Source: Streptomyces fulvoviolaceus (GTDB taxonomy: Bacteria; Actinomycetota; Actinomycetes; Streptomycetales; Streptomycetaceae). Taken from it: a DNA stretch of 64,000 nt. The notes below the pieces were generated by a model, which did not search any database, was not told where the DNA came from, and was given only the letters and a program-made list of their open reading frames with translations. Positions 1-64,000 of this stretch are shown piece after piece (within the stretch, counting starts at the first letter, position 1; every line of letters begins with the position of its first letter). A program made the position numbers and the translations under genes. The DNA is taken from contig NZ_JOEY01000026.1 of NCBI RefSeq assembly GCF_000718165.1, forward strand, positions 62,001 to 126,000. The letters run 5' to 3'.

Positions 1-368
1 GCCCGGTCCGGTTCGCCGTCGGTCCACCGGGTGAAAAAGGTGTACGCCGTCTCGAACGCGACATAAGGGATGGCAATGCCGGTGATCAGGCGCTTGATCT
101 TCTCCGGGCTCGCGTCGAAGCTCCGCGAGAAGTAGCCGGAGACGACGATGAACGCCGGCATGTGGAAGGCGTAGACGATCATGTAGATCGCGGTGACGGC
201 GCGGCTCTCGGAGCGCAGTGGCTCCCACGCGTGTCCCATCGCGACCAGCACGATCGCCAGGTACTTGGCGTTGTCGAAGAACGAGTCGCGCTGCTTGGGC
301 CGCCCGGGTGCGGTCCGTGGCGCGGGTATCGCGTTGCTCAGCCGTGCCGTCTGTGTTGTCTCGCTCAC
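1..368 (-). CDS. Acyltransferase-3 family membrane protein (N-terminal part)
   Basis: The gene runs off the left edge, so only about 122 N-terminal residues are present. The GTG start at 368 has an AGGAGA ribosome site just upstream. After a polar leader of about 30 residues comes FFDNAKYLAIVLVAMGH, the first membrane helix and conserved His/Asn region typical of the acyltransferase-3 (fucose 4-O-acetylase-like) family. A second helix (IYMIVYAFHMPAFIVVSGYF) carries the family's FHMPxF-SGYF signature. These integral membrane enzymes move acetyl or acyl groups onto sugars of cell-surface polymers or secondary metabolites; the substrate here cannot be inferred. It diverges from the peptidase operon that starts at 528. 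The intervening 159 bases must hold both promoters; I saw no clear operator in them. Confidence 0.8.
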   Translation of the reverse strand, partial: MSETTQTARLSNAIPAPRTAPGRPKQRDSFFDNAKYLAIVLVAMGHAWEPLRSESRAVTAIYMIVYAFHMPAFIVVSGYFSRSFDASPEKIKRLITGIAIPYVAFETAYTFFTRWTDGEPDR

Positions 369-527
369 TCTTCTCCTAGCCCGGAACGGATGGAACCCGC
401 GGAGGAGGATACGCGTCTTCTAGGAGTTGCCTGTGTGGCAGGGGTGAGCGGCATTGCCATCGCCTCACCGTTTCCTGGCGACGTAAACCTCTCCGACGTG
501 TGAGGTGACCGCGTAACGTGACGGAGC

Positions 528-1361
528 ATGAAGATCCTCATCAGCGCCGACATGGAAGGCGCCACGGGCGTGACATGGCCGGACGACGTGATGCCGGGGG
601 CGTCCCAGTGGGAGCGGTGCCGCTCGCTGTTCACCTCGGACGTCAATGCCGCCGTGCTGGGTTTCTTCGACGGCGGCGCGGACGAGGTGCTCATCAACGA
701 GGCGCACTCGACCATGCGCAACCTGCTGCTGGAGCAGCTCGACGAACGAGCGCAGATGCTCACCGGGCGGCACAAGTCCCTGTCCATGGTGGAGGGCGTG
801 CAGCACGGGGACGTCGACGGCATCGCCTTCCTCGGCTACCACGCCGGCGCCGGTATGGAAGGCGTCCTCGCGCACACCTACCTCGCCAACTCCATCACCG
901 GGGTGTGGCTGAACGACGTACCGGCCAGCGAGGGGCTGCTCAACGCCCACGTGGTGGCCGAGTACGGCGTCCCCGTCGTCCTCGTCACCGGCGACGACGT
1001 GGCCTGCGAGGACGCGCTCGGGTACGCCCCGGAGGCGTTGAAGGTCGCGGTCAAGGACCACGTCTCGCGGTACGCGGCCGTGTGCCGTACACCGGTCAGG
1101 ACCGCGGCCGACATCCGCGCCGCCGCCAAGGAGGCCGCGCAGCTGGCGGTCCGTCATGAACCGGTTGAGGCAGGCCCGTTCACCGTGGCGCTGGAGTTCG
1201 ACGCCGAGCACCTCACGATGGCCGCCACCGTCGTGCCGGGCGTGGACCGGATCGGCGCGCGCAAGGTGGCGTACACCAGCGACACCATGTACGAGGGGAT
1301 CCGCACCTTCAAGGCCGTCACCACCGTCGTCTCGGCCGCAGTGGAGGAGCAGTATGGCTGA
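528..1361 (+). CDS. dppA: M55 family D-aminopeptidase (DppA-like)
   Basis: 277 residues, the usual length for M55 enzymes, which remove N-terminal D-amino acids (typically D-Ala) from short peptides in the cytoplasm. The N-terminal SADMEG supplies Asp8 and Glu10. His60 (INEAH), His105 (FLGYH) and Glu135 (PASEG) match the other zinc ligands known from Bacillus DppA. The residue at the nucleophile region is His116, in AHTYLANS. The ATG at 528 has GGAG upstream. It is the first gene of a cluster: its 3' end overlaps the M20 peptidase by 8 bases, implying translational coupling. With the LD-carboxypeptidase at the end of the operon, a role in recycling D-amino-acid peptides such as cell-wall fragments is a reasonable inference. 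Confidence 0.9.
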   Translation: MKILISADMEGATGVTWPDDVMPGASQWERCRSLFTSDVNAAVLGFFDGGADEVLINEAHSTMRNLLLEQLDERAQMLTGRHKSLSMVEGVQHGDVDGIAFLGYHAGAGMEGVLAHTYLANSITGVWLNDVPASEGLLNAHVVAEYGVPVVLVTGDDVACEDALGYAPEALKVAVKDHVSRYAAVCRTPVRTAADIRAAAKEAAQLAVRHEPVEAGPFTVALEFDAEHLTMAATVVPGVDRIGARKVAYTSDTMYEGIRTFKAVTTVVSAAVEEQYG

Positions 1362-2658
1362 CCAGCAGGCCCTGGACGAGGTCGTCGAGTTCACCTCCGA
1401 TCTCATTCGCATCGACACCACCAACCGCAGCGGCGGCGACTGCCAGGAGCGCCCGGCCGCCGAGTACGCCGCCGCACGGCTGGCCGGGGCGGGTCTGGAG
1501 CCCACCCTCCTGGAGCGCACCAAGGGCCGTACGAACGTCGTCGCCCGTATCGAGGGCACCGACCCGTCGGCGGACCCGCTGCTCGTCCACGGTCATCTGG
1601 ACGTGGTGCCCGCCGAGGCGCGGGACTGGAGCGTGCACCCCTTCTCGGGAGAGGTCCGGGACGGGGTCGTCTGGGGCCGTGGCGCGGTCGACATGAAGAA
1701 CATGGACGCGATGATCCTGGCGGTGGTGCGGGCCTGGGCACGCGAAGGCTTCCGGCCCCGGCGCGACCTCGTCATCGCGTTCACCGCCGACGAGGAGGCG
1801 AGCGCCGAGGACGGCTCCGGATTCCTCGCCGACGAGCACCCGGGGCTTTTCGAGGGCTGCACGGAGGGCGTCAGCGAGTCCGGGGCGTTCACCTTCCACG
1901 ACGGCGGCGGGCGCCAGATCTACCCGATCGCGGCCGGTGAACGCGGCACGGGCTGGCTGAAGTTGACCGCGCGCGGCCGGGCCGGGCACGGCTCCAAGGT
2001 GAACAAGGAGAACGCGGTCACCCGCCTCGCCGCCGCGATCACCCGGATCGGCGAGCACGAGTGGCCGCTCCGCCTGACCCCGACCGTGCGCGCGGCCCTC
2101 ACGGAACTCGCCGCCCTGTACGGCATCGAGACCGACCTGCGCGACGTGGACGCGCTGCTGGAGAAGCTCGGTCCGGCGGCCAAGCTGGTCGAGGCGACCG
2201 TGCGCAACAGCGCCAACCCGACCATGCTGGACGCCGGTTACAAGATCAACGTGATTCCGGGGGAGGCCGTGGCCCACGTCGACGGACGGTATCTGCCCGG
2301 CGGCGAGGACGAGTTCCGCACGACCCTTGACCGGCTCACCGGACCCGACGTGGAGTGGGAGTTCCACCACCGTGAGGTGGCCCTCCAGGCACCGGTCGAC
2401 TCGCCGACGTACGCGAAGATGCGTGCCGCCGTCGAGGAGTTCGCGCCCGAGGGGCACGTGGTGCCGTACTGCATGTCCGGCGGCACGGACGCCAAGCAGT
2501 TCTCGCGCCTCGGCATCACCGGGTACGGCTTCACACCGCTGAGGCTCCCGGAGGGCTACGACTACCAGGCCATGTTCCACGGAGTCGACGAACGCGTCCC
2601 GGTCGAGGCACTCCACTTCGGCGTTCGCGTCCTCGACCGTTTCCTGCGGACGGTCTAG
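1354..2658 (+). CDS. M20/M25/M40 family zinc metallopeptidase
   Basis: 434 residues; the ATG at 1354 overlaps the end of the D-aminopeptidase gene. M20 signatures are intact: HGHLDVV (His79, His81, Asp83), GRGAVDMKN (bridging Asp113), and TADEEAS (Glu147/Glu148, catalytic base and metal ligand). A dimerisation domain lies in the middle, then the C-terminal half of the catalytic fold with a late His in MFHGVDE. M20 members are cytoplasmic di- and tripeptidases, carboxypeptidases or N-acyl-amino-acid deacylases; the exact substrate cannot be read from sequence. It sits in an operon of four peptidases, so it probably processes products of its neighbours. Confidence 0.9.
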   Translation: MADQQALDEVVEFTSDLIRIDTTNRSGGDCQERPAAEYAAARLAGAGLEPTLLERTKGRTNVVARIEGTDPSADPLLVHGHLDVVPAEARDWSVHPFSGEVRDGVVWGRGAVDMKNMDAMILAVVRAWAREGFRPRRDLVIAFTADEEASAEDGSGFLADEHPGLFEGCTEGVSESGAFTFHDGGGRQIYPIAAGERGTGWLKLTARGRAGHGSKVNKENAVTRLAAAITRIGEHEWPLRLTPTVRAALTELAALYGIETDLRDVDALLEKLGPAAKLVEATVRNSANPTMLDAGYKINVIPGEAVAHVDGRYLPGGEDEFRTTLDRLTGPDVEWEFHHREVALQAPVDSPTYAKMRAAVEEFAPEGHVVPYCMSGGTDAKQFSRLGITGYGFTPLRLPEGYDYQAMFHGVDERVPVEALHFGVRVLDRFLRTV

Positions 2659-2675
2659 GGGAGTTGGGGGAGAAC

Positions 2676-4628
2676 GTGCACACGCTGGCGTACGGTTCGT
2701 GGCCCTCGCCCATCGACGCGGCGCTCGCCGCCGCGCACGACGGGCATCCCGAGTGGGTGGGTTTCGTCGGCGACGAGGCGTGGTGGACCGAGCCGCGCCC
2801 CACCGAGGGCGGCCGGCGCACCCTCGTCCGGCGGCGCGCCGACGGCACCGAGGAGTCGGTGCTGCCCGCGCCGTGGAACGTGCGCAGCCGGGTCGTCGAG
2901 TACGGCGGACAGCCCTGGGCCGGCGCCCCGACGGGCGGCGGACCGCTCGTGGTGTTCGTGAACTTCGCCGACCAGCGGCTGTACCGGTACGAACCGGGCG
3001 GTGCGCCCCAGCCGTTGACCCCTGTGTCCCTGGTGGGCGGCGGACTGCGCTGGGCCGACCCGCAGGTGCGCCCCGAACTGGGTGAAGTGTGGTGCGTCCT
3101 CGAGGAGTTCACCGGCGACGGGCCCACCGACGTACGGCGGGTCCTCGCCGCGGTACCGCTGGACGGCTCGGCGGCCCAGGACCGGGACGCCGTGCGCGAA
3201 CTCACCGACGACCGGCACCGGTTCGTCACCGGCCCCCGTGTCTCGCCCGACGGGACGCGCGCGGCCTGGCTCGCCTGGGACCATCCGCGCATGCCGTGGG
3301 ACGGGACCGAACTGGTCGTCGCCGAGGTCGGCGACGACGCCACGCTCGGGGAGCCGCGCACCGTGGCCGGCGGACCGGAGGAGTCCATCGCCCAGGCGGA
3401 CTGGTCGCCGGACGGCCGCCTGCTGTACGCGAGCGACCGTACGGGCTGGTGGAACCTGTACCGCGACGGGGAAGCGCTGTGCCCGCGCGAGGAGGAGTTC
3501 GGCGGCGCCCTGTGGAAGCTCGGGTACCGCTGGTTCGCCCCGCTGGACAGCGGTCTGATCGCGGTCGTGCACGGTCGCGGCTCCACCGCGCTCGGGCTAC
3601 TGGACCCCGAGACCGGCGAACTCGTCGACGCGGCGGGCCCCTGGACCGAGTTCGCGCCCACCCTCGCGGTGTACGGCGACCGGGTCGTGGCCGTCGGGGC
3701 CAGCCCGCGCACCGCCTACGAGGTGGTGGAGCTGGACGCCCGCACCGGCCGGGCCCGGGTGATCGGCGCCCCGCACGACGACCCGGTGGACCCCGCTCAC
3801 TACCCCGAGCCCCAGATCCGCACGTTCACCGGACCGGACGGCCGCGAGATCCACGCGCACATCTACCCGCCCCACCACCCCGCCTGCGTCGCGCCCGACG
3901 ACGAGCTGCCGCCGTACGTCGTCTGGGCACACGGCGGACCGACAGGGCACGCGCCCCTGGTGCTCGACCTCGCCATCGCCTACTTCACCTCGCGAGGCAT
4001 CGGGGTCGCCGAGGTCAACTACGGCGGCTCGACCGGGTACGGCCGGGAGTACCGGAACCGGCTGCGCGAGCAGTGGGGCGTCGTCGACGTCGAGGACTGC
4101 GCGGCCGTGGCGCTGGCCCTCGCCGAAGAGGGCACCGCCGACCGCGACCGGCTCGCGATCCGCGGCGGCAGCGCGGGCGGCTGGACCGCGGCCGCCTCCC
4201 TCACCACCACTGACGTCTACGCCTGCGGCACGATCATCTACCCGATCCTCGACCTGGCCGGATGGGGCACGGGGGAGACCCACGACTTCGAGTCGCAGTA
4301 CCTGGAGACCCTGGTCGGACCGCTCGCCGAGGTGCCCGCGCGGTACGCCGAGCGGTCGCCCGTCGAGCACGCCGACCGGATCACCGCGCCCTTCCTGCTG
4401 TTGCAGGGCCTGGACGACGTGATCTGCCCGCCCGCGCAGTGCGAGCGGTTCCTGGCCCGGATGGCGGGGCGGCGGGTGTCGCACGCGTACATCGCTTTCG
4501 AGGGGGAGGGGCACGGGTTCCGGCGGGCGGAGACGATGATCCGGGCCCTGGAGTCCGAACTCTCCCTGTACGCCCAGGTCTTCGGGCTGAACCCGCCCGG
4601 CGTCCCGACATTGGAGCTCGTCAAGTGA
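2676..4628 (+). CDS. S9 family serine peptidase (prolyl oligopeptidase-like)
   Basis: 650 residues from the GTG at 2676, preferred because GGGGAGA lies just before it; a TTG at 2664 would add four residues. The N-terminal half is a beta-propeller-like region with WSPDGR repeats. The C-terminal half is an alpha/beta-hydrolase with the nucleophile in GGSAGG (Ser499), an Asp in QGLDD (about 580) and the His in GEGHGF (His613). No signal peptide is seen, so it should be cytoplasmic. S9 peptidases trim short peptides, acyl-aminoacyl or prolyl ones depending on subfamily. It begins 17 bases after the M20 gene and overlaps the next gene by four bases. Confidence 0.9.
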   Translation: MHTLAYGSWPSPIDAALAAAHDGHPEWVGFVGDEAWWTEPRPTEGGRRTLVRRRADGTEESVLPAPWNVRSRVVEYGGQPWAGAPTGGGPLVVFVNFADQRLYRYEPGGAPQPLTPVSLVGGGLRWADPQVRPELGEVWCVLEEFTGDGPTDVRRVLAAVPLDGSAAQDRDAVRELTDDRHRFVTGPRVSPDGTRAAWLAWDHPRMPWDGTELVVAEVGDDATLGEPRTVAGGPEESIAQADWSPDGRLLYASDRTGWWNLYRDGEALCPREEEFGGALWKLGYRWFAPLDSGLIAVVHGRGSTALGLLDPETGELVDAAGPWTEFAPTLAVYGDRVVAVGASPRTAYEVVELDARTGRARVIGAPHDDPVDPAHYPEPQIRTFTGPDGREIHAHIYPPHHPACVAPDDELPPYVVWAHGGPTGHAPLVLDLAIAYFTSRGIGVAEVNYGGSTGYGREYRNRLREQWGVVDVEDCAAVALALAEEGTADRDRLAIRGGSAGGWTAAASLTTTDVYACGTIIYPILDLAGWGTGETHDFESQYLETLVGPLAEVPARYAERSPVEHADRITAPFLLLQGLDDVICPPAQCERFLARMAGRRVSHAYIAFEGEGHGFRRAETMIRALESELSLYAQVFGLNPPGVPTLELVK

Positions 4629-5548
4629 AGGAACTCGTCAGGCCGTCCAGACTCGCCGTCGGCGCCCGCGTGGCCGTCGTAGCGCCTTCGGGGCCGGTGC
4701 TGGAGGAACGCCTCCAGGCCGGACTGGACGTGCTGCGCGGCTGGGACCTCGACCCGGTGGTGGGACCCCATGTGCTGGACCGGCACGGTGAGTTGGGCTA
4801 TCTGGCGGGCGCGGACGCGGACCGGGCGGCCGATCTGCAGAATGCGTGGTGCGACCCGTCCGTGGACGCGGTGCTGTGCGCCCGCGGCGGGTACGGGGCA
4901 CAGCGGATGGTCGATCTGCTCGACTGGGAGGCGATGCGGGCCGCCGGACCGAAGGTGTTCGTCGGCTTCAGTGACATCACGGTGCTGCACCAGGCGTTCG
5001 CCACGCGGCTGGGCCTGGTCACCCTGCACGGGCCGGCCGCGGCGGGAGTCGACTTCATCAAGAACGCACGGGCGCAGGAGCATCTGAAGGCGACGCTGTT
5101 CGCTCCGGAGTCGGTCCGCACCATCCCCTCCGGCGGCACCGCGCTGGTTCCCGGCCGGGCGCGGGGCATCACCCTCGGCGGGTGCCTGAGCATGCTCGCC
5201 TCCGACCTCGGCACACCGCACGCCCACTCCGGCGCGCGGGGCGGCCTGCTGCTGGTCGAGGACGTCGGCGAGCAGGCGTACCGCATCGACAGAATGCTCA
5301 CCCAGCTGCTGCGCACCGGATGGCTCGACGGCGTCACGGGCATCGCACTCGGCTCGTGGGACGGATGCGGTCCGTACGACGCGCTGCGTCCGGTTCTCGT
5401 CGACCGGCTCGGCGGCCTCGGTGTCCCCGTCGTCGAGGGGTTCGGCTTCGGGCACTGCGAAGGGGCGTCGACGGTGCCTTTCGGTGTGATGGCCGAACTC
5501 GACGCCGACGCGGGCACGTTGACGCTCGACGAACCGGTTCTGCGCTGA
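4625..5548 (+). CDS. ldcA: S66 family muramoyltetrapeptide (LD-)carboxypeptidase
   Basis: 307 residues from a GTG at 4625 that overlaps the preceding stop (GTGA). The S66 catalytic triad is complete: Ser116 in GFSDIT, Glu212 in LVEDVGE and His277 in GFGFGHCEG. The family cleaves the L,D bond that releases the terminal D-Ala of muramyl tetrapeptides in the cytoplasm during cell-wall recycling; some members give immunity to peptide-nucleotide antibiotics (MccF). The last gene of the four-peptidase operon, it best explains the cluster as D-amino-acid peptide salvage. MccF-like self-protection remains an alternative. Confidence 0.88.
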   Translation: MKELVRPSRLAVGARVAVVAPSGPVLEERLQAGLDVLRGWDLDPVVGPHVLDRHGELGYLAGADADRAADLQNAWCDPSVDAVLCARGGYGAQRMVDLLDWEAMRAAGPKVFVGFSDITVLHQAFATRLGLVTLHGPAAAGVDFIKNARAQEHLKATLFAPESVRTIPSGGTALVPGRARGITLGGCLSMLASDLGTPHAHSGARGGLLLVEDVGEQAYRIDRMLTQLLRTGWLDGVTGIALGSWDGCGPYDALRPVLVDRLGGLGVPVVEGFGFGHCEGASTVPFGVMAELDADAGTLTLDEPVLR

Positions 5549-5589
5549 ACCTTCGTCAAGAAACACCCGTCACGGTGATTGACCTCCTC

Positions 5590-5601
5590 TGACACGTGTC
5601 A
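5590..5601. promoter_or_regulatory. 12-bp perfect palindrome upstream of the CocE-type hydrolase
   Basis: TGACACGTGTCA is a perfect palindrome about 65 bases before the start of the secreted hydrolase gene. It lies next to a second inverted repeat at 5622-5639. It may be a second protein-binding site; I cannot name the protein. Confidence 0.4.
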
Positions 5602-5621
5602 CACCATGACTCCCGGCCGGT

Positions 5622-5639
5622 ACTTACCGGTCGGTAAGT
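5622..5639. promoter_or_regulatory. Probable TetR-family operator
   Basis: Inverted repeat with arms ACTTACC and GGTAAGT around a GGTC centre. The core ACCGGTCGGT is the shape of many TetR-family operators. It ends 26 bases before the hydrolase start, where a repressor would block transcription. No TetR gene is seen nearby, so the regulator would act from elsewhere. Confidence 0.6.
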
Positions 5640-5665
5640 CGGGTTGTCCTCAGTGTGGAGGTCTC

Positions 5666-7414
5666 GTGTCCCGTCGTGTGCTCGGTTACAGCGTCCCGCT
5701 CGCTCTCCTGCTCGGTGCCACACTCGCCACCCCCGCCACCGCCACCGGCCAATACACCGTCACCGCTCTGAAGTTCACCGTGCAGACCGGCGGCCGTACC
5801 TGCACGATCGACGCCGACCTGTACCGTCCCGCCGGTGTCGACCGTGCCCCCGCCGTCCTCACCACCAACGGCTTCGGCGGCAGCAAGTCCGACGGCTCGA
5901 CGGACGCCACCGCCAAGGCCCTCGTCGAGCGTGGCTATGTCTCGCTCGCCTACTCCGGGCTCGGCTTCGGCGGGACCGGCTGCCTCATCTCGCTCGACGA
6001 CCCCACGATCGACGGTGCCGCGGCCTCCGCGCTGATCGACTTCCTGGGCGGGAAGCGGGCCGCCGACGACGGGACGAAGGCCGACTTCGTCACCCTCGAC
6101 GGACCCGGCGACCCGCGCGTCGGCATGATCGGCGGCTCCTACGGCGGCGCCATCCAGCTGGCGACGGCCGCCGTCGACCACCGCGTCGACGCGCTCGTGC
6201 CGATGATCACCTGGAACGACCTCGCCTACTCCCTCGACCCCAACAACACCGCGGGCAGCGTCCCCGGTGCCTTCAAGTGGCAGTGGGCCAACGGCTTCTA
6301 CCTCATCGGCGAGAGCCAGCCGCTGACGCTGCCGAACCTCGACCCGTCCCGGATCAACTCCCTCGGCTGCCTGCACTTCGTCACCAAGGCCTGCGACACC
6401 GTCCGCACGCTCAACTCCGGCAGCTACCCGGCGGACCGCACGGCCGAGCTGCTCGACTACTCGCACAGCGTCTCGCCGGTGTCCTATCTGAGCCGGGTCG
6501 AGGCACCCACGCTCCTGGTCCAGGGCCAGGCCGACAGCCTCTTCAACCTCAACGAGGCGACGGCGACGTACAAGACGCTGAAAGCCCAGGGGACCCGGAC
6601 GAAGATGATCTGGCAGTCCTGGGGGCACAGCGGCGGGCTCACCGACCCGGCGGCCGGTGAACTCAACCTCGGCCAGGGCGACTTGGAGTCCAGCTACGTC
6701 GGCCGGCGGATCCTGGCCTGGTTCGACCGCTACCTCCACCAGCAGAAGAACGTCGACACGGGACCGGCCTTCGCCTACTACCGCGACTGGATCACCGACC
6801 CGAACAACACGTACGCCACCACCGACCGCCTCCCCGCGCTCAGTCAGAAGCTCTACCTCTCCGGCGACGGCAAGCTCGTCGACAACCGCAGGAAGGTGAC
6901 GCGCGGCAGCCGGACGTACAGCAACTGGCTTGTCTCCACGAGTCATTCGGAGAGCTCGCTGTACGGGATCATCGGCCTGCCCGACCCGGCTCCCTACGAC
7001 ACCAAGGGCACCTACGCCGGCTGGACCAGCGAGCCACTGACGCGCACGGTCGATGTCGTCGGCGCCCCGAAGGCCACCCTGAAGGTGACCTCCCCCAAGG
7101 CCGAGCGCACCCAGAACTCCGGCGACGCCGCCGACAAGCTCGTCCTCTTCGCCAAGATCTACGACATCGCGCCCGACGGCACCAAGACCCTCGCCCACCG
7201 GCTCGTGGCCCCGGTCCGCGTCCCCGACGTGGCCAAGCCCTTCACCGTGACCCTCCCGGGCATCGTCCACCGTTTCGAGAAGGGGCACCGGCTGCAGTTC
7301 GTCGTCGCCGCGAGCGACGACGCGTACTTCGGCAACCGGGGCGTCAAGCCGGTCACGGTGGTCAGCGCGCCGGGGAGCACCGGGGTGGTGGAGTTGCCGG
7401 TGGCGGGCGGCTAG
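5666..7414 (+). CDS. Secreted CocE/NonD (S15-type) alpha/beta-hydrolase
   Basis: 582 residues from the GTG at 5666, which has GGAGG five bases upstream. The N terminus is a Sec signal peptide (VPLALLLGATLATPATA). The catalytic domain has the nucleophile in GGSYGG and an acid/His region around VQGQADSLFN and SWGHSGG. The C-terminal 200 residues form the jelly-roll domain typical of X-Pro dipeptidyl peptidases and CocE esterases. It should act outside the cell on X-Pro peptides, esters or amides; the substrate is not decidable. It has its own promoter region with two palindromes (5590-5601, 5622-5639), one TetR-like, so it is likely separate from the peptidase operon upstream. Confidence 0.82.
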   Translation: MSRRVLGYSVPLALLLGATLATPATATGQYTVTALKFTVQTGGRTCTIDADLYRPAGVDRAPAVLTTNGFGGSKSDGSTDATAKALVERGYVSLAYSGLGFGGTGCLISLDDPTIDGAAASALIDFLGGKRAADDGTKADFVTLDGPGDPRVGMIGGSYGGAIQLATAAVDHRVDALVPMITWNDLAYSLDPNNTAGSVPGAFKWQWANGFYLIGESQPLTLPNLDPSRINSLGCLHFVTKACDTVRTLNSGSYPADRTAELLDYSHSVSPVSYLSRVEAPTLLVQGQADSLFNLNEATATYKTLKAQGTRTKMIWQSWGHSGGLTDPAAGELNLGQGDLESSYVGRRILAWFDRYLHQQKNVDTGPAFAYYRDWITDPNNTYATTDRLPALSQKLYLSGDGKLVDNRRKVTRGSRTYSNWLVSTSHSESSLYGIIGLPDPAPYDTKGTYAGWTSEPLTRTVDVVGAPKATLKVTSPKAERTQNSGDAADKLVLFAKIYDIAPDGTKTLAHRLVAPVRVPDVAKPFTVTLPGIVHRFEKGHRLQFVVAASDDAYFGNRGVKPVTVVSAPGSTGVVELPVAGG

Positions 7415-7473
7415 GTCACTCAGAGGGCAGGCCTCACCGTGCGTGACGGGGGCTTCGGGCCCATGCTGGGGAT

Positions 7474-7716
7474 ATGAGTCCGAAGACCTCTGAGAGCGGG
7501 GGCAAGGCCGGTGCGAAGGGCGGGGCGGTGACGCCCGCACGGATCATCGTGGTGCTGCTCGCCGTCCTCGCCCTGATCTTCATCTTCGAGAACACCCGCG
7601 CGACCAAGATCCGGCTGCTGATCCCCGAGGTGACGATGCCGCTCTGGATGGCGCTGCTCGCCACCGCGGTGATCGGTGCGCTGTGCGGGGCGTATTTCAT
7701 GAAGAGGCGCAGCTAG
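7474..7716 (+). CDS. LapA-domain small membrane protein
   Basis: 80 residues with a charged Lys/Gly-rich N terminus, a first helix (IIVVLLAVLALIFIFENT), a short loop (KIRLLIPEVTMPLW) and a second helix ending in MKRRS. The FENT...I.LLIPEVTMPL pattern matches the lipopolysaccharide-assembly-protein-A domain, which is widespread in actinobacteria as a small inner-membrane protein of unknown role. The ribosome site is weak (GGGGAT). Confidence 0.75.
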   Translation: MSPKTSESGGKAGAKGGAVTPARIIVVLLAVLALIFIFENTRATKIRLLIPEVTMPLWMALLATAVIGALCGAYFMKRRS

Positions 7717-7723
7717 GACGCCG

Positions 7724-7729
7724 TATTCT
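7724..7729 (+). promoter_or_regulatory. -10 box of a probable leaderless transcript
   Basis: TATTCT ends six bases before the ATG at 7736 and no Shine-Dalgarno lies between. This geometry is typical of leaderless mRNAs in Streptomyces. Confidence 0.5.
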
Positions 7730-7735
7730 GGCCGG

Positions 7736-8293
7736 ATGCCGCACAACGCTTCCCGCTATCTCGCCGAGAGCCCCCGCGTGGGCATACGTCACTTCACCTA
7801 CGAGGACGGTGCCGAGTTCACCGCCCGGGCCAGGGAGAGCAAGGACCTGCACCAGCCGTGGCTCTTCCCGCCGGACGGGGGCGACGCGTACACGGCGTAC
7901 GCGAGCCGGCTGATCGAGGACCCGACCAAGGCGGGGTTCCTGGTGTGCGAGAAGGACGGCGAGCAGGGTGACGGGGCCATCGCCGGGTTCATCAACATCA
8001 ACAACATCGTCGAGGGCGGCTTCCGGTGCGGCGCGCTCGGGTACGGCGCCTTCGCGCACTCCGCCGGGCGCGGGCTGATGCGCGAGGGGCTGGACCTCGT
8101 GGTGGGGTACGCCTTCGGTCCGATGCGGCTGCACCGGCTGGAGATCAACGCGCAGCCCGTCAACACCGCCTCGATCGCCCTCGCCCGGAGCTGCGGGTTC
8201 CGGCTGGAGGGGTTCTCCCCGAAGATGATCTACATCGACGGGGACTGGCGGGACCACGAGCGGTGGGCGATCACCGCCGAGATGCGGGCTTGA
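7736..8293 (+). CDS. GNAT family N-acetyltransferase (RimJ/RimL type)
   Basis: 185 residues. The N-terminal VGIRHFTYEDGAEFTAR and the later GYGAFAHSAGRGLMREGL (acetyl-CoA pyrophosphate loop) and RLEINAQPVNTASIALARSCGF are the pattern of the ribosomal-protein-alanine acetyltransferase subgroup. It transfers acetyl from acetyl-CoA to a protein N terminus or small amine; the substrate is unknown. It appears to be translated from a leaderless mRNA. Its last 23 bases overlap the end of the convergent DUF6204 gene. Confidence 0.85.
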   Translation: MPHNASRYLAESPRVGIRHFTYEDGAEFTARARESKDLHQPWLFPPDGGDAYTAYASRLIEDPTKAGFLVCEKDGEQGDGAIAGFININNIVEGGFRCGALGYGAFAHSAGRGLMREGLDLVVGYAFGPMRLHRLEINAQPVNTASIALARSCGFRLEGFSPKMIYIDGDWRDHERWAITAEMRA

Positions 8294-8618
8294 AGTTGAT
8301 CTTCATCGTGTCGAGGTCCGTGACCGTCGACCTCAGCCCCGTGAAGCCGTAGCCCAGCCCCCGCAGCGCCGTCTCGGCGCGGTCCTCCGCGAGCGCGCCC
8401 GCCATCTCCTCGCCGTCGGCCGCGTCCGACACCACCACGTACCGCATCGAGAAGTGCTTCAGCGGCGCCGGCTCGTACGACAGCGTGCCCTCCTCGGTGA
8501 ACCGCATGCTCGTCATCCCGTGGTCGGCGGCCTCGGCGAGGAGCCGGGCGCGGGCCTCGTCGGTGAGGCCGTCCCAGGTGCCCCGGACGATCACCCGGTA
8601 GGTGTGCTGCTCGCTCAC
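8271..8618 (-). CDS. DUF6204-like conserved protein
   Basis: 115 residues from the GTG at 8618, which has GGGAG six bases upstream. A ferredoxin-like alternation of strands and helices is visible (TYRVIVRGTWDGLTDEARARL ... RYVVVSDAAD ... LRSTVTDLDTMKINF). The protein resembles a small family restricted to actinobacteria (DUF6204, from memory). No catalytic motif is evident and the function is unknown. It converges on and overlaps the GNAT gene by 23 bases. Confidence 0.7.
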   Translation of the reverse strand: MSEQHTYRVIVRGTWDGLTDEARARLLAEAADHGMTSMRFTEEGTLSYEPAPLKHFSMRYVVVSDAADGEEMAGALAEDRAETALRGLGYGFTGLRSTVTDLDTMKINFKPASRR

Positions 8619-8795
8619 GTTCACTCCCTCGCACAGGTCCATGGACGGTCGACTGTACGTCGACGAGGATGACCCGCATGCGGAATATCGTCGTGCTCGA
8701 CACCCCCTCCAACCTGGGCCTGCGTCCGCCCGCCCCGGGCACCGTGCCCGGCTGCTACAAGCTCGCCGGAGCCCTGCGCGAGCAGCGGATCGTGG

Positions 8796-8831
8796 TGGGG
8801 GTCCCCCCACGCCTTTAAGGCAGTGGGGGAG
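8796..8831 (+). repeat. Short palindromic repeat, copy 1 (inside the arginase gene)
   Basis: 36 nt: starts TGGGGGT, contains a stem of CCCCCACGCC against GGC-A-GTGGGGG around TTTAA, and ends GGGGGAG. It introduces the TAA at 8816-8818. It matches the copy at 9072-9108 apart from a few changes in the left arm and loop, and the two are in the same orientation. Confidence 0.8.
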
Positions 8832-9071
8832 GCTGGGCGCACTGGAGGGCGGCGTGGTCGTGCCGCCGCGCTACGACCGCGGGGACTGGCGGGAAGGCGA
8901 CGGCGTCTTCAACGCCGCCGCCCTCGCCGCGTACACCCGCAAGCTCGCCGACCGCATCGAACGCCATGTGCGCGCCGGCGACTTCCCCGTCGTCCTCGGC
9001 GGCGACTGCTCCATCCAGCTCGGCGCCTCGCTCGCGCTGCGCCGCATCGGCCGGTACGGGCTGGCCTCCGA

Positions 9072-9108
9072 TGGGGGTACCTCCCACGCCCTTTAGGCAG
9101 TGGGGGAG
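9072..9108 (+). repeat. Short palindromic repeat, copy 2 (inside the arginase gene)
   Basis: 37 nt: starts TGGGGGTACC, has the stem CTCCCACGCC against GGC-A-GTGGGGGAG around CTTTA, and introduces an in-frame TAG. It is the same element as at 8796-8831. The pair sit 276 bases apart in one gene. I found no further copy in the window. Confidence 0.8.
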
Positions 9109-9681
9109 CCTCCCCGGACTTCCGGCACACCGGCAACTCCGAGCGCGTCGGCGCCGCCGGTGGCGAGGAGCTCGCCGTGGCCACCGGGCGCGGGCAGACG
9201 GACCTGACCGACCTGGAGGGCCTGGGGCCCTACCTGCGGGACGAGGACGTACGGCTCTTCGGTATCCGCGACGAGTTCGAGGAGGACCGGGCCGAACTGG
9301 CCGCGCTGAAGATCCCCGTGGTCACCGTCGGCGATGTGCGCGAATGGGGAGCGGACGCGCTGGCCCGTGCCACCGCGCAGGCCTTCGAGATCCCTCAACT
9401 GGCCGGGTTCTGGGTGCACCTGGACGCCGACGTCCTCGATCCGATCGTGATGCCCGCCGTCGACAGCCCGGATCCGAACGGTCTCGTGGCCGACGAACTC
9501 ATCGCTCTGCTACGGCCGTTGCTCGCCTCCCCGCACTGCGTCGGCCTCAACGTCACCATCTACGACCCCGATCTCGACCCGGACGGAACCGCGGGAGCAC
9601 TCCTCGCCGACATCATCGTCTCCGCCTTTGCGGAATCCTGACCGGTAGCTCCTCTGGCCGACTCCCCGGCGAGCGGCTTCC

Positions 9682-11610
9682 ATGGTGATCGTGACGACGA
9701 TCCGGCGAGACGTACTCACCCTGCCCGCCGCGCAGTTGGGGTCCGACAACCCCCTGCCTCCCCTGCGGCCGCTCCACGAGGTGCACGGCATCGACGATCG
9801 GGACCGGGACGACCTGCCGCGCGACATGGCCCGGCAGGTCGGCTACGGGCCACTGCGCAGCCTGCTGCCCGCGCGCGTCCGGGACGGCTACGGCAGAGAG
9901 CGGGAACCACGCGAGATCGACACCCTCGTGATCGAGAACGACCGGCTCAGGGCCACCGTGTTCCCCGGCCTGGGCGGCCGTGTCGCCTCCCTCGTCCACA
10001 AGCCGACCGGCCGCGAACTCCTGTACCGCAACCCGGTGTTGCAGCCCGCCAACTTCGCCCTCAACGGTGCCTGGTTCTCCGGCGGCATCGAATGGAACAT
10101 CGGCGCCACCGGCCACACCACCCTCTCCTGCGCACCCCTGCACGCCGCCCGCGTGCCCGCCCCCGACGGCGGCGAGATGCTCCGCCTGTGGGAGTGGGAG
10201 CGGCTGCGCGACCTGCCCTTCCAGGTCGACCTGTGGCTGCCGGAGGGTTCCGACTTCCTCTACGTCGGCGTCCGCGTCCGCAATCCGCACGAGCGGCCGG
10301 TGCCGGCCTACTGGTGGTCGAACATCGCGGTGCCGGAGAAGCGCCGGGTGCTCGCGCCGGCCGACGACGCCTGGCACTTCGGGTACGAGCGGCGGCTGCG
10401 CCGGGTGCCCGTCCCGTCCGACCCGCTCAACAGCCCTTACGCCGCCGACTACTTCTACGACCTGCCCGACGCGCAGCGGCGCTGGATCGCCGCGCTCGAC
10501 GAGCACGGACACGGCCTGGTGCAGACGTCGACCGACGTGCTGCGCGGTCGGAAGCTGTTCCTGTGGGGGACGGGCGGTGGTGGCCGGCGCTGGCAGGAGT
10601 GGCTCACCGAGCCGGGCGCGGGCACCGGCGGCTACTGCGAGATCCAGGCCGGACTCGCCCGCACCCAGCTGGAGCACGTACGGCTGGACGCGGAGAGCGA
10701 GGTGACGTGGCTGGAGGCGTACGGACCGCTCGACGCACCGCCGGTGCCGGCCGAGGCGGAGACGCGGTTGGAAGCCGTACTGCCGCGCAGCGCCGTCGAC
10801 GAGGCCTACGCCGCCTGGAAGCCGTACGCCGACACCGAACCCGGTGAGATCCTCGCCGTCGGCTCGGGCTGGGGTGCGCTCGAAGTGCTGCGCGCCGACT
10901 TGAAGTTGCCCGGCACGCCCTTCGACGAGAGCACGCTCGGCGAGGCCCAGGCGCCCTGGCTGGAGCTGCTGCGCGCCGGGTCCTTTCCCGAGCCGCGCCG
11001 GGTGCGGCCGCCCGGTGAGACGCTGGTCGCCCCGTACTGGCGGTACATGCTGGAGACCGCTCCCGCCACTCCGCTCACCGAGTACCACCTCGGGGTCGCG
11101 CAATGGCACGCCGGCGATCTGGCGCAGGCGGTGCGCAGTTGGGAGCGGGGTCGCGAACTGGCCCCGTCCGTCTGGCCGTTGCTGCGCTGTCTGGCGGTCG
11201 CCGACCGTGAGGCCGGCCACCATGAGCGGGCCGCCGACCGGTACGCCGACGCCTTCGACGACCTGTGCCACGAGCGGCGTGACGACGGCGAACGCTGGAC
11301 GGCGGCCACCGCCGCGCTCGGCCGCGAGGCGATCGAGGCGCTGCTGCGGGTCCATCGGACAGCGGACGCCCGTGCCGTGTGGGCACGCCTGCACCCCGAG
11401 ACCCGGGCCCGCGGCAGGTTCCGGCTGATCGAGGCCGGGCTGCTCGTCGCCGAGGGCCGGCACGAGGAGGCGCGGGCCGTCTTCGCCGCGGGCTTCGAGG
11501 TCGCCGACCTGAGGGAGGGGGCGGAGGCCATCGGCCGGCTGTGGGGGCGGATCAGCGACGAACCCCTCCCGGCGCACTACGACTTCCGGATGCGGCCGCC
11601 TGCACCCTGA
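9682..11610 (+). CDS. DUF5107 protein with C-terminal TPR-like region
   Basis: 642 residues. The N-terminal part (about 60-330) matches the DUF5107 pattern: TLVIENDRLRATVFPGLGGRVASLVHKPTGRELLYRNPV and an aldose-epimerase-like beta-sandwich (FSGGIEWNIGATGHT). The C-terminal part holds helix pairs of TPR type (YHLGVAQWHAGDLAQAVRSWERGRELAP). The family is often found with sugar-catabolism genes and is thought to bind or act on carbohydrate; no experimental function is known to me. The start lacks a strong ribosome site. No neighbouring sugar gene clarifies its role. Confidence 0.8.
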   Translation: MVIVTTIRRDVLTLPAAQLGSDNPLPPLRPLHEVHGIDDRDRDDLPRDMARQVGYGPLRSLLPARVRDGYGREREPREIDTLVIENDRLRATVFPGLGGRVASLVHKPTGRELLYRNPVLQPANFALNGAWFSGGIEWNIGATGHTTLSCAPLHAARVPAPDGGEMLRLWEWERLRDLPFQVDLWLPEGSDFLYVGVRVRNPHERPVPAYWWSNIAVPEKRRVLAPADDAWHFGYERRLRRVPVPSDPLNSPYAADYFYDLPDAQRRWIAALDEHGHGLVQTSTDVLRGRKLFLWGTGGGGRRWQEWLTEPGAGTGGYCEIQAGLARTQLEHVRLDAESEVTWLEAYGPLDAPPVPAEAETRLEAVLPRSAVDEAYAAWKPYADTEPGEILAVGSGWGALEVLRADLKLPGTPFDESTLGEAQAPWLELLRAGSFPEPRRVRPPGETLVAPYWRYMLETAPATPLTEYHLGVAQWHAGDLAQAVRSWERGRELAPSVWPLLRCLAVADREAGHHERAADRYADAFDDLCHERRDDGERWTAATAALGREAIEALLRVHRTADARAVWARLHPETRARGRFRLIEAGLLVAEGRHEEARAVFAAGFEVADLREGAEAIGRLWGRISDEPLPAHYDFRMRPPAP

Positions 11611-11714
11611 GGCGTAGGGAATTTGACGCCGCGCCCGCCGAACCGGCCTCCGGCGTGCCCTCGTCGCCGCAGACAGACACAGACGGATGTGGTGCGGGCC
11701 GGGGGCGGTGGCGG

Positions 11715-12983
11715 ATGACGGAACAGGCGCAGTCGACGACCGAGCAGGACTGCCCGCAGTGCGGCGCGGGCATGCCCGTGGACGAGCGGTACCCCGTGTG
11801 GTGCACGGAGTGCGAGTGGAACGTGGCGCCCGAGCTCTTCGTCTACGGCGTCGGCGGCACCGCCGGGCTCCGGCGCGAGTCGGCCGGACGGCACGGGACG
11901 GCGACCTTCGAGGAACTGGCCCGCGAGGGGACGAAGGGACACCGGGCGCGGCTGACTCCGGCGCACGTGCTGTCGTACGCGCTGGCTCTCCTGGTGCATG
12001 GGCTGTCGTTCGCGCTGCTGGGAGTGGGGGTCTGGCTGCTGGTCCGGGGCTGGACCCGTCCGCTCGCGGCGGCCCTGGGCCTGCCGATGGCGCTCCTCTT
12101 CCTCGTGCTGCGCCCGAGGTTCCCGAGGCTGGACACGTCGCTTCCGCGGCTGGGGCGGGCGGAGGCGCCCCGGCTTTTCCGGCTGGTCGACTCCGTGGCG
12201 CGGGAGGTCGGCACCCGGAGCGTCGACGTGATCGTCGTGGATCCGTATGTGAACGCCGCGGTCACCACGTACGGTCTGCGGCGGCGGGTGCTGCACCTCG
12301 GCCTCGGCCTGTGGTCCGTGCTCCCCCCGCAGGAGAAGGTGGCCCTGCTCGGCCACGAGCTCGGGCACTTCGCGAACGGCGACACCCGGCACGGGAGCTT
12401 CGTCGGCAGCGCGCTGCACACGCTGCGGCTGTGGGTGCTGGTGCTCGTGCCGGAACGATGGAACGGCCGGTTCGGACGTCTGCTGAGCCTCCTCGTGCTC
12501 CGTGGCCCCCACCACCTGGCGCAGAGCGCGCTCACCCTGCTGGAGAAGGTCACCCGGCGCGGCTTCCCGCGCCGCGAGTACCTCGCCGACGACCTGGCCG
12601 CCCAGGTAGCCTCCACCGAGGCCGCCCGGGACCTGATGGAGACGCTGCTGCACGCCGAACACATCGACGGCGAGCTGCGCCGGCTGTCCGAGGAGGCCGC
12701 GCAGGGCACCGGCCGGGCGGACGAGACGCTGTGGCAGCGGCTGGCCGAGCACCTGGCGGCCGTGCCACCGCGCGAGCGCGAACGGATGCGCAGGGTCAGC
12801 GCGTTGGAGTGGCACCAGCAGGACGCCGGCCATCCGCCGACCCACCGGCGCATCGAACTCCTGGACCGGCGCGGCCCGTCAGCCCCGCGGATCGTGCTCG
12901 ACGCGCGGACCTCCCGAGCCGTGGAGCGCGAACTGCGGCCCGCGGCGCAGACCTTGGCGCAGGCCGTCGCACGCGGTGCGTGA
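11715..12983 (+). CDS. M48 family zinc metalloprotease, membrane-bound
   Basis: 422 residues from ATG 11715. The N terminus has a CPQCG...CTEC zinc-ribbon. Two hydrophobic helices follow (about residues 80-130), then the M48 catalytic helix HELGH (His214, Glu215, His218) and a downstream ligand region (RREYLADDLAAQ). This is the HtpX/Ste24-like architecture, with the active site facing the cytoplasm. Such proteases clear misfolded membrane proteins or mature lipidated peptides; the substrate is unknown. The N-terminal zinc-ribbon is an addition not found in classical HtpX. Confidence 0.85.
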   Translation: MTEQAQSTTEQDCPQCGAGMPVDERYPVWCTECEWNVAPELFVYGVGGTAGLRRESAGRHGTATFEELAREGTKGHRARLTPAHVLSYALALLVHGLSFALLGVGVWLLVRGWTRPLAAALGLPMALLFLVLRPRFPRLDTSLPRLGRAEAPRLFRLVDSVAREVGTRSVDVIVVDPYVNAAVTTYGLRRRVLHLGLGLWSVLPPQEKVALLGHELGHFANGDTRHGSFVGSALHTLRLWVLVLVPERWNGRFGRLLSLLVLRGPHHLAQSALTLLEKVTRRGFPRREYLADDLAAQVASTEAARDLMETLLHAEHIDGELRRLSEEAAQGTGRADETLWQRLAEHLAAVPPRERERMRRVSALEWHQQDAGHPPTHRRIELLDRRGPSAPRIVLDARTSRAVERELRPAAQTLAQAVARGA

Positions 12984-12989
12984 GGCGGT

Positions 12990-13340
12990 CTACGCGCCGC
13001 CGCGGTCCACGTACTCGTACACCGCCCCGTCCGGATGCATCGCGATCAGGTTGCGGCCCGCCGGCGTCCCCACCGGGCCCGCGATGATGCGCGCGCCCAG
13101 CTCGCTGAGCACCCGGTGGGCCTCCTCGACGTCCTTGACCGCGATGGTCGCCGCGACCTTGCGCAGCACGTCCAGCTCCGCCGCGGGGCCGCTCATCAGC
13201 AGGAAGCAGCCCACGGCCGCCACCTGGACGCCGCCGCGCTCGAAGCGGAGGGCTCTGCCGCCCGCCAGTCGTTCGTAGAAGGGGACCGCGGTCTCCAGGT
13301 CGTCGACGCATACGCGCAGCGTGGCTCCCAGAATGTCCAT
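12990..13340 (-). CDS. VOC (glyoxalase/bleomycin-resistance fold) protein
   Basis: 116 residues, one VOC module pair: ATLRVCVDDLETAVPFYERLAG ... AAVGCFLLMSG ... TIAVKDVEEAHRVLSELGARI ... NLIAMHPDGAVYEYVD. A late Glu (YEYVD) is a typical metal ligand. The family includes glyoxalases, dioxygenases and drug-binding proteins, so the role is open. No Shine-Dalgarno is seen; a -10 box at 13348-13353 suggests a leaderless mRNA. Confidence 0.8.
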   Translation of the reverse strand: MDILGATLRVCVDDLETAVPFYERLAGGRALRFERGGVQVAAVGCFLLMSGPAAELDVLRKVAATIAVKDVEEAHRVLSELGARIIAGPVGTPAGRNLIAMHPDGAVYEYVDRGGA

Positions 13341-13347
13341 GCGGACG

Positions 13348-13353
13348 AGCCTA
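13348..13353 (-). promoter_or_regulatory. -10 box of a probable leaderless transcript (VOC gene)
   Basis: On the minus strand TAGGCT ends seven bases before the ATG at 13340, with no ribosome site between. Confidence 0.45.
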
Positions 13354-13511
13354 GTTGGGTCGGCCGGGGCGGGGAGATCGTTTCACATGATCCCCGCGCC
13401 CCGTCCGCCCGACCGCCCCGCGGACCTGTGGACTCCGGAGGACGTTTGGGCGCCCTGGCCAGGGGGACGCGGAAGGCTCCCGAGGTACGCGACAGTCCCG
13501 GAGGACGAACC

Positions 13512-14168
13512 GTGGCTCGACCCCGCATCGTGATCGTCGGTGCCGGCTTCGCCGGGTACCGGACGGCCGAGGAGCTGTCCCGGAAGTCCCGCGGCAAGGC
13601 CGACATCACCCTGCTGAACCCGACCGACTACTTCCTGTACCTGCCCCTGCTGCCCCAGGTCGCCGCCGGGATCCTGGAACCCCGCCGGGTGACCGTCTCC
13701 CTCTCGGCCACCCTGCCCCGCGTCCGCCTGGCCCTCGGCGAGGCCGACGGCGTCGACCTCGACGGGCGGACCGTCCACTGCACGGGCCCGGACGGCGACG
13801 GCGGCACCGTCGCCCGCAATGTCGCCGCCTCGCTCGGCGTCGGCGAGCGACGCCCCTGCCGGCACCGGGACCTGGGCTTCGTCGTGGACCTCGGTGGCGC
13901 GCAGGCCGCCGGCAATCCGCTGGGCGTTCCCCTGTCCGGCCCCGCCGCCGGCGCGGTCACCCGCGGCTACCACCTCGCGGCGATGCCCGACAACCGCGTC
14001 CGGGTCGCCGCGGACGGGCTGCTGGAGTCCGTACTGCCGCGCCAGGCCGTCCGGTTGGGCTTCGTGCGGTCCTCGTCGGTGCCGTTGGACACGGCCTCGC
14101 CGGAGCCGGCCCGGGTGCCGGGCGGGCCCGAGGAGCGCCCCGACACCCCCACGGAAGGAAACTCATGA
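13512..14168 (+). pseudogene. Type II NADH dehydrogenase (NDH-2) with a large in-frame internal deletion
   Basis: 218 residues from GTG 13512 (GGAGG upstream), against about 430 for the family. Residues 1-100 are a normal NDH-2 N terminus (FAD-binding VGAGFAGYRTAEEL, TLLNPTDYFLYLPLLPQVAAGILEPR). The frame then jumps at GGTVARNVAASLG to the C-terminal membrane-binding part (YRHRDLGFVVDLGG-like, GAVTRGYHLAAMP). The second Rossmann motif for NADH and the ACGDAA FAD motif are missing. The reading frame stays open and couples (ATGA) to the transketolase gene. It cannot be a working dehydrogenase; it may persist only as a translational leader for the downstream genes. Confidence 0.82.
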
Positions 14169-16012
14169 ACACCGGTGAACTCGCCGAACTCGCCCAGCAG
14201 TTGCGCGTCGACAGCGTGCGTGCCTCCGACGCCGCGGGTTCCGGGCATCCGACCTCCTCGATGTCCGCCGCGGACCTGATGGCCGTACTGCTCACGCACC
14301 ACTTCCGCTACGACTTCGACCGGCCCGCCCACCCGGGCAACGACCGCTTCGTACTGTCCAAGGGACACGCCTCGCCCCTGCTGTACGCCGCCTACAAGGC
14401 GGCCGGCGCCATCGGCGACGACGAACTGCTCACCTTCCGCAAGCTGGGCAGCCGCCTCGAAGGGCACCCGACGCCGCGCCGGCTCCCGTGGGTGGAGACG
14501 GCGACCGGCTCGCTCGGGCAGGGACTGCCGGTGGGCGTCGGCATCGCCCTGTCCGGCAAGCGGCTGGAGCGCACCGGCTACCGCGTGTGGGTGCTGTGCG
14601 GTGACAGCGAACTCGCCGAGGGGTCCGTCTGGGAGGCGGCCGAACACGCGGGACACGAGCACCTCGACAACCTCACCGCGATCGTCGACGTCAACCGGCT
14701 CGGCCAGCGCGGCCCCACCCGGCACGGCCACTACCTCGACGCCTACGCGCACCGCTTCCAGGCCTTCGGCTGGCACACCGTCGAGGTGGACGGACACGAC
14801 GTGGACGCGATCCACCGCGCGTACGGCGAGGCCGAGTCGACCAAGGGCCAGCCCACCGCGATCATCGCCCGCACTCTCAAGGGCAAGGGCGTCGAGGCCG
14901 TACAGGACCGCGAGGGCCTGCACGGAAAGCCGCTGCCGGACGCCGACGAGGCGATCGCCGAACTCGGCGGACCGCGCGACCTCCGCGTCCGGGTGCACGA
15001 GCCGCCCGCCGCCCGGATCCTGCACTCCGTACGCGCCGGACACCTCGAACTGCCGCGCTGGGACAAGGGTGATGACCTGGCCACGCGGGACGCCTACGGC
15101 CAGGCGCTCACCGCCCTCGGCACCGGACGCGGCGACGTCGTCGCCCTCGACGGCGAGGTCGGCGACTCCACGCGCGCCGAGCTCTTCGCCAAGGAACACC
15201 CCGACCGCTACTTCGAGTGCTACATCGCCGAACAGCAGATGGTCGCGGCCGCCGTAGGACTCGCGGCCCGCGGCTGGGTGCCGTACGCCGCCACCTTCGC
15301 GGCGTTCTTCACGCGCGCGTACGACTTCATCCGCATGGCGTCGATCAGCGGGTCCGGGATCAACCTCGTCGGCTCGCACGCGGGCGTCGCGATCGGGCAG
15401 GACGGGCCCAGCCAGATGGGCCTGGAGGACCTGGCGATGATGCGGGCGGTGCACGGCTCGACCGTGCTGTACCCGTGCGACGCCAACCAGACCGCGCATC
15501 TCGTCGCCGAGATGGCCGGCCTCGACGGCATCCGCTATCTGCGCACCTCGCGCGGCGCCGGCCCGGTGATCTACGGGCCCGACGAGGAGTTCCCCGTCGG
15601 CGGCAGCAAGGTGCTGCGCTCCTCGGAGCGGGACCGGATGACGCTCGTCGCCGCGGGCGTCACCGTGCACGAGGCGCTGGCCGCCGCCGACGCGCTGGAC
15701 CGCGAGGGCATCCAGGTCCGGGTGATCGACCTGTACTCGGTCAAGCCCGTCGACCGGCTCACCCTGAGGCGGGCCGCCGAGGAGACCGGCTGTCTGATGA
15801 CCGTGGAGGACCACCACCCGGAGGGCGGCCTCGGCGACGCCGTGCTCGACGCGTTCCTCGACGGCCGGCCGATGCCGCGGCTGGTGCGCCTCGGCGTCCG
15901 TACGATGCCGGGTTCGGCGTCTCCCGAGGAACAGCTGCATGCCGCGGGCATCGACGCCGAGTCGATCGTGGCGGCCGGACAGCTGCTGGTGGAACAGGCG
16001 ATCGTGCCATGA
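14165..16012 (+). CDS. tkt: Transketolase
   Basis: 615 residues, shorter than the ~700 of the housekeeping enzyme and like the compact TKT form. The N-terminal thiamine-diphosphate domain has SGHPTSSMSAADL, SKGHASPLLYAAY and the cofactor motif GDSELAEGSVWEAAEHAGHEHLDNL...DVN. The pyrimidine domain has EQQMVAAAVGLA. The C-terminal domain ends with GxASPEEQLHAAGID. It transfers two-carbon units in the pentose phosphate pathway. ATG 14165 has GGAAGGA upstream and overlaps the NDH-2 stop. It is a second, non-housekeeping copy by context, sitting with an NHEJ polymerase. Confidence 0.92.
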   Translation: MNTGELAELAQQLRVDSVRASDAAGSGHPTSSMSAADLMAVLLTHHFRYDFDRPAHPGNDRFVLSKGHASPLLYAAYKAAGAIGDDELLTFRKLGSRLEGHPTPRRLPWVETATGSLGQGLPVGVGIALSGKRLERTGYRVWVLCGDSELAEGSVWEAAEHAGHEHLDNLTAIVDVNRLGQRGPTRHGHYLDAYAHRFQAFGWHTVEVDGHDVDAIHRAYGEAESTKGQPTAIIARTLKGKGVEAVQDREGLHGKPLPDADEAIAELGGPRDLRVRVHEPPAARILHSVRAGHLELPRWDKGDDLATRDAYGQALTALGTGRGDVVALDGEVGDSTRAELFAKEHPDRYFECYIAEQQMVAAAVGLAARGWVPYAATFAAFFTRAYDFIRMASISGSGINLVGSHAGVAIGQDGPSQMGLEDLAMMRAVHGSTVLYPCDANQTAHLVAEMAGLDGIRYLRTSRGAGPVIYGPDEEFPVGGSKVLRSSERDRMTLVAAGVTVHEALAAADALDREGIQVRVIDLYSVKPVDRLTLRRAAEETGCLMTVEDHHPEGGLGDAVLDAFLDGRPMPRLVRLGVRTMPGSASPEEQLHAAGIDAESIVAAGQLLVEQAIVP

Positions 16013-16941
16013 GCCGGGAGGACGTACGCACCGTACGGGCGGGCAGGCACACCCTCGAGATCCACCGGCCGGACAAGGTGCTCTTCCCCGGCGACGACGG
16101 GGCGAAGGAATACACCAAGGGTGACCTCGTCGACTACTACCGGGCCGTCGCGCCCTTCATGCTGGCGCACCTGCGCGGCCGCCCGCTGATGCTGGAGCGG
16201 CATCCCGACGGCGTCGAGGGCCCCCGGTTCATGCAGAAGAACACCCCGGAGAACTACCCGGAGTGGATCACCCGGGTCGAGGTGCCCAAGGAGGGCGGCA
16301 CCGTCCTCCACACCGTGTGCGAGGACACCGCCACCCTGCTCCACCTCGCCGACCAGGCCTGTCTCACCCTGCACCGCTGGCAGTCCCGTGTCGGCGGCAT
16401 CGACCGGCCGGACCGGATGGTCTTCGACCTCGACCCGGCCGAGGGTGCCGACTTCGCGGCGGTGCACGAGGCGGCCTGGCAGCTGGCGGAGCTGCTCGAC
16501 GAACTGAAGCTGCCCTCGGGGCTGATGACCACCGGTTCACGCGGCCTGCACGTGGTCGTCCCCGTGAACGGACGCCACGACTTCGACGAGGTACGGGAGT
16601 TCGCCAAGGACGTCGCCGACACCCTGGTCGCCCGCCACCCCGACCGGCTCACCACCGCAGCCCGCAAGAAGGACCGCGGGAAGCGGCTCTACCTCGATGT
16701 GCAGCGCAACGCCTACGCGCAGACCGCCGTCGCGCCCTTCAGCGTCCGGGCCAGGCCGGGCGCCCCCGTGGCCACCCCGCTCGACTGGACCCAGCTGGAC
16801 GACCCGGGCCTCGACGCCCGCCGCTGGACCATCGAGGACGCCGTCGAACAGGCCCGCACCAACCCCTGGGCCGGAGTGATGGGCAAGGGCCGCGCCCTGG
16901 GCCCGGCGCGGCGCAGGCTGAACGCGCTGATCCCCTCCTGA
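16009..16941 (+). CDS. LigD-type NHEJ polymerase (AEP primase-polymerase)
   Basis: 310 residues, a stand-alone polymerase domain without ligase or nuclease. Family signatures: IHRPDKVLFPGD near the N terminus, FMQKNTPENYPEW, the catalytic FDLDP (two Asp), TTGSRGLHVVVP and the third acidic region with LYLDVQRNAYAQT. It extends or fills DNA ends, preferring ribonucleotides, in bacterial non-homologous end joining with Ku and a separate ligase, neither of which is in this window. The ATG at 16009 overlaps the transketolase stop (ATGA), so the two are translationally coupled. Confidence 0.92.
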   Translation: MSREDVRTVRAGRHTLEIHRPDKVLFPGDDGAKEYTKGDLVDYYRAVAPFMLAHLRGRPLMLERHPDGVEGPRFMQKNTPENYPEWITRVEVPKEGGTVLHTVCEDTATLLHLADQACLTLHRWQSRVGGIDRPDRMVFDLDPAEGADFAAVHEAAWQLAELLDELKLPSGLMTTGSRGLHVVVPVNGRHDFDEVREFAKDVADTLVARHPDRLTTAARKKDRGKRLYLDVQRNAYAQTAVAPFSVRARPGAPVATPLDWTQLDDPGLDARRWTIEDAVEQARTNPWAGVMGKGRALGPARRRLNALIPS

Positions 16942-17027
16942 AGATCCGGCCCGAAGGTTTGGCCGGCGAACGCAGCGGCTACCCGGAGCCACAGGGGGCC
17001 GCCCGTTCGCGTCCAGGAGGAGGCCTC

Positions 17028-17735
17028 ATGACCGGACTGCGGTACGTCTACGCCGTCTGCCGTCCCTTCGGCGCGGCCCTGCAGTCCCAGCTGACGGGCC
17101 TGGGGGGCGATCCGCCGAGACTGCTGACCCACCACGGGCTGATCGCCGTGGTCAGTCACGTGCCGGAGCAGGACTTCGCGGAGAAGCCGCTTCGCGCCCA
17201 TGCCGAGGACCCGGACTGGCAGGCCGCGACCACCCGTGCCCACCAGAGCGTGATCGACGCGCTCACCGCCGTCACCACCCCGCTGCCGCTCCGGCCCGGC
17301 ACGGTCTTCCGGGACGACAGCGGCGTACGGACGATGATGGAGGCGCACGAGGACTACTTCCGGCGGACCCTGGACCGGCTGGACGGCCGGGTGGAATGGG
17401 GCGTCGAGGTATACGCCGAAACGGAATCGTTCGCGAGCCGCCTGCACGAGACGCTTTCCTCGTACGCCGAGGATTCCCGGCTGCACATCGCACGGAACTC
17501 TGCGCTTTCCGGCGTCGCCGGACGGAATGTACTCGACGCCGCCTATTTGGTGCCGCGCTCGGATTCCGAAGAATTCGTGGAACTGGTGGACCGGGCAAAG
17601 GAAGCGGCCGCCCCGGGAACGCGCGTGGAACTCACGGGCCCCTGGGCGGCCTACTCCTTCACCGGACATCTACCACCTGTACCAGCGACCCCTGCCTCCG
17701 GCCGCGGTAGTGCCGCGCATCAGGAATCCCAGTAG
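17028..17735 (+). CDS. Lone GvpF/L gas-vesicle protein
   Basis: 235 residues from ATG 17028 with AGGAGG upstream. The sequence YVYAVCRPF, LPLRPGTVFRDD, WGVEVYAE and LVELTGPWAAYSFTG follows the GvpF/GvpL family, accessory proteins needed to assemble gas vesicles. No GvpA, G, J, K, O or S gene is nearby, so a gas vesicle cannot be built from this locus. The 3' third has visibly more A/T at third positions (for example 17405-17730). The last 66 bases overlap the opposing 56-residue gene, and the tail after the usual GPW..YSF end is unlike the family. It looks like the scar of a deleted gvp cluster, though the gene itself is intact. Confidence 0.85.
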   Translation: MTGLRYVYAVCRPFGAALQSQLTGLGGDPPRLLTHHGLIAVVSHVPEQDFAEKPLRAHAEDPDWQAATTRAHQSVIDALTAVTTPLPLRPGTVFRDDSGVRTMMEAHEDYFRRTLDRLDGRVEWGVEVYAETESFASRLHETLSSYAEDSRLHIARNSALSGVAGRNVLDAAYLVPRSDSEEFVELVDRAKEAAAPGTRVELTGPWAAYSFTGHLPPVPATPASGRGSAAHQESQ

Positions 17736-17840
17736 CCACAGTACGAGAACTGCCAGTGCGATCCACCAGAGAATCTTCACCGCGAATCCGGCACCGAAGA
17801 GAAGCAATGCCAGAAGCAGTACGAGCAGGACGGCAATCAT
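17670..17840 (-). CDS. 56-residue hydrophobic membrane protein
   Basis: A small gene with AGGAGG eight bases before ATG 17840. The protein has two adjacent hydrophobic helices (MIAVLLVLLLALLLFGAGFA, then ILWWIALAVLVLWLLGFLM) and a Gly/Arg-rich end finishing RWYRW. I recognise this as a conserved Streptomyces 'hydrophobic protein' found beside gas-vesicle clusters; its function is unknown. It has unusually A/T-rich codons for the region. It is convergent with, and overlaps by 66 bases, the GvpF/L gene. Confidence 0.8.
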   Translation of the reverse strand: MIAVLLVLLLALLLFGAGFAVKILWWIALAVLVLWLLGFLMRGTTAAGGRGRWYRW

Positions 17841-17843
17841 AAT

Positions 17844-17886
17844 GTGAACCTCCTGCTCACCGGGTTTCCGGAAATCCGGGGTTCAC
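17844..17886 (-). terminator. Stem-loop at the end of the methyltransferase gene
   Basis: Outer arms GTGAACC (17844-17850) and GGTTCAC (17880-17886), with an inner near-palindrome around TTTCCGGAAA (17860-17879). It begins at the methyltransferase stop. It also covers the Shine-Dalgarno of the 56-residue gene, so it could both end one transcript and mask the start of the next. Confidence 0.5.
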
Positions 17887-18704
17887 GCTTCCTTGCGGCA
17901 CAGGATTTCTCCGTGCAGCACGCTGAACCAGCCGTCCTCCTGCTTTCCCCACTCCCGCCAGGCGTCCGAGACGGCGCGCAGCCGTTCCGGGGTCGCGTGG
18001 CCGCCCTCGGTGGCCCGTTCCGCGAAGGCCGAGGCCAGCGTGCGGTCCGCCCACAGGCCGCTCCACCACGCCCGCTCCTCGGCGGTGGCGAAGGTCCAGG
18101 TGCCGGCGGTGGCCGTGATGTCCGTGATCCCCGCCTCCAGCGCCCAGGACTTCAGCCGCCGTCCGGCGTCCGGCTCACCGCCGTTGGCGCGGGCCACGCG
18201 GCGGTACAGGTCCAGCCAGTCGTCCATCCCCTGGGACGCCGGATACCAGGTCATGGCCGCGTAGTCCGAGTCGCGGACCGCGATGAACCCCGTCGGCCGG
18301 GTGACCCGCTTCATCTCGCGCAGCGCCTGCACCGGGTCACCGACGTGCTGCAGCACCTGGTGGGCGTGAACGACGCAGAAGGTGTCGTCCGGGAAGTCCA
18401 GGGCGTGCACGTCGGCCACCGCGAAGTCGATGTTGGTCAGGCCCCGTTCGGCGGCCGTGGCCCGGGCCTGGTCCACGATGCCGGGCGCGTGGTCGACGCC
18501 GGTGACGTGCCCCTCGGGAACCAGGGCGGCCAGGTCGGCGGTGATCGTGCCCGGGCCGCAGCCGATGTCCAGGATCTTCATGTGGGGCTTCAGCGAACCG
18601 AGCAGGTAGGCCGCGGAGTTGGCGGCGGTCCGCCAGGTGTGCGAGCGCAGCACCGACTCGTGGTGCCCGTGGGTGTAGACAGCGGTCTCCTGAGCCTTCG
18701 ACAT
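17883..18704 (-). CDS. Class I SAM-dependent methyltransferase
   Basis: 273 residues from ATG 18704 (AGGGGA upstream). Motif I is ILDIGCGPGTITADLA, motif II VTGVDHAPGIVDQA, then FAVADVHALDFPDDTFCVVHAHQVLQHVGDPVQALREMKRVTRPTGF, the pattern of the UbiE/ubiquinone-menaquinone-like group. The C-terminal 90 residues form a helical cap. Such enzymes methylate small molecules; the substrate is unknown. It reads towards the 56-residue hydrophobic gene with a hairpin between them. Confidence 0.85.
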   Translation of the reverse strand: MSKAQETAVYTHGHHESVLRSHTWRTAANSAAYLLGSLKPHMKILDIGCGPGTITADLAALVPEGHVTGVDHAPGIVDQARATAAERGLTNIDFAVADVHALDFPDDTFCVVHAHQVLQHVGDPVQALREMKRVTRPTGFIAVRDSDYAAMTWYPASQGMDDWLDLYRRVARANGGEPDAGRRLKSWALEAGITDITATAGTWTFATAEERAWWSGLWADRTLASAFAERATEGGHATPERLRAVSDAWREWGKQEDGWFSVLHGEILCRKEA

Positions 18705-18828
18705 GACCGATCCCCTCTCGTCGTGCCGGCTCCGAGGGCTGGTTTCACGGCCCCGGCCGGTACGCGACACCGTACGCCCGCATGTCGAATGGTGAGACCC
18801 GCGTTTTGCCATATGGACTGACGGTGAA

Positions 18829-20322
18829 TCAGTTACTGAGCCGGGGGCGATAGACCGCCAGCGCCTCGGGCAGCTTCTCCAGCGTCATCTCGCCTGCCAC
18901 CTCCGTGACTTCGCCGTCGTAGGCGAGTGGTGTACCCGGCGCGACACCGGACAGGCGCAGTCGCTTCACCTGGACCGCCGCATGGGCGGGGGAGCGGGTC
19001 AGCGGACCCGCGACGGCGGCGGCGAGCAGGCGCAGCGCGGGCCGGCGGCTGCCGTGCACGACGCGCACGTCGAACTGGCCGTCGGCGAGGTCGAGCCGGC
19101 GGCCGGGTGCGAGGCCCATCCGGTGGTAGGTGCCGTTGCCGACGAACAGCAGCCAGAGCGGCCGTGTCCGACCGCGGAACTCGGCCTCCAGCGGATGCTG
19201 GTCCGCGCGCAGCACGCGCAGCGCCGCGAGCACCCCGGCCGGCCAGCCGCCGATCCGGGGCGACCAGCGGTCCCGCTCACGCACCAGCTCCGGGTACACG
19301 CCCAGGCTGCAGGAGTTGAGGAAGACGCCCTGCCGGTCGCCGCAGGCGAACCGGCCGACGTCCACGTGCACGCCCTCGCCCCGCTGGACGGCCCGGGTCA
19401 GGTCGCGGACGCCCTCCACGCCCAGGTCCAGGGCGAAGTGGTTCAAGGTGCCGCCGGGCAGTACCGCGAGGGGCAGGCCGTGCCGGAGAGCGACCTCGGC
19501 GGCCGTGTTGACCGTGCCGTCGCCGCCGCACACGCCGAGGACCCGGGCACGGACCGCCGCCTTCTCCAACTCGTCCCGAACGTCGGCCGGTTCGCACTCG
19601 ACGACCTCGGCCAGCGGCAGACCGTCCTGCAGCGTGCGCACCCGGTCGGCACTGCCCGAGGCGGTGTTGGCCACGACGATCAGGCCCTCGCCGTCCGGCA
19701 GCGCCGGGAGGTCGGCACGGGGCCGGGCCGGCGGGACGAGCCGGGTGCGGGTCGGCACCAGCCCCCGTACGGCGAACGCGGCACCGGCGCCCAGCGCGGC
19801 GCCCGCCAGCACGTCACTGGGGAAGTGCACCCCCGTGTAGACGCGGGACATGACCACCGAGAAGGCGACCGGGGCCACGACGGCGCCCCAGGACGGCGAC
19901 TCCAGCGCGACCCCGGTCGCGAAGGCGACCGCCGACGCGGAGTGACCGGACGGGAACGACGTGGTGATCGGCTGCCGCTTCAGCTGCCGCACCAGCGGCA
20001 CGGGGTCCAGCACGGGGCGTGTTCGGCGGACCGAGCGTTTGCCGAGGGTGTTGATGGTCAAGGAGGCCAGGCTCAGGGAGGCGAGTCCTCGCGCGGCGGC
20101 CCGGCGGCCCCGCGGAGTGCGGCTCGCGGCCAGGGCGGCCGCGGTCGCGAACCACAGGACGCCGTGGTTGGCGCTGCGGCTCAGCCGGGGTAGGACGGGT
20201 TCGGCGGCGGGCCAGTCTCGCTCGGCGGCGAACTCGAAGAGACGGCAGTCGAGGGCCATCAGCCGGTCGCGCAGGACGTGGCGGCCGGGCAGGGGGACGG
20301 TGAGATCGACGTCAGGGCTCAT
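18829..20322 (-). CDS. PAP2 phosphatase / diacylglycerol-kinase-type lipid kinase fusion
   Basis: 497 residues. Residues 1-200 are a PAP2 (phosphatidic acid phosphatase type 2) domain with KRSVRRTRP, SFPSGHSASAVAFA and SRVYTGVHFPSDVLAG, the three PAP2 motifs, within hydrophobic helices. Residues 215-497 are a DAGK/sphingosine-kinase fold with VVANTASG, GGDGTVNTAA and LPGGTLNHFA. One polypeptide therefore joins a lipid-phosphate phosphatase and an NTP-dependent lipid kinase, activities that could interconvert diacylglycerol and phosphatidate or handle undecaprenol. It is a known actinobacterial fusion. It is divergent from the ABC-F gene across an intergenic repeat. Confidence 0.9.
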   Translation of the reverse strand: MSPDVDLTVPLPGRHVLRDRLMALDCRLFEFAAERDWPAAEPVLPRLSRSANHGVLWFATAAALAASRTPRGRRAAARGLASLSLASLTINTLGKRSVRRTRPVLDPVPLVRQLKRQPITTSFPSGHSASAVAFATGVALESPSWGAVVAPVAFSVVMSRVYTGVHFPSDVLAGAALGAGAAFAVRGLVPTRTRLVPPARPRADLPALPDGEGLIVVANTASGSADRVRTLQDGLPLAEVVECEPADVRDELEKAAVRARVLGVCGGDGTVNTAAEVALRHGLPLAVLPGGTLNHFALDLGVEGVRDLTRAVQRGEGVHVDVGRFACGDRQGVFLNSCSLGVYPELVRERDRWSPRIGGWPAGVLAALRVLRADQHPLEAEFRGRTRPLWLLFVGNGTYHRMGLAPGRRLDLADGQFDVRVVHGSRRPALRLLAAAVAGPLTRSPAHAAVQVKRLRLSGVAPGTPLAYDGEVTEVAGEMTLEKLPEALAVYRPRLSN

Positions 20323-20365
20323 GCCGTTGCGGGTACCCGCCGTGGGGGCGCTTCTTCGGTGCCGG

Positions 20366-20416
20366 GTGCGGGTTCGTTGTGGCTGGTCGCGCCGTTCCCC
20401 GCGCCCCTATGGGGCG
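20366..20416 (-). repeat. Streptomyces intergenic repeat, copy 1 (divergent promoter region)
   Basis: On the minus strand it reads GGGGAACGGCGCGACCAGCC followed by ACAACGAACCCGCAC, preceded by a GCCCC-tat-GGGGC hairpin (20403-20415). The same unit occurs at 28128-28169 and 58654-58705 with few changes. It lies between two divergent genes, so here it cannot be only a terminator. Confidence 0.7.
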
Positions 20417-20486
20417 GGTTCCCTGGTCCGGCACTTCGGGATAAGCGTTTGCCCAGGTCCGGGCGCGGGCCGCACAATGCGGTCCC

Positions 20487-22106
20487 ATGGGACATCTGGA
20501 AGCCGCGCACCTCGAGTACTACCTCCCCGACGGGAGGGCACTGCTCGGCGATGTGTCCTTCCGGGTGGGCGAAGGGGCCGTCGTGGCCCTCGTAGGGCCC
20601 AACGGCGCCGGTAAGACGACCCTGCTCCGGCTGATCTCGGGCGAGCTGAAGCCGCACGGCGGCACCGTCACGGTGAGTGGCGGCCTGGGTGTGATGCGCC
20701 AGTTCGTGGGGTCCGTACGGGACGAGACGACCGTACGGGATCTGCTGGTGTCGGTCGCGCCGCCCCGCATCCGTGAGGCCGCGCAGGCCGTCGACAAGGC
20801 CGAGCACGCCATGATGACCGTCGACGACGAGGCCGCCCAGCTCAAGTACGCGCAGGCCCTCTCCGACTGGGCAGAGGCACGCGGGTACGAGGCGGAGACG
20901 CTGTGGGACATGTGCACCACGGCCGCGCTCGGGGTGCCGTACGAGAAGGCGCAGTGGCGGCAGGTGCGGACCCTGTCCGGCGGCGAGCAGAAGCGGCTGG
21001 TCCTGGAGGCCCTGCTGCGTGGCACGGACGAGGTGCTGCTGCTCGACGAGCCCGACAACTACCTCGACGTACCCGGCAAGCGCTGGCTGGAGGAGCGGCT
21101 GAAGGAGACGCGCAAGACGGTCCTCTTCGTCTCCCACGACCGTGAGCTCCTCTCCCGCGCCGCCGAGAAGATCGTCTCGGTGGAGCCCTCGCCCGCGGGG
21201 GCCGACGCCTGGGTGCACGGCGGCGGCTTCGCCACCTACCACGAGGCCCGGCAGGCCCGCTTCGCCCGCTTCGAGGAGCTGCGCAAACGCTGGGACGAGA
21301 AGCACGCCCAGCTGAAGAAGCTCGTGCTGACGCTCCGTCAAGCCGCCGAGAACAGCCCCGACATGGCCTCCCGCTACCGGGCCGCCCAGACCCGGCTGCG
21401 CAAGTACGAGGAGGCCGGACCGCCGCCGGAGCCGCCGCGCGAGCAGGACATCAAGATGCGGCTCAAGGGCGGCCGTACCGGCGTAAGGGCCGTCACCTGC
21501 AAGGGACTTGAACTCACCGGCCTGATGAAGCCCTTCGATCTGGAGGTCTTCTACGGCGAGCGGGTCGCCGTCCTCGGCTCCAACGGCTCCGGCAAGTCGC
21601 ACTTCCTGCGACTGCTGGCCGGCGACACCGTGACGCACACGGGGGAGTGGAAGCTCGGTGCGCGCGTCGTGCCCGGGCACTTCGCCCAGACGCACGCGCA
21701 CCCCGAGCTGGAGGGCCGTACGCTCCTCGACATTCTGTGGAAGGAGCACGCCCAGGACCGGGGCGCCGCGATGTCCCGGCTGCGCCGCTACGAGCTGACG
21801 GGCCAGGCCGAGCAGAGCTTCGAGCGGCTCTCCGGCGGCCAGCAGGCCCGCTTCCAGATCCTGCTCCTGGAGCTCCAGGGCGTCACGGCCCTGCTCCTCG
21901 ACGAGCCGACCGACAACCTCGACCTGGAGTCCGCCGAGGCGCTCCAGGAGGGCCTGGAGGCCTTCGAGGGGACGGTCCTGTCCGTGACCCACGACCGCTG
22001 GTTCGCCCGCTCCTTCGACCGCTACCTGGTCTTCGGCAGCGACGGCCGCGTTCGCGAGACCGCGGAGCCGGTGTGGGACGAGCGGCGGGTGGAAAGGGCG
22101 CGCTGA
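20487..22106 (+). CDS. ABC-F subfamily ATPase
   Basis: 539 residues with two ATP-binding cassettes and no membrane segment. The first has Walker A GPNGAGKTT, signature LSGGEQKRL and Walker B LLLLDEPDN. The second has GSNGSGKSH, LSGGQQARF and LLLDEPTDNLDLES. Between them is a charged helical linker (KRWDEKHAQLKKLVLTLRQA), the ribosome-contacting arm of ABC-F proteins. ABC-F proteins bind the ribosomal E site and either rescue stalled ribosomes or dislodge antibiotics. Without comparison I cannot say whether this is a resistance or a housekeeping type. Confidence 0.9.
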   Translation: MGHLEAAHLEYYLPDGRALLGDVSFRVGEGAVVALVGPNGAGKTTLLRLISGELKPHGGTVTVSGGLGVMRQFVGSVRDETTVRDLLVSVAPPRIREAAQAVDKAEHAMMTVDDEAAQLKYAQALSDWAEARGYEAETLWDMCTTAALGVPYEKAQWRQVRTLSGGEQKRLVLEALLRGTDEVLLLDEPDNYLDVPGKRWLEERLKETRKTVLFVSHDRELLSRAAEKIVSVEPSPAGADAWVHGGGFATYHEARQARFARFEELRKRWDEKHAQLKKLVLTLRQAAENSPDMASRYRAAQTRLRKYEEAGPPPEPPREQDIKMRLKGGRTGVRAVTCKGLELTGLMKPFDLEVFYGERVAVLGSNGSGKSHFLRLLAGDTVTHTGEWKLGARVVPGHFAQTHAHPELEGRTLLDILWKEHAQDRGAAMSRLRRYELTGQAEQSFERLSGGQQARFQILLLELQGVTALLLDEPTDNLDLESAEALQEGLEAFEGTVLSVTHDRWFARSFDRYLVFGSDGRVRETAEPVWDERRVERAR

Positions 22107-22193
22107 ACCGGCGTTTCCCCCGTGTGGTTCGTAGAGTGGATGCAGGAAGGGCGAACGGACACTTCGAGCGGACACGACGAGCGGGGTATCACC

Positions 22194-22445
22194 ATGACCG
22201 GAGTCGACCCCAGCCGGCTGGACGACCAACAGCTCATGAAGGAGCTGGAGACGATCCACCGCACACGCCACGACACGCTGCTCTACGGCTCGAACGGCGC
22301 CCTGCGCGTGCACAACGAGCGCATGGCCCGGCTCGAGGGCGAGTACCTGCGCCGCAACCCGCGCCGCATGGTGGCCGCGAGCCGCACCCGCGAAGGGGCC
22401 CGGGAGCGCGGCCACGGCGAGTCGGCGACACCCGCCCTCGACTGA
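22194..22445 (+). CDS. DUF6158-like small protein
   Basis: 83 residues: SRLDDQQLMKELETIHRTRHDTLLYGS then LRVHNERMARLEGEYLRRNP, two amphipathic helices with a charged tail. It resembles a small actinobacterial family (DUF6158, from memory) of unknown role. A possible -10 box TAGAGT lies at 22132-22137, about 60 bases upstream, so it probably has its own promoter rather than depending on the ABC-F gene. Confidence 0.7.
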   Translation: MTGVDPSRLDDQQLMKELETIHRTRHDTLLYGSNGALRVHNERMARLEGEYLRRNPRRMVAASRTREGARERGHGESATPALD

Positions 22446-22458
22446 GCCGACCGCGCGC

Positions 22459-22911
22459 TCAGTGGTGCGCCGGCGGCCGGTCCCAGTGGCGGTGTGCCGC
22501 GATCGCGGCCACGAACGCGCCCAGGAACTCCTCGCCGGCCGTGCCCGGCGCCATGTCCGTCACCACACCCCGGTCGCTCACCATCCGGTGGAACCCGGTC
22601 GACAGCCTGAGCCCCGTCGGCTCCAGCGCCGACAGGATCCCGACGCCCGAGCCGAACGCGCCCACCGGCTTCCCGTGCCGGTAGGCGTCCCGCACGAAGC
22701 GCATCGCGTCGGGGGCGGCGGTCGCGGGCGGGGTGCCGACCGGGCCGCCGGGCAGCAAGACGGCGTCGTACAGCACGGAGGGGACGGTCGGCAGACCGCG
22801 GTCGACCGTATATCGTTCGCCGTCGGCGCCCGCCACTGTGCCGTCCGTCGCCGCCAGTGCGTCGACGATCACGCCCTCCGCGGCCGGAATGCGATACGCA
22901 TGATGCTTCAA
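22459..22911 (-). CDS. Stand-alone domain like the C-terminus of large-subunit catalases (DJ-1/PfpI fold)
   Basis: 150 residues from a TTG at 22911 with AAAGGA close by. VDALAATDGTVAGADGERYTVD, LPTVPSVLYDAVLLPGG, FVRDAYRHGKPVGAFGSG and FVAAIAAHRHWDR match the flavodoxin-like C-terminal domain of HPII/KatE catalases. No catalase haem domain precedes it; the 67 bases upstream are too short. It is either a remnant of a katE gene or an independent domain. The usual PfpI Cys nucleophile is not evident (AFGSG at that place), so it is unlikely to be an active protease. Confidence 0.7.
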   Translation of the reverse strand: MKHHAYRIPAAEGVIVDALAATDGTVAGADGERYTVDRGLPTVPSVLYDAVLLPGGPVGTPPATAAPDAMRFVRDAYRHGKPVGAFGSGVGILSALEPTGLRLSTGFHRMVSDRGVVTDMAPGTAGEEFLGAFVAAIAAHRHWDRPPAHH

Positions 22912-22978
22912 CGTCCTTTCGTCGCATGGCAGTTGGTTGCGTCGCCGACGCGCTTCTTCTCCCGCGCGAGAGGGGCCG

Positions 22979-23365
22979 TCACTCCGGTTCCTCCGTGCCG
23001 GTCAGCTCCCGCGCGAGCTCCTGCACGGTGGCGTAGCGCTCCGTGGGCGGCAGGCCCTCCACGGCCTCGACGAGGACGTCGGGGGCGTTCCCGTGGCGCA
23101 GGGCGTGCGCCAGTTCCGGGGGCGTCGCGGGGAAGGAGCCGCGGCCCAGGATCCGGGCGAGCTCCAGCCGGACCGTCTCCAGCGTCGCTCCGGGCCGGCC
23201 GGGTGCGACGGTCCCGCCCCAGACCTCCGGATCGTCCTCGGCGGCCGGCTCCGGATCGTGCCACTCCGCGGTCCGGGTGGGGTGCCCGGAGCGCAGCAGA
23301 CCCTGCAGTTCGTGCTTCATCTCGTCGTCGCGGTGCCGGCTCAGCCGGTCGCTGCCTCGCTGCAT
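22979..23365 (-). CDS. Conserved stress-type protein with a DUF2795-like C-terminus
   Basis: 128 residues from ATG 23365 with GGAG upstream. The N-terminal MQRGSDRLSRHRDDEMKHEL and HPTRTAEWHDPEPAAEDDPE are the opening of a conserved Streptomyces family. The C-terminal LRHGNAPDVLVEAVEGLPPTERYATVQELARELT resembles a DUF2795-type small alpha domain. The function is unknown. It is preceded at 23399-23423 by a sequence matching the sigma-B promoter consensus with a 15-base spacer, so it is probably a general-stress gene. Confidence 0.7.
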   Translation of the reverse strand: MQRGSDRLSRHRDDEMKHELQGLLRSGHPTRTAEWHDPEPAAEDDPEVWGGTVAPGRPGATLETVRLELARILGRGSFPATPPELAHALRHGNAPDVLVEAVEGLPPTERYATVQELARELTGTEEPE

Positions 23366-23398
23366 GTCTCCGTCCAGATCTTCGGGGGTCCGCACCGC

Positions 23399-23423
23399 GT
23401 ACCCGAGGACCGGAAGCCGACAC
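23399..23423 (-). promoter_or_regulatory. Sigma-B-type promoter of the DUF2795-like gene
   Basis: On the minus strand GTGT (23423-23420), 15 bases, then GGGTAC (23404-23399) fit the Streptomyces sigma-B consensus GNNT-N14-16-GGGTAC/T. Transcription would begin about 25 bases before the ATG at 23365. A SigB/SigF-type sigma gene lies 0.5 kb away. Confidence 0.6.
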
Positions 23424-23494
23424 AGGGTTTGCCGACCGGATGCCGGGAGACCCGGCACAGACCCCCCGCGCACATCTCTGGGGAAGGACAGGCC

Positions 23495-23680
23495 ATGGCG
23501 GTACTCGCTGTGCTCATCCCGCTGCTCATGCTCGGCGTGGTGCTGGCGCTGGGCCGATACGAGGAGCTGCTGCTGCCGGCGGAGGAGACGGACCGGCTCG
23601 AATCGGTCGCCCTGCCCGCCGCGGCCTCGCCCGCCATCGCCTCTCGCGGCCCGGCAGGAACTCCTGCCCCTTCGCCCTGA
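23495..23680 (+). CDS. Small single-helix membrane protein
   Basis: 61 residues from ATG 23495 with GGAAGGA upstream. One N-terminal helix (AVLAVLIPLLMLGVVLALG) is followed by RYEELLLPAEE and a Pro/Ala-rich tail. Similar short proteins occur in other Streptomyces from memory; no function is known. It is divergent from the sigma-B-dependent gene. Confidence 0.55.
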   Translation: MAVLAVLIPLLMLGVVLALGRYEELLLPAEETDRLESVALPAAASPAIASRGPAGTPAPSP

Positions 23681-23763
23681 GACGAGTCGGCCCTTGGCCC
23701 CGAGGCGAGTAGTCCCATCGCGCCGAGGCGAGTAGCCCCTTCGCCCTGAGGTGAGGCACCTCG
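23670..23763. repeat. Four imperfect tandem repeats of about 23 bases
   Basis: The unit is close to CGCCCTGAGGCGAGTAGCCC and recurs at about 23673, 23697, 23721 and 23742 with changes. It fills the gap between the small membrane protein and the sigma-factor gene. It is non-coding on both strands as far as I can tell. Its role is unknown. Confidence 0.65.
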
Positions 23764-23951
23764 CGCGCCCCCGAAAACCTGCCCGGTGTTTGCGGCCGGA
23801 GGCCGGGGGCAGGCGCAATTCCAGTGCTTCGGACCGGAGGCACGTCCGTGGGAGCGGCTTCACGCCGCCGCGGCCGCGCCTGTCCGAACCACCGGCGCGC
23901 TCCCACGCTCACCGTCCAACCCAGAGCACATTCAAGGGAGTTGCGACGCAC

Positions 23952-24746
23952 ATGCCCACTCCAGTGAGCGCGAAGCACCACCCGCACGACGACGCCCCCG
24001 ACACCGCGGACGCGTTCCGCAGTCTCGCCGAGCTCCCCGCGGGCCCGGAGCGCGACACGCTCCGCGGACAGATCGTCGAGGCCTGGCTGCCCATGGCCGA
24101 CCGGCTCGCGGGACGGTTCCGCAGCCGCGGCGAGAGCGTCGAGGACCTGCGCCAGGTCGCGGCCCTCGGCCTGGTCAAGGCCGTCGACCGGTACGACCCC
24201 GCACGCGGCAACGCCTTCGAGAGCTACGCCGTACCGACCATCACCGGCGAGATCAAGCGGCACTTCCGCGACCACATGTGGACCCTGCACGTGCCCCGCC
24301 GGGTCCAGGACCTGCGCAACCGTGTCCGCTTCGCCTGCCAGGACCTCTCGCAGACCGTCTCGGGCCGCAGGCCCACCGTCGCGGAGATCGCCGAGCACGC
24401 GCGCATGAGCGAGGAGGACGTCCTGGTCGGCCTCGAGGCCCTGGAGAGCTTCACGGCGCTGTCGCTGGACGCGGAACTGCCCGGCAGCGAGGACGGGTAC
24501 TCGCTGAGCGACGCGCTCGGCTCACCCGACCCGGCGCTGGACACGGTCGTGGACCGCGAGGCCGTGAAGCCCCGGCTGGCCGCCCTGCCCGAGCGGGAGC
24601 GGGCCATCCTCTACATGCGGTTCTTCGGCGACATGACGCAGAGCCGGATCGCCGAGCAGCTCGGCATCTCGCAGATGCACGTGTCCCGGCTGATCAACCG
24701 CTGCTGCGGGCGGATGCGCGAGCAGATCATGCGCGACGCCTCGTAG
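23952..24746 (+). CDS. SigB/SigF-type RNA polymerase sigma factor
   Basis: 264 residues. Region 2 is present (LPMADRLAGRFRSRGESVEDLRQVAALGLVKAVDRYDP, FESYAVPTITGEIKRHFRD), then region 3 (VPRRVQDLRNRV, RRPTVAEIAEHARMSEEDVLVGLEA) and region 4 (LPERERAILYMRFFGDMTQSRIAEQLGISQMHVSRLI). This is the SigB/SigF/SigG group that directs general stress and sporulation genes in Streptomyces. No anti-sigma gene adjoins it. Tandem repeats flank it on both sides. Two consensus sigma-B promoters in the window (23399-23423, 35769-35792) are candidate targets of this or a paralogous factor. Confidence 0.92.
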   Translation: MPTPVSAKHHPHDDAPDTADAFRSLAELPAGPERDTLRGQIVEAWLPMADRLAGRFRSRGESVEDLRQVAALGLVKAVDRYDPARGNAFESYAVPTITGEIKRHFRDHMWTLHVPRRVQDLRNRVRFACQDLSQTVSGRRPTVAEIAEHARMSEEDVLVGLEALESFTALSLDAELPGSEDGYSLSDALGSPDPALDTVVDREAVKPRLAALPERERAILYMRFFGDMTQSRIAEQLGISQMHVSRLINRCCGRMREQIMRDAS

Positions 24747-24748
24747 GA

Positions 24749-24831
24749 AACCGGCTGCTTCAGAACCGGCTGCTCGCGAAAGAACCGGCTGCTGCAGAAC
24801 CGGCTGCTCGCGAAAGAACCGGCTCCTTCGC
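24749..24831 (+). repeat. Five AACCGGCT repeats in a 34-base period downstream of the sigma gene
   Basis: AACCGGCT begins at 24749, 24764, 24783, 24798 and 24817, giving alternating spacings of 15 and 19 and a 34-base super-repeat. It starts two bases after the sigma-factor stop. The segments between repeats are short and GC-rich (GCTTCAG, GCTCGCGAAAG). No Cas gene is near, and the units are too short for CRISPR. Confidence 0.75.
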
Positions 24832-25008
24832 ACGTCACCCGCTCGGCCCTCCCCGTCCCGCCAATGGCGCCCGGCCGCGCGCGCCCCGCTGCTCGGCGGG
24901 CTGTGATGGGTGCGGGTACGACCGTCGTGCCCATGGGCCCGTTGCCGGACTCCCGTCTGCCCGGTGTCGCCCGGCAGGGCCCAGCCGCCGGCCGAAGGAG
25001 CCCGCCCC

Positions 25009-25671
25009 ATGCGCCGCACCGCCCGTGCCCTGTCCGCCGTCGCCCTGGCCGGTGCCGTCCTGGGCAGCACCGTGCCCGCCGCCTTCGCGGACCCGGCCGC
25101 GGAGGTCGACCCGAGCACCGTCTCCCCGGGCGGCAGCATCACCGTGTCGGTCACCTGCGACCCGACCGGCGGCACCCCGCCCGACACCCTCGACGCCACC
25201 TCGCAGGCCTTCGAGACGGGCACCGTCCGGCTGCAACTGGTCCCCGGCAACGAGGACGAGCTGACCGGCCCCGCCTACAGCGGCACCGCCCGGATCGCGG
25301 CCGCCGGGAACTTCGAGGAGGGCCCCGACGCGGTCGGCCGGGACTCCGCGTGGACCGTCGACGGCACTTGTCCGGCGGCGCCCGGCGGGCAGGGCAAGCC
25401 GTGGAGCGCCACGTTCGACGTCTCCCGCGGCAGTGGCGGCGGCAGCCGGTCGTGCACCGAGCCGCACGCCGATCCGCGCACCGAGCCGCAAGCCGAGCCG
25501 CGCGCCGATTCCTGCGCCAGCGCGGCCGTCCAGCGCGGGGTGCGGGCCGGCGAGGGCGGCACGTTCACGGAGTCCGTCCCCGCCCTGGTCGCCGGCGGGC
25601 TGCTGATCGCGGGCGCCATGGGAGCCGCCGTGTACCGGCTGCGGCGCAGGACACCTCCGGCCGACGCCTGA
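25009..25671 (+). CDS. Secreted protein with C-terminal membrane anchor
   Basis: 220 residues from ATG 25009, with a Sec signal peptide (VALAGAVLGSTVPAAFA). The extracellular part is Ig-like (VDPSTVSPGGSITVSVTCDP), and a charged spacer repeats EPHADPRTEPQAEPRADS. The C terminus has a membrane helix (LVAGGLLIAGAMGAAVYRL) followed by RRRT, so the protein is anchored facing out. Two Cys lie in CDP and GTCPAAP, and others in the spacer. The family is conserved in Streptomyces next to stress sigma factors as far as I recall; the function is unknown. Confidence 0.75.
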   Translation: MRRTARALSAVALAGAVLGSTVPAAFADPAAEVDPSTVSPGGSITVSVTCDPTGGTPPDTLDATSQAFETGTVRLQLVPGNEDELTGPAYSGTARIAAAGNFEEGPDAVGRDSAWTVDGTCPAAPGGQGKPWSATFDVSRGSGGGSRSCTEPHADPRTEPQAEPRADSCASAAVQRGVRAGEGGTFTESVPALVAGGLLIAGAMGAAVYRLRRRTPPADA

Positions 25672-25828
25672 CCCGGCCCGTGTGACGGGCGCAACCCGCA
25701 CGGGCGCTCATGCGCCGGCGGCGCCGTGGGTAACCACAGCGCGAGGGCACGAACCGCCCTGCACGACCGGCCGACACACCTGAGGCGACAGAGACAGCAG
25801 AAGACGAAGCCCCCTCACGGAGGTAACC

Positions 25829-27073
25829 ATGCGGACGGACCCGGAAGGCCACGGCCCCGTCCGCTACGGCCCGCCGCTCCCCGAGGACGGACTGCCCGTG
25901 CTGCCCGAGCTCACCGCCGTGCTCGCCGCGGCCGCCGCCCGCAGCCGGGCCGAGCCGGTCGGCGGCGGCACCGCCCTCCTCGAAGCCGCGTGCGGCTACG
26001 GGAACCGGCGCGGCCTGCCCGCCGAGCCCGACCATGTCGTGGCCGCCCCCGGCGCCCCGTCCCTCCTGCTCGCGCTGACCGCCGCGCTCGGCGGCGACGT
26101 CCTGGTGCCCCGGCCCTGCGCCGCCTGGTGGGCGCCGTACGCGCGCCTGTTGGGAAGACCCTTCTTCCACGTGGCGACACCGGCCGAGTGCGGCGGTGTC
26201 CCGGATCCGTACGCCCTCCTGGAGACCGTGCGCAGGGTGCGCGCCGAAGGCGGTGACCCGCGCCTCCTGGTGCTGTCCGTCGCCGACGACCCCACCGCCA
26301 CCGTCCCTCCGCCCGAGTTGCTGCACGCGACGATCGAGGCCGCCGCCGGCGAGGGCCTGCACCTGGTCAGCGACGAGACCTGGCGCGACACCCTGCACCT
26401 CCCGCACGACACCGTGCTGCTCAGCCCCGCCGAGATGCTGCCCGACCGGGTCACCGTCGTCACCGACCTGGCCGGCGCCCTGCTGCCGACCGGCTGGCCG
26501 GCCGCGATCGCCCGCTTCCCGCCGGGCGGGGCCGAGAGCGGCCTACGCGCGCGTGTGCTCGACGTGCTCACCGCGCTCGGAGCCCGGGTCGCCGCACCGG
26601 TCGCCGCGGCGGCCGCCTACGCGCTCGCGGAACCCGAGCCGGTCACCGCCCGCCTCGCCGCCGCCGTACGCCTGCACGCGCGCGTGGCCGCCGCCGCGCA
26701 CGCCGCCGTTGTCGCGGCGGGCGCGCTCTCCCGGCCCCCGCGGGCCGGCCGCCATCTCTACGTCGATCTCGGCCCCCTGCGGCCCGCGCTCACCGCGCAG
26801 GGGGTCGGCGACGCCCAGGACCTGGAGGACTTCCTCACCGCCCGGCTCGGCATGCCCGCGCCCGGCGGTCACCGCTTCGGCGACGATCTCGGGGCGCTGC
26901 GCGTACGGCTGTCCACCGGCTCGCTGCTCGGCGGCACCGACGAGGAACGCGCGGAATGCCTCACGTCACCCTCACCGTTGGAACTGCCACACGTGCAACG
27001 CGCGTTGATCACTTTGGAGTCGGTCTTCGACGAACTCCGCGACGACGCTCAGCGATGGGAGCCTCCTCGATGA
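25829..27073 (+). CDS. Aminotransferase-fold (fold type I) protein lacking lysine
   Basis: 414 residues from ATG 25829 with GGAGG upstream. The fold-type-I pattern is visible: an N-terminal ALLEAACGYGNRRGL, a glycine-rich cofactor-loop APGAPSLLLAL, an Asp-rich region and LVSDETWRDTLHLPHD. In class I aminotransferases the Schiff-base Lys follows about 25-30 residues later. Here the segment reads VTDLAGALLPTGWPAAIARFP, with Gly/Ala where S-x-x-K is expected. I find no lysine anywhere in the protein. It therefore cannot form the internal aldimine with pyridoxal phosphate and must be non-catalytic or have another chemistry. It is coupled (ATGA) to the NAPE-PLD-like gene. Confidence 0.75.
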   Translation: MRTDPEGHGPVRYGPPLPEDGLPVLPELTAVLAAAAARSRAEPVGGGTALLEAACGYGNRRGLPAEPDHVVAAPGAPSLLLALTAALGGDVLVPRPCAAWWAPYARLLGRPFFHVATPAECGGVPDPYALLETVRRVRAEGGDPRLLVLSVADDPTATVPPPELLHATIEAAAGEGLHLVSDETWRDTLHLPHDTVLLSPAEMLPDRVTVVTDLAGALLPTGWPAAIARFPPGGAESGLRARVLDVLTALGARVAAPVAAAAAYALAEPEPVTARLAAAVRLHARVAAAAHAAVVAAGALSRPPRAGRHLYVDLGPLRPALTAQGVGDAQDLEDFLTARLGMPAPGGHRFGDDLGALRVRLSTGSLLGGTDEERAECLTSPSPLELPHVQRALITLESVFDELRDDAQRWEPPR

Positions 27074-28128
27074 CGCAGCAGTCCGAGTCGACCACGAGCA
27101 CGCCCACCCAGGAAGCCGACGATCCGGCGGTCCTGTCCTCCTTCGCTCCGTCCCCGCCCCTCACCGAACCCCGCCCGCCGGGCGAGCGGCGGGTGTGGCC
27201 GCGGTCCTTCCACGACCGCCTGACCGCCCCGCTGCCCGGTCTCAAGGCCATGGCCCGGTTCGCCCGAGAGGGCTCCGTACGACCGGGACGCGAAGGCCTC
27301 GCGGACATCCCCCGGCTGCCCTTCGAGCCCGCCCCGCTGCCCGCCGTCGACGCGCGCACCGTCGCCGTCTCCTGGGCGGGACACGCCAGCTGGGTCATCA
27401 GGATCGGCGGGCTGACCGTCCTCACCGACCCGGTCTGGTCCCGCCGCATCCTCGGCACCCCGGCCCGCATCACCCCGGTCGGCATCCCCTGGAACTCGCT
27501 GCCCCGCATCGACGCGGTCGTCATCAGCCACAACCACTACGACCACCTGGACGCCCCCACCCTGCGCCGCCTCCCGCGCGACACCCCCGTGTTCGCGCCG
27601 GCCGGGCTCGCTCGCTGGTTCCGCCGCCGCCGGTTCACCGCGGTCACCGAACTGGACTGGTGGGAGGCGGCCGAACTGGGCGGCGTCCGCTTCGACTTCG
27701 TGCCCGCCCACCACTGGTCCAAGCGCTCCCTCGTCGACACCTGTCGCACCCTGTGGGGCGGCTGGGTCCTCACCGCCCCCGACGGACAGCGCGTCTACTT
27801 CGCGGGCGACACGGGCTACGGCCACTGGTTCGCCCGCATCGGCCGCCGCTACCCCGGCATCGACCTCGCCCTGCTCCCCATCGGCGCCTACGACCCCCGC
27901 TGGTGGCTCAGCGACGTCCACTGCGACCCGGAGGAGGCGGTGCGAGCGGCCCAGGACCTGGGTGCGCGCCGCATGGCACCGATGCACTGGGCGACGTTCG
28001 TGTTGTCGGCGGAACCGGTACTGGAGCCGCTCACGCGGGTGCGGGCGGCGTGGGAGAAGGCGGGGTTGGACAGGGAGGACCTGTGGGACCTGCCAGTTGG
28101 AGGCTCACGCGTACTGCAGCTGACCTAG
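27070..28128 (+). CDS. NAPE-PLD-like metallo-beta-lactamase-fold hydrolase
   Basis: 352 residues from ATG 27070, whose first bases overlap the preceding stop. The metal motif is SHNHYDHLD. Several further stretches match the N-acyl-phosphatidylethanolamine phospholipase D family closely: LTDPVWSRR, PRIDAVVISHNHYDHLD, ELDWWE, HHWSKRSLVD, FAGDTGYG and LLPIGAYDPRWW...DPEEAVR...MHWATF. The family cleaves N-acyl-PE to release N-acylethanolamine and phosphatidic acid; bacterial homologues are mostly uncharacterised. No signal peptide is seen. The adjacent lysine-free aminotransferase-like gene suggests a paired function. A DedA and another MBL-fold gene lie on the opposite strand just downstream. 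Confidence 0.88.
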   Translation: MTQQSESTTSTPTQEADDPAVLSSFAPSPPLTEPRPPGERRVWPRSFHDRLTAPLPGLKAMARFAREGSVRPGREGLADIPRLPFEPAPLPAVDARTVAVSWAGHASWVIRIGGLTVLTDPVWSRRILGTPARITPVGIPWNSLPRIDAVVISHNHYDHLDAPTLRRLPRDTPVFAPAGLARWFRRRRFTAVTELDWWEAAELGGVRFDFVPAHHWSKRSLVDTCRTLWGGWVLTAPDGQRVYFAGDTGYGHWFARIGRRYPGIDLALLPIGAYDPRWWLSDVHCDPEEAVRAAQDLGARRMAPMHWATFVLSAEPVLEPLTRVRAAWEKAGLDREDLWDLPVGGSRVLQLT

Positions 28129-28169
28129 GGGCGCGGGGAACTGCGCGACCAGCCACAACGGACCCGCAC
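28128..28169 (+). repeat. Streptomyces intergenic repeat, copy 2 (between convergent genes)
   Basis: Begins GGGGCGCGGGGAACTGCGCG and runs on to ACCAGCCACAACGGACCCGCAC. It starts at the stop of the NAPE-PLD-like gene and ends 14 bases before the convergent DedA gene. It lacks the left half of the hairpin present in the 58.65 kb copy. Confidence 0.7.
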
Positions 28170-28183
28170 CCCGCAACGAAACA

Positions 28184-28804
28184 TCACCTGGCAGATCGAA
28201 CCCGTCTCCACACACTCGGCGCAGCGCTGATCGTAAGGGTCAGCGCGACCGCCGCCACCACACCTTCCCAAGGCTCGTTGAACAGCGACCCACCAAGAAT
28301 CCCGATCAGCTGATACGTCACTGCCCACGCCAGGCAGGCCGGTAGATTCCCCCGCGCAAACCGCCGCAACGGCCACTCGGCCATCAGGCAAGCCAACATC
28401 ACCGGAATCCGCCCCGCCGGCACCAGCCGAGACAACACCAGCACAGCCACACCATGATCCGCCAACTTCGCCTGCGCCTGCGCAAGCCTCTCCTCCGGCG
28501 CCCGCGACCGAATCGCCTCCAGCCACCGAGACCCGTTCCGCGATCCCATCCCACGCCGCCCGAGCCAGTACAACGCCATGTCCCCGAGGAACGCCGCCAG
28601 CGAGGCCGTAACAAAAACCAGCGCCAACGCGAACGGCGCCGTCTGATGAAACGCCACCACAGCCGCCGTACTCACCAACGCCCCCGTCGGCACCACCGGC
28701 ACCAACGCCCCGAGCAGCACCAGCAGAAACAACGTCGGATACCCGATCGCCTGCTGCGTGGACTCGGGCGTCACACCCGTCGAGGCCGCGGCCAGCAGCA
28801 TCAC
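28184..28804 (-). CDS. DedA family membrane protein
   Basis: 206 residues; start GTG 28804 overlaps the upstream gene's stop (GTGA), with ATG 28801 an alternative. Four to five hydrophobic helices are present. The DedA signatures are a first re-entrant segment (VPVVPTGALVSTAAVVAFH), GDMALYWLGRRGMGSRNG and SRLVPAGRIPVMLACLMAEWPLRRFARGN. DedA proteins are thought to flip or translocate phospholipid and undecaprenyl phosphate. It is cotranscribed with the MBL-fold gene upstream. Confidence 0.88.
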   Translation of the reverse strand: MMLLAAASTGVTPESTQQAIGYPTLFLLVLLGALVPVVPTGALVSTAAVVAFHQTAPFALALVFVTASLAAFLGDMALYWLGRRGMGSRNGSRWLEAIRSRAPEERLAQAQAKLADHGVAVLVLSRLVPAGRIPVMLACLMAEWPLRRFARGNLPACLAWAVTYQLIGILGGSLFNEPWEGVVAAVALTLTISAAPSVWRRVRSAR

Positions 28805-29574
28805 CGTGCGACCTCCAGCCGCACACTCTCCCCGTGCTCCAGCCGGTGCACGGCGACCCCGGGCGCGTACTCCGCCGCCAACCGCACGAACTCCGCACCC
28901 GGCGCGTGGAATTCGTGCGGGCGCACCGCGTCCATCGCGATGGGCCAGTACGTGCCGTAGTGCACCGGCACCGCGCTGCGCGGTGCCAGCCGGGCCAGCG
29001 CCTGGGCCGCGCGCCCCGCGTCCAGGTGCCCCTCGCCGAGGTACGGCCCCCAGCCGCCGACCGGCAGCAGCGCCACGTCGACCGGTCCGACCTCCTTGGC
29101 CATGTCGTCGAAGAGGCCGGTGTCCCCGGCGAAGTAGGTGCGCCCCTCACCTTCGACGACGTATCCGAGCGCGGGGGAGCGGTGCGGTCCGACCGGCAGC
29201 CGCCGCCCGTCGTGCCGCGCGGGCACGGCCCGTATCACCAGGTCACCGACCTGTGTCTCGTCCCCGGGGGCCACCTCGGCGACCTGGAGGTGGGTGAGCC
29301 GGCGCAGCGCCGGCACCGCCCGTGGTGCGCCCCGGGGCACGAGCAGGTGCGTGCCCGGGGCGAGCCGCGCCAGCGAGGGAACGTGCAGGTGGTCGGCGTG
29401 CAGATGGGAGACGAGTGCGACGTCCGCGCACCAGGCGCCGGGCGGCGGCACCGCACCACGTCGGCGGCGCAGATGCGCGAGGCGGCGGGCGAACAGAGGG
29501 TCGGTGAGCACGCGTACGTCCGAATCCGTGACCGTGCAGGTGGCGTGACCCCACCAGGTGATCTCCACCGGCAC
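28801..29574 (-). CDS. MBL-fold metallo-hydrolase (UlaG/YtxJ-like)
   Basis: 257 residues from GTG 29574 with GGAGG upstream. WWGHATCTVTDSDVRVLTDPLF, SHLHADHLH (metal ligands), VPARHDG and YFAGDTGLFDDM are the signature of the UPF0173/UlaG-like metal-dependent hydrolases. The substrate is unknown. It differs from the NAPE-PLD-like protein at 27.1 kb. It forms a two-gene unit with DedA. Confidence 0.85.
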   Translation of the reverse strand: MPVEITWWGHATCTVTDSDVRVLTDPLFARRLAHLRRRRGAVPPPGAWCADVALVSHLHADHLHVPSLARLAPGTHLLVPRGAPRAVPALRRLTHLQVAEVAPGDETQVGDLVIRAVPARHDGRRLPVGPHRSPALGYVVEGEGRTYFAGDTGLFDDMAKEVGPVDVALLPVGGWGPYLGEGHLDAGRAAQALARLAPRSAVPVHYGTYWPIAMDAVRPHEFHAPGAEFVRLAAEYAPGVAVHRLEHGESVRLEVAR

Positions 29575-29658
29575 CTCTTTGCCTCCTTCGCACGACTCCC
29601 CCGAAGCCTACGGGCAGGAGTAGGGTCGGCGGCGAAACCCGGAGGTGAGGGGGACACC

Positions 29659-30060
29659 ATGGGACCGGTTCGGGTCACGGCGATCGCGAGTCTGACGCCA
29701 CTTGAGGAGTTGGACGCAGACCCCTTCCTGGTGGACTCCCGCAGCCAGCACGCGATGTGCGCCCGCTGGGCCGCCGAACGGGGTTACACCGTCAGACGCG
29801 AGCTGTTGGTGCGCGGACTGCGCCCCGACCACTGCGTGCTGTGGGACGGCGTCCGGCCGGGCACCGACCTCTTCGTGGCCCCCAGCCGCCGGGTCCTGGA
29901 GAGTGCTCTGTCCTCCGTCGAGGAGTTCACCGAGGAGTGCGCCCGCCGCGGCGTACGGGTCGAGACGGTGGGCTTCGCGGAGCCCGCCTACGACGCCCAG
30001 ATGAAGGCCCGGGTCCACCGGCGCCTGTCCATGCCGACGGCGGGATACGACGGCCGCTAG
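29659..30060 (+). CDS. Small protein resembling a serine-recombinase catalytic fold, residues degenerated
   Basis: 133 residues from ATG 29659, preceded by GGAGGTGAGGGGG. The layout VDSRSQHAMCARWAAERGYTVRRELLVRGLRPDHCVLWDG ... TDLFVAPSRRVLESALSSVEEFTEECARRGVRVETVG follows the resolvase N-terminal fold (Q-x-x-x-C..A..RG..V; a conserved region before the long helix; and ..RGV.....). The catalytic Ser-rich motif of active resolvases (YxRVSTxxQ) is not preserved at the N terminus, and there is no DNA-binding domain. I infer a domesticated non-catalytic relative; the resemblance is by eye only. Confidence 0.5.
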   Translation: MGPVRVTAIASLTPLEELDADPFLVDSRSQHAMCARWAAERGYTVRRELLVRGLRPDHCVLWDGVRPGTDLFVAPSRRVLESALSSVEEFTEECARRGVRVETVGFAEPAYDAQMKARVHRRLSMPTAGYDGR

Positions 30061-30128
30061 CGACCCGTGTGACAGGCTGGTCCCAGGGCCCGCACCGACG
30101 ACGGGCCGGGACGTGAGGTGTACGGGGC

Positions 30129-32174
30129 GTGCGTGGAGGGCGTTGGCGGCGGGTCGCCAGTCAGGTCGGCCGGAGCGTCGCGGTGTGGGTCGTCTCCACC
30201 CTCACGATGCTCGTCCTGGCAGGCATCCTGCCGGACTTCCGGCTCCAGTCCGTGGACGGCGACAGCGCCACCCGGATCGCCGTCACCGCGGCGTTCGGCG
30301 CCGGCGCCTTCGGTGTGCTGTCGGCCCTCGTCTGGCCGCTTCTCGTACGGCTGCTGCTGCTCGTGCCCGCGCTCGTGCTCGGGCTGCTGGTCTTCTTCCT
30401 CAACGGCGCGCTGCTGCTGATCGCGCTGCGCCTCAACCCCGCCGAGCGCGGCGACGCCGCCCCGGAGACCGCGGTCGTGGTCGCCGCCGTGATGTCCGCC
30501 GTCGCCTCCGCCACGGGTGGTGCGCTGGCCGTGCGCGACGACGACGCCTACCGGCGCCGGCTGTACCGCCTCGCCGACCGCCGCCGGGGCACCGGTCCGG
30601 CCATCCCCGCCACCCCCGGCATGGTCTTCATCCAGCTCGACGGCGTCGGCCACGACGTACTGACGGCCGCGGTGGGCAAGGGGCTGATGCCCACCGTCGC
30701 CAAGTGGCTGGGGGGCACCCACCGGCTCACCCCCTGGCGCACCGACTGGTCCAGCCAGACCGGCGCCAGCCAGCTCGGCATCCTGCACGGCAGCAACCAC
30801 GACGTCCCCGCCTTCCGCTGGTACGAGAAGGACACCGGGGAGGTGATGGTCAGCAACCGCCCGACCAGCGCCGCCGAACTCCAGCGCCGCGCCGTCGAGC
30901 GCACCGGCCACGGCGGGCTGCTCAGCGTCGACGGTGCCAGCCGCGGCAACCTCTTCGGCGGCGGCGCCGACGAGCAGGCCCTCGTCCTGTCCATCGCCAC
31001 CCGCCGCCGCAGCCGCGAGAACCGCTCCCGGGCGGGCTACTTCGCCTACTTCTCCGACCCGGCCAACGCCGTGCGCACCGCCATGTCCTTCGTCGCCGAG
31101 GTCGGCCGCGAGATCGGCCAGTCCACCCGTGCCCGCGTCCGCAAGGTGCGCCCGCGCGTGGGCCGCGGCGGCCTCTACCCCTTCGTCCGCGCCTTCGCGA
31201 CCGTCGTCGAACGCGACGTCGTGGTCGCCGCGGTGATGGGCGACATGCTCGCCGGCCGCACCGCCGTCTACGCCGACCTCGTGGCGTACGACGAAGTGGC
31301 ACACCACTCCGGGCCGATGAGCCGCGACGCGGAGAAGGTGCTCGAACGCCTCGACCGCTCCCTCGCGTTGATCGAGCAGATCGCGGAGCACGCCCCGCGC
31401 GCGTACCGGATCGTCGTGCTGTCCGACCACGGCCAGAGCCCCGGCGAGACCTTCCGCACCCGCTACGGCCTCACCCTCGGCGACCTGGTCCGGGCCGGCT
31501 CCGGGCTGCCCGTGCCGCGCAAGGCCGAGCGCACTCACAGCGGCGCGGAGGCTCGCGCGGCGGTACGTGCGGCACTGCGGCGGCCGGTCGAGGAGAGGCG
31601 CGAGCACCGGCCCGCTCGCCGCGGTTCCGAGCCGATCGTGTTGGCCTCCGGCAACCTCGGTCTGGTGTCCTTCCCGGATGTGCCGCACCGGATGTCCAAG
31701 GAGGAGATCGATGCGCGGCATCCTGCTCTGCTGACGACGCTTGCCAACCATCCCGGGATCGGGTTTCTTCTCGTGCGGAGCGAAGAGCATGGTGGGGTGG
31801 TGCTCGGGCCGTTCGGTACGGAGATCCCTCTGGGGCAACTCGACGACGAGCCGGGCCCGTTGGCGGACTTCGGGCCGGGCGTGGCCGACGTGGTCCGCCG
31901 GACGCACTCCTTTCCGCACACCGCCGACATCATGGTGAACTCCTGGTACGACCCGGTCGAGGGCGAGGTCCTTGCCTTCGAGGAGCAGATCGGTTCGCAC
32001 GGGGGACTCGGGGGTGCGCAGGGGAAGCCGTTCTTGCTGTCGCCGGTCGCGCTGTCCGAGCCGCCCGAGGAAATCGCCGGGGCGGAGCAGATCCACCGGG
32101 TGCTGCGTGGTTGGCTCGATGAGGCGGGCGGACCCCAAGTGCCGTTGCCTGCTCGGCAGGAGAGGGCCGCGTAG
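30129..32174 (+). CDS. Holin-4-like membrane domain fused to an alkaline-phosphatase-superfamily domain
   Basis: 681 residues from GTG 30129. About 130 N-terminal residues form four membrane helices (VAVWVVSTLTMLVLAGILP, VLSALVWPLLVRLLLLVPALVLGLLVFFLNGALLLIAL) of the kind labelled phage-holin-4_2. From about residue 155 the protein is a type I phosphodiesterase/alkaline-phosphatase fold: FIQLDGVGHD, TDWSSQTGASQ (metal and nucleophile Thr/Ser region), YDEVAHHSGP and VLSDHGQSPGETF. It is likely a membrane-anchored phosphodiesterase or phosphatase acting on lipid-linked or cell-wall substrates. No phage genes are near, so the holin label is not evidence of a prophage. Confidence 0.82.
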   Translation: MRGGRWRRVASQVGRSVAVWVVSTLTMLVLAGILPDFRLQSVDGDSATRIAVTAAFGAGAFGVLSALVWPLLVRLLLLVPALVLGLLVFFLNGALLLIALRLNPAERGDAAPETAVVVAAVMSAVASATGGALAVRDDDAYRRRLYRLADRRRGTGPAIPATPGMVFIQLDGVGHDVLTAAVGKGLMPTVAKWLGGTHRLTPWRTDWSSQTGASQLGILHGSNHDVPAFRWYEKDTGEVMVSNRPTSAAELQRRAVERTGHGGLLSVDGASRGNLFGGGADEQALVLSIATRRRSRENRSRAGYFAYFSDPANAVRTAMSFVAEVGREIGQSTRARVRKVRPRVGRGGLYPFVRAFATVVERDVVVAAVMGDMLAGRTAVYADLVAYDEVAHHSGPMSRDAEKVLERLDRSLALIEQIAEHAPRAYRIVVLSDHGQSPGETFRTRYGLTLGDLVRAGSGLPVPRKAERTHSGAEARAAVRAALRRPVEERREHRPARRGSEPIVLASGNLGLVSFPDVPHRMSKEEIDARHPALLTTLANHPGIGFLLVRSEEHGGVVLGPFGTEIPLGQLDDEPGPLADFGPGVADVVRRTHSFPHTADIMVNSWYDPVEGEVLAFEEQIGSHGGLGGAQGKPFLLSPVALSEPPEEIAGAEQIHRVLRGWLDEAGGPQVPLPARQERAA

Positions 32175-32197
32175 GCGTTTGCCCGCGGGCCGGTGGG

Positions 32198-32261
32198 GGC
32201 TTGTCGCGCCCACGCGGCGGAGCCGCATATCGATGCAAGCCCCGCGCCCCTCAAGGGGCGC
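32198..32261 (+). repeat. Intergenic repeat with two hairpins between the phosphatase and the MoxR gene
   Basis: Contains GCGGC-GGA-GCCGC-type pairing (32214-32226) and a GCGCCCC-tcaa-GGGGCGC stem-loop (32244-32261). The unit GCTTGTCGCGCCCACGCGG is common between Streptomyces genes from memory. The second hairpin is identical in arms to that at 58654-58671 and may terminate transcription of the phosphatase gene. Confidence 0.6.
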
Positions 32262-32360
32262 GTCACCTGGGCGTTGGAAAATCAGCTGCGGTGGTTCCGC
32301 TCGCCGCACACACTGTTCGAGTCACCCCCTCCCTCGAACAACTCCCCAGGAGCCCCTGTC

Positions 32361-33422
32361 TTGCAGGCTGCCGTCACCGTCACGCCCTCCCGTATCCCGG
32401 AACTGCTGCTCGGTCTCGCGACCGTGCGGCCCGTCTTCGTCTGGGGTGCCCCCGGCATCGGAAAGTCCTCCCTGGTCAGGGAGTTCGCCGAGTCGCTGGG
32501 CCTGGAGTGCGTGAGTCTGCTCGGCACCCAGCTGGCCCCCGAGGACCTGATCGGGGTGCCGCAGATCCGCGACGGGCGGTCGGTGTTCTGCCCGCCGGAG
32601 GCGATCGCCCGTGACGAGCCGTACTGCCTGTTCCTGGACGAGCTGAACGCAGCCACGCCGGACGTGCAGAAGGCGTTCTACTCGCTGATCCTGGACCGCC
32701 GTATCGGCAACTACGAGCTGCCGAAGGGCTCGATCGTCATCGGCGCCGGAAACCGGGCGACGGACAACGCCCTCGCCCGGCCCATCGCCTCCGCCCTCGT
32801 CAACCGCCTCACCCACGTCCACCTGGAGGCCTCTCCGAAGGACTGGCTGACCTGGGCGGCGAGCAACGGCATCCACCCCTGGATCCTGGACCACCTCACC
32901 GACCGCCCCGACCACCTGTGGTCCAAGCCGCCGAAGACCGAGGAGCCCTTCTCCACGCCCCGCTCCTGGCACATGCTCTCCGACGCGCTGCACTCCTTCG
33001 GTCACGGCCTCGACGAGGAGACCCTGAAGGTCCTCGCCCACGGCACGCTGACGCCCGCGCACGCCACCGCCTTCTGCGGCTACGTCAAGATCGTCCGTAG
33101 TCAGTTCGGCATCGAGGCGATCATCAAGGGCGACGCCCGCTGGCCGAACCGCATAGAGGACCGCGACCTGCTCTACTACCTCGCCGAGTCCTTCCGCGGG
33201 CGCCTGATCAAGGAACTGCCCGCGAGCAAGGAGCACATGTCGGCGAACGGCCGCCAGACCGCCTACCGCGCCAAGTCGCTGCTCGTGCAGCTCGCCGAGA
33301 TCTCCGTCGAGGTCGCGCAGACCGTCATCGCCTCCGACGCCGACGGCAATCCCCTACTGCCGTCGTGGTTCCTCGTCGAGGCGGCGCGGGACATGCCGCG
33401 GCTGGTGGAGGCGCGGCGATGA
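32361..33422 (+). CDS. MoxR-type AAA+ ATPase
   Basis: 353 residues from TTG 32361, with AGGAG about eight bases upstream; earlier starts are possible. Walker A is WGAPGIGKSS, Walker B LFLDELNAA, and there is a sensor-1 GAGNR and a C-terminal lid (RPIASALVNRLTHVHLEAS). MoxR ATPases act as chaperones that insert metals or mature partner proteins, and are typically encoded next to VWA-domain proteins. The next gene overlaps by four bases (ATGA) and encodes such a protein. Confidence 0.88.
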   Translation: MQAAVTVTPSRIPELLLGLATVRPVFVWGAPGIGKSSLVREFAESLGLECVSLLGTQLAPEDLIGVPQIRDGRSVFCPPEAIARDEPYCLFLDELNAATPDVQKAFYSLILDRRIGNYELPKGSIVIGAGNRATDNALARPIASALVNRLTHVHLEASPKDWLTWAASNGIHPWILDHLTDRPDHLWSKPPKTEEPFSTPRSWHMLSDALHSFGHGLDEETLKVLAHGTLTPAHATAFCGYVKIVRSQFGIEAIIKGDARWPNRIEDRDLLYYLAESFRGRLIKELPASKEHMSANGRQTAYRAKSLLVQLAEISVEVAQTVIASDADGNPLLPSWFLVEAARDMPRLVEARR

Positions 33423-35218
33423 GCCGGAACCCCGCCAACAAGACCAAGAAGAAGCGGGACCTCGCGGCGGAGGCCTTCGCCGAGGGGATGCGGCTGGTGA
33501 AGGCCAACCCGGCACTGGCGGCCGTGGAGTTCAGCGTCTGCCGGCACGAGGAGTGCAAGTTCGCGCCCCGCGACGGGCTCGTGTGCGTCGACTCCGACGG
33601 CGACCTGCACGCCCACCCCCACCGCCTCGCCGAACCCGCCGCCTGGGCCTGGGCGATCGCGCACGCCGTCCTCCACCTCGGCTTCGGGCACGTCCCGGCG
33701 GCGAAGGGCGAGCGCACCCAGCCCGACCGGTACGACCTCGCCGCGCGCTGCGTCGTCGTCAATCGCTTCCTGCTCAACTTCACCGTCGGCGAGACCCCGG
33801 AGGAGCTGCCCGCCTCCTACCCCGACGGCGACGAGGAGCACCTCGCCGCGCGCTGGCGGCGGGACGGGCTCCCGCCCGCGTACGAGCGCTGCGGCACGGC
33901 CGGTGACGAACCCGACCAGGTGCTCCTGCGGTGGGCGGGCTGGATGCAGCCCCCGGACTGGCAGCTGGCTTTCGCCACCGCCCTGACCCGGACCGTGTCC
34001 GCGGCGATGGACATGGCGGGCGGCCGCCGCGACTCCCTCGACGGCGAGGCGCCGCGGCTGCGCCCCTGGCAGCGGGCGCTGAGCTGGTTCATCTCCTCCT
34101 ACCCCCTGCTCGGCGGCATCGCGGCCGGCATCAAACTCGTCGCCGACGCCGAACTCGCCCGCACCCACGGCATCTCCGTCGCGGCGGTGAACCCGGAGGC
34201 CGGCGAGATCTACATCAACCCGCTGCGCCGCTTCGACGACGAGGAGTGGCGGTTCATCCTGGCCCACGAGATGCTGCACGCCGCCCTGCGCCACGGCGAC
34301 CGCTGCGGCACCCGCGACCCCTACCTGTTCAACATCGCCTGCGACTACGTCATCAACGGCTGGCTCAGCGACATGCAGGTCGGCACCATGCCCGAGGGTC
34401 TGCTGTACGACCCGCGGCTCGCCGGCCTGTCCTCCGAGGAGGTCTACGACCGCATCGCCGGAGACCTGCGCCGCCGGCGCCGCCTGGCCACCCTCCGCGG
34501 CAAGGGCGTCGGCGACATCCTGGGCGGTCCGCTAGGCGCCCCCGGCGACTACTGCGACCTCGACGAGTTCTACCGCCGGGGTCTGGCCCGCGGCCTCGAC
34601 CTGCACGAGCAGCAGGAACGGGGCTATCTGCCCGGTGGTCTGGTCGAGGAGATCCGGGCGCTCAGCCATCCGCCGCTGCCCTGGGACGCCCGACTGGCCC
34701 GCTGGTTCGACGAGTTCGTGCCGAGTCCGCAGCCCGTACGGACGTACGCCCGCCCCGCGCGCCGGCAGGCGGCCACGCCCGACATCCCGCGCGCGGGCCG
34801 CTACTTCCCGCCCGAGGAGATCGCCCGCTGCACCTTCGGCGTGGTCCTCGACACCTCCGGCTCGATGGACCGGGTCCTGCTCGGCAAGGCGCTGGGAGCG
34901 ATCGCCTCGTACGCCGAGGCGCGGGACGTACCGGCCGCCCGGGTCGTGTTCTGCGACGCGGCACCGCACGACGCCGGGTATCTGCCGGTCACGGAGATCG
35001 CCGGCCGGGTGCGGGTGCACGGCCGCGGCGGCACCGTGCTGCAGCCCGGCATCGACCTGCTGCACCGCGCCGACGACTTCCCGCCCGGCGCGCCGGTCCT
35101 CGTGATCACGGACGGCTGGTGCGACGTGCTGAGGGTGCGGCGCGAGCACGCCTATCTGATCCCGCAGGGGGCGCGGCTGCCGTTCACCGCGCGTGGACCG
35201 GTCTTCCGGGTGAGCTGA
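33419..35218 (+). CDS. VWA-like protein with an N-terminal metallopeptidase-type domain (DUF2201)
   Basis: 599 residues from ATG 33419. The middle has a HEMLHAALRH helix (HExxH zinc signature), preceded by a second His-rich stretch (WAIAHAVLHLGFGH). The C-terminal 170 residues are a VWA-like domain with the metal-binding DTSGSM motif and a late LVITDGW. This is the DUF2201 architecture, partner of MoxR-type ATPases. The pair probably forms a chaperone or quality-control complex; the client is unknown. It is coupled to the MoxR gene. Confidence 0.88.
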   Translation: MSRNPANKTKKKRDLAAEAFAEGMRLVKANPALAAVEFSVCRHEECKFAPRDGLVCVDSDGDLHAHPHRLAEPAAWAWAIAHAVLHLGFGHVPAAKGERTQPDRYDLAARCVVVNRFLLNFTVGETPEELPASYPDGDEEHLAARWRRDGLPPAYERCGTAGDEPDQVLLRWAGWMQPPDWQLAFATALTRTVSAAMDMAGGRRDSLDGEAPRLRPWQRALSWFISSYPLLGGIAAGIKLVADAELARTHGISVAAVNPEAGEIYINPLRRFDDEEWRFILAHEMLHAALRHGDRCGTRDPYLFNIACDYVINGWLSDMQVGTMPEGLLYDPRLAGLSSEEVYDRIAGDLRRRRRLATLRGKGVGDILGGPLGAPGDYCDLDEFYRRGLARGLDLHEQQERGYLPGGLVEEIRALSHPPLPWDARLARWFDEFVPSPQPVRTYARPARRQAATPDIPRAGRYFPPEEIARCTFGVVLDTSGSMDRVLLGKALGAIASYAEARDVPAARVVFCDAAPHDAGYLPVTEIAGRVRVHGRGGTVLQPGIDLLHRADDFPPGAPVLVITDGWCDVLRVRREHAYLIPQGARLPFTARGPVFRVS

Positions 35219-35279
35219 GCCGGAGTGTGATCGGATGGAACCAGTAACCCGGAACCGGGACCACACGAAAGGAATGACC

Positions 35280-35708
35280 GTGGCTGCCACGCGCTCCGCA
35301 CACACTGTTTGGGAAGGCAACCTGCTCGAGGGCAACGGAGTCGTCACCTTCGACTCCTCCGGCGCCATCGACCAGCAGCCGGTGACCTGGGCTGCCCGCA
35401 CCCAGGAGGCGAACGGCAAGACCAGCCCCGAGGAGCTGATCGCGGCCGCCCACTCCAGCTGCTTCTCCATGGCGTTCTCGCACGCCCTCGCCGGGGCCGG
35501 CACCCCGCCCACCAAGCTCGTCACCTCGGCCGACGTCACGTTCGTGCCGGGTGAGGGCATCACCGGCGTCCACCTCACCGTCGAGGGCACCGTGCCGGGC
35601 CTCGACGAGGAGGGCTTCGTCGCCGCCGCCGAGCAGGCCAAGGTCAACTGCCCGGTCAGCCAGGCCCTCAAGGCCGTACCGATCACGCTGGACGCGAAGC
35701 TCGCCTGA
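35280..35708 (+). CDS. OsmC family peroxiredoxin-like protein
   Basis: 142 residues from GTG 35280, which sits six bases after AAAGGA. An ATG at 35274 is too close to that site. The sequence SAHTVWEGNLLEGNGVVTFDSSG, TSPEELIAAAHSSCFSMAFSHAL and VNCPVSQAL contains both OsmC catalytic cysteines (SSCFSM and VNCPVSQ). OsmC proteins reduce organic hydroperoxides with thiol and are induced by osmotic or oxidative stress. A strong terminator follows at 35726-35766. Confidence 0.93.
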   Translation: MAATRSAHTVWEGNLLEGNGVVTFDSSGAIDQQPVTWAARTQEANGKTSPEELIAAAHSSCFSMAFSHALAGAGTPPTKLVTSADVTFVPGEGITGVHLTVEGTVPGLDEEGFVAAAEQAKVNCPVSQALKAVPITLDAKLA

Positions 35709-35725
35709 CACCGCGCCCGGACAAC

Positions 35726-35766
35726 ACGTCGCGCAGGCCGCCCACCTGGGGCTGCCTGCGCGACGT
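35726..35766 (+). terminator. 13-bp perfect stem-loop after osmC
   Basis: Arms ACGTCGCGCAGGC (35726-35738) and GCCTGCGCGACGT (35754-35766) pair perfectly around a 15-base loop, 18 bases after the OsmC stop. It ends just before the sigma-B-type promoter of the next gene. Confidence 0.8.
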
Positions 35767-35768
35767 CG

Positions 35769-35792
35769 GTTTGCGGCAGTGGTGCGGGGTAT
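35769..35792 (+). promoter_or_regulatory. Consensus sigma-B-type promoter of the CorA-like gene
   Basis: GTTT (35769-35772), 14 bases, then GGGTAT (35787-35792) is a full match to GNNT-N14-16-GGGTAC/T. It ends 27 bases before the ATG at 35820, which has GGAAGGA upstream. Confidence 0.75.
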
Positions 35793-35819
35793 GAAAACGA
35801 AGGCTTCGGAAGGATTTCG

Positions 35820-37208
35820 ATGGTGACGGGAACGTCCAACAGTGCGACCGTACTTGACTCCGCCACGCGTGAACTCACCCGCATTCTGCTTTTATTCAGT
35901 CTCGCCGGACGACTGCTCCCGCAGGCCTCCCCGCTCGGCGGCCTCGTCGACCAATGGGACTTCGGGCGCTTCGAGCCGCACCTGAGATCCGGCGGAGCGC
36001 TGCTTCCCGTGCCCGTCCTCGTCGAGCACGTGGCACCGGAGCAGCTGGAACTGCCGAACGGCGACCACGGCCTCGACCTCGCGTCCGTCAAGCTGATGGT
36101 CCTCGCCACCCCGCGCGGCGACGCCACGCTCGTCATGGACTGCGGATTCGCCGGGGAGACCGACTCCGGCGCCGTCGCCGCCTGGCTCGCGAGCACCTGC
36201 TTCGACCGCGAGCGGATCAAGCTGGGCGGAAAGTCCCTGCCCGAGGTCCTCAACCAGCGGCTCACCCCGCCGACCCAGCTGACCTTCGGCCAGAACGTGC
36301 ACCAACTCGTCTTCCCCGGCGGACAGTTGCGCCACGACCTGTTGAGCACGGACGCCACCGACGTGGCCCGCCGGCCGACGCTGCTGAGCGAGATCGTCTA
36401 CCGCGGCAGGATGGCGCCGAACCACACGCCCGACCTCGACGCCAACATGCCGCCCAACCTGCGCAACCACGGCGTCACGCTCTCCGCCCACGGCCGCGGC
36501 GTGTCCATACAGGCCGGCTGGGCCCCGCACGTGGAGCACGGCCTGGCCCTGGTCGCCCTGGGCCTGATCTCGGCGCTGGCCGTCCTCCAGCGCACCCGGC
36601 TGGCCGCCTTCGAGACCATGCGGGCCAACGAGCGGGCCATGACGGACTCGCCGTACGAGGTCCGCTCGCTCATCTCCCGGCTCTCGGCGGACGTGAACGA
36701 GCTCCAGCTGGACCTGGCCTTCGGGGTCGAGGCCTACGTGGACAGCCTGCTGATCCCGGAAATGCTCATGGAGGGCTTCCAGACCTCGCTGCGCGACGCC
36801 CTCGGCATCCGCGACAGCCTGGACAACTCGGCCCGCATGGTCGAGCGGCTCACCTCCGTGATCAGCGCCCGCTCGGCCGCCCTGGACGCCGAGCTCGCGG
36901 AACGCGACGACCGCCGCGACCGTACGGTGTCGGCCCTCGTCGCCGTGGCCACGCTGATCGCCCTGCCGCCGACGCTGCTGCTGGCGTTCTTCGGGGTCAA
37001 CGGCACCAACGTGGACGATCACCGCTCCATCCTCGACCTCGGGCGGTACGGCACGGCGTACGTGCTGGCCTGGCTTCCCTTCGTCTCCCTCGCCGTGGTC
37101 GGATACCTCCTGCTCAGGCGGGTCAGCAGACGGTCCGGCACCCTCCTGTCCCGGCCCCACCAGGGCCCCGCACCGGTGCCCGCACCGCGTCCCTCACCCG
37201 GGAGTTGA
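35820..37208 (+). CDS. CorA-like membrane protein
   Basis: 462 residues from ATG 35820. The N-terminal 300 residues are soluble with no recognised motif. A helical stalk follows ([16 protein letters not shown] ... [42 protein letters not shown]), then two C-terminal helices ([50 protein letters not shown]). The stalk plus two terminal helices, with FGVNGTN in place of the CorA GMN loop, resembles the CorA cation-channel plan. The selectivity loop is altered, so Mg transport is not assured. The sigma-B-type promoter upstream marks it as a stress gene. Confidence 0.7.
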
Positions 37209-37213
37209 TCGAC

Positions 37214-37984
37214 ATGCCGCGACGACCTGCCGTATCGGCCCACCGCGGAGGATCCGAGCGAGCCGGCGCCGCCACCTGGGAGGCGTACGAGGACGCGATC
37301 CTGTCCGGGGCGGAGTACGTCGAGTTCGACATCCGGCGTACGGCGGACGGCGTCTTCGTCGTCTACCACGACCCCCGGGTGGATCACACCGGCCCGCTGC
37401 TGTCCCGGATCACCCATGCCGAGCTGAACGAGCGGGCCGGATACGCCGTGCCGGTCATGGACGAGGTCATGTCCCTGATCGCCGGGAAGCTCATGGGCCA
37501 TCTCGACCTGAAGGAGATCGGTCAGGAGCGCGAGGTGATCGATCGCGCGATCGCCCTGCTCGGCGAGGACGGCTTCGTCGCCACCACCCTGGAGGACCGT
37601 TCCGTCGCCGCCATCAGCCAGGCGTACCCCGGGGTGCGCACCGCTCTGTCCCTGGGCCGCGACCGCAAGGAGATCGGGTCGCTGCGGCTGGCGGGCACCC
37701 GGCTGAGCGAGCTGCTGCCCATGCGCCGGGTCCGAGCCTGCGGGGCCGACGGGGTCGCCGTGCACCAGCGGCTGGCCCGCGCCAACGTGCTGCGCGAGGC
37801 GGCCCGGCACGGCCTGTTCAGCATGGTGTGGACGGTCGACGACGACGCCCTGATGCGGACGTTCCTCGGCGACCCGCGTGTGGACGTCCTGATCACCAAC
37901 CGGCCCCGGCGGGCCCTCGCCCTGCGCGGAGACCGGCACGACGATCAGCACGACGAGCGGCCACTGGGGTACCCCTCGCACTGA
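37214..37984 (+). CDS. Glycerophosphodiester phosphodiesterase
   Basis: 256 residues from ATG 37214. Family motifs: [45 protein letters not shown] (catalytic His, Glu, Asp), HLDLK, MVWTVDD and VDVLITNRP. It hydrolyses glycerophosphodiesters to glycerol-3-phosphate plus alcohol. No signal peptide, so it acts in the cytoplasm. It starts five bases after the CorA-like gene and is probably cotranscribed from the sigma-B-type promoter. Confidence 0.9.
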
Positions 37985-38001
37985 GCAGGCACTCCCGGGC
38001 C

Positions 38002-38022
38002 ATTGACAAGAGCGCACTCAAG
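38002..38022 (+). promoter_or_regulatory. HAIR-like HspR-binding site over a -35 box
   Basis: ATTGACA, seven bases, then ACTCAAG. The right half is a perfect HAIR half-site, the left half matches CTTGAGT at four of seven positions, and the spacing of seven is exact. TTGACA at 38003-38008 is a consensus -35 hexamer. HspR represses dnaK operons in Streptomyces through this element. Confidence 0.6.
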
Positions 38023-38082
38023 TTTTGTGCTGGAGTGTGGGAAGCCTCTCTGGTGGGACTCCCTGGGCGGAAGGGGACGACG

Positions 38083-39954
38083 ATGGCACGTGCGGTCGGA
38101 ATCGATCTGGGGACCACGAACTCGGTGGTTGCCGTGCTGGAGGGCGGCGAACCCACCGTCGTCGCCAATGCGGAGGGGGCCAGGACCACACCGTCGGTCG
38201 TGGCCTTCGCCAAGAACGGCGAGGTGCTCGTCGGTGAGGTGGCGAAACGGCAGGCCGTGACGAACATCGAGCGCACCGCGCGCTCCGTGAAACGGCACAT
38301 GGGAAACGCGGACTGGCGCTTCCCGGACGAGGGCTCCGTGGACGGCACCCGGTACCGGGCGCAGGAGCTGTCCGCGCGGGTCCTGCAGAAGCTGAAGCGG
38401 GACGCGGAGGCCTACCTCGGCGAGGACGTCACCGACGCGGTGATCACCGTACCGGCGTACTTCGACGACGCGCAGCGGCAGGCGACGAAGGAGGCGGGAG
38501 AGATCGCGGGCCTGAAGGTCCTGCGGATCATCAACGAGCCCACCGCGGCCGCCCTCGCCTACGGCCTCGACCGCGGCGAGGAACAGACCGTCCTCGTCTT
38601 CGACCTGGGCGGCGGCACCTTCGACGTGTCGCTCCTCGAGATCGGCGACGGGGTCATCGAGGTCAAGGCCACCAACGGTGACACACACCTCGGCGGCGAC
38701 GACTGGGACCAGCGGGTCGTCGAGTACCTCGTCAAAAAGTTCCGGGGCCAGAACGGCGTCGACCTCGGCAAGGACAAGATGGCGCTGCAGCGGCTCCGCG
38801 AGGGCGCCGAGAAGGCCAAGATCGAGCTCTCCAGCTCGTCCGAGACGACGATCAACCTCCCCTACATCACCGCCTCCGCCGAGGGACCCCTGCACCTCGA
38901 CGAGAAGATGACCCGCGCCCAGTTCCAGGAGCTCACCGCCGACCTGCTCGACCGCTGCAAGACCCCCTTCCACCAGGCGGTCAAGGACGCGGGCATCAAG
39001 CTCTCGGTGGTCGACCACGTCATCCTCGTCGGCGGCTCCACCCGGATGCCCGCGGTCACCGAGCTGGTCAAGGAACTCACCGGCAAGGACCCGCACAAGG
39101 GCGTCAACCCGGACGAGGTCGTGGCCGTCGGCGCGACCCTCCAGGCGGGCGTCATCCGCGGCGACGTCAAGGATGTCCTGCTGCTCGACGTCACCCCGCT
39201 GTCCCTCGGCATCGAGACCAAGGGCGGCATCATGACGAAGCTCATCGAACGCAACACCACGATCCCCACCCGCCGTTCGGAGATCTTCACGACGGCGACC
39301 GACAACCAGCCCTCGGTCGGCATCCAGGTCTACCAGGGCGAGCGTGAAATCGCCGCGTACAACAAGAAGTTGGGCGTCTTCGACCTGACCGGGCTCCCTC
39401 CCGCCCCGCGTGGGGTCCCGCAGATCGAGGTCGCCTTCGACATCGACGCGAACGGCATCATGCACGTCTCGGCCAAGGACCTGGCGACGGGCCGCGAGCA
39501 GAAGATGACGGTGACCGGCGGCTCGGCCCTCCCCAAGGACGACATCGACCGCATGATGCGCGAGGCCGAGCAGTACGCCGAGGAGGACCGCGGGCGCCGC
39601 GAGGCGGCCGAGACCCGCAACCACGCCGAACAACTCGTCTACCAGACCGAGAAGTTCCTCCGTGAGAACGACGACAAGGTCCCGGCCGACACCAAGAGTG
39701 AGGTCGAGGCGGCGATCGCGGAACTGAAGCAACTCCTGGAGGAGAACGCCGAGATCAACGCCCTGCGCACCGGCGTCGAGAAGCTCGCCTCGGTCAGCCA
39801 GAAGATGGGCCAGGCGATGTATGCCCAGGCCCAGGCTTCCCAGGAGACCCCCACGGAGGACGGCGGTTCGCACACCTCACCGCAGGATGAGGAAGGCGTG
39901 GTCGACGCGGAGATCGTCGACGAGGAGAAGGACCAGAAGGGCGGGGCGGCCTGA
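38083..39954 (+). CDS. dnaK: Chaperone DnaK (Hsp70), solitary copy
   Basis: 623 residues. ATPase domain motifs are [53 protein letters not shown] and [10 protein letters not shown]. The substrate domain ([32 protein letters not shown]) and the lid ending [12 protein letters not shown] follow. It binds unfolded polypeptides with ATP. The usual partners grpE, dnaJ and hspR are absent from the flanks, so it is a stand-alone DnaK, probably a paralogue of the main operon copy. A HAIR-like site lies 60 bases upstream. Confidence 0.95.
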
Positions 39955-39993
39955 GACTCCCCGCGGGACCGGACTTCACGAAGGGATACGAAC

Positions 39994-40176
39994 ATGGGAA
40001 AGAACAGGACGCGGCGCGCACGGTTAGCGGCTCTGGCGGCCGGGGCACTGCTGGCGGGGGTGGCGGCCGTGGCCGTGCACGGGGTCGTGTACACGCCGGA
40101 CAACCGGGATTGGAGTTCCGAGGCCGGCCAGCACGAGGGCAACATCGTCACCCCGGCCGGCCACCACGACAGCTGA
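39994..40176 (+). CDS. Small secreted or membrane-anchored protein
   Basis: 60 residues with MGKNRTRRARLAALAAGALLAGVAAVAVHG, a Sec-type leader or single helix, then a polar tail (YTPDNRDWSSEAGQHEGNIV) rich in His and Asp. No known motif. It follows dnaK by 39 bases and faces the convergent narI gene across six bases. The function is unknown. Confidence 0.6.
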   Translation: MGKNRTRRARLAALAAGALLAGVAAVAVHGVVYTPDNRDWSSEAGQHEGNIVTPAGHHDS

Positions 40177-40182
40177 CCGCGG

Positions 40183-40905
40183 CTACGCCCCCGTCTTCTC
40201 CCACCCCCGCCGCTCCGGACGCGGCCCCAACTGCTCGGGGTCGCGGCTGCGGTACACGACATACGGGCGGAACAGGTATTGCACCGGCGCGCTGAACATG
40301 TGGACCAGGCGGGTGTAGGGGACCAGCGCGATCAACGCCATGCCGATCACCGCGTGGACCTGGTACAGCACCGGCACGCCCTCCATCAGGTCGGTGTCCG
40401 GCTGCAACCTGAACAGGCTGCGGGCCCAAGGGGCGATGGACTCACGGTAGTTGTAGCCGTCGCCGGAGGCATGGGTGAGCTTGGCGACCATGCCCATCAC
40501 GATCGCGCCGAGCAGGACGACGTACATGAGCTTGTCGTTCACGGTCGTCGCGCGGAACACGGGCGCCTTGGTGCGCCGGCGGTAGATCAGGAGCGCGATG
40601 CCGAAGACCGTGAGGACGCCTGCCGCCGTGCCGCCGTAGAGCGAGAAGAGGTGGTACGTGTGCTCGCTGACGCCTATCGAGTCGGTCCAGGACATCGGGA
40701 TGAACAGGCCGACGAGGTGGCCGGCGAGCACGAAGAGGATGCCGTAGTGGAAGGCGTTGGAGGCGATGTTGAGCAGCTTCGACTCGTAGATCTGCGAGGA
40801 GCGGGTGGTCCAGCCGTACTTGTCGTAGCGGTAGCGCCAGATCAGGCCGGCGACGAGCAGGGCGACGGTGACGTACGGCAGGACGCCCCAGAGGAGTGTG
40901 GTCAT
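40183..40905 (-). CDS. narI: Respiratory nitrate reductase gamma subunit (cytochrome b)
   Basis: 240 residues from ATG 40905, four bases inside narJ (ATGA). Five membrane helices carry the haem-ligand histidines (FHYGILFVLAGHLVGLF, YQVHAVIGMALIALVPYTRLVH). It takes electrons from menaquinol in the membrane and passes them to NarH. The Cys-rich subunits are encoded upstream in the same operon. Confidence 0.93.
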   Translation of the reverse strand: MTTLLWGVLPYVTVALLVAGLIWRYRYDKYGWTTRSSQIYESKLLNIASNAFHYGILFVLAGHLVGLFIPMSWTDSIGVSEHTYHLFSLYGGTAAGVLTVFGIALLIYRRRTKAPVFRATTVNDKLMYVVLLGAIVMGMVAKLTHASGDGYNYRESIAPWARSLFRLQPDTDLMEGVPVLYQVHAVIGMALIALVPYTRLVHMFSAPVQYLFRPYVVYRSRDPEQLGPRPERRGWEKTGA

Positions 40906-41393
40906 CGGCGTACCCCGGTCGCGGTCGGCAGTGTGGCGCATACGGCATCCAGGACGGACGCGTACGGAGTACCGAAGGCGGTGAGCCGGGAGCGGAGCTG
41001 CTCCAGGCCGTCCCGGTGTTCGGTGAGCAGGCCGATGTCGCCGGTGCGGGCCGCGAACTCCAGCACCGCCGGCAGGAAGTCGGGCAGCTCCTCGCCGGTG
41101 AACTCCAGACCGGCCTCGCGGTAGACCTCCTTGAACCGGACCAGAGACATACCGCGCCGCCGGGTGTCCCCGTCCTGCCACCAGCTCAGATAGAGGCTGT
41201 GCCGGTTCTTGAAGTCGAAGACCTGGACGTAGTGCGCGGCCAGTTCCTGCGGGGGAGTCACCGCCGCGTGGTCGGTGAACTCCCTCAGCTGCGGGGCGGC
41301 TTCGCGCAGGAGCGGGAGCCGGGCGCGGAAGTCGTCGTCGGGGTACGTCAGGCAGAGCGCCGCCGCCTGGTAGAGCACTGCGTCCGAGGGCAT
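40902..41393 (-). CDS. narJ: Nitrate reductase molybdenum-cofactor assembly chaperone
   Basis: 163 residues. YQAAALCLTYPDDDFRARLPLLREAA, LAAHYVQVFDFKNRHSLYLSWWQDGDTRRRG and ELPDFLPAVLEFAA are the NarJ signature (the DFKNRHSLYL motif). It is a private chaperone that inserts molybdenum cofactor into NarG and is not part of the final enzyme. It abuts narH with a one-base overlap. Confidence 0.93.
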   Translation of the reverse strand: MPSDAVLYQAAALCLTYPDDDFRARLPLLREAAPQLREFTDHAAVTPPQELAAHYVQVFDFKNRHSLYLSWWQDGDTRRRGMSLVRFKEVYREAGLEFTGEELPDFLPAVLEFAARTGDIGLLTEHRDGLEQLRSRLTAFGTPYASVLDAVCATLPTATGVRR

Positions 41394-42997
41394 CAGACCT
41401 CCTCCGCGTCGTCCGCGGTCCGAGCGGTCTGCCGCTTGCGCAGCGCGTGGAAGTTCTCCACGGACACCAGCGGCAGCTGCCTGCGTCCCGAGTCCTGGCC
41501 GAACGGCCCGTCGCCGCCCATGCCCGGGCCGTCCTCGTAGTCGAGGCTGCAGTTGTCCGGGAGCGCGGACTCCTCCAGGCGGCGCGCGTCGCCGACGGCG
41601 GCCGTCGGGATCACGTACCGGTCCTCGTACTTGGCGATCGCCAGCAGCCGGTACATCTCCTCGATCTCGGAGGGCTGCATGCCGACGGCGGAGGCGACGT
41701 CCGCGTCGGGTTCCTCGCCCAGGTTGAGCGCCCGCATGTGGGCGCGCATCGCGGCCAGCTTCTCCAGCGAGGCCCGCACCGGCCCGGTGTCACCCGCGGT
41801 GAACACCTCTGCCAGGTACTCCAGCGGGATGCGCAGCGTGTCGATCGCGCCGAAGAGATTGCCGGCGTCCTCGCCGTCGTGCCCGGTCTCCGACAGAGCG
41901 TCCACCACCGGCGACAGCGGCGGGATGTACCAGACCATCGGCATGGTCCGGTACTCCGGATGGAGGGGGAGAGCCACTCGGTACTTGCTGATCAGCGCCC
42001 GCACGGGGGAGCGGCGGGCCGCCTCCATCCAGTCGTACGAGATCCCCGCTTCCTCGCACGCCCGCTGCACCGCGTGGTCGTCGGGGTCGAGGAAGACGCC
42101 CAACTGGGCCTCGTACAGGTCCTTTTCGTCCTTCACGGACGCGGCCGCGGTCACCTTGTCGGCGTCGTAGAGGACGACCCCGAGATAGCGCAGCCGCCCG
42201 ACGCACGTCTCGGAGCACACCGTCGGCAGTCCGACCTCGAGGCGCGGGTAGCACATCGTGCACTTCTCGGCCTTGCCGGTGCGGTGGTTGAAGTACACCT
42301 TCTTGTACGGGCATCCGGTCACGCACATCCGCCAGCCCCGGCACTGGTCCTGGTCGACCAGCACGATGCCGTCCTCGGCCCGCTTGTACATCGCGCCGGA
42401 CGGACAGGACGCCACGCAGGACGGGTTCAGGCAGTGCTCGCAGATGCGCGGCAGATAGAACATGAAGGTCTGCTCGAACTCGAACTTCACCTTGTCGGCG
42501 GCCTGTTGGCGGGTGCGCTCGACCATCGGGTCGAGGTCGCCGTAGGCGGGGGCGCCCGCCAGGTTGTCGTCCCAGTTCGAGGACCACTCGATCTTCATCG
42601 GTTTGCCGTCGAGCTGGGAGACGGGCTGCGCGACCGGGTAGTCGTCGCCGAGCGGGGCGTCGGTGAGGTTCTTGTAGTCGTAGGTCCAGGGCTCGTAGTA
42701 GTCCTTGATCTCCGGGAGCCTGGGGTTGGAGAAGATGCCGGCGAGTTTCTTGAAGCGGCCGCCCGCCTTGAGCTTCAGCGCGCCGCGCCGGTTCAGCTCC
42801 CAGCCGCCGCGCCACTTCTCCTGGTCCTCGTAGCGGCGCGGATAGCCCTGGCCGGGGCGGGTCTCGACGTTGTTGAACCAGACGTACTCCATGCCCTGCC
42901 GGTTGGTCCACGCCTGCTTGCAGGTCACCGAGCAGGTGTGGCAGCCGATGCACTTGTCGAGGTTCATGACCATCGCGATCTGGGCCATCGGACGCAT
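41393..42997 (-). CDS. narH: Nitrate reductase beta subunit (iron-sulfur)
   Basis: 534 residues from ATG 42997, which shares one base with the narG stop; AGGAGG lies 10 bases upstream. Four Fe-S clusters are visible: CIGCHTCSVTCKQAW, CEHCLNPSCVASCPSGA, CRGWRMCVTGCPYKK and CTMCYPRLEVG...CVGRLRYLG. It carries electrons from NarI haem to the NarG active site on the inner face of the membrane. Confidence 0.95.
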   Translation of the reverse strand: MRPMAQIAMVMNLDKCIGCHTCSVTCKQAWTNRQGMEYVWFNNVETRPGQGYPRRYEDQEKWRGGWELNRRGALKLKAGGRFKKLAGIFSNPRLPEIKDYYEPWTYDYKNLTDAPLGDDYPVAQPVSQLDGKPMKIEWSSNWDDNLAGAPAYGDLDPMVERTRQQAADKVKFEFEQTFMFYLPRICEHCLNPSCVASCPSGAMYKRAEDGIVLVDQDQCRGWRMCVTGCPYKKVYFNHRTGKAEKCTMCYPRLEVGLPTVCSETCVGRLRYLGVVLYDADKVTAAASVKDEKDLYEAQLGVFLDPDDHAVQRACEEAGISYDWMEAARRSPVRALISKYRVALPLHPEYRTMPMVWYIPPLSPVVDALSETGHDGEDAGNLFGAIDTLRIPLEYLAEVFTAGDTGPVRASLEKLAAMRAHMRALNLGEEPDADVASAVGMQPSEIEEMYRLLAIAKYEDRYVIPTAAVGDARRLEESALPDNCSLDYEDGPGMGGDGPFGQDSGRRQLPLVSVENFHALRKRQTARTADDAEEV

Positions 42998-45900
42998 CAG
43001 TACTCGACCTCCTGGCTGCGGCGGCGGATCACGGTGACCTCGTCGCGCTGGTTGCCCGTCGGGCCCAGGTAGTTGAACGCCCAGCTCAACTGGGCGTAGC
43101 CGCCTACGAGATGGGACGGTTTGAGGATGAGACGGGTGAGCGAGTTGTGGATGCCGCCGCGCTTGCCCGTGGTCTCCGTCTTCGGGACGTTCACCGTGCG
43201 CTCCTGCGCGTGGTGCATGTAGACCGTGCCGGCCGGCATCCGGTGCGAGACGACCGCCCGGGCCACGACCACACCGTTGCGGTTGACCGCCTCGATCCAG
43301 TCGTTGTCCTGCACGCCGATCGCCTCCGCGTCCTGCGGGGACATCCAGATGCTCTGGCCGCCGCGGGACAGGGCCAGCATGAACAGGTTGTCCTGGTACT
43401 CGGAGTGGATGGACCACTTGTTGTGCGGGGTGAGGTAACGGACCGTCACCTGCCGTTCCCCGTCGGGTCCGAGGACCGGTTCGCCGAACAGCCGGTTCAT
43501 GTCGAGCGGCGGCCGGTACACCGGGAGCGCCTCGCCCAGCTCGTGGATCCAGTCGTGGTCGAGGAAGAGGTGCTGACGGCCCGTCAAGGTGTGCCAGGGC
43601 TTGAGGTGTTCGGTGTTCTGCGTGAACGCCGTGTACCGGCGACCGCCGGACTCGCTGCCCGACCACTCCGGCGAGGTGATCACCGGCACGGGCGCGGCCT
43701 GCGTGTCCGCGTACGTGACCCGCTTGCCCTCGTGCTCGGCGGCCAGGTGGGCCATCTCCTGGCCGGTGCGCTCCTCCAGGGTGTGGAAGCCCTGGGTGGC
43801 GAGCCGCCCGTTGGTGGTGCCGGACAGGGCGAGGATGGTGTTGGCGGCCTTGACCGCCGTATCGATGAGAGGCCGGCCGTCCGGCGAGACGCCGTTGAGC
43901 TGCCGCAGGTGCTCCACCTCCTCGTCCGGCCGGAGGGCGATCCCCTTGGCGGGCAGGCCCAGTTGCTCCACCAGCGGGCCCAGCGCCCGGAACTTCGCGC
44001 CGATCGCCGTGTAGTCCCGCTCGACGACCGTCAGGTTCGGCAGGGTCTTCCCGGGCACGGGATCGCACTCCCCGCGCTTCCAGTCCAGGACGACCCCGCC
44101 GGGCTGGGCCGTCTCGCCCGGGGTGTCGTGCTGCATCGGGGTCGCCACCAGGTCCTTGCGCACGCCCAGATGCAGGACCGCCATCTCGCTCAGCCGGTCG
44201 GCCAGCGCCTTGAACGTGTCGAAGTCGGTGCGCGCCTGCCACGGCGGGTCCACGGCCGGGGTGAAGGAGTGCACGTAGGGATGCATGTCGGTCGACGACA
44301 GGTCGTGCTTCTCGTACCAGGTCGCGGCAGGGAGTACGACGTCCGAGAGCAGCGTCGAGGAGGTCTGCCGGAAGTCCAGCGACAGCAGCAGGTCGAGCTT
44401 GCCCTCGGGTGCCTCGTCCCGCCAGGTCACGTCCCGCGGCCGCTCACCCGCAGCGGCTTCCTCGGCGTTCAGGGACGACTGCGTGCCGAGCAGGTGCTTG
44501 GTGAAGTACTCGGCGCCCTTCGCCGACGAGCCCAGCAGGTTCGCCCGCCAAAGGGTCAGCACCCGCGGCCAGTTGCCCGGGGCGTCCGGGTCCTCGCACG
44601 CGAAGTTCAGTGTCCCCGCGCGGAGTTCGGCCACAACCTTCGCCACCGGATCACCGAAGGCCGCGCCCAGCTCCAGCGGATTGCGGTCGAAGGTCGGATA
44701 CGACGGCATCCACCCCGAACGCGCCGACAGGGCAAGGCAGTCCGCGCCCGTCATCCCCTTGAACCGGCCCTCACCGAGCGGCGAGGCCAGCACATCGGCG
44801 GTGAACCTGTCGTAGCGCCACTGGTCGGTGTTGAGGAACCAGTACCCGGCGCCGATCATCTGCCGCGGCGGCCGCGACCAGTCCGACGCGGCGGCCAGGG
44901 TCGCCCAGCCGGTCACCGGGCGGCACTTCTCCTGGCCCACGTAGTGTGCCCAGCCGCCGCCGTTACGGCCCTGGCAGCCGGTCAGCTGGAGCAGGGCGAG
45001 GAAAGCGCGGTAGATCGTCTCGGAGTGGAACCAGTGGTTGGTGCCCGCGCCCATGAGGATCATGCAGCGGCCCTTGGAGCGCTCGGCGGTCCGCGCGAAC
45101 TCCCGGGCGATCTTGACGCACTTGGCGGCCGGGACGGAGGTGTGCACCTCCTGCCAGGCGGGTGTGCCGGGGGCGTCCGCGTCCTCGTAGGAGGCCGGCC
45201 AGCTGCCGGGGAGGCCGGGGCGCTGTACGCCGTACTGCGCCAGCAGCAGGTCGAACACGGTCGTGACGAGGGGGCCGTCGGCACCGCCCAGCCGCGTCGC
45301 CGGCACCCCGCGTCGTACGACCTCGCCGCGTCCCTGTCCGTGCTCGCCACCCTCGGTGTCGAAGCGGGGGAGCAGCACCTCGACGTTGCCGGACGCCTGA
45401 TGGCCGTACAGGCTCAACTCCGGTTCGATCGGGCCGAGTTCGAGGTTCCAGCGACCCTTGCCGGAGTCCGTCCAGCGGAAGCCGAGGGAGCCGTTCGGGA
45501 CGACCGCCCGGCCGCTCGCCGCGTCCAGCACGACCGTCTTCCACTCGGCGCCCTCGCCCTGCTGGCCGAGGTCCGAGGCGCGCAGGAACTTGGACGGGAC
45601 GTAGCCGCCGTCCTTCTCGGTGAGGGTGATCAGGAAGGGCAGGTCGGTGAACTTCCGTACGTAGTCCGCGAAGAACGGTGTCTCGCGGTCGACGAAGAAC
45701 TCCTTGAGGATCACATGGCCCATCGCCAGGGCCAGCGCGCCGTCCGTGCCGGGGTGCGGGTGCAGCCACTCGTCGGCGAACTTGGCGTTGTCCGCGTAGT
45801 CGGGCGCCACGACCACGACCTTCTGGCCGCGGTAGCGGGCCTCCGCCATCCAGTGCGCGTCCGGTGTACGGGTCACGGGGACGTTCGAGCCCCACATCAT

Positions 45901-46689
45901 CAGGTAGGCCGCGTCCCACCAGTCACCCGACTCGGGTACGTCCGTCTGGTCACCGAAGACCTGCGGGGAGGCGACGGGAAGGTCGGCGTACCAGTCGTAG
46001 AACGACAGCATCGGGGCGCCGATCAGCGAGTGGAAGCGGGCGCCCGCCGCGTGCGACACCATCGACATCGCCGGGATGGGGGAGAAGCCGGCGATGCGGT
46101 CGGGGCCGTACTCCTTGATGGTGTGGACGTGTGCGGCGGCGACGATCTCGACCGCCTCGTCCCAGGTCGCCCGGACCAGGCCGCCCTTGCCGCGGGCCTG
46201 CTGGTAGCGGCGGCGGCGCTCGGGGTCGTTCTGGATGTCCGCCCAGGCCAGCACCGGGTCGCCGGTGCGGGCGAGGGCCTCGCGGTACAGCTCCAGGAGG
46301 ACGCCGCGGACGTACGGGTAGCGCACCCGGGTGGGGGAGTACGTGTACCAGGAGAAGGCGGCGCCGCGGGGGCAGCCGCGGGGCTCGTACTCGGGGCGGT
46401 CGGGGCCCACCGACGGGTAGTCCGTCTGCTGGGTCTCCCAGGTGATGATGCCGTCCTTGACGTACACCTTCCAGCGGCAGGAACCGGTGCAGTTCACGCC
46501 GTGCGTGGAGTTCACGACCTTGTCGTGGCTCCAGCGGTCCCGGTAGAAGGCATCCGCCTCGCGCCCGCCGGTCAGCCCGATGCTGTGCAGGTCGGGCGCG
46601 GCCTTGCCGGGCCGGAAGAACCGCCCGGCGCGCAGCAGCATGGCGCCCGGCTCGGTCGGCGGCGTCGGCGGTATCCGGGTGTCGGTCAC
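42997..46689 (-). CDS. narG: Respiratory nitrate reductase alpha subunit (molybdopterin)
   Basis: 1230 residues from GTG 46689, six bases after a GGGAG. The N-terminal STHGVNCTGSCRWKVYV with RGCPRGAAFSWYTYSPTRVRYPYVRG supplies the His/Cys ligands of the FS0 cluster, and the length and pterin-binding segments (MMWGSNVPVTRTPDAHW, GAGTNHWFHSETIYRAFLALLQLTGCQGRNGGGWAHYVGQEK) are typical of NarG. It reduces nitrate to nitrite in the cytoplasm. From memory, S. coelicolor has three such operons and the equivalent one (nar1) is active in spores. The leader contains a 10-bp inverted repeat (46690-46748) involving its ribosome site. Confidence 0.95.
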   Translation of the reverse strand: MTDTRIPPTPPTEPGAMLLRAGRFFRPGKAAPDLHSIGLTGGREADAFYRDRWSHDKVVNSTHGVNCTGSCRWKVYVKDGIITWETQQTDYPSVGPDRPEYEPRGCPRGAAFSWYTYSPTRVRYPYVRGVLLELYREALARTGDPVLAWADIQNDPERRRRYQQARGKGGLVRATWDEAVEIVAAAHVHTIKEYGPDRIAGFSPIPAMSMVSHAAGARFHSLIGAPMLSFYDWYADLPVASPQVFGDQTDVPESGDWWDAAYLMMWGSNVPVTRTPDAHWMAEARYRGQKVVVVAPDYADNAKFADEWLHPHPGTDGALALAMGHVILKEFFVDRETPFFADYVRKFTDLPFLITLTEKDGGYVPSKFLRASDLGQQGEGAEWKTVVLDAASGRAVVPNGSLGFRWTDSGKGRWNLELGPIEPELSLYGHQASGNVEVLLPRFDTEGGEHGQGRGEVVRRGVPATRLGGADGPLVTTVFDLLLAQYGVQRPGLPGSWPASYEDADAPGTPAWQEVHTSVPAAKCVKIAREFARTAERSKGRCMILMGAGTNHWFHSETIYRAFLALLQLTGCQGRNGGGWAHYVGQEKCRPVTGWATLAAASDWSRPPRQMIGAGYWFLNTDQWRYDRFTADVLASPLGEGRFKGMTGADCLALSARSGWMPSYPTFDRNPLELGAAFGDPVAKVVAELRAGTLNFACEDPDAPGNWPRVLTLWRANLLGSSAKGAEYFTKHLLGTQSSLNAEEAAAGERPRDVTWRDEAPEGKLDLLLSLDFRQTSSTLLSDVVLPAATWYEKHDLSSTDMHPYVHSFTPAVDPPWQARTDFDTFKALADRLSEMAVLHLGVRKDLVATPMQHDTPGETAQPGGVVLDWKRGECDPVPGKTLPNLTVVERDYTAIGAKFRALGPLVEQLGLPAKGIALRPDEEVEHLRQLNGVSPDGRPLIDTAVKAANTILALSGTTNGRLATQGFHTLEERTGQEMAHLAAEHEGKRVTYADTQAAPVPVITSPEWSGSESGGRRYTAFTQNTEHLKPWHTLTGRQHLFLDHDWIHELGEALPVYRPPLDMNRLFGEPVLGPDGERQVTVRYLTPHNKWSIHSEYQDNLFMLALSRGGQSIWMSPQDAEAIGVQDNDWIEAVNRNGVVVARAVVSHRMPAGTVYMHHAQERTVNVPKTETTGKRGGIHNSLTRLILKPSHLVGGYAQLSWAFNYLGPTGNQRDEVTVIRRRSQEVEY

Positions 46690-46748
46690 GTGCGCTCCCT
46701 TGCTTGCCCGTGGCTGCTTCGAACCTAGGGCTGGGCAGGGGAGCGCAC
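46690..46748 (-). promoter_or_regulatory. 10-bp inverted repeat spanning the narG leader and ribosome site
   Basis: GTGCGCTCCC (46690-46699) and GGGAGCGCAC (46739-46748) are perfect arms 39 bases apart. On the narG strand the downstream arm contains the GGGAG ribosome site. A -10-like TAGGTT lies between them (46727-46722). If transcription begins upstream, the arms could mask the ribosome site; if it begins after the -10 box, they act only as DNA sites. Confidence 0.55.
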
Positions 46749-46770
46749 CTGTTGACGGCACCCGTCCGGG

Positions 46771-47583
46771 TCAGAGCTTGCGGGCGACCCCCGCGTACAC
46801 GGGCACGATGCCCTCCGCCTGGGCCGCCACGTCCTCGGCCTCCGGGCGCCACCCGTAGGCCGGGATCACACCGGGACCCAGCAGCTCCAGGCCGTCGAAG
46901 AAGCGGGAGAACTCGACCAGCGGACGGGGATGGAAGGGCACCCCGCTGCGGTGGAAGTGCTGCGTGGCCTTCTCGACGTCCTCCGGGCTGAGGTCCGGGG
47001 TGACCTGGGACAGGATCACGTAGCTGCCCGGGGCGAGCACGTCGACGTACCTCTTCAGCAGGCCGTGCACGTCGTCGCCGTCGGGATCGTCGTTCAGATA
47101 GTGGGTCAGTGCCACCAGCGACAGCGCGATCGGCTGCGTGAAGTCCAGGGACTCGCCCGCCTGGGCCAGCAGGGTGTCGACGTCGCGGATGTCGGCGTGC
47201 ACGTAGTCGGTGCTGCCCTCGGCCGAGCCGTGCAGCAGCGCCTGCGCGTGCCGGAGCACGATCGGGTCGTTGTCCGCGTACACCACCTTCGCCTCCGGGG
47301 CGACGCTCTGGGCGACCTGGTGCAGGTTGGGCTCGGTGGGGATGCCGGTGCCGATGTCCAGGAACTGGCGTATCCCGGCCTCGGCGACGGTCCGCACGGC
47401 CCGGTGCATGAAACGGCGGTTGGCGCGCGCCCCGCGCAGCACGGTGCCGTCCACCTCGAGGATCTTGCGGGCCAGTGCCTCGTCCACCGGGTAGTTGTCC
47501 TTGCCGCCCAGCCACCAGTCGTAGACCCGGGCGGGGTGCGGTCGGCTGGTGTCGATTCTGGGCGCGGCGTCGGATCCGGTCAT
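46771..47583 (-). CDS. SAM-dependent methyltransferase, DUF574 family
   Basis: 270 residues from ATG 47583. IDTSRPHPARVYDWWLGGKDNYPVDEALA at the N terminus is the hallmark of the DUF574 (Methyltransf_19) family, followed by FLDIGTGIPTEPNLHQVAQ (SAM motif I), VVYADNDPIVLRHAQALL and TPDLSPEDVEKATQHFHR. The family is abundant in Streptomyces with few known substrates. It is downstream of, and probably cotranscribed with, the XRE-DUF5753 regulator at 47634-48497. Confidence 0.9.
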   Translation of the reverse strand: MTGSDAAPRIDTSRPHPARVYDWWLGGKDNYPVDEALARKILEVDGTVLRGARANRRFMHRAVRTVAEAGIRQFLDIGTGIPTEPNLHQVAQSVAPEAKVVYADNDPIVLRHAQALLHGSAEGSTDYVHADIRDVDTLLAQAGESLDFTQPIALSLVALTHYLNDDPDGDDVHGLLKRYVDVLAPGSYVILSQVTPDLSPEDVEKATQHFHRSGVPFHPRPLVEFSRFFDGLELLGPGVIPAYGWRPEAEDVAAQAEGIVPVYAGVARKL

Positions 47584-47633
47584 GCGGTGCCTTCTCCCCT
47601 TGTGTAGTCACTCGCGTGAGGCGGTTCGTCGGT

Positions 47634-48497
47634 TCAGAAGTCCTCGCGGCGTTCCCGCAGGAGCTTCTTGGTGCGCTCGGCGGACGCGGCGCGCGCCGAC
47701 ATGTGGTCCAGGACCTCCAGGTGCGTGGCGACCTCCGTGCGGGAGTCGAGATACAGCGCGCCGGTGAGGTACTCGGTGAAGACCATGTCGGGCAGCTCCG
47801 GCTCGCCGAAGCGGAACAGCGAGAAGGGCGCGTACGTCCCCGGGTGCGGGCCCTCCTCGAACTCGGCGACCTGGAGCGTGACGCGGTCGCGCTCGGCGAA
47901 CTCCAGGAGTTTGTCGAGCTGTTCGCGCATGACCTCGCCATGGATGCTCACCGGGCGGCGCAGCACCGTCTCGTCCATGATCACCCACAGGTGGGGCGGG
48001 TTCGGGCGCTCCAGCAGTGGCTGCCGGGCCATGCGCAGGGACACGTGCCGCTCGATCGTCTCCGGCCCCGCCCGGCCGATCGTGCCGGCCTCCATGACGG
48101 CGCGCGCGTAGTCCTCGGTCTGCAGCAGACCGGGGACGAAGTGCGGCTCGTAGGAGCGGATGATCCGGGCGGCGCCCTCCAGGCTCACGTACAGGCTGAA
48201 CCAGTCCGGCAGCACGTCGTGGAACCGCTGCCACCAGCCCGGCTGGTTCGCCTCCTCGGCCAGCGCGACGAACGCGGCCGCCTCCTCCTCGGCGACGCCG
48301 TACGTCTCGAGCAGCACCTGGACGTACGGGATCTTCAGTGCGACGTCGGCCATCTCCATCCGCCGTACGGTCGCGGGGGCCACCCGCAGTACCTGCGCGG
48401 CCTCCTCACGCTTGAGGCCGGCCGCCTCCCGCAGTTCCTGCAGGCGTTTCCCGAGCACCACCTGGCCCACGGTGGGCGCAGGGCGCCGCTCACTCAC
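47634..48497 (-). CDS. XRE/DUF5753-type helix-turn-helix regulator
   Basis: 287 residues from GTG 48497 with GGGGAGG upstream. The N-terminal HTH is VLGKRLQELREAAGLKREEAAQVLRVAPATVRRME. The rest is the DUF5753 domain (IRSYEPHFVPGLLQTEDYARAV, RMARQPLLERPNPPHLWVIMDETVLRRPV). This class forms large paralogous families in Streptomyces, usually beside a DUF397 gene; none is seen here. The DUF574 methyltransferase follows 50 bases downstream. Confidence 0.9.
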   Translation of the reverse strand: MSERRPAPTVGQVVLGKRLQELREAAGLKREEAAQVLRVAPATVRRMEMADVALKIPYVQVLLETYGVAEEEAAAFVALAEEANQPGWWQRFHDVLPDWFSLYVSLEGAARIIRSYEPHFVPGLLQTEDYARAVMEAGTIGRAGPETIERHVSLRMARQPLLERPNPPHLWVIMDETVLRRPVSIHGEVMREQLDKLLEFAERDRVTLQVAEFEEGPHPGTYAPFSLFRFGEPELPDMVFTEYLTGALYLDSRTEVATHLEVLDHMSARAASAERTKKLLRERREDF

Positions 48498-48590
48498 GCC
48501 ACGCCTCCCCTACGTGTCGAAGCTCCCGTGCAGTGTGCCATGTTCCGCTGCCGGTCTCACCGGTCACGGCTGCTTCCTCGTCACCACTCC

Positions 48591-48607
48591 ATTACCTCAC
48601 GGGTAAT
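48591..48607. promoter_or_regulatory. ATTACC-N5-GGTAAT inverted repeat between divergent genes
   Basis: Arms ATTACC (48591-48596) and GGTAAT (48602-48607) surround TCACG, about 95 bases upstream of the XRE gene and 115 upstream of the membrane-protein gene. It could be an operator for either; weak evidence. Confidence 0.3.
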
Positions 48608-48722
48608 CGACCGGTGCCCGTACGGACGAGATCGTGGTGGCAACGGGTTCCGGGCCGGCGCACTCCGGTCCGGGATCCGTATCCCGCACACTGCCGACGA
48701 CCTCGACGGAGGCTGATCCGCC

Positions 48723-49148
48723 ATGTCCGCAACCCAGCTCGCCGCACTCGCCCGGACCGCCGACACCCAGGCCATGCTGCGTCGCTTCCTGGCCCTGGAC
48801 GCGCTGGTGACCGGGGCGAACGGGCTCGCCTACCTCGCCGCGTCCGGTCCGCTCGGCGGGTTCCTCGGCGTCGACTCCGCGCTGCTGCTCGGGCTCGGGG
48901 CCTTCCTCCTGGTGTACGCGGCCGGGGTGGGCGTGCCGGCCTCGCGCGAACGGCCGCCGGTGCTCGCCGTGCGGGCCGTGATCGAGGCCAACCTCGCCTG
49001 GGCCGTGCTGAGTTGTCTGTCCCTCGCCCTGTGGCTGACGCCGAGCACGGCGGGCGCGGTGTGGACCGTGCTCCAGGCGGTCACCGTGGCAGGGTTCGCC
49101 CTGCTGCAGCAGATGGCCCTGAAGGCCCGTCAGGACAGCACCGACTGA
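48723..49148 (+). CDS. Small integral membrane protein, four helices
   Basis: 141 residues from ATG 48723 (GGAGG upstream). Helices: FLALDALVTGANGLAYLAA, ALLLGLGAFLLVYAAGVGVP, IEANLAWAVLSCLSLALWL and VWTVLQAVTVAGFALLQ. It resembles a common Streptomyces integral-membrane family with no assigned role. It overlaps the convergent XRE regulator by 19 bases. Confidence 0.75.
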   Translation: MSATQLAALARTADTQAMLRRFLALDALVTGANGLAYLAASGPLGGFLGVDSALLLGLGAFLLVYAAGVGVPASRERPPVLAVRAVIEANLAWAVLSCLSLALWLTPSTAGAVWTVLQAVTVAGFALLQQMALKARQDSTD

Positions 49149-49954
49149 AGGTACTTGACCGTCGCCGGGTCGGCCGGGAGGAACGTCTCGATGGCCAGCT
49201 CGGCGACGGTCACGTCCATGGGCGTGTTGAAGGTGGAGATGGAGGAGATGAAGGACAGGATCCGGCCCTCGTGCTCGATCTGCATCGGCAGCGCGAAGTG
49301 GGGGACGGGATCGGCCAGTTGGTCGTCGTTGTCGTCGTCCGTCTCCGGCACCGGATACGCCGCGACCTCCTCGTACAGCGCCCGCAGCGGCTCCGAGCGG
49401 CGCAGGGCGATCTGCCGCTCCATCTGGTCGAGCAGATGCCCGCGCCACGCGCGCAGGTTGCGGATGCGCGGTGCCAGGCCCTGCGGGTGCAGGGTGAGCC
49501 GCATCGCGTTCAGCGGGGGTGTCAGCAGGGACTCCGGGACGCCGTCCAGGAGCATCAGGATGCCCCGGTTCGCGGCCACGACGTCGTACGTCGCGTCGAC
49601 CACGACCGCCGGGTAGGGCTCGTAGCCCTGGATCAGACGCTCGATGCCCTCGCGCAGGGCGTCCAGTCCCGGGTCGTCCAACGGTGTCTCCGGGTAGCGC
49701 GGGGCGTAACCGGCCGCCAGCAGCAGTGCGTTGCGCTCCCGCACCGGGACGTCCAGGTGCTCGGCCAGCCGCAGCACCATCTCCTCGCTCGGCCGGGAGC
49801 GGCCCGTCTCGACGAAGCTGATGTGCCGGGCCGAGGAGTCGGCACGCAGTGCCAGCTCCAGCTGACTGACCCGCCGCTGCTCCCGCCAGGCCCGCAGGAG
49901 CGGGCCGACACCCTTGGCGCCGGCGGTGGCGGAATCGGACGTGGGAGCGGCCAT
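49130..49954 (-). CDS. XRE regulator with MmyB-like ligand-binding domain
   Basis: 274 residues from ATG 49954. HTH: LLRAWREQRRVSQLELALRADSSARHISFVETGRSRPSEEMVLRLAEHLDVPVRERNALLLAAGYAP. The C-terminal MmyB-like domain (PYPAVVVDATYDVVAANRGILMLLDG ... DATYDVVAANRG) probably binds a fatty acid or acyl ligand, as known for other members. There is no ribosome site; the -10 at 49962-49967 gives a leaderless transcript. It is convergent with the membrane-protein gene at 48723. Confidence 0.88.
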   Translation of the reverse strand: MAAPTSDSATAGAKGVGPLLRAWREQRRVSQLELALRADSSARHISFVETGRSRPSEEMVLRLAEHLDVPVRERNALLLAAGYAPRYPETPLDDPGLDALREGIERLIQGYEPYPAVVVDATYDVVAANRGILMLLDGVPESLLTPPLNAMRLTLHPQGLAPRIRNLRAWRGHLLDQMERQIALRRSEPLRALYEEVAAYPVPETDDDNDDQLADPVPHFALPMQIEHEGRILSFISSISTFNTPMDVTVAELAIETFLPADPATVKYLQSVLS

Positions 49955-49961
49955 ACGGATG

Positions 49962-49967
49962 ACAGTA
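49962..49967 (-). promoter_or_regulatory. -10 box of a probable leaderless transcript (XRE gene)
   Basis: On the minus strand TACTGT ends seven bases before the ATG at 49954, with no ribosome site between. Confidence 0.5.
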
Positions 49968-50086
49968 ACCGAGGAGCGGCCCAAGGTGTCCGCCGTCGAC
50001 CACCGGGAACCCTCCTGACCAGGGCCGCAGCGCTTCGGTTGTGGCAGGCTGAAGAAGAACCCCCACCCCGGGAAGGGAGCACGGCC

Positions 50087-50392
50087 ATGCCCGTGGAACC
50101 GCTGTCGCAGAAGGAGATCGAGGACCGGCTCGCGGAGCTGCCGGGCTGGTCGCTCGACGGAGACCGCATCGCCCGCACCTACCGGCTCGGCACGCACTTC
50201 GCCGCGACCGCGATGGTCGTACACATCGCCCAGGTCCAGGACAAGCTCGACCACCACTCCGACCTCACTCTCGGTTACAACACCGTCTCCCTGACCGTGA
50301 ACACGCACAGCGTGGGCGGGGCCGTGACGGAGATGGACTTCAAGCTGGCGCGCAAGGTGGAGGCGCTCGCCCCCGGCCACGGAGCCCAGTGA
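50087..50392 (+). CDS. Pterin-4a-carbinolamine dehydratase
   Basis: 101 residues from ATG 50087 with GGGAG upstream. The catalytic motif HHSDLTLGYNTVSLTVNTHSVGG and the preceding IARTYRLGTHFAATAMVVHIAQVQDKLDHHS are diagnostic. It dehydrates 4a-hydroxytetrahydrobiopterin and can act as a cofactor-recycling partner of aromatic amino-acid hydroxylases; no hydroxylase is nearby. It is coupled to the next methyltransferase gene by a four-base overlap. Confidence 0.93.
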   Translation: MPVEPLSQKEIEDRLAELPGWSLDGDRIARTYRLGTHFAATAMVVHIAQVQDKLDHHSDLTLGYNTVSLTVNTHSVGGAVTEMDFKLARKVEALAPGHGAQ

Positions 50393-51141
50393 GGCAGGTG
50401 CTCGACTACGACAAGGAGGCCGACGCCTACGACACCTCCCGCGGCGGCGAGCCGAGAGCCGCCGCTGCCGCGGACGCCGTGCTCGGCCTGGTCCCCGCCG
50501 CCGCCCGCCGGCTCCTCGATGTCGCCTGCGGCACGGGGATCGTCACCCGGCGGCTCGCGACGGCCCGGCCCGGCCTCGGGGTGACGGGCGCGGACCTCAC
50601 GCACGCGATGGCCCGGATGGCCGCCGTACGCCTGCCGGGTGCGATCGTCCTGGCCGACAGCCGCCAACTGCCGTTCCCGGACGGGGCGTTCGACGCCGTC
50701 AGCAGTGTGTGGCTGCTGCATCTGCTGGACGCGCCCGGCGACGTACGGGCCGTCGTCGCCGAGTGTGCGCGCGTGCTGCGGCCCGGCGGGGTGTATGTCA
50801 CGACCGTCGACAAGGCCGCCTCCCACAACGTCGGCAGCGACATCGACGGGGTGCTCGCCTCCCGCCCGCCCCGGCCGGCCGCCGATGCCGCGGCCGGCGT
50901 CGGGGCGTACGCCGCCGAAGCGGGCCTGCGCCCCCTCGGCCGGGCCCGCTTCCAGGGCCGCGGTCAGGGCCGCAGCCCCCGCCGCGCCATCGCCGACCTG
51001 CGGCGCGGCTGGTTCATGACGCTGCCGCCGGGTTCCTCGCTGAGTGAGGGGTTCGCCACCCGGCTGGCGGCCCTGCCGGACCAGGACCGTCCGCGGGCCG
51101 ATCCCGTGTTCACGCTCCGGTCGTTCCGGAAGGCCGGCTGA
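50389..51141 (+). CDS. Class I SAM-dependent methyltransferase
   Basis: 250 residues from GTG 50389, overlapping the PCD stop. Motif I is LLDVACGTGIVTRRLATARPG, motif II VTGADLTHAMARMAA, then LPFPDGAFDAVSSVWLLHLLDAPGDVRAVVAECARVLRPGGVYVTTVDK. UbiE-like small-molecule methyltransferase with unknown substrate. It overlaps the convergent gene below by 32 bases. Confidence 0.85.
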   Translation: MRQVLDYDKEADAYDTSRGGEPRAAAAADAVLGLVPAAARRLLDVACGTGIVTRRLATARPGLGVTGADLTHAMARMAAVRLPGAIVLADSRQLPFPDGAFDAVSSVWLLHLLDAPGDVRAVVAECARVLRPGGVYVTTVDKAASHNVGSDIDGVLASRPPRPAADAAAGVGAYAAEAGLRPLGRARFQGRGQGRSPRRAIADLRRGWFMTLPPGSSLSEGFATRLAALPDQDRPRADPVFTLRSFRKAG

Positions 51142-51586
51142 AGTCCATGTACCAGTTGGTCACCCAGGTGTCCCCGCCGTCCACCGAGAAGGCCTGCTCC
51201 CAACGGGCGGCGCTGTCGGAGATCCCCGACCACACGAACCGCACCCGCACGTCCTTCCCGTCGTGCGTGTCGTCGCCGTAGAACTCGCCGCGACCGCCCT
51301 CGAAGCGGCCGATCACCGGCGGGAAGAGCCTTCCGGTGGTGTTGGACGACCAGTTCAGCGACCACTCCCGCGTGTCCACGTCGAACAGCCGCAGCGTCAG
51401 TCCCTTCGCGCCCAGGTACGGCATGTCGATCTCGTCGATGTTGGCGGCCCCGTCGAACAGCGGCCGGCACCAGTGCGTCGCCGGGAACTCCACCCAGTCG
51501 CTGTCGGGGGCGAGGAAGTCGGCGCGGCGACGGTTCAGCACTTCCCACTCGCCGTGGAAGAAGTCGAAGTCGTGCGGGCTGCTCAT
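51110..51586 (-). CDS. DUF1579-like conserved protein
   Basis: 158 residues from ATG 51586. HDFDFFHGEWEVLNRRRADFL, TLRLFDVDTREWSLNWSSNTTGRLFPPVIGRFEGGRGEFYGDDTHDGKDVRVRFVWSGI and FSVDGGDTWVTNWYMDFSR give a beta-barrel-like pattern of the DUF1579/lipocalin-type superfamily. No known function. It shares four bases with the upstream gene and is part of a two-gene unit facing the WYL regulator. Confidence 0.75.
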   Translation of the reverse strand: MSSPHDFDFFHGEWEVLNRRRADFLAPDSDWVEFPATHWCRPLFDGAANIDEIDMPYLGAKGLTLRLFDVDTREWSLNWSSNTTGRLFPPVIGRFEGGRGEFYGDDTHDGKDVRVRFVWSGISDSAARWEQAFSVDGGDTWVTNWYMDFSRPSGTTGA

Positions 51587-52080
51587 GAGCGGTCTCCGGT
51601 GGTTCCGTCGGGCAGGGAATCGGCCAAGTAGGCGGCCAGGTCCGGGACTTCGGGCACCAGCATGTGGCGTACCCAGGCGTCCCGCTCGTGCAGGACCGGC
51701 GGCAGTTCGAAGACGCAGCCGATCCACGGCAGGCCGGGCTTGACGAAGTGGGTGGGGTCGTTGTCCGGGCAGCCGAGCACCGCCTGGCCCGCCGCCGCGT
51801 TCCCGTAGTGCAGGACGTTGTCCCACACCCAGCTGTACGCGTTGACGTAGGCACCGTCGTCATCGCCCCGGTGCAGCACGACGAAGGTCGCGGGCGGTGT
51901 GCCGTCCGGCTCCGGCAGCAGCTCCGGGAGGATCTCGTACGCCGCCTTCTCGACCTCGGGCGCGATGCCGGCCGGGTCCGCGGTGACGTGGTACCGCTTG
52001 ATCCGCCGCCCGGCCACCTCGATCGGCGGCAGCACGGTCAGCAGTTTCTCCTTGAAGCGTTGTTTCTCCGTGAAGGCCAT
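51583..52080 (-). CDS. Conserved protein of unknown function
   Basis: 165 residues from ATG 52080. VLPPIEVAGRRIKRYHVTADPAGIAPEVEKAAYEIL and VLHRGDDDGAYVNAYSWVWDNVLHYGNAAAGQAVLGCPDNDPTHF suggest a compact alpha/beta protein. I do not recognise a named family. It has a leaderless promoter (-10 at 52088-52093) and is divergent from a YafY-type regulator across a 29-bp near-perfect palindrome, so it is probably that regulator's target. Confidence 0.7.
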   Translation of the reverse strand: MAFTEKQRFKEKLLTVLPPIEVAGRRIKRYHVTADPAGIAPEVEKAAYEILPELLPEPDGTPPATFVVLHRGDDDGAYVNAYSWVWDNVLHYGNAAAGQAVLGCPDNDPTHFVKPGLPWIGCVFELPPVLHERDAWVRHMLVPEVPDLAAYLADSLPDGTTGDRS

Positions 52081-52087
52081 GGACAGG

Positions 52088-52093
52088 ACGTTA
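52088..52093 (-). promoter_or_regulatory. -10 box of a leaderless transcript (gene at 51583-52080)
   Basis: On the minus strand TAACGT ends seven bases before the ATG at 52080. The 29-bp palindrome at 52099-52127 overlaps the matching -35 region. Confidence 0.5.
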
Positions 52094-52098
52094 GGACC

Positions 52099-52127
52099 AC
52101 TTCACTGACACCATGTGGCAGTGAAGT
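52099..52127. promoter_or_regulatory. 29-bp near-perfect palindrome, probable YafY/WYL operator
   Basis: Arms ACTTCACTGACAC (52099-52111) and GTGGCAGTGAAGT (52115-52127) around CAT. The 13-bp arms differ at one position. It covers the start codon region of the regulator and the -20 to -48 region of the divergent leaderless gene, the expected placement for autoregulation and target control. Confidence 0.8.
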
Positions 52128-53071
52128 CCAGCCGACTCGTCTCGATCCTCCTGCTGCTCCAGACCCGGGGCCGGATGACCGCCGCCCAGCTCGCCGAGGA
52201 GCTGGAGGTGTCCGTGCGGACCGTCTACCGGGACGTGGACGCGCTGAGTGCGGCGGGCGTCCCGCTGTACGGCGATGCCGGCCACGCCGGCGGCTACCGC
52301 CTCCTCGACGGCTACCGCACCCGGCTGACCGGCCTCACCACCGACGAGGCCGAGGCCCTCTTCCTCTCCGGCGTCCCCGGCCCCGCCGCCGAGCTGGGTC
52401 TGGGGTCCGTCCTGGCGGCCGCCCAGCTCAAGGTCCGTGCCGCGCTGCCGGCGGAGCTACGCCCCCACGCCGACCGGATCAGCGGCCGCTTCCACCTCGA
52501 CACGACCGGCTGGTACGCGGACGCCGACGAGGCGCCGTACCTCCCGGCGGTCGCGGACGCGGTGTGGAACAGCCGAGTGCTGCACGTCCTGTACCGGCGC
52601 TGGGCCGAACCCACCGACGTGGAGCGCCGTCTGGAGCCGTACGGGCTCGTGCTGAAGGCGGGCCGCTGGTACGTCGTCGCGGGCCCGGGTCCGCGCACCT
52701 TCCGTGTCGACCAGATTCTCGAACTCGCCGGGTCCGACGAGGAGTTCACCCGGCCGGACGACTTCGACCTGGCCGCCTACTGGGATGTGTATCAGCGCGA
52801 CTTCCACGACCGGCTGTACCGGAGCGAGGCGGTGGTGCGGCTGGCGCCGGGCGTGACGCTCGCCAGGGCGGTCAACGGGCGTGCCCAGCCGGATGGTTGG
52901 ACCCTGGCAACCGTCCCCGTCGAGTCCGTCGACCAGGCACTCGGGGAGTTCCTGCGGCTGGGTTTGGACGTCGAGGTCCTGGAACCGCCGGAACTGCGCG
53001 AGAAGGTGGCCCGAACGATCGCCGAACTGGCCGAAAGATACGGCAACGTCGGGGCGCACAGCGGCGACTGA
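52115..53071 (+). CDS. YafY family HTH-WYL transcriptional regulator
   Basis: 318 residues from GTG 52115; GTG 52121 is nearly as good. No ribosome site precedes either. The N-terminal HTH is SRLVSILLLLQTRGRMTAAQLAEELEVSVRTVYRDVDALSAAGVPLYGDAG. The WYL domain follows (FHLDTTGWYADADEAPYLPAVADAVW ... VLYRRWAEPTDVERRLEPYGLVLKAGRWYVVAG), then a WCX-type C terminus. WYL domains bind ligands, often nucleotides or nucleic acid. Its own start lies within a 29-bp palindrome, so it is probably autoregulated and controls the divergent two-gene unit. Confidence 0.92.
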   Translation: MAVKSSRLVSILLLLQTRGRMTAAQLAEELEVSVRTVYRDVDALSAAGVPLYGDAGHAGGYRLLDGYRTRLTGLTTDEAEALFLSGVPGPAAELGLGSVLAAAQLKVRAALPAELRPHADRISGRFHLDTTGWYADADEAPYLPAVADAVWNSRVLHVLYRRWAEPTDVERRLEPYGLVLKAGRWYVVAGPGPRTFRVDQILELAGSDEEFTRPDDFDLAAYWDVYQRDFHDRLYRSEAVVRLAPGVTLARAVNGRAQPDGWTLATVPVESVDQALGEFLRLGLDVEVLEPPELREKVARTIAELAERYGNVGAHSGD

Positions 53072-53110
53072 GTGGACGGAACCCGTCCGTCCTCTCAGGA
53101 GGTACGTCTC

Positions 53111-54988
53111 GTGCAGCACCCGCACCCGCACAAGCACCGCAGACGAAGGGCCGTCCTCTCCGCGCTGGGCGCCGCCGCGGCACTGGTCGCCGCCGGGCTC
53201 ACCCAGCTCGCCACCGGTACGGCCGAGGCCGCCACCGCCCGCCAGGTCGAGGCCCTCGACCGGGGTGTCGTCAGCGTCCACACCGACGCCGGCAACCTGG
53301 TCAGCTGGCGCTGGCTCGGCACCGACCCGAACGACGTCTCCTTCAACGTCTACCGGGCCGGTGCGTTGGTCAACTCGACCCCGATCACCGGCTCCACGAA
53401 CTACTTCCACTCCGGCGCCCCCTCCCAGGCCGACTACACGATCCGCGCGATCGTCGGCGGCGTGGAGCAGGCCGACTCGGTGCACGCGATCCAGTTCCGC
53501 ACCGGCTACAAGGACGTCCCGATCAGCCCGCCCTCGGGCGGCACGACCCCCGACGGCGTCGCCTACACCTACGAGGCCAACGACGCCTCCGTCGCCGACC
53601 TCGACGGCGACGGCGCGCTGGACTTCGTGCTGAAGTGGCAGCCGACGAACGCCAAGGACAACTCCCAGTCCGGCTACACCGGCAACACCATCCTCGACGG
53701 CGTCAAGCTCGACGGCACCCGGCTGTGGCGCATCGACCTGGGCCGCAACATCCGCTCCGGCGCGCACTACACGCAGTTCCAGGCGTACGACTACGACGGC
53801 GACGGCAAGGCCGAGATCGCCATGAAGACGGCGGACGGCACGGTCGACGGAACCGGCGCGGTGATCGGCAGTTCGTCGGCCGACTACCGCAATTCGAGCG
53901 GCTACATCCTCTCCGGCCCCGAGTACCTGACCATGTTCAACGGCCAGACCGGCAAGGCGATGCAGACCGTCGACTACGTCCCGGCCCGCGGCACCGTCTC
54001 GTCCTGGGGCGACTCGTACGGCAACCGTGTCGACCGCTTCCTCGCGGGCACGGCGTACCTGGACGGCGCCCGGCCCTCGGTCATCATGGCGCGCGGCTAC
54101 TACACCCGTACGGTGATCGCCGCCTGGGACTGGCGGGGCGGCGCCTTCCCCCGCCGCTGGACCTTCGACACCAACTCCTCGACCAACACCGGCAAGGGGT
54201 ACGACGGTCAGGGCTCGCACAGCCTCTCCGTCGGGGACGTCGACAACGACGGCAAGGACGAGATCGTCTACGGTGCGATGGCCGTCGACGACAACGGCAA
54301 CGGGCTGTGGACCACGAAGACCGGGCACGGCGACGCCCAGCACCTCGGCGATCTCGACCCGGCGCACTCCGGTCTGGAGTACTTCAAGGTCTCGGAGTCG
54401 ACCTCGCAGCCGGCCGAGCTGTACATCAACCCGGCGAACGGCACGGTCAATTGGAGCCTGGCCGCGTGCTGCGACAACGGGCGCGGCGTCGCGGGTGACA
54501 TCTGGGCCGGCAACGACGGCGCCGAGGTCTGGTCGGCCTCCGACTCGTCCATCCGCGACGAGGCCGGCGCGACGAAGGGCCGCGAGCCGTCCTCGGTCAA
54601 CTTCCTGTCCTGGTGGGACGGGGACACGACCCGCGAACTCCTCGACGGCACCCACATCGACAAGTACGGCACGTCCTCCGACACCCGCCTGCTGACCGGC
54701 TCCTCGGTCCACTCCAACAACAGCACCAAGGCGACGCCGTCCCTGTCCGGCGACATCTTCGGTGACTGGCGCGAGGAGGTCGTCTGGCCGACGTCGGGCA
54801 ACACGGCGCTCAGGATCTACTCGACGCCGACGGAAACGAGCACGAAGATCACGACCCTGCTGCACGACACGATGTACCGCACGGGCCTGGCCTGGCAGAA
54901 CACCGCCTACAACCAGCCCCCGCACCCGAGCTTCTTCATCGGCAACGGGATGGCGACGGCACCTCGGCCGACGGTCTACACACCGTGA
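53111..54988 (+). CDS. Secreted rhamnogalacturonan lyase (PL11 family, YesW-like)
   Basis: 625 residues from GTG 53111 with AGGAGG eight bases upstream. Twin-Arg-like basic leader (KHRRRRAVLSALGAAAALVAAG) with a cut near GTAEA. The mature protein is a beta-propeller with repeated Ca-binding Asp-rich loops (DASVADLDGDGALDF, YDYDGDGKAEIAMK, VGDVDNDGKDEIVYGAM, DIFGDWREEVV), typical of PL11. It cleaves the rhamnogalacturonan backbone of pectin by beta-elimination outside the cell. It lacks a CBM here. A strong bidirectional terminator follows. Confidence 0.93.
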   Translation: MQHPHPHKHRRRRAVLSALGAAAALVAAGLTQLATGTAEAATARQVEALDRGVVSVHTDAGNLVSWRWLGTDPNDVSFNVYRAGALVNSTPITGSTNYFHSGAPSQADYTIRAIVGGVEQADSVHAIQFRTGYKDVPISPPSGGTTPDGVAYTYEANDASVADLDGDGALDFVLKWQPTNAKDNSQSGYTGNTILDGVKLDGTRLWRIDLGRNIRSGAHYTQFQAYDYDGDGKAEIAMKTADGTVDGTGAVIGSSSADYRNSSGYILSGPEYLTMFNGQTGKAMQTVDYVPARGTVSSWGDSYGNRVDRFLAGTAYLDGARPSVIMARGYYTRTVIAAWDWRGGAFPRRWTFDTNSSTNTGKGYDGQGSHSLSVGDVDNDGKDEIVYGAMAVDDNGNGLWTTKTGHGDAQHLGDLDPAHSGLEYFKVSESTSQPAELYINPANGTVNWSLAACCDNGRGVAGDIWAGNDGAEVWSASDSSIRDEAGATKGREPSSVNFLSWWDGDTTRELLDGTHIDKYGTSSDTRLLTGSSVHSNNSTKATPSLSGDIFGDWREEVVWPTSGNTALRIYSTPTETSTKITTLLHDTMYRTGLAWQNTAYNQPPHPSFFIGNGMATAPRPTVYTP

Positions 54989-54993
54989 ACGAC

Positions 54994-55029
54994 GGTGGGT
55001 GCGCGCCTCCTCGGAGACGCGCACCCACC
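54994..55029. terminator. 12-bp perfect stem-loop between convergent genes
   Basis: GGTGGGTGCGCG (54994-55005) pairs with CGCGCACCCACC (55018-55029) around a 12-base loop. It lies five bases past the PL11 stop and 20 bases before the stop of the opposing MmpS-like gene, so it serves both. Confidence 0.85.
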
Positions 55030-55049
55030 CGCTCGGCTGATGTCGAGGT

Positions 55050-55658
55050 CTAGCTGAAGCCGCCGCTGAAGTCGCTGTTGAGCTGCGCGGAGCAGATGTT
55101 GTAACCGCCCTGGGCCCGGCCGGTCTTCGTCTTTCCGTCGATGGTGACGGAGCACTGGATGTCGCCGCCGCCCATGAGCTGGGCCGTCACCTGGTAGTAG
55201 AGGGAGTCCTCGTCGACGGTCAGGGTCTTCTTCAGGGGCAGCCCTTTGCCCTCCAGGTTGGTCCCGTCGCTGCCGTAGGTGATGTCGAGACCCGAGGGGG
55301 CCGAGCCCCACACCTTGAACACCGCCTTGCCGCTGGGAGCGGCGTCGGCCGTGTCCGCCGTGTCTGCCTTGGCCTTGGCCGTCCTGGTGACGGTCACGGT
55401 GGGCGCCGGCTCGGCCTCGTCGTCCGCCTGGACCTCGGCCCGGGCCGTCACGGTCACGGTGGGGGCGGGCTCGGCTGAGGTCTTCTCACCGTCGCCGCCG
55501 TTTCCGGCCGAGCCGATGCCCACGCCGAGGAGAAGGATGACCACGGCGACGGGAATGAGGACTCGTTTGCGAGCCCAGCCCGGTCGCGGTGCGGGCAGGA
55601 CGGGCGGCGGCCCGAACCCGGGCGGAGGCGGCGGTGGCGGCGGCTGGGTGTACGACAT
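55050..55658 (-). CDS. MmpS-like membrane-anchored protein
   Basis: 202 residues from ATG 55658. A Pro-rich cytoplasmic tail (TQPPPPPPPPGFGPPP) is followed by one helix (VLIPVAVVILLLGVGIG), a Thr/Ala/Glu linker with PTVTVT repeats, and a C-terminal beta domain (VFKVWGSAPSGLDITYGSDG ... DSLYYQVTAQLMGGGDIQCSVTIDGKTKTG). This is the MmpS transport-accessory pattern, which in mycobacteria supports MmpL exporters. No MmpL gene is here. It faces the PL11 gene across a shared terminator. Confidence 0.72.
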   Translation of the reverse strand: MSYTQPPPPPPPPGFGPPPVLPAPRPGWARKRVLIPVAVVILLLGVGIGSAGNGGDGEKTSAEPAPTVTVTARAEVQADDEAEPAPTVTVTRTAKAKADTADTADAAPSGKAVFKVWGSAPSGLDITYGSDGTNLEGKGLPLKKTLTVDEDSLYYQVTAQLMGGGDIQCSVTIDGKTKTGRAQGGYNICSAQLNSDFSGGFS

Positions 55659-55823
55659 GGTCCCCCCTGAGGTGTTTCGTGGGAGGTGAGCGTAACGGGA
55701 GTTGTGAAGAGAACGTGAGGGATGTGTCGGTAAGGTGATCCAGTTGTGACCGTGCCGTCCGAAAGGCGCAGAGGTACAGGGAAGGGCGCGTGCCGGGTGC
55801 GGCACGCGCCCTCGACAGCCTGG

Positions 55824-58481
55824 TCAGACGACCGTGCAGCTCTGATCGCCCAGCTTGAACGCGGTCGGTTTCGTGTTCGTGCCCGACCAGTTCCCCGTGA
55901 AGCCGAAGCTCACGGACGAGCCCGCCGCCACGTTGGCGTTCCAGCCCACGTTCTTCGCCGTCACCGCCGAACCCGACTGGGTGTACTCGGCGTTCCAGAG
56001 CTGGCCGATCGTCTGGCCCTCCGCGAAGGTCCAGCCAAGTGACCAGCCACTCCAGGCACTTGAGCCCGTGTTGGCCAGCTGGACGTCCGCCTGGAAGCCG
56101 CCCGACCACTGGTTGGTGACCTCGTACGTCACCGTGCAGGCGCCGGTCGGCGTCGGGGTCGGATCCGTGCCGCCGTCGTCTCCGCCGCTGGTGTCGGAGC
56201 TGTTGCCGTAGACGACACCGCGGCCGTTGGTCGACACGTACACCCGGCCGTAGACCCGCGGGTCACCGGTGATCGCCGCACCCGTCCAACCCCACTGGTG
56301 GGCATCGTCGTTGATACGGGTCCAGGTCGCGCCCTTGTCGGTCGAGCGGAAGATGCCGCGTACGCCGCCGATCTTCGCGCTGGTGTAGAGCGTCTGGTAC
56401 GACGCCCCCGTGGCCGCCTTGCCGAAGCCGATGGTGTCCGCCTGCTCGACGCCCGAGATCTTCGTGAAGGTCGCGCCGGCGTCCGTCGAGTGCCACAGGC
56501 CGTACGCGCCGTCCGTCGCCCCGCCCGCCAGCCAGACGTCGCCCTTCGTGCCGGGCAGCGCCTTGAAGCGGACGCTGTCGCCGGCGGGGAGACCGGTCGC
56601 CGAGGACGCGGTGAAGGTCGCGCCGCCGTCCGTACTGACGTAGAACTTCCCGGACTTGAAGCCGTAGAAGGTCTGCGAATCAACCCGGTCGGACTCGACG
56701 ATCGCGCCGGACGGGATCCCGCTCGACGCCGACCACGACGAGCCGAAGCCCGTCGCGTACTGCACGCCCGTGCCCGCCGGACTCCAGACGAACCGGCTGC
56801 CGTCGGCCGCCGCAGCGACCGTTCCGCCGCCGCTGACACCCGAAGGGTCGCTTCCCGCGAACCAGTTGGCCCCGTTGTCCGTCGAGAACGCGATGTGCGG
56901 GCCCGAGTCGAGGTTGCCGACGCGGACGACCGTGTTCGGGTTCGTCTCGGCGAAGTCCAGGCTGGTGGTCGAGGTGAAGTTCGGCGAGGTGTACATCATC
57001 GACGGGACCTTGGTCAGGTCCGTGTGCCGGAAGCCGCCGATGTCACCGAGGGCGCTCAGCAGAGGGGCGCCCGAGGGCGGCGACGCGAGGTCGTTGACCG
57101 CCGTCTCCTCCAGGCCCTGCACCATCGGCTTGATGGTGAACTGGCTGCCGGAGTCCCAGTTGGTGAGGTTCTCGGTGCCGTAGACCGTCGCGCCCGTGCC
57201 GTACATCATGTGGTTCGAGTTGAAGGGGTCGATCTCCAGCGACTCGGTCATCCAGCCGAGCTTCGGGGTCTGTTCGGGCGGTGACGGGTTGGCGCCCCAG
57301 GTCAGCCACGGGGAGGACGAGACGTCCATCGTGTAGCGGTTCGAGCGGTTGGGGTACGACGTGTAGTCCCACGCCTTCGTCCAGGTGCCGCCGCTGTCCG
57401 TGGAGCGGAAGATCTGGGTGTCCGGCCACCAGGAGCTGTAGGCGGTGGCCATGACCGTGCCGGGGTGCTGACGGTCGACGGTCAGTCCGCTGAAGCCGTA
57501 GTAGGTGTCGGCCTCGGCGACCGGGCTGATGTTCGTCCAGGTGCCGGTCGCGGTCGCGTACCGCCACAGCTGGCCCTTGCCGCCGTCGTAGGGGCCGCCC
57601 TTGTCGCTGTAGGCGAGGTACAGATAGCCGTTCTCGGCATCCAGGACGCCCTTGTGGGCGAGATATCCCGTCGGCTGCCCGGCGACCCGCGACCAGGTCG
57701 CGCCCGCGTCCGTCGACCGGTACACCGAGTTCTGGAGGTCCGCGACCCCGACGTAGATGGTCTGCGTCGCGCTCCCGGACGTGCCCGTGGACTCGTCGAA
57801 GGTGACCCAGGTGATGCCCTGGTTGTCGCTGGCGTAGCCGCTCGTGTCGCTCGGATCCTGCTGGTAGTTGCCGACGTTGGGGAAGTTCGTCACCTGCGAC
57901 CAGGTGACACCGGAGTCCGTCGAGCGCCACAGACCCTTGCCGCTGGGGGCTCCGAGATACAGCACGCTGTTCTTGTTCGGGTCGACGGTCAGGCGCTCGC
58001 CCATGCCCCGACCCGGCATGTTGCCGCCCAGCTTGAAGGGCAGGTCGGCCTTCTGCCAGCTCGCGCCCCGGTCCGCGGAGCGCATGACGGCGCCGTTCTT
58101 CGGATCCCAGCTGTTGGTGTACGTCCCGACGGCCGCGTACACCCTGTCCGGGTCCACCGAGTCGGAGGCCAGGCTGACCACGCCCGTGTGTCCCCAGTCG
58201 TCCCAGCCGACCGAGTCCAGCAGCGGGGTCCAGGTCTTGGTCGACTCCTGCCAGCGGTAGGCGCCGCCGATGTCGGTACGGGCGTACGCCAGGTTCTTCT
58301 CGGAGCGGTTGAAGACGATGCCGGGGACGAAGCCGCCGCCGTCGATCCGGGCGTTGTTCCAGGTGTAGGTGTCGGCGGCGATGACCGCCTTCGCGGCGGG
58401 CGCGGCCAACGCGGGCGGCGTGCCCGCGAGCAGGCCGGCCGCGAGCGCCAGCACCGCCGTGAGGATGCGGGTTCTTCGCAC
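55824..58481 (-). CDS. Secreted GH74 xyloglucanase with C-terminal CBM2
   Basis: 885 residues from GTG 58481 (AAGGAAC upstream). A signal peptide (ILTAVLALAAGLLAGTPPALA) is followed by two tandem seven-bladed propellers with sialidase-like Asp-box repeats (SADRGASWQ, STDSGVTWS, STDAGATWS, STDSGGTWT, STDKGATWT). Then come a Thr/Pro linker (GGTDPTPTPTG) and a CBM2 (CTVTYEVTNQWSGGFQADVQ). It cuts xyloglucan internally. A LacI-type box at 58509-58522 lies upstream. Confidence 0.93.
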   Translation of the reverse strand: MRRTRILTAVLALAAGLLAGTPPALAAPAAKAVIAADTYTWNNARIDGGGFVPGIVFNRSEKNLAYARTDIGGAYRWQESTKTWTPLLDSVGWDDWGHTGVVSLASDSVDPDRVYAAVGTYTNSWDPKNGAVMRSADRGASWQKADLPFKLGGNMPGRGMGERLTVDPNKNSVLYLGAPSGKGLWRSTDSGVTWSQVTNFPNVGNYQQDPSDTSGYASDNQGITWVTFDESTGTSGSATQTIYVGVADLQNSVYRSTDAGATWSRVAGQPTGYLAHKGVLDAENGYLYLAYSDKGGPYDGGKGQLWRYATATGTWTNISPVAEADTYYGFSGLTVDRQHPGTVMATAYSSWWPDTQIFRSTDSGGTWTKAWDYTSYPNRSNRYTMDVSSSPWLTWGANPSPPEQTPKLGWMTESLEIDPFNSNHMMYGTGATVYGTENLTNWDSGSQFTIKPMVQGLEETAVNDLASPPSGAPLLSALGDIGGFRHTDLTKVPSMMYTSPNFTSTTSLDFAETNPNTVVRVGNLDSGPHIAFSTDNGANWFAGSDPSGVSGGGTVAAAADGSRFVWSPAGTGVQYATGFGSSWSASSGIPSGAIVESDRVDSQTFYGFKSGKFYVSTDGGATFTASSATGLPAGDSVRFKALPGTKGDVWLAGGATDGAYGLWHSTDAGATFTKISGVEQADTIGFGKAATGASYQTLYTSAKIGGVRGIFRSTDKGATWTRINDDAHQWGWTGAAITGDPRVYGRVYVSTNGRGVVYGNSSDTSGGDDGGTDPTPTPTGACTVTYEVTNQWSGGFQADVQLANTGSSAWSGWSLGWTFAEGQTIGQLWNAEYTQSGSAVTAKNVGWNANVAAGSSVSFGFTGNWSGTNTKPTAFKLGDQSCTVV

Positions 58482-58508
58482 GGGGGTTCCTTTCCGATGC
58501 GGGGTGGG

Positions 58509-58522
58509 GGTAAGCGCTTTCC
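58509..58522. promoter_or_regulatory. LacI-type operator upstream of the xyloglucanase gene
   Basis: GGTAAGCGCTTTCC is a 14-bp near-palindrome (6 of 7 pairs) centred on GCGC, the shape of LacI-family operators. It differs from the CebR boxes at 61.7-61.9 kb, so a different LacI member may control this gene. Confidence 0.5.
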
Positions 58523-58653
58523 TTGCATCGCGAGAGTTGCCGGGCGACCCCCAGTGCGGGAGGGGGTCGCCCGGCAGATCGGCCCCGCCGTCAGGTGACG
58601 AGACCACGTACACGGAGCTTTCAAGCGGTTCCGAGGAAAGGGCGGTGAGTGGT

Positions 58654-58705
58654 GCGCCCCCTGAGGGGCGCGGGGAACTGCGCGACCAGCCACAACGGAC
58701 CCGCA
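58654..58705 (+). repeat. Streptomyces intergenic repeat, copy 3, with terminator-like hairpin
   Basis: A GCGCCCC-ctga-GGGGCGC stem-loop (58654-58671) leads into GGGGAACTGCGCGACCAGCC and ACAACGGACCCGCA. It lies about 40 bases beyond the stop of the GH48 gene and may terminate it. Same unit as at 20366-20416 and 28128-28169. Confidence 0.75.
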
Positions 58706-58744
58706 GTCAATACACAGCCCAACCCGCGGAGCGCTTGGCGGGGA

Positions 58745-61660
58745 CTATTCGAGAAGCTCCGCATACGAACCCATGGCCAAGGCGATGTCCGCCTGAGCCC
58801 AGAACCGGTGATACGTGAAGGAGGGCGCGGCCCCGCCCGCCAGATACGCCTCGATCTTCGACCACGCCGGATCGTCCTCGTAGAACGACCGGATGGAGTC
58901 GAAGGTCGACGACGAGTTGATCGCGTCGCCGTTCGGCATGGTGCCGGTCCAGCCGCTCGGGACGTACACGCCGTCATCGAAGCGGTTGTAGTCGGCGCGG
59001 GTCTCCGGGACGGCGATGCCCAGGTCGTCCTGGTAGTTGTCCCACATGCCGTCGAGGAGCGCCTTGGCCGTGGTCGCGGCCTCGGTGTCACCGGACCGGT
59101 CCGCGTAGTACGTCAGGGTCTTGGCGTACGCGGCGGCCACACCGACGTCGTTGGTGTAGTCGGCGACGGTGACGTGAAGTCCGCTGTTGGCACCGGGACT
59201 TGACGCGTTCCAGGTGTCGGGCTGCCCCGACCACTGAAGTGTCGACGGGATCAGGTACGTGCCGTCCGGGTTGATCGTGGTCTTGGACAGCGCCCAGTCG
59301 ACCCACTTGTCGAGGACCGTCTTGGCCTGCGCGTTCCCCGTCTGCTGGTAGTACTCGGCGACCCGCTCCATCGACCACGCCTGGAAGCCGAACCACTGGT
59401 TGGACGGCGGGTCGTGGTAGACGGGCTGCTGGTCGTAGTACATGCCGTAGAAGGTGGAGGTGCCGGACGGCGGGGATGCGTAACGACCGGCCCAGCTGTT
59501 GGTCGCACCGCCCGCGATGGCACCCTCGTTGGACTGCAGCCAGCGGTAGAACTCCAGCTGCCGGGTCAGCGAGGTGCCCCAATCGGCCGCGCCCGTCGAC
59601 GACTTGGGCTTCAGGTCGGCGTACGAACTCAGCGCGTAGGCGGCCAGGGGGTTCTGGTAGCCGCCGTGCGTGTGGCTGGAGCCGATGCGCCAGGCCCAGC
59701 CCGCCGCGGTGTCGGTCGCGCCGCCCCAGGCGTAGTACCAGGACATCAGGTAGTGCGAGGCGTCCTTGCCGGTCCCGGCCGCGCAGGTGGTCGGGCCGAC
59801 GCAGTTGCCGACCTTCTTGAAGTACTTGTCGTACATCGAGTAGCGCAGGTAGTCGCCCATCTTCGCGGCCTTGCCGACGGTCGCGGAGACGTCACCGCCC
59901 TTGCCCTGCTCCTTGGCCCAGACGTCCGCCCAGTACGCGGCCTGCACCGCACGTGCGTCGGCGTCCGGGGCGTTGGTGAACTTCCACTGCTTGGAGTAGG
60001 AGGCGTCACCGGTGAAGAGGTCCAGGTACCCGTTCGTACCGCCGTACTTGAACTGGTCGCAGGTCGGCTGCGGCACCGTCTCCCACACCGACTCCTGCGC
60101 GCCGCGCTGGAAGGTGTTGATGTACGACGGTCCGGTGTCGGCCGGGCCCGCCTCACAGTTGCCCGGCGAGTTGCCGTAGCCGTAGACGTTGTCGACGTCC
60201 TGCAGCCAGTGCATGCCGTAGACGTCGTCCGTGCTGTACGCCGACTTCAGTTCGGCGGCGATCGGGTCCGGGCCGACCGGGACCGACGAGTTGAGCGCCG
60301 CCGGGTACTCGTTGGGGGTGTCCAGCTCGGGCGCGTACGTCGCCGGCTTCGAGGCGTTGTAGAAGGAGTTGGTCGGCTGGTCGGCGTGGGTCGGGATCAT
60401 GTACTTCTCCATGATGTCCCAGGCCCCGTTGAACTTCGACCAGTCACCGCTGACCTTGCCGTACATGGCCTGCAGCCAGAGAAGGTAGCTGTACGCCTCC
60501 GACGTGGTCTCGTGGCCGTGGTCCGGCGCCTCGACGATCAGCGTCTCGACCGAGTGGTAGGGGATGCCCTCGGGCGAGAAGTAGCCGCTGGCCGGGTTGG
60601 TGATCTTGCCGTACAGCTCCAGGAACCGGGCGTCGTACTCGCCCGCCGCCGCGATCTGGGTGACCGTCACCGAGGACTTGGCATGGCCGGTCGCCGTCGA
60701 CTCGAAGGTCGCCGCGCCCGTGCCGGAGGAGTCTGCCGTGACGGTGACGTTCTGGGCGGTGTTCCAGTTCGACGGGGTGAAGGTCAGGGAAGCCCCGCCG
60801 GTCACGGACAGGCCCGAGTTGCCGCTCGCGCGGGCGGTAGTCACGGTCACGTTCGCGGACGGCTGCGTCGACAGCCTCACCCCGAACGTGCCCGTCTCGC
60901 CCTGCTGGACGGCCAGTTGGGTGGTCGAGGCGACGACCGTGGGACCCGAGGCGACCGTGATGCCCACCGGGGTGGACTCCGCCGACGCGCCCAGGCTGTC
61001 GTACGCCTTCGCCAGGAGAGAATGACTGCCCACGGTCAAACTTGAGGCCGAAAGAGAGTAGGGCGAGGTCGTGTCCGTACCCAGCAGCGTGGTGTTGTCG
61101 TAGAACTCCACCTTGCTGATCGTCGCGCTGTCCGCGGCCGCGGCGGTCGCCGCGAGCGGGACGGCGTCGCCCTGGGTGTAGACGGCGCCGGCCGCCGGGC
61201 TGGTCAGCACGGTGATCGGCGGCTGGTGCGCACCGGTGCAACTGGTGCCGTTGATCGCGAAGTTCGTGGGGGCGGCGTTCGTGCCGCTGTAGGTGAACTG
61301 CGCGCCGGTGGTGACGGCGGCGCCGGCGGCGATCGTCGCGTTGTACGAGGCGCTCGTCACCGTGACCGCCTGGCCGGACTGGGACCAGGTGCCGTTCCAG
61401 CCGTTCGACAACTTCTGGCTGCCGGCGTAGCTGTAGGTCAGCGTCCAGCCGTCGATGGCGTCCGTGCCGCGGTTGGTGATCGTCAGGTCCGCGGTGAAGC
61501 CGGCGCCCCAGTCGTTTGTCTTGTAGTCAACGCTGCACTGAACTGCGGCTGCCTGGGCGGGAGTTGAACCCGAACTCAACATCGCGAACGGCAGTGCCAG
61601 GGCCGCCACGACGGCGGTCCATAAGCGCCGGACAGTCCGGCGTCTCCTTCTGGGGGGCAT
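58745..61660 (-). CDS. Secreted GH48 exo-cellulase with N-terminal CBM2
   Basis: 971 residues from ATG 61660. A basic twin-Arg-like leader ([14 protein letters not shown]) precedes a signal region ending AQA. Then a CBM2 ([18 protein letters not shown]), an Ig-like domain ([23 protein letters not shown] ... [19 protein letters not shown]), a second Ig-like module ([19 protein letters not shown]) and the GH48 catalytic domain (about 335-971). GH48 signatures are [54 protein letters not shown] and [19 protein letters not shown]. It works processively from chain ends, in synergy with GH6/GH5 enzymes. It is divergent from the GH5-GH6 unit across two CebR-type boxes. Confidence 0.95.
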
Positions 61661-61706
61661 GTGCTGGTTCCTCCTTGCGGCTCGGAGAAGTCAAGGCTTG
61701 AACCAG

Positions 61707-61720
61707 TGGGAGCGCTCCCA
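61707..61720. promoter_or_regulatory. CebR box, perfect palindrome
   Basis: TGGGAGCGCTCCCA, the consensus CebR operator known from Streptomyces cellulose regulation, lies 47 bases upstream of the GH48 start. CebR is released by cellobiose. Confidence 0.88.
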
Positions 61721-61850
61721 TGGTGGAGGTGAGGGGGATAGGGGTCAAGGTGCTTGAAGAGTCGAAAAGATTCGATGGGTGGGGCTCGGGAAAAGTCAAG
61801 TGACTCCTCTGTTCTTTGCCGTCACTTGGCGCTAGCTTCATGGGCACCAG

Positions 61851-61864
61851 TGGGAGCGATTCCA
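61851..61864. promoter_or_regulatory. CebR box, two mismatches
   Basis: TGGGAGCGATTCCA matches the CebR consensus at 12 of 14 positions. It lies 48 bases before the GH5 start, the same distance as the perfect box from GH48, so each divergent unit has its own site. Confidence 0.72.
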
Positions 61865-61911
61865 TCAGTCGACGCGTCCGTAACGACGCGCTGATCTGCA
61901 AGGAGTCGCTC

Positions 61912-63408
61912 ATGCGACACCCCCCGCGTCACCCCCCGCGTTCAGTACTTTTAGCCGTCGCCGGTGCGGTCGCCCTTCTCGGGTCCGTGACGGTGCCGGT
62001 GGTCACGGCCTCCGGGGCCGCCCCCGCGTGCACGGTGGAGTACTCCGTCACCAGCCAGTGGGACACCGGCTTCCAGGGCGCCGTGACGATCACCAACAAC
62101 ACGGCGGCGCTGAGCAGTTGGGCGCTCACCTTCGACCTCGCAGCCGGCCAGAAGCTCAACCAGGGCTGGAACGCCAAGTGGTCCCAGTCCGGTACGGCCG
62201 TCACCGCGGCCAACGAGAGCTACAACGGCTCGCTGGCCTCCGGTGCGAGCGTTGGTGCCGGGTTCCTCGCCTCCTGGTCGGGGAGCAACGCCGTACCGAC
62301 GTCGTTCAAGCTGAACGGCGTCGCGTGCAACGTGGATGCCGAGCCGTCGCCCACGCCGACACCGACCGACCCGGCGCCGGACCCGGATGACGGCACGGTG
62401 CCCGCCCTGCACGTTTCCGGCAACAAGCTCGTGGACGCCGACGGCACCACCCGTCGCCTGCTCGGCGTGAACCGGTCCGGCGGCGAGTTCATGTGCGTCC
62501 AGGGCCGAGGTATCTGGGACGGCCCGGTCGACGACGCCTCCGTGAAGGCCATCGCCGACTGGAACGCCAACACCGTGCGCATACCGCTCAACGAGGAGTG
62601 CTGGCTGGGCCTTTCCAACATCGACCCTGCGTACGCAGGCGCCAACTACATCAACGCCGTCAAGGACCTCGTGACTAAGGTCAAGGCCAACGGCATGACG
62701 CCGCTGCTCGAACTGCACTGGTCCTACGGGCAGTACACCGGCAACTCGGCCGGCTGCTCCGACGTGCACGCCAGCTGTCAGAAGCCGATGCCGAACATGC
62801 AGTACACGCCGTCCTTCTGGGCCTCGGTGGCGAACACCTTCAAGGACGACGCGACGGTCGTGTTCGACCTGTTCAACGAGCCCTACCCGGACCGCGCCAC
62901 CGCCACGACCACCCAGGCGTGGGAGTGCTGGCGAGACGGCGGCACCTGCTCCGGCATCGGATACGAAGTCGCCGGTATGCAGGATCTGGTCGACAGCATC
63001 CGGGGTACCGGCGCCACGAACCCGATCCTGGTCGGCGGGCTCGCCTACTCGAACGACCTGAGCCAGTGGCTGACGTACAAGCCGAGCGACCCGGCGGGCA
63101 ATCTCGCCGCCGCCTGGCACGTGTACAACTTCAACACCTGCTCCACCGAGAGCTGCTGGAACTCCACGCTCGCCCCGGTGGCCGCCCAAGTCCCCCTCGT
63201 GGCAGGGGAGATCGGCGAGAACACCTGCTCGCACGGTTTCGTCGACCAGGTCATGAAGTGGTTCGACGACCGCGGCCTGTCCTACCTGGGCTGGACCTGG
63301 AACACCTGGGACTGCTCCTCCGGACCGTCCCTGATCACCGGCTACGACGGCACACCCACCGCGTACGGCATCGGCCTGCGCGACCACCTGCGCTCACTCG
63401 ACGGATAA
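61912..63408 (+). CDS. Secreted GH5 endoglucanase with N-terminal CBM2
   Basis: 498 residues from ATG 61912 with AAGGAG upstream. A signal peptide (VLLAVAGAVALLGSVTVPVV) is followed by a CBM2 (CTVEYSVTSQWDTGFQGAV) with a Pro/Thr linker (PSPTPTPTDPAP). The GH5 catalytic domain has VFDLFNEPYP (acid/base Glu) and VPLVAGEIGEN (nucleophile Glu). It makes internal cuts in cellulose. It is followed 44 bases later by the GH6 gene. Confidence 0.95.
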   Translation: MRHPPRHPPRSVLLAVAGAVALLGSVTVPVVTASGAAPACTVEYSVTSQWDTGFQGAVTITNNTAALSSWALTFDLAAGQKLNQGWNAKWSQSGTAVTAANESYNGSLASGASVGAGFLASWSGSNAVPTSFKLNGVACNVDAEPSPTPTPTDPAPDPDDGTVPALHVSGNKLVDADGTTRRLLGVNRSGGEFMCVQGRGIWDGPVDDASVKAIADWNANTVRIPLNEECWLGLSNIDPAYAGANYINAVKDLVTKVKANGMTPLLELHWSYGQYTGNSAGCSDVHASCQKPMPNMQYTPSFWASVANTFKDDATVVFDLFNEPYPDRATATTTQAWECWRDGGTCSGIGYEVAGMQDLVDSIRGTGATNPILVGGLAYSNDLSQWLTYKPSDPAGNLAAAWHVYNFNTCSTESCWNSTLAPVAAQVPLVAGEIGENTCSHGFVDQVMKWFDDRGLSYLGWTWNTWDCSSGPSLITGYDGTPTAYGIGLRDHLRSLDG

Positions 63409-63452
63409 CTCCCGACGGACAACTCCCTCGACCGAGAAGGAAACCCGCACTC

Positions 63453-64000
63453 ATGAGTCGTACGAGAACCGCACTGCTCGCCGCCCTGGCGCTGGTCGCC
63501 GGGGCCTCCGGGACGGCCCTTGCCGTCGTCCCAGGGGATGTCGGCATCGCCGCCGTCCCCTGCACCGTGGACTACAAGGTGCAGAACCAGTGGGACACCG
63601 GCTTCACCGCCGCCGTCACCATCACCAACAACACCACGGCCAAGTCGAGTTGGTCGCTGAAGTGGTCGTACGCCGGAAACCAGCAGATCACCAGCGGCTG
63701 GAACGCCAAGATCACCCAGAGCGGGACCGCCGTCACCGCGGCGAACGAGTCCTACAACGGCACGCTCGCCACCGGCGGTTCCCTCAGCTTCGGCTTCAAC
63801 GGCAGCTACAGCGGCACCAATGCCGTCCCGGCCGCCTTCACCCTCGACGGTGTGACCTGCAACGTCGACGACGGAGCCACTCCCACGCCGACGGATCCGA
63901 CGGACCCCGGGGACCCGAGCGCCGAGCGCGTCGACAACCCCTACAACGGCGCCCAGGTGTACGTGAACCCGGAGTGGTCCGCGAAGGCCGCCGCGGAGAC
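63453..64000 (+). CDS. Secreted GH6 cellobiohydrolase or endoglucanase with N-terminal CBM2 (5' part)
   Basis: The first 182 residues are in the window. ATG 63453 has AAGGA about 11 bases upstream. A signal peptide (ALLAALALVAGASGTALA), a CBM2 (CTVDYKVQNQWDTGFTAAV) and a linker (TPTPTDPTDPGDPSAE) lead to RVDNPYNGAQVYVNPEWSAKAAAE, the start of a GH6 domain. The GH6 active-site part lies beyond the window. It is likely cotranscribed with GH5 from the CebR-controlled promoter. Confidence 0.9.
   Translation, partial: MSRTRTALLAALALVAGASGTALAVVPGDVGIAAVPCTVDYKVQNQWDTGFTAAVTITNNTTAKSSWSLKWSYAGNQQITSGWNAKITQSGTAVTAANESYNGTLATGGSLSFGFNGSYSGTNAVPAAFTLDGVTCNVDDGATPTPTDPTDPGDPSAERVDNPYNGAQVYVNPEWSAKAAAE

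What the first reader, a model, noticed from the sequence alone, without database searches (positions are those of the whole stretch)
25829..28128. Lysine-free aminotransferase-fold protein coupled to a NAPE-PLD homologue
I find no lysine in 414 residues, and the Schiff-base position reads DLAGALLPTGW. A loss of all lysines is far below expectation even for a high-GC genome and implies more than loss of catalysis. Its stop overlaps the start of a hydrolase closely matching NAPE-PLD motifs (ELDWWE, HHWSKR, PIGAYDPRWW). The pair may be a new two-protein system for amino-phospholipids. A lysine-free protein would also resist lysine-directed modification.
Basis: partly seen in the sequence, partly recalled or inferred. 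Interest (0 to 1): 0.75.

Follow-up and report, generated by a model that had tools for sequence, protein, structure and literature searches.

The report
Dead aminotransferase paired with NAPE-PLD-like hydrolase
Streptomyces and close relatives keep a protein that looks like an aminotransferase but has lost the parts needed to hold and use vitamin B6, and its gene usually lies directly before a gene for an intact lipid-hydrolase-like enzyme, although databases still name it a B6-dependent enzyme.

Summary
In detail: 25829-27073(+) encodes 414 aa without lysine, class I aminotransferase fold, Gly at the Schiff-base position; its stop overlaps the ATG of a NAPE-PLD-like hydrolase (27070-28128). 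The strong result is the catalytic site. In 75 of 75 aligned clade members (window included) it is Gly/Ala/Ser; in 23 of 23 sister-clade rows (38-46% identity) it is Lys; the tree puts all Lys rows on one side of one branch (100/100). All 75 also lack Tyr41, Lys77, Trp98 and Asn154, invariant in the sister clade; Asp154 is fixed in their place. dN/dS 0.09-0.33 shows constraint. The hydrolase gene follows in 67 of 75, against 0 of 23; its metal ligands are kept in 181 of 181 loci. Eight of 75 loci keep the aminotransferase without the hydrolase. Best reading: a repurposed, PLP-dead pseudo-aminotransferase co-expressed with the hydrolase and possibly serving it. Ligand, interaction and lipid role are untested.

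The parts
25829..27073 (+). Pseudo-aminotransferase (class I fold, 414 aa, no Lys)
26474..26476 (+). Codon 216 (GGC, Gly) at the place of the Schiff-base Lys
   Evidence: Lys 23 of 23 in the sister clade, G/A/S 75 of 75 in this clade
26288..26290 (+). Codon 154: Asp in place of the PLP-binding Asn (AspAT N194)
   Evidence: D 75 of 75; N 23 of 23 in the sister clade. In a second set D 69, E 2, G 1 of 72
26498..26500 (+). Codon 224: Pro in place of the PLP-phosphate-binding Arg (AspAT R266)
   Evidence: P 74 of 75 (Arg in L088); R 23 of 23 in the sister clade
26465..26467 (+). Codon 213: Asp in place of Gly
   Evidence: D 72 of 75; G 23 of 23 in the sister clade
26372..26374 (+). Codon 182: Asp kept (AspAT D222)
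   Evidence: D 75 of 75 and 23 of 23
26900..26902 (+). Codon 358: Arg kept (probable substrate-carboxylate Arg, AspAT R386, by motif)
   Evidence: R 71 of 75, H 4
27070..28128 (+). NAPE-PLD-like metallo-beta-lactamase-fold hydrolase, 352 aa
   Evidence: NAPE-PLD 4qn9 E 2e-60, query residues 96-349; seven metal-ligand positions kept in 181 of 181 loci
27070..27073 (+). ATGA stop/start overlap (translational coupling expected)
   Evidence: same offset in 16 of 75 clade loci, window included; elsewhere the match starts later or the N-terminus does not align
25709..25732 (+). Promoter-like element CATG-N15-GGGTA, about 100 bases upstream
   Evidence: CATG-N14/15-GGGTA in 23 of 75 upstream regions (400 bases), shuffles mean 0.14, max 2; 2 sites in 800,000 strand-bases of this genome. 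Pattern found post hoc

Best explanation
The gene encodes a pseudo-aminotransferase. A PLP-dependent class I aminotransferase, of a type that actinomycetes still have with an intact cofactor site, lost its Schiff-base Lys once in the ancestry of the Streptomyces family and was then altered further and kept (shown by comparison). It cannot form the internal aldimine and has lost most anchors for PLP (inferred from sequence). Asn154 to Asp and Gly213 to Asp, together with loss of Lys77, Lys216 and Arg224, make acidic a site that held an anionic cofactor, while Asp182 and Arg358 stay; I infer that it now binds a small amine or amino-acid-like ligand, or a protein surface. It is translated just before, and probably from the same transcript as, an intact NAPE-PLD-like zinc hydrolase. 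Its most likely role is a non-catalytic partner or ligand sensor that acts with or regulates that hydrolase in membrane-lipid turnover, with some role of its own because it outlives the hydrolase in several loci. Shown: lost site, constraint, linkage. Inferred: ligand, interaction, lipid pathway.
For: Catalytic column never Lys in 75 clade rows, Lys in 23 of 23 sister rows, one change on the tree. In 99 proteins of a second search, 27 have Lys and all of Tyr41, Lys77, Trp98, Asn154, Gly213, Arg224; 72 have G, A, S, P, F or E there and all 72 lack Tyr41, Lys77, Trp98 and Asn154. dN/dS 0.09-0.33 in 17 pairs, like the sister clade's 0.05-0.35 in 7. Confident aminotransferase fold. Same-strand hydrolase directly downstream in 67 of 75, none in 23 sister loci, and in 107 of 110 more loci, partly the same genomes. 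Promoter-like element in 23 of 75. Hydrolase metal ligands 181 of 181.
Against: Kept without the hydrolase in 8 of 75 loci; in 25 of 199 Streptomyces genomes a match to it comes with no hydrolase match better than about 1e-47; over the 199, co-occurrence is only modestly non-random (160/25/9/5, Fisher p 0.04, not corrected for kinship). No evidence of physical interaction, ligand or lipid activity. The promoter-like element was found only at 73% identity or more. Some residues fixed in the clade (Glu170, Leu266) also occur in part of the Lys-bearing rows (E 9, L 18 of 27), so they are not innovations.
Confidence: 0.5

Rival explanations
1. A pseudo-aminotransferase with a function of its own; the hydrolase is a separate enzyme that merely shares a transcript.
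For: Kept without the hydrolase in 8 of 75 loci, open and Lys-free at the site (L017, L062, L067, L069, L072-L075); the hydrolase without it in 9 of 199 genomes, of which at least 3 have the match at the very end of a contig.
Against: Adjacency in 67 of 75 and absent from 23 sister loci; stop/start overlap in 16 of 75. As far as sampled, gain of the neighbour and loss of the Lys fall on the same branch.
Confidence: 0.3
2. A new enzyme: the fold catalyses another reaction, without PLP or with PLP/PMP bound non-covalently, using the acidic site (Asp154, Asp182, Glu183, Asp213) and Arg358.
For: Asp154 in 75 of 75, Asp182 and Glu183 in 75 of 75, Asp213 in 72 of 75: constraint, not decay. Some fold type I enzymes work with His in place of the Lys (ColD, from recall).
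Against: The catalytic column drifts among G, A, S, P, F, E, and positions 41, 77 and 98 drift too; a PLP or PMP enzyme is therefore unlikely.
Confidence: 0.15
3. Lysine-freeness is itself selected, so that the protein resists lysine-directed modification.
For: Clade mean 0.45 Lys per 411 aa, 48 of 75 with none; lower than three control families chosen for zero Lys here (0.10 against 0.16, 0.30, 0.47 per 100 aa).
Against: 27 of 75 have 1-3 Lys, 11 of 75 at residue 397; the ROK control is close (18 of 30 zero); the sister clade is Lys-poor; 6 of 172 large genes of this genome have none.
Confidence: 0.04
4. Decaying pseudogene or assembly error.
For: Split or truncated reading in single genomes (G005/L035, G010/L041).
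Against: Full-length open rows in 75 loci, dN/dS about 0.2, Asp154 fixed.
Confidence: 0.01

Closest known systems
Class I aspartate/prephenate aminotransferases (Thermus AspAT 1bjw, Arabidopsis PPA-AT 5wmh, Rhizobium 6f77)
   Different: No Schiff-base Lys and no Y70, W140, N194, R266 equivalents
Lys-bearing sister clade (L036-L038, L091-L110; database hits named Micromonospora, Nonomuraea, Amycolatopsis, Actinoplanes, Embleya)
   Same: 38-46% identity to the window protein, same length
   Different: Full PLP signature; no hydrolase match in 23 loci; two of two scanned neighbours are AMP-binding ligases (L097, L102)
LCB1/SPTLC1, non-catalytic subunit of serine palmitoyltransferase
   Same: Related to PLP enzymes, lacks the PLP Lys, works in a lipid enzyme (PMC3794620, passages read)
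   Different: Its partner is its catalytic paralogue; here the neighbour is an unrelated zinc hydrolase
NAPE-PLD (PDB 4qn9)
   Same: Hydrolase neighbour: aligned over query residues 96-349, all seven metal ligands, ELDWWE, HW-KR and PIGAY-PRW motifs
   Different: Bacterial, unaligned N-terminal 95 residues; substrate unknown

Membership tests
PLP-dependent class I/II aminotransferases | Fold type I chain | tested here: met
PLP-dependent class I/II aminotransferases | Schiff-base Lys | tested here: not met
   0 of 75 clade rows; also 0 of the 7 left-out clade loci that reach the site (L035, L051, L070, L082, L084, L087, L089)
PLP-dependent class I/II aminotransferases | PLP ring and phosphate contacts (Y70, W140, N194, R266 equivalents) | tested here: not met
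   first three absent in 75 of 75, the Arg in 74 of 75; the D222 equivalent is kept
PLP-dependent class I/II aminotransferases | PLP binding and transaminase activity | not testable with these tools
   Needs protein
NAPE-PLD-like hydrolases (27070-28128) | Similarity over the catalytic domain | tested here: met
   E 2e-60
NAPE-PLD-like hydrolases (27070-28128) | Seven zinc ligands (H185, H187, D189, H190, H253, D284, H343; role from recall, positions counted) | tested here: met
   181 of 181 loci, some fetched twice
NAPE-PLD-like hydrolases (27070-28128) | Hydrolysis of N-acyl-phosphatidylethanolamine | not testable with these tools
   No assay
Obligate two-protein system | Genes always together | tested here: not met
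   67 of 75 together; 8 of 75 aminotransferase alone

The most novel reading that the evidence does not exclude
A bacterial NAPE-PLD-like phospholipase governed by a repurposed aminotransferase: the former PLP pocket, now acidic, senses an amine head group (ethanolamine or an amino acid) and switches the hydrolase. It would be a pseudo-aminotransferase acting as subunit of an unrelated lipid enzyme.
Probability: 0.2. Interest if true: 0.75.

Novelty: new variant of a known kind. Interest (0 to 1): 0.5.

Why it matters
Source databases name these proteins PLP-dependent aminotransferases, a few aminopeptidase; by sequence they cannot be Schiff-base enzymes. A genus-wide pseudoenzyme with an intact sister clade and intermediate forms (P0121-P0125, of which P0121 is L088, keep the phosphate Arg but have Ser, Pro or Ala for the Lys) lets the loss of a cofactor be followed step by step. 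If it serves the hydrolase, it would link amine sensing to bacterial membrane-lipid cleavage and offer a bacterial model for NAPE-PLD.

Tried and rejected
A Sigma-B-type pattern G[GT]TT-N12-18-GGGTA[ACT] is in 0 of 75 upstream regions; CATG-N14/15-GGGTA came from looking at the GGGTA hits, so it is post hoc, and shuffles ignore kinship. I first took Glu170 and Leu266 as clade innovations; one search shows both in part of the Lys-bearing rows, so I dropped that. I considered naming the sigma gene 23964-24746 SigK and the locus S. coelicolor SCO652x from recall; not verified. Six papers hold SCO6520 and none of them SCO6521-SCO6525 (listing); passages of two were seen and do not speak of these genes. 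CcbF/LmbF (PMC11794154, passages) are described with a catalytic Lys, so they are no precedent. The review PMC9309667 (search for four terms) has no 'pseudoenzyme' or 'non-catalytic'. Order-level search with a clade profile: 178 of 197 genomes match at 1e-30, all of the window's genus; the 19 without are 3 of that genus, 1 of another genus of the family and 15 of other families. So no clade member was seen outside the family, on a small sample. A plasmid search gave 30 records, all under 60% identity, state of the site not read.

No paper on this family was seen in searches (titles and abstract starts only, open-access library; several listings were capped).

Rows left out: of 110 loci held, 98 were aligned; L002, L003, L035, L040, L041, L042, L051, L070, L082, L084, L087, L089 fell out by length or coverage and were read: seven reach the site and have G, A or P; L040 and L041 do not reach it; L003 and L042 (26% identity, other aminotransferases) have Lys; L002 gave no match. 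The tree kept the catalytic column in, and flags L088 as a long branch of unsure place. Lys controls were 3 of the 5 other zero-Lys genes. dN/dS is Nei-Gojobori on chosen close pairs. The gene caller is my own simple one; it missed the VTT gene of the window, which I added by hand.

Full report

Orthologues. Of 1928 database relatives the best 120 (83-100% identity) were read: Lys count 0 in 41, 1 in 68, 2 in 7, 3 in 4, mostly at residue 397/398 near the C-terminus. A wider set came from 61 genomes, 150 genomes of the family and stretches fetched from them. Of 110 loci, 98 gave a full-length row. By identity alone they part in two: 75 rows of 49.7-100% with Gly 61, Ala 12, Ser 2 at residue 216, and 23 rows of 38.6-45.7% with Lys in all 23. 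The 12 left out are told under Tried and rejected. In 110 more loci (30, 80; partly the same genomes) residue 216 is Gly in 109 and Ala in 1.

One loss. In an IQ-TREE of the 98 rows the Lys rows are one side of one branch (100/100; in 100% of 200 bootstrap trees). That this is a loss and not a gain rests on ordinary aminotransferases having the Lys. L088 (identical to P0121, named Wenjunlia tyrosinilytica) sits next to the Lys clade, on a long branch; it has Ser for Lys, keeps GGWR and already has the hydrolase. L089 is similar: Ala for Lys, Arg kept, hydrolase present. A search from L088 added 99 proteins, P0121-P0219: 27 with Lys and, in 27 of 27, Tyr41, Lys77, Trp98, Asn154, Tyr185, Gly213 and Arg224; 72 without, of which 72 lack Tyr41, Lys77, Trp98 and Asn154, 69 have Asp154 (Glu 2, Gly 1), 68 Asp213, 66 Pro224 and 5 Arg224. 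Hits named Micromonospora, Nonomuraea, Amycolatopsis, Actinoplanes and Embleya are among the Lys-bearing ones.

An altered site. 23 Lys rows against 75 clade rows: residue 41 Tyr 23 / no Tyr; 77 Lys 23 / no Lys; 98 Trp 23 / Ala 45, Pro 24, others 6; 154 Asn 23 / Asp 75; 185 Tyr 23 / Trp 57, Tyr 11, others 7; 213 Gly 23 / Asp 72, Gly 3; 224 Arg 23 / Pro 74, Arg 1; 309 Tyr 23 / His 67; 182 Asp in all; 358 Arg 22 / Arg 71. Arg110 is in 74 of 75 and in 0 of 23. Glu170 and Leu266 are fixed in the clade but also occur in part of the Lys-bearing rows, so they are not counted as new. The pig AspAT numbers (Y70, W140, N194, D222, Y225, K258, R266, R386) are recalled; the columns agree with the Thermus alignment except R386, which lies beyond it and is by motif. 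Net, three positive residues go and two acidic ones come where PLP sat. dN/dS is 0.09-0.33 for 17 pairs, for the hydrolase 0.09-0.39 in the 15 of these that have it, for the sister clade 0.05-0.35 in 7.

Lysine content. Of 172 called genes of at least 300 aa in the window and 20 stretches of this genome, 6 have no Lys: this one and five that look, by eye, like ROK, AraC-like, LysR-like, alpha-E-like and LuxR-like proteins; the 5% quantile of Lys content is 0.26%. The clade mean is 0.45 Lys per protein, the sister clade's 4.5. In relatives: this family 0.10 Lys per 100 aa (21 of 32 zero), ROK 0.16 (18 of 30), LysR 0.30 (2 of 15), AraC 0.47 (4 of 30), hydrolase 0.82 (0 of 31). The family thus lies at the poor end of a continuum; the one loss that carries meaning is the catalytic Lys.

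The neighbour and the block. The hydrolase lies on the same strand within 550 bases downstream in 67 of 75 and shows no match in any of 23 sister loci of 7-11 kb; in the second set 107 of 110, two of the three misses having under 100 bases of flank. L017, L062, L067, L069 and L072-L075 have the aminotransferase without it. Over 199 Streptomyces genomes: aminotransferase match at 1e-40 in 185, hydrolase match at 1e-90 or better in 169; both 160, aminotransferase only 25, hydrolase only 9, neither 5 (read by me; Fisher p 0.04; the 185 may hold some sister-clade matches). In 36 larger clade loci a VTT-domain (DedA-type) gene is found in 20, the second MBL gene in 20, the phosphodiesterase gene in 18, the sigma gene in 6 (the loci are short, so these are lower bounds). 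In the two sister loci whose upstream neighbour was scanned (L097, L102) it is an AMP-binding ligase, which suggests specialised metabolism.

Regulation. CATG-N14/15-GGGTA precedes the gene in 23 of 75, all of 73% identity or more, at varying distance, against a shuffle mean of 0.14 and 0 of 23 sister genes; it is the only such site in the window. The GGGTA part resembles the -10 of stress-type sigma promoters (recall).

Judgement. Dead as a Schiff-base enzyme: about 95%. A kept, functional pseudoenzyme: about 90%. A working partner of the hydrolase: about 45%. An amine or aminophospholipid sensor: about 20%.

Noticed in passing
window 28184-28804 (-) and 28801-29574 (-): A VTT-domain (DedA-type) gene overlapping a second MBL-fold gene, convergent with the pair; each found in 20 of 36 larger clade loci.
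   Followed up: partly
window 30183-32174 (+): One protein with a Phage_holin_4_2 part and a Phosphodiest domain, found downstream in 18 of 36 larger clade loci.
   Followed up: no
L102, L097 (also L036, L091 by eye): Lys-bearing sister aminotransferases beside AMP-binding ligases (scanned in two) and, by eye, carrier-protein-like genes, as in specialised metabolism clusters.
   Followed up: partly
P0121-P0125; L088, L089: Early forms with Ser, Pro or Ala for the catalytic Lys but the phosphate-binding Arg kept.
   Followed up: partly
L035 (G005), L041 (G010): Aminotransferase reading split or cut short in single genomes; L035 also lacks the hydrolase.
   Followed up: no
window and L111-L130, own genome: 6 of 172 called large genes have no lysine; most of the others look by eye like regulators.
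   Followed up: partly
window 25009-25671 (+): A secreted-looking protein without a Pfam match upstream of the pair; no relative of it seen in the 36 larger clade loci.
   Followed up: no
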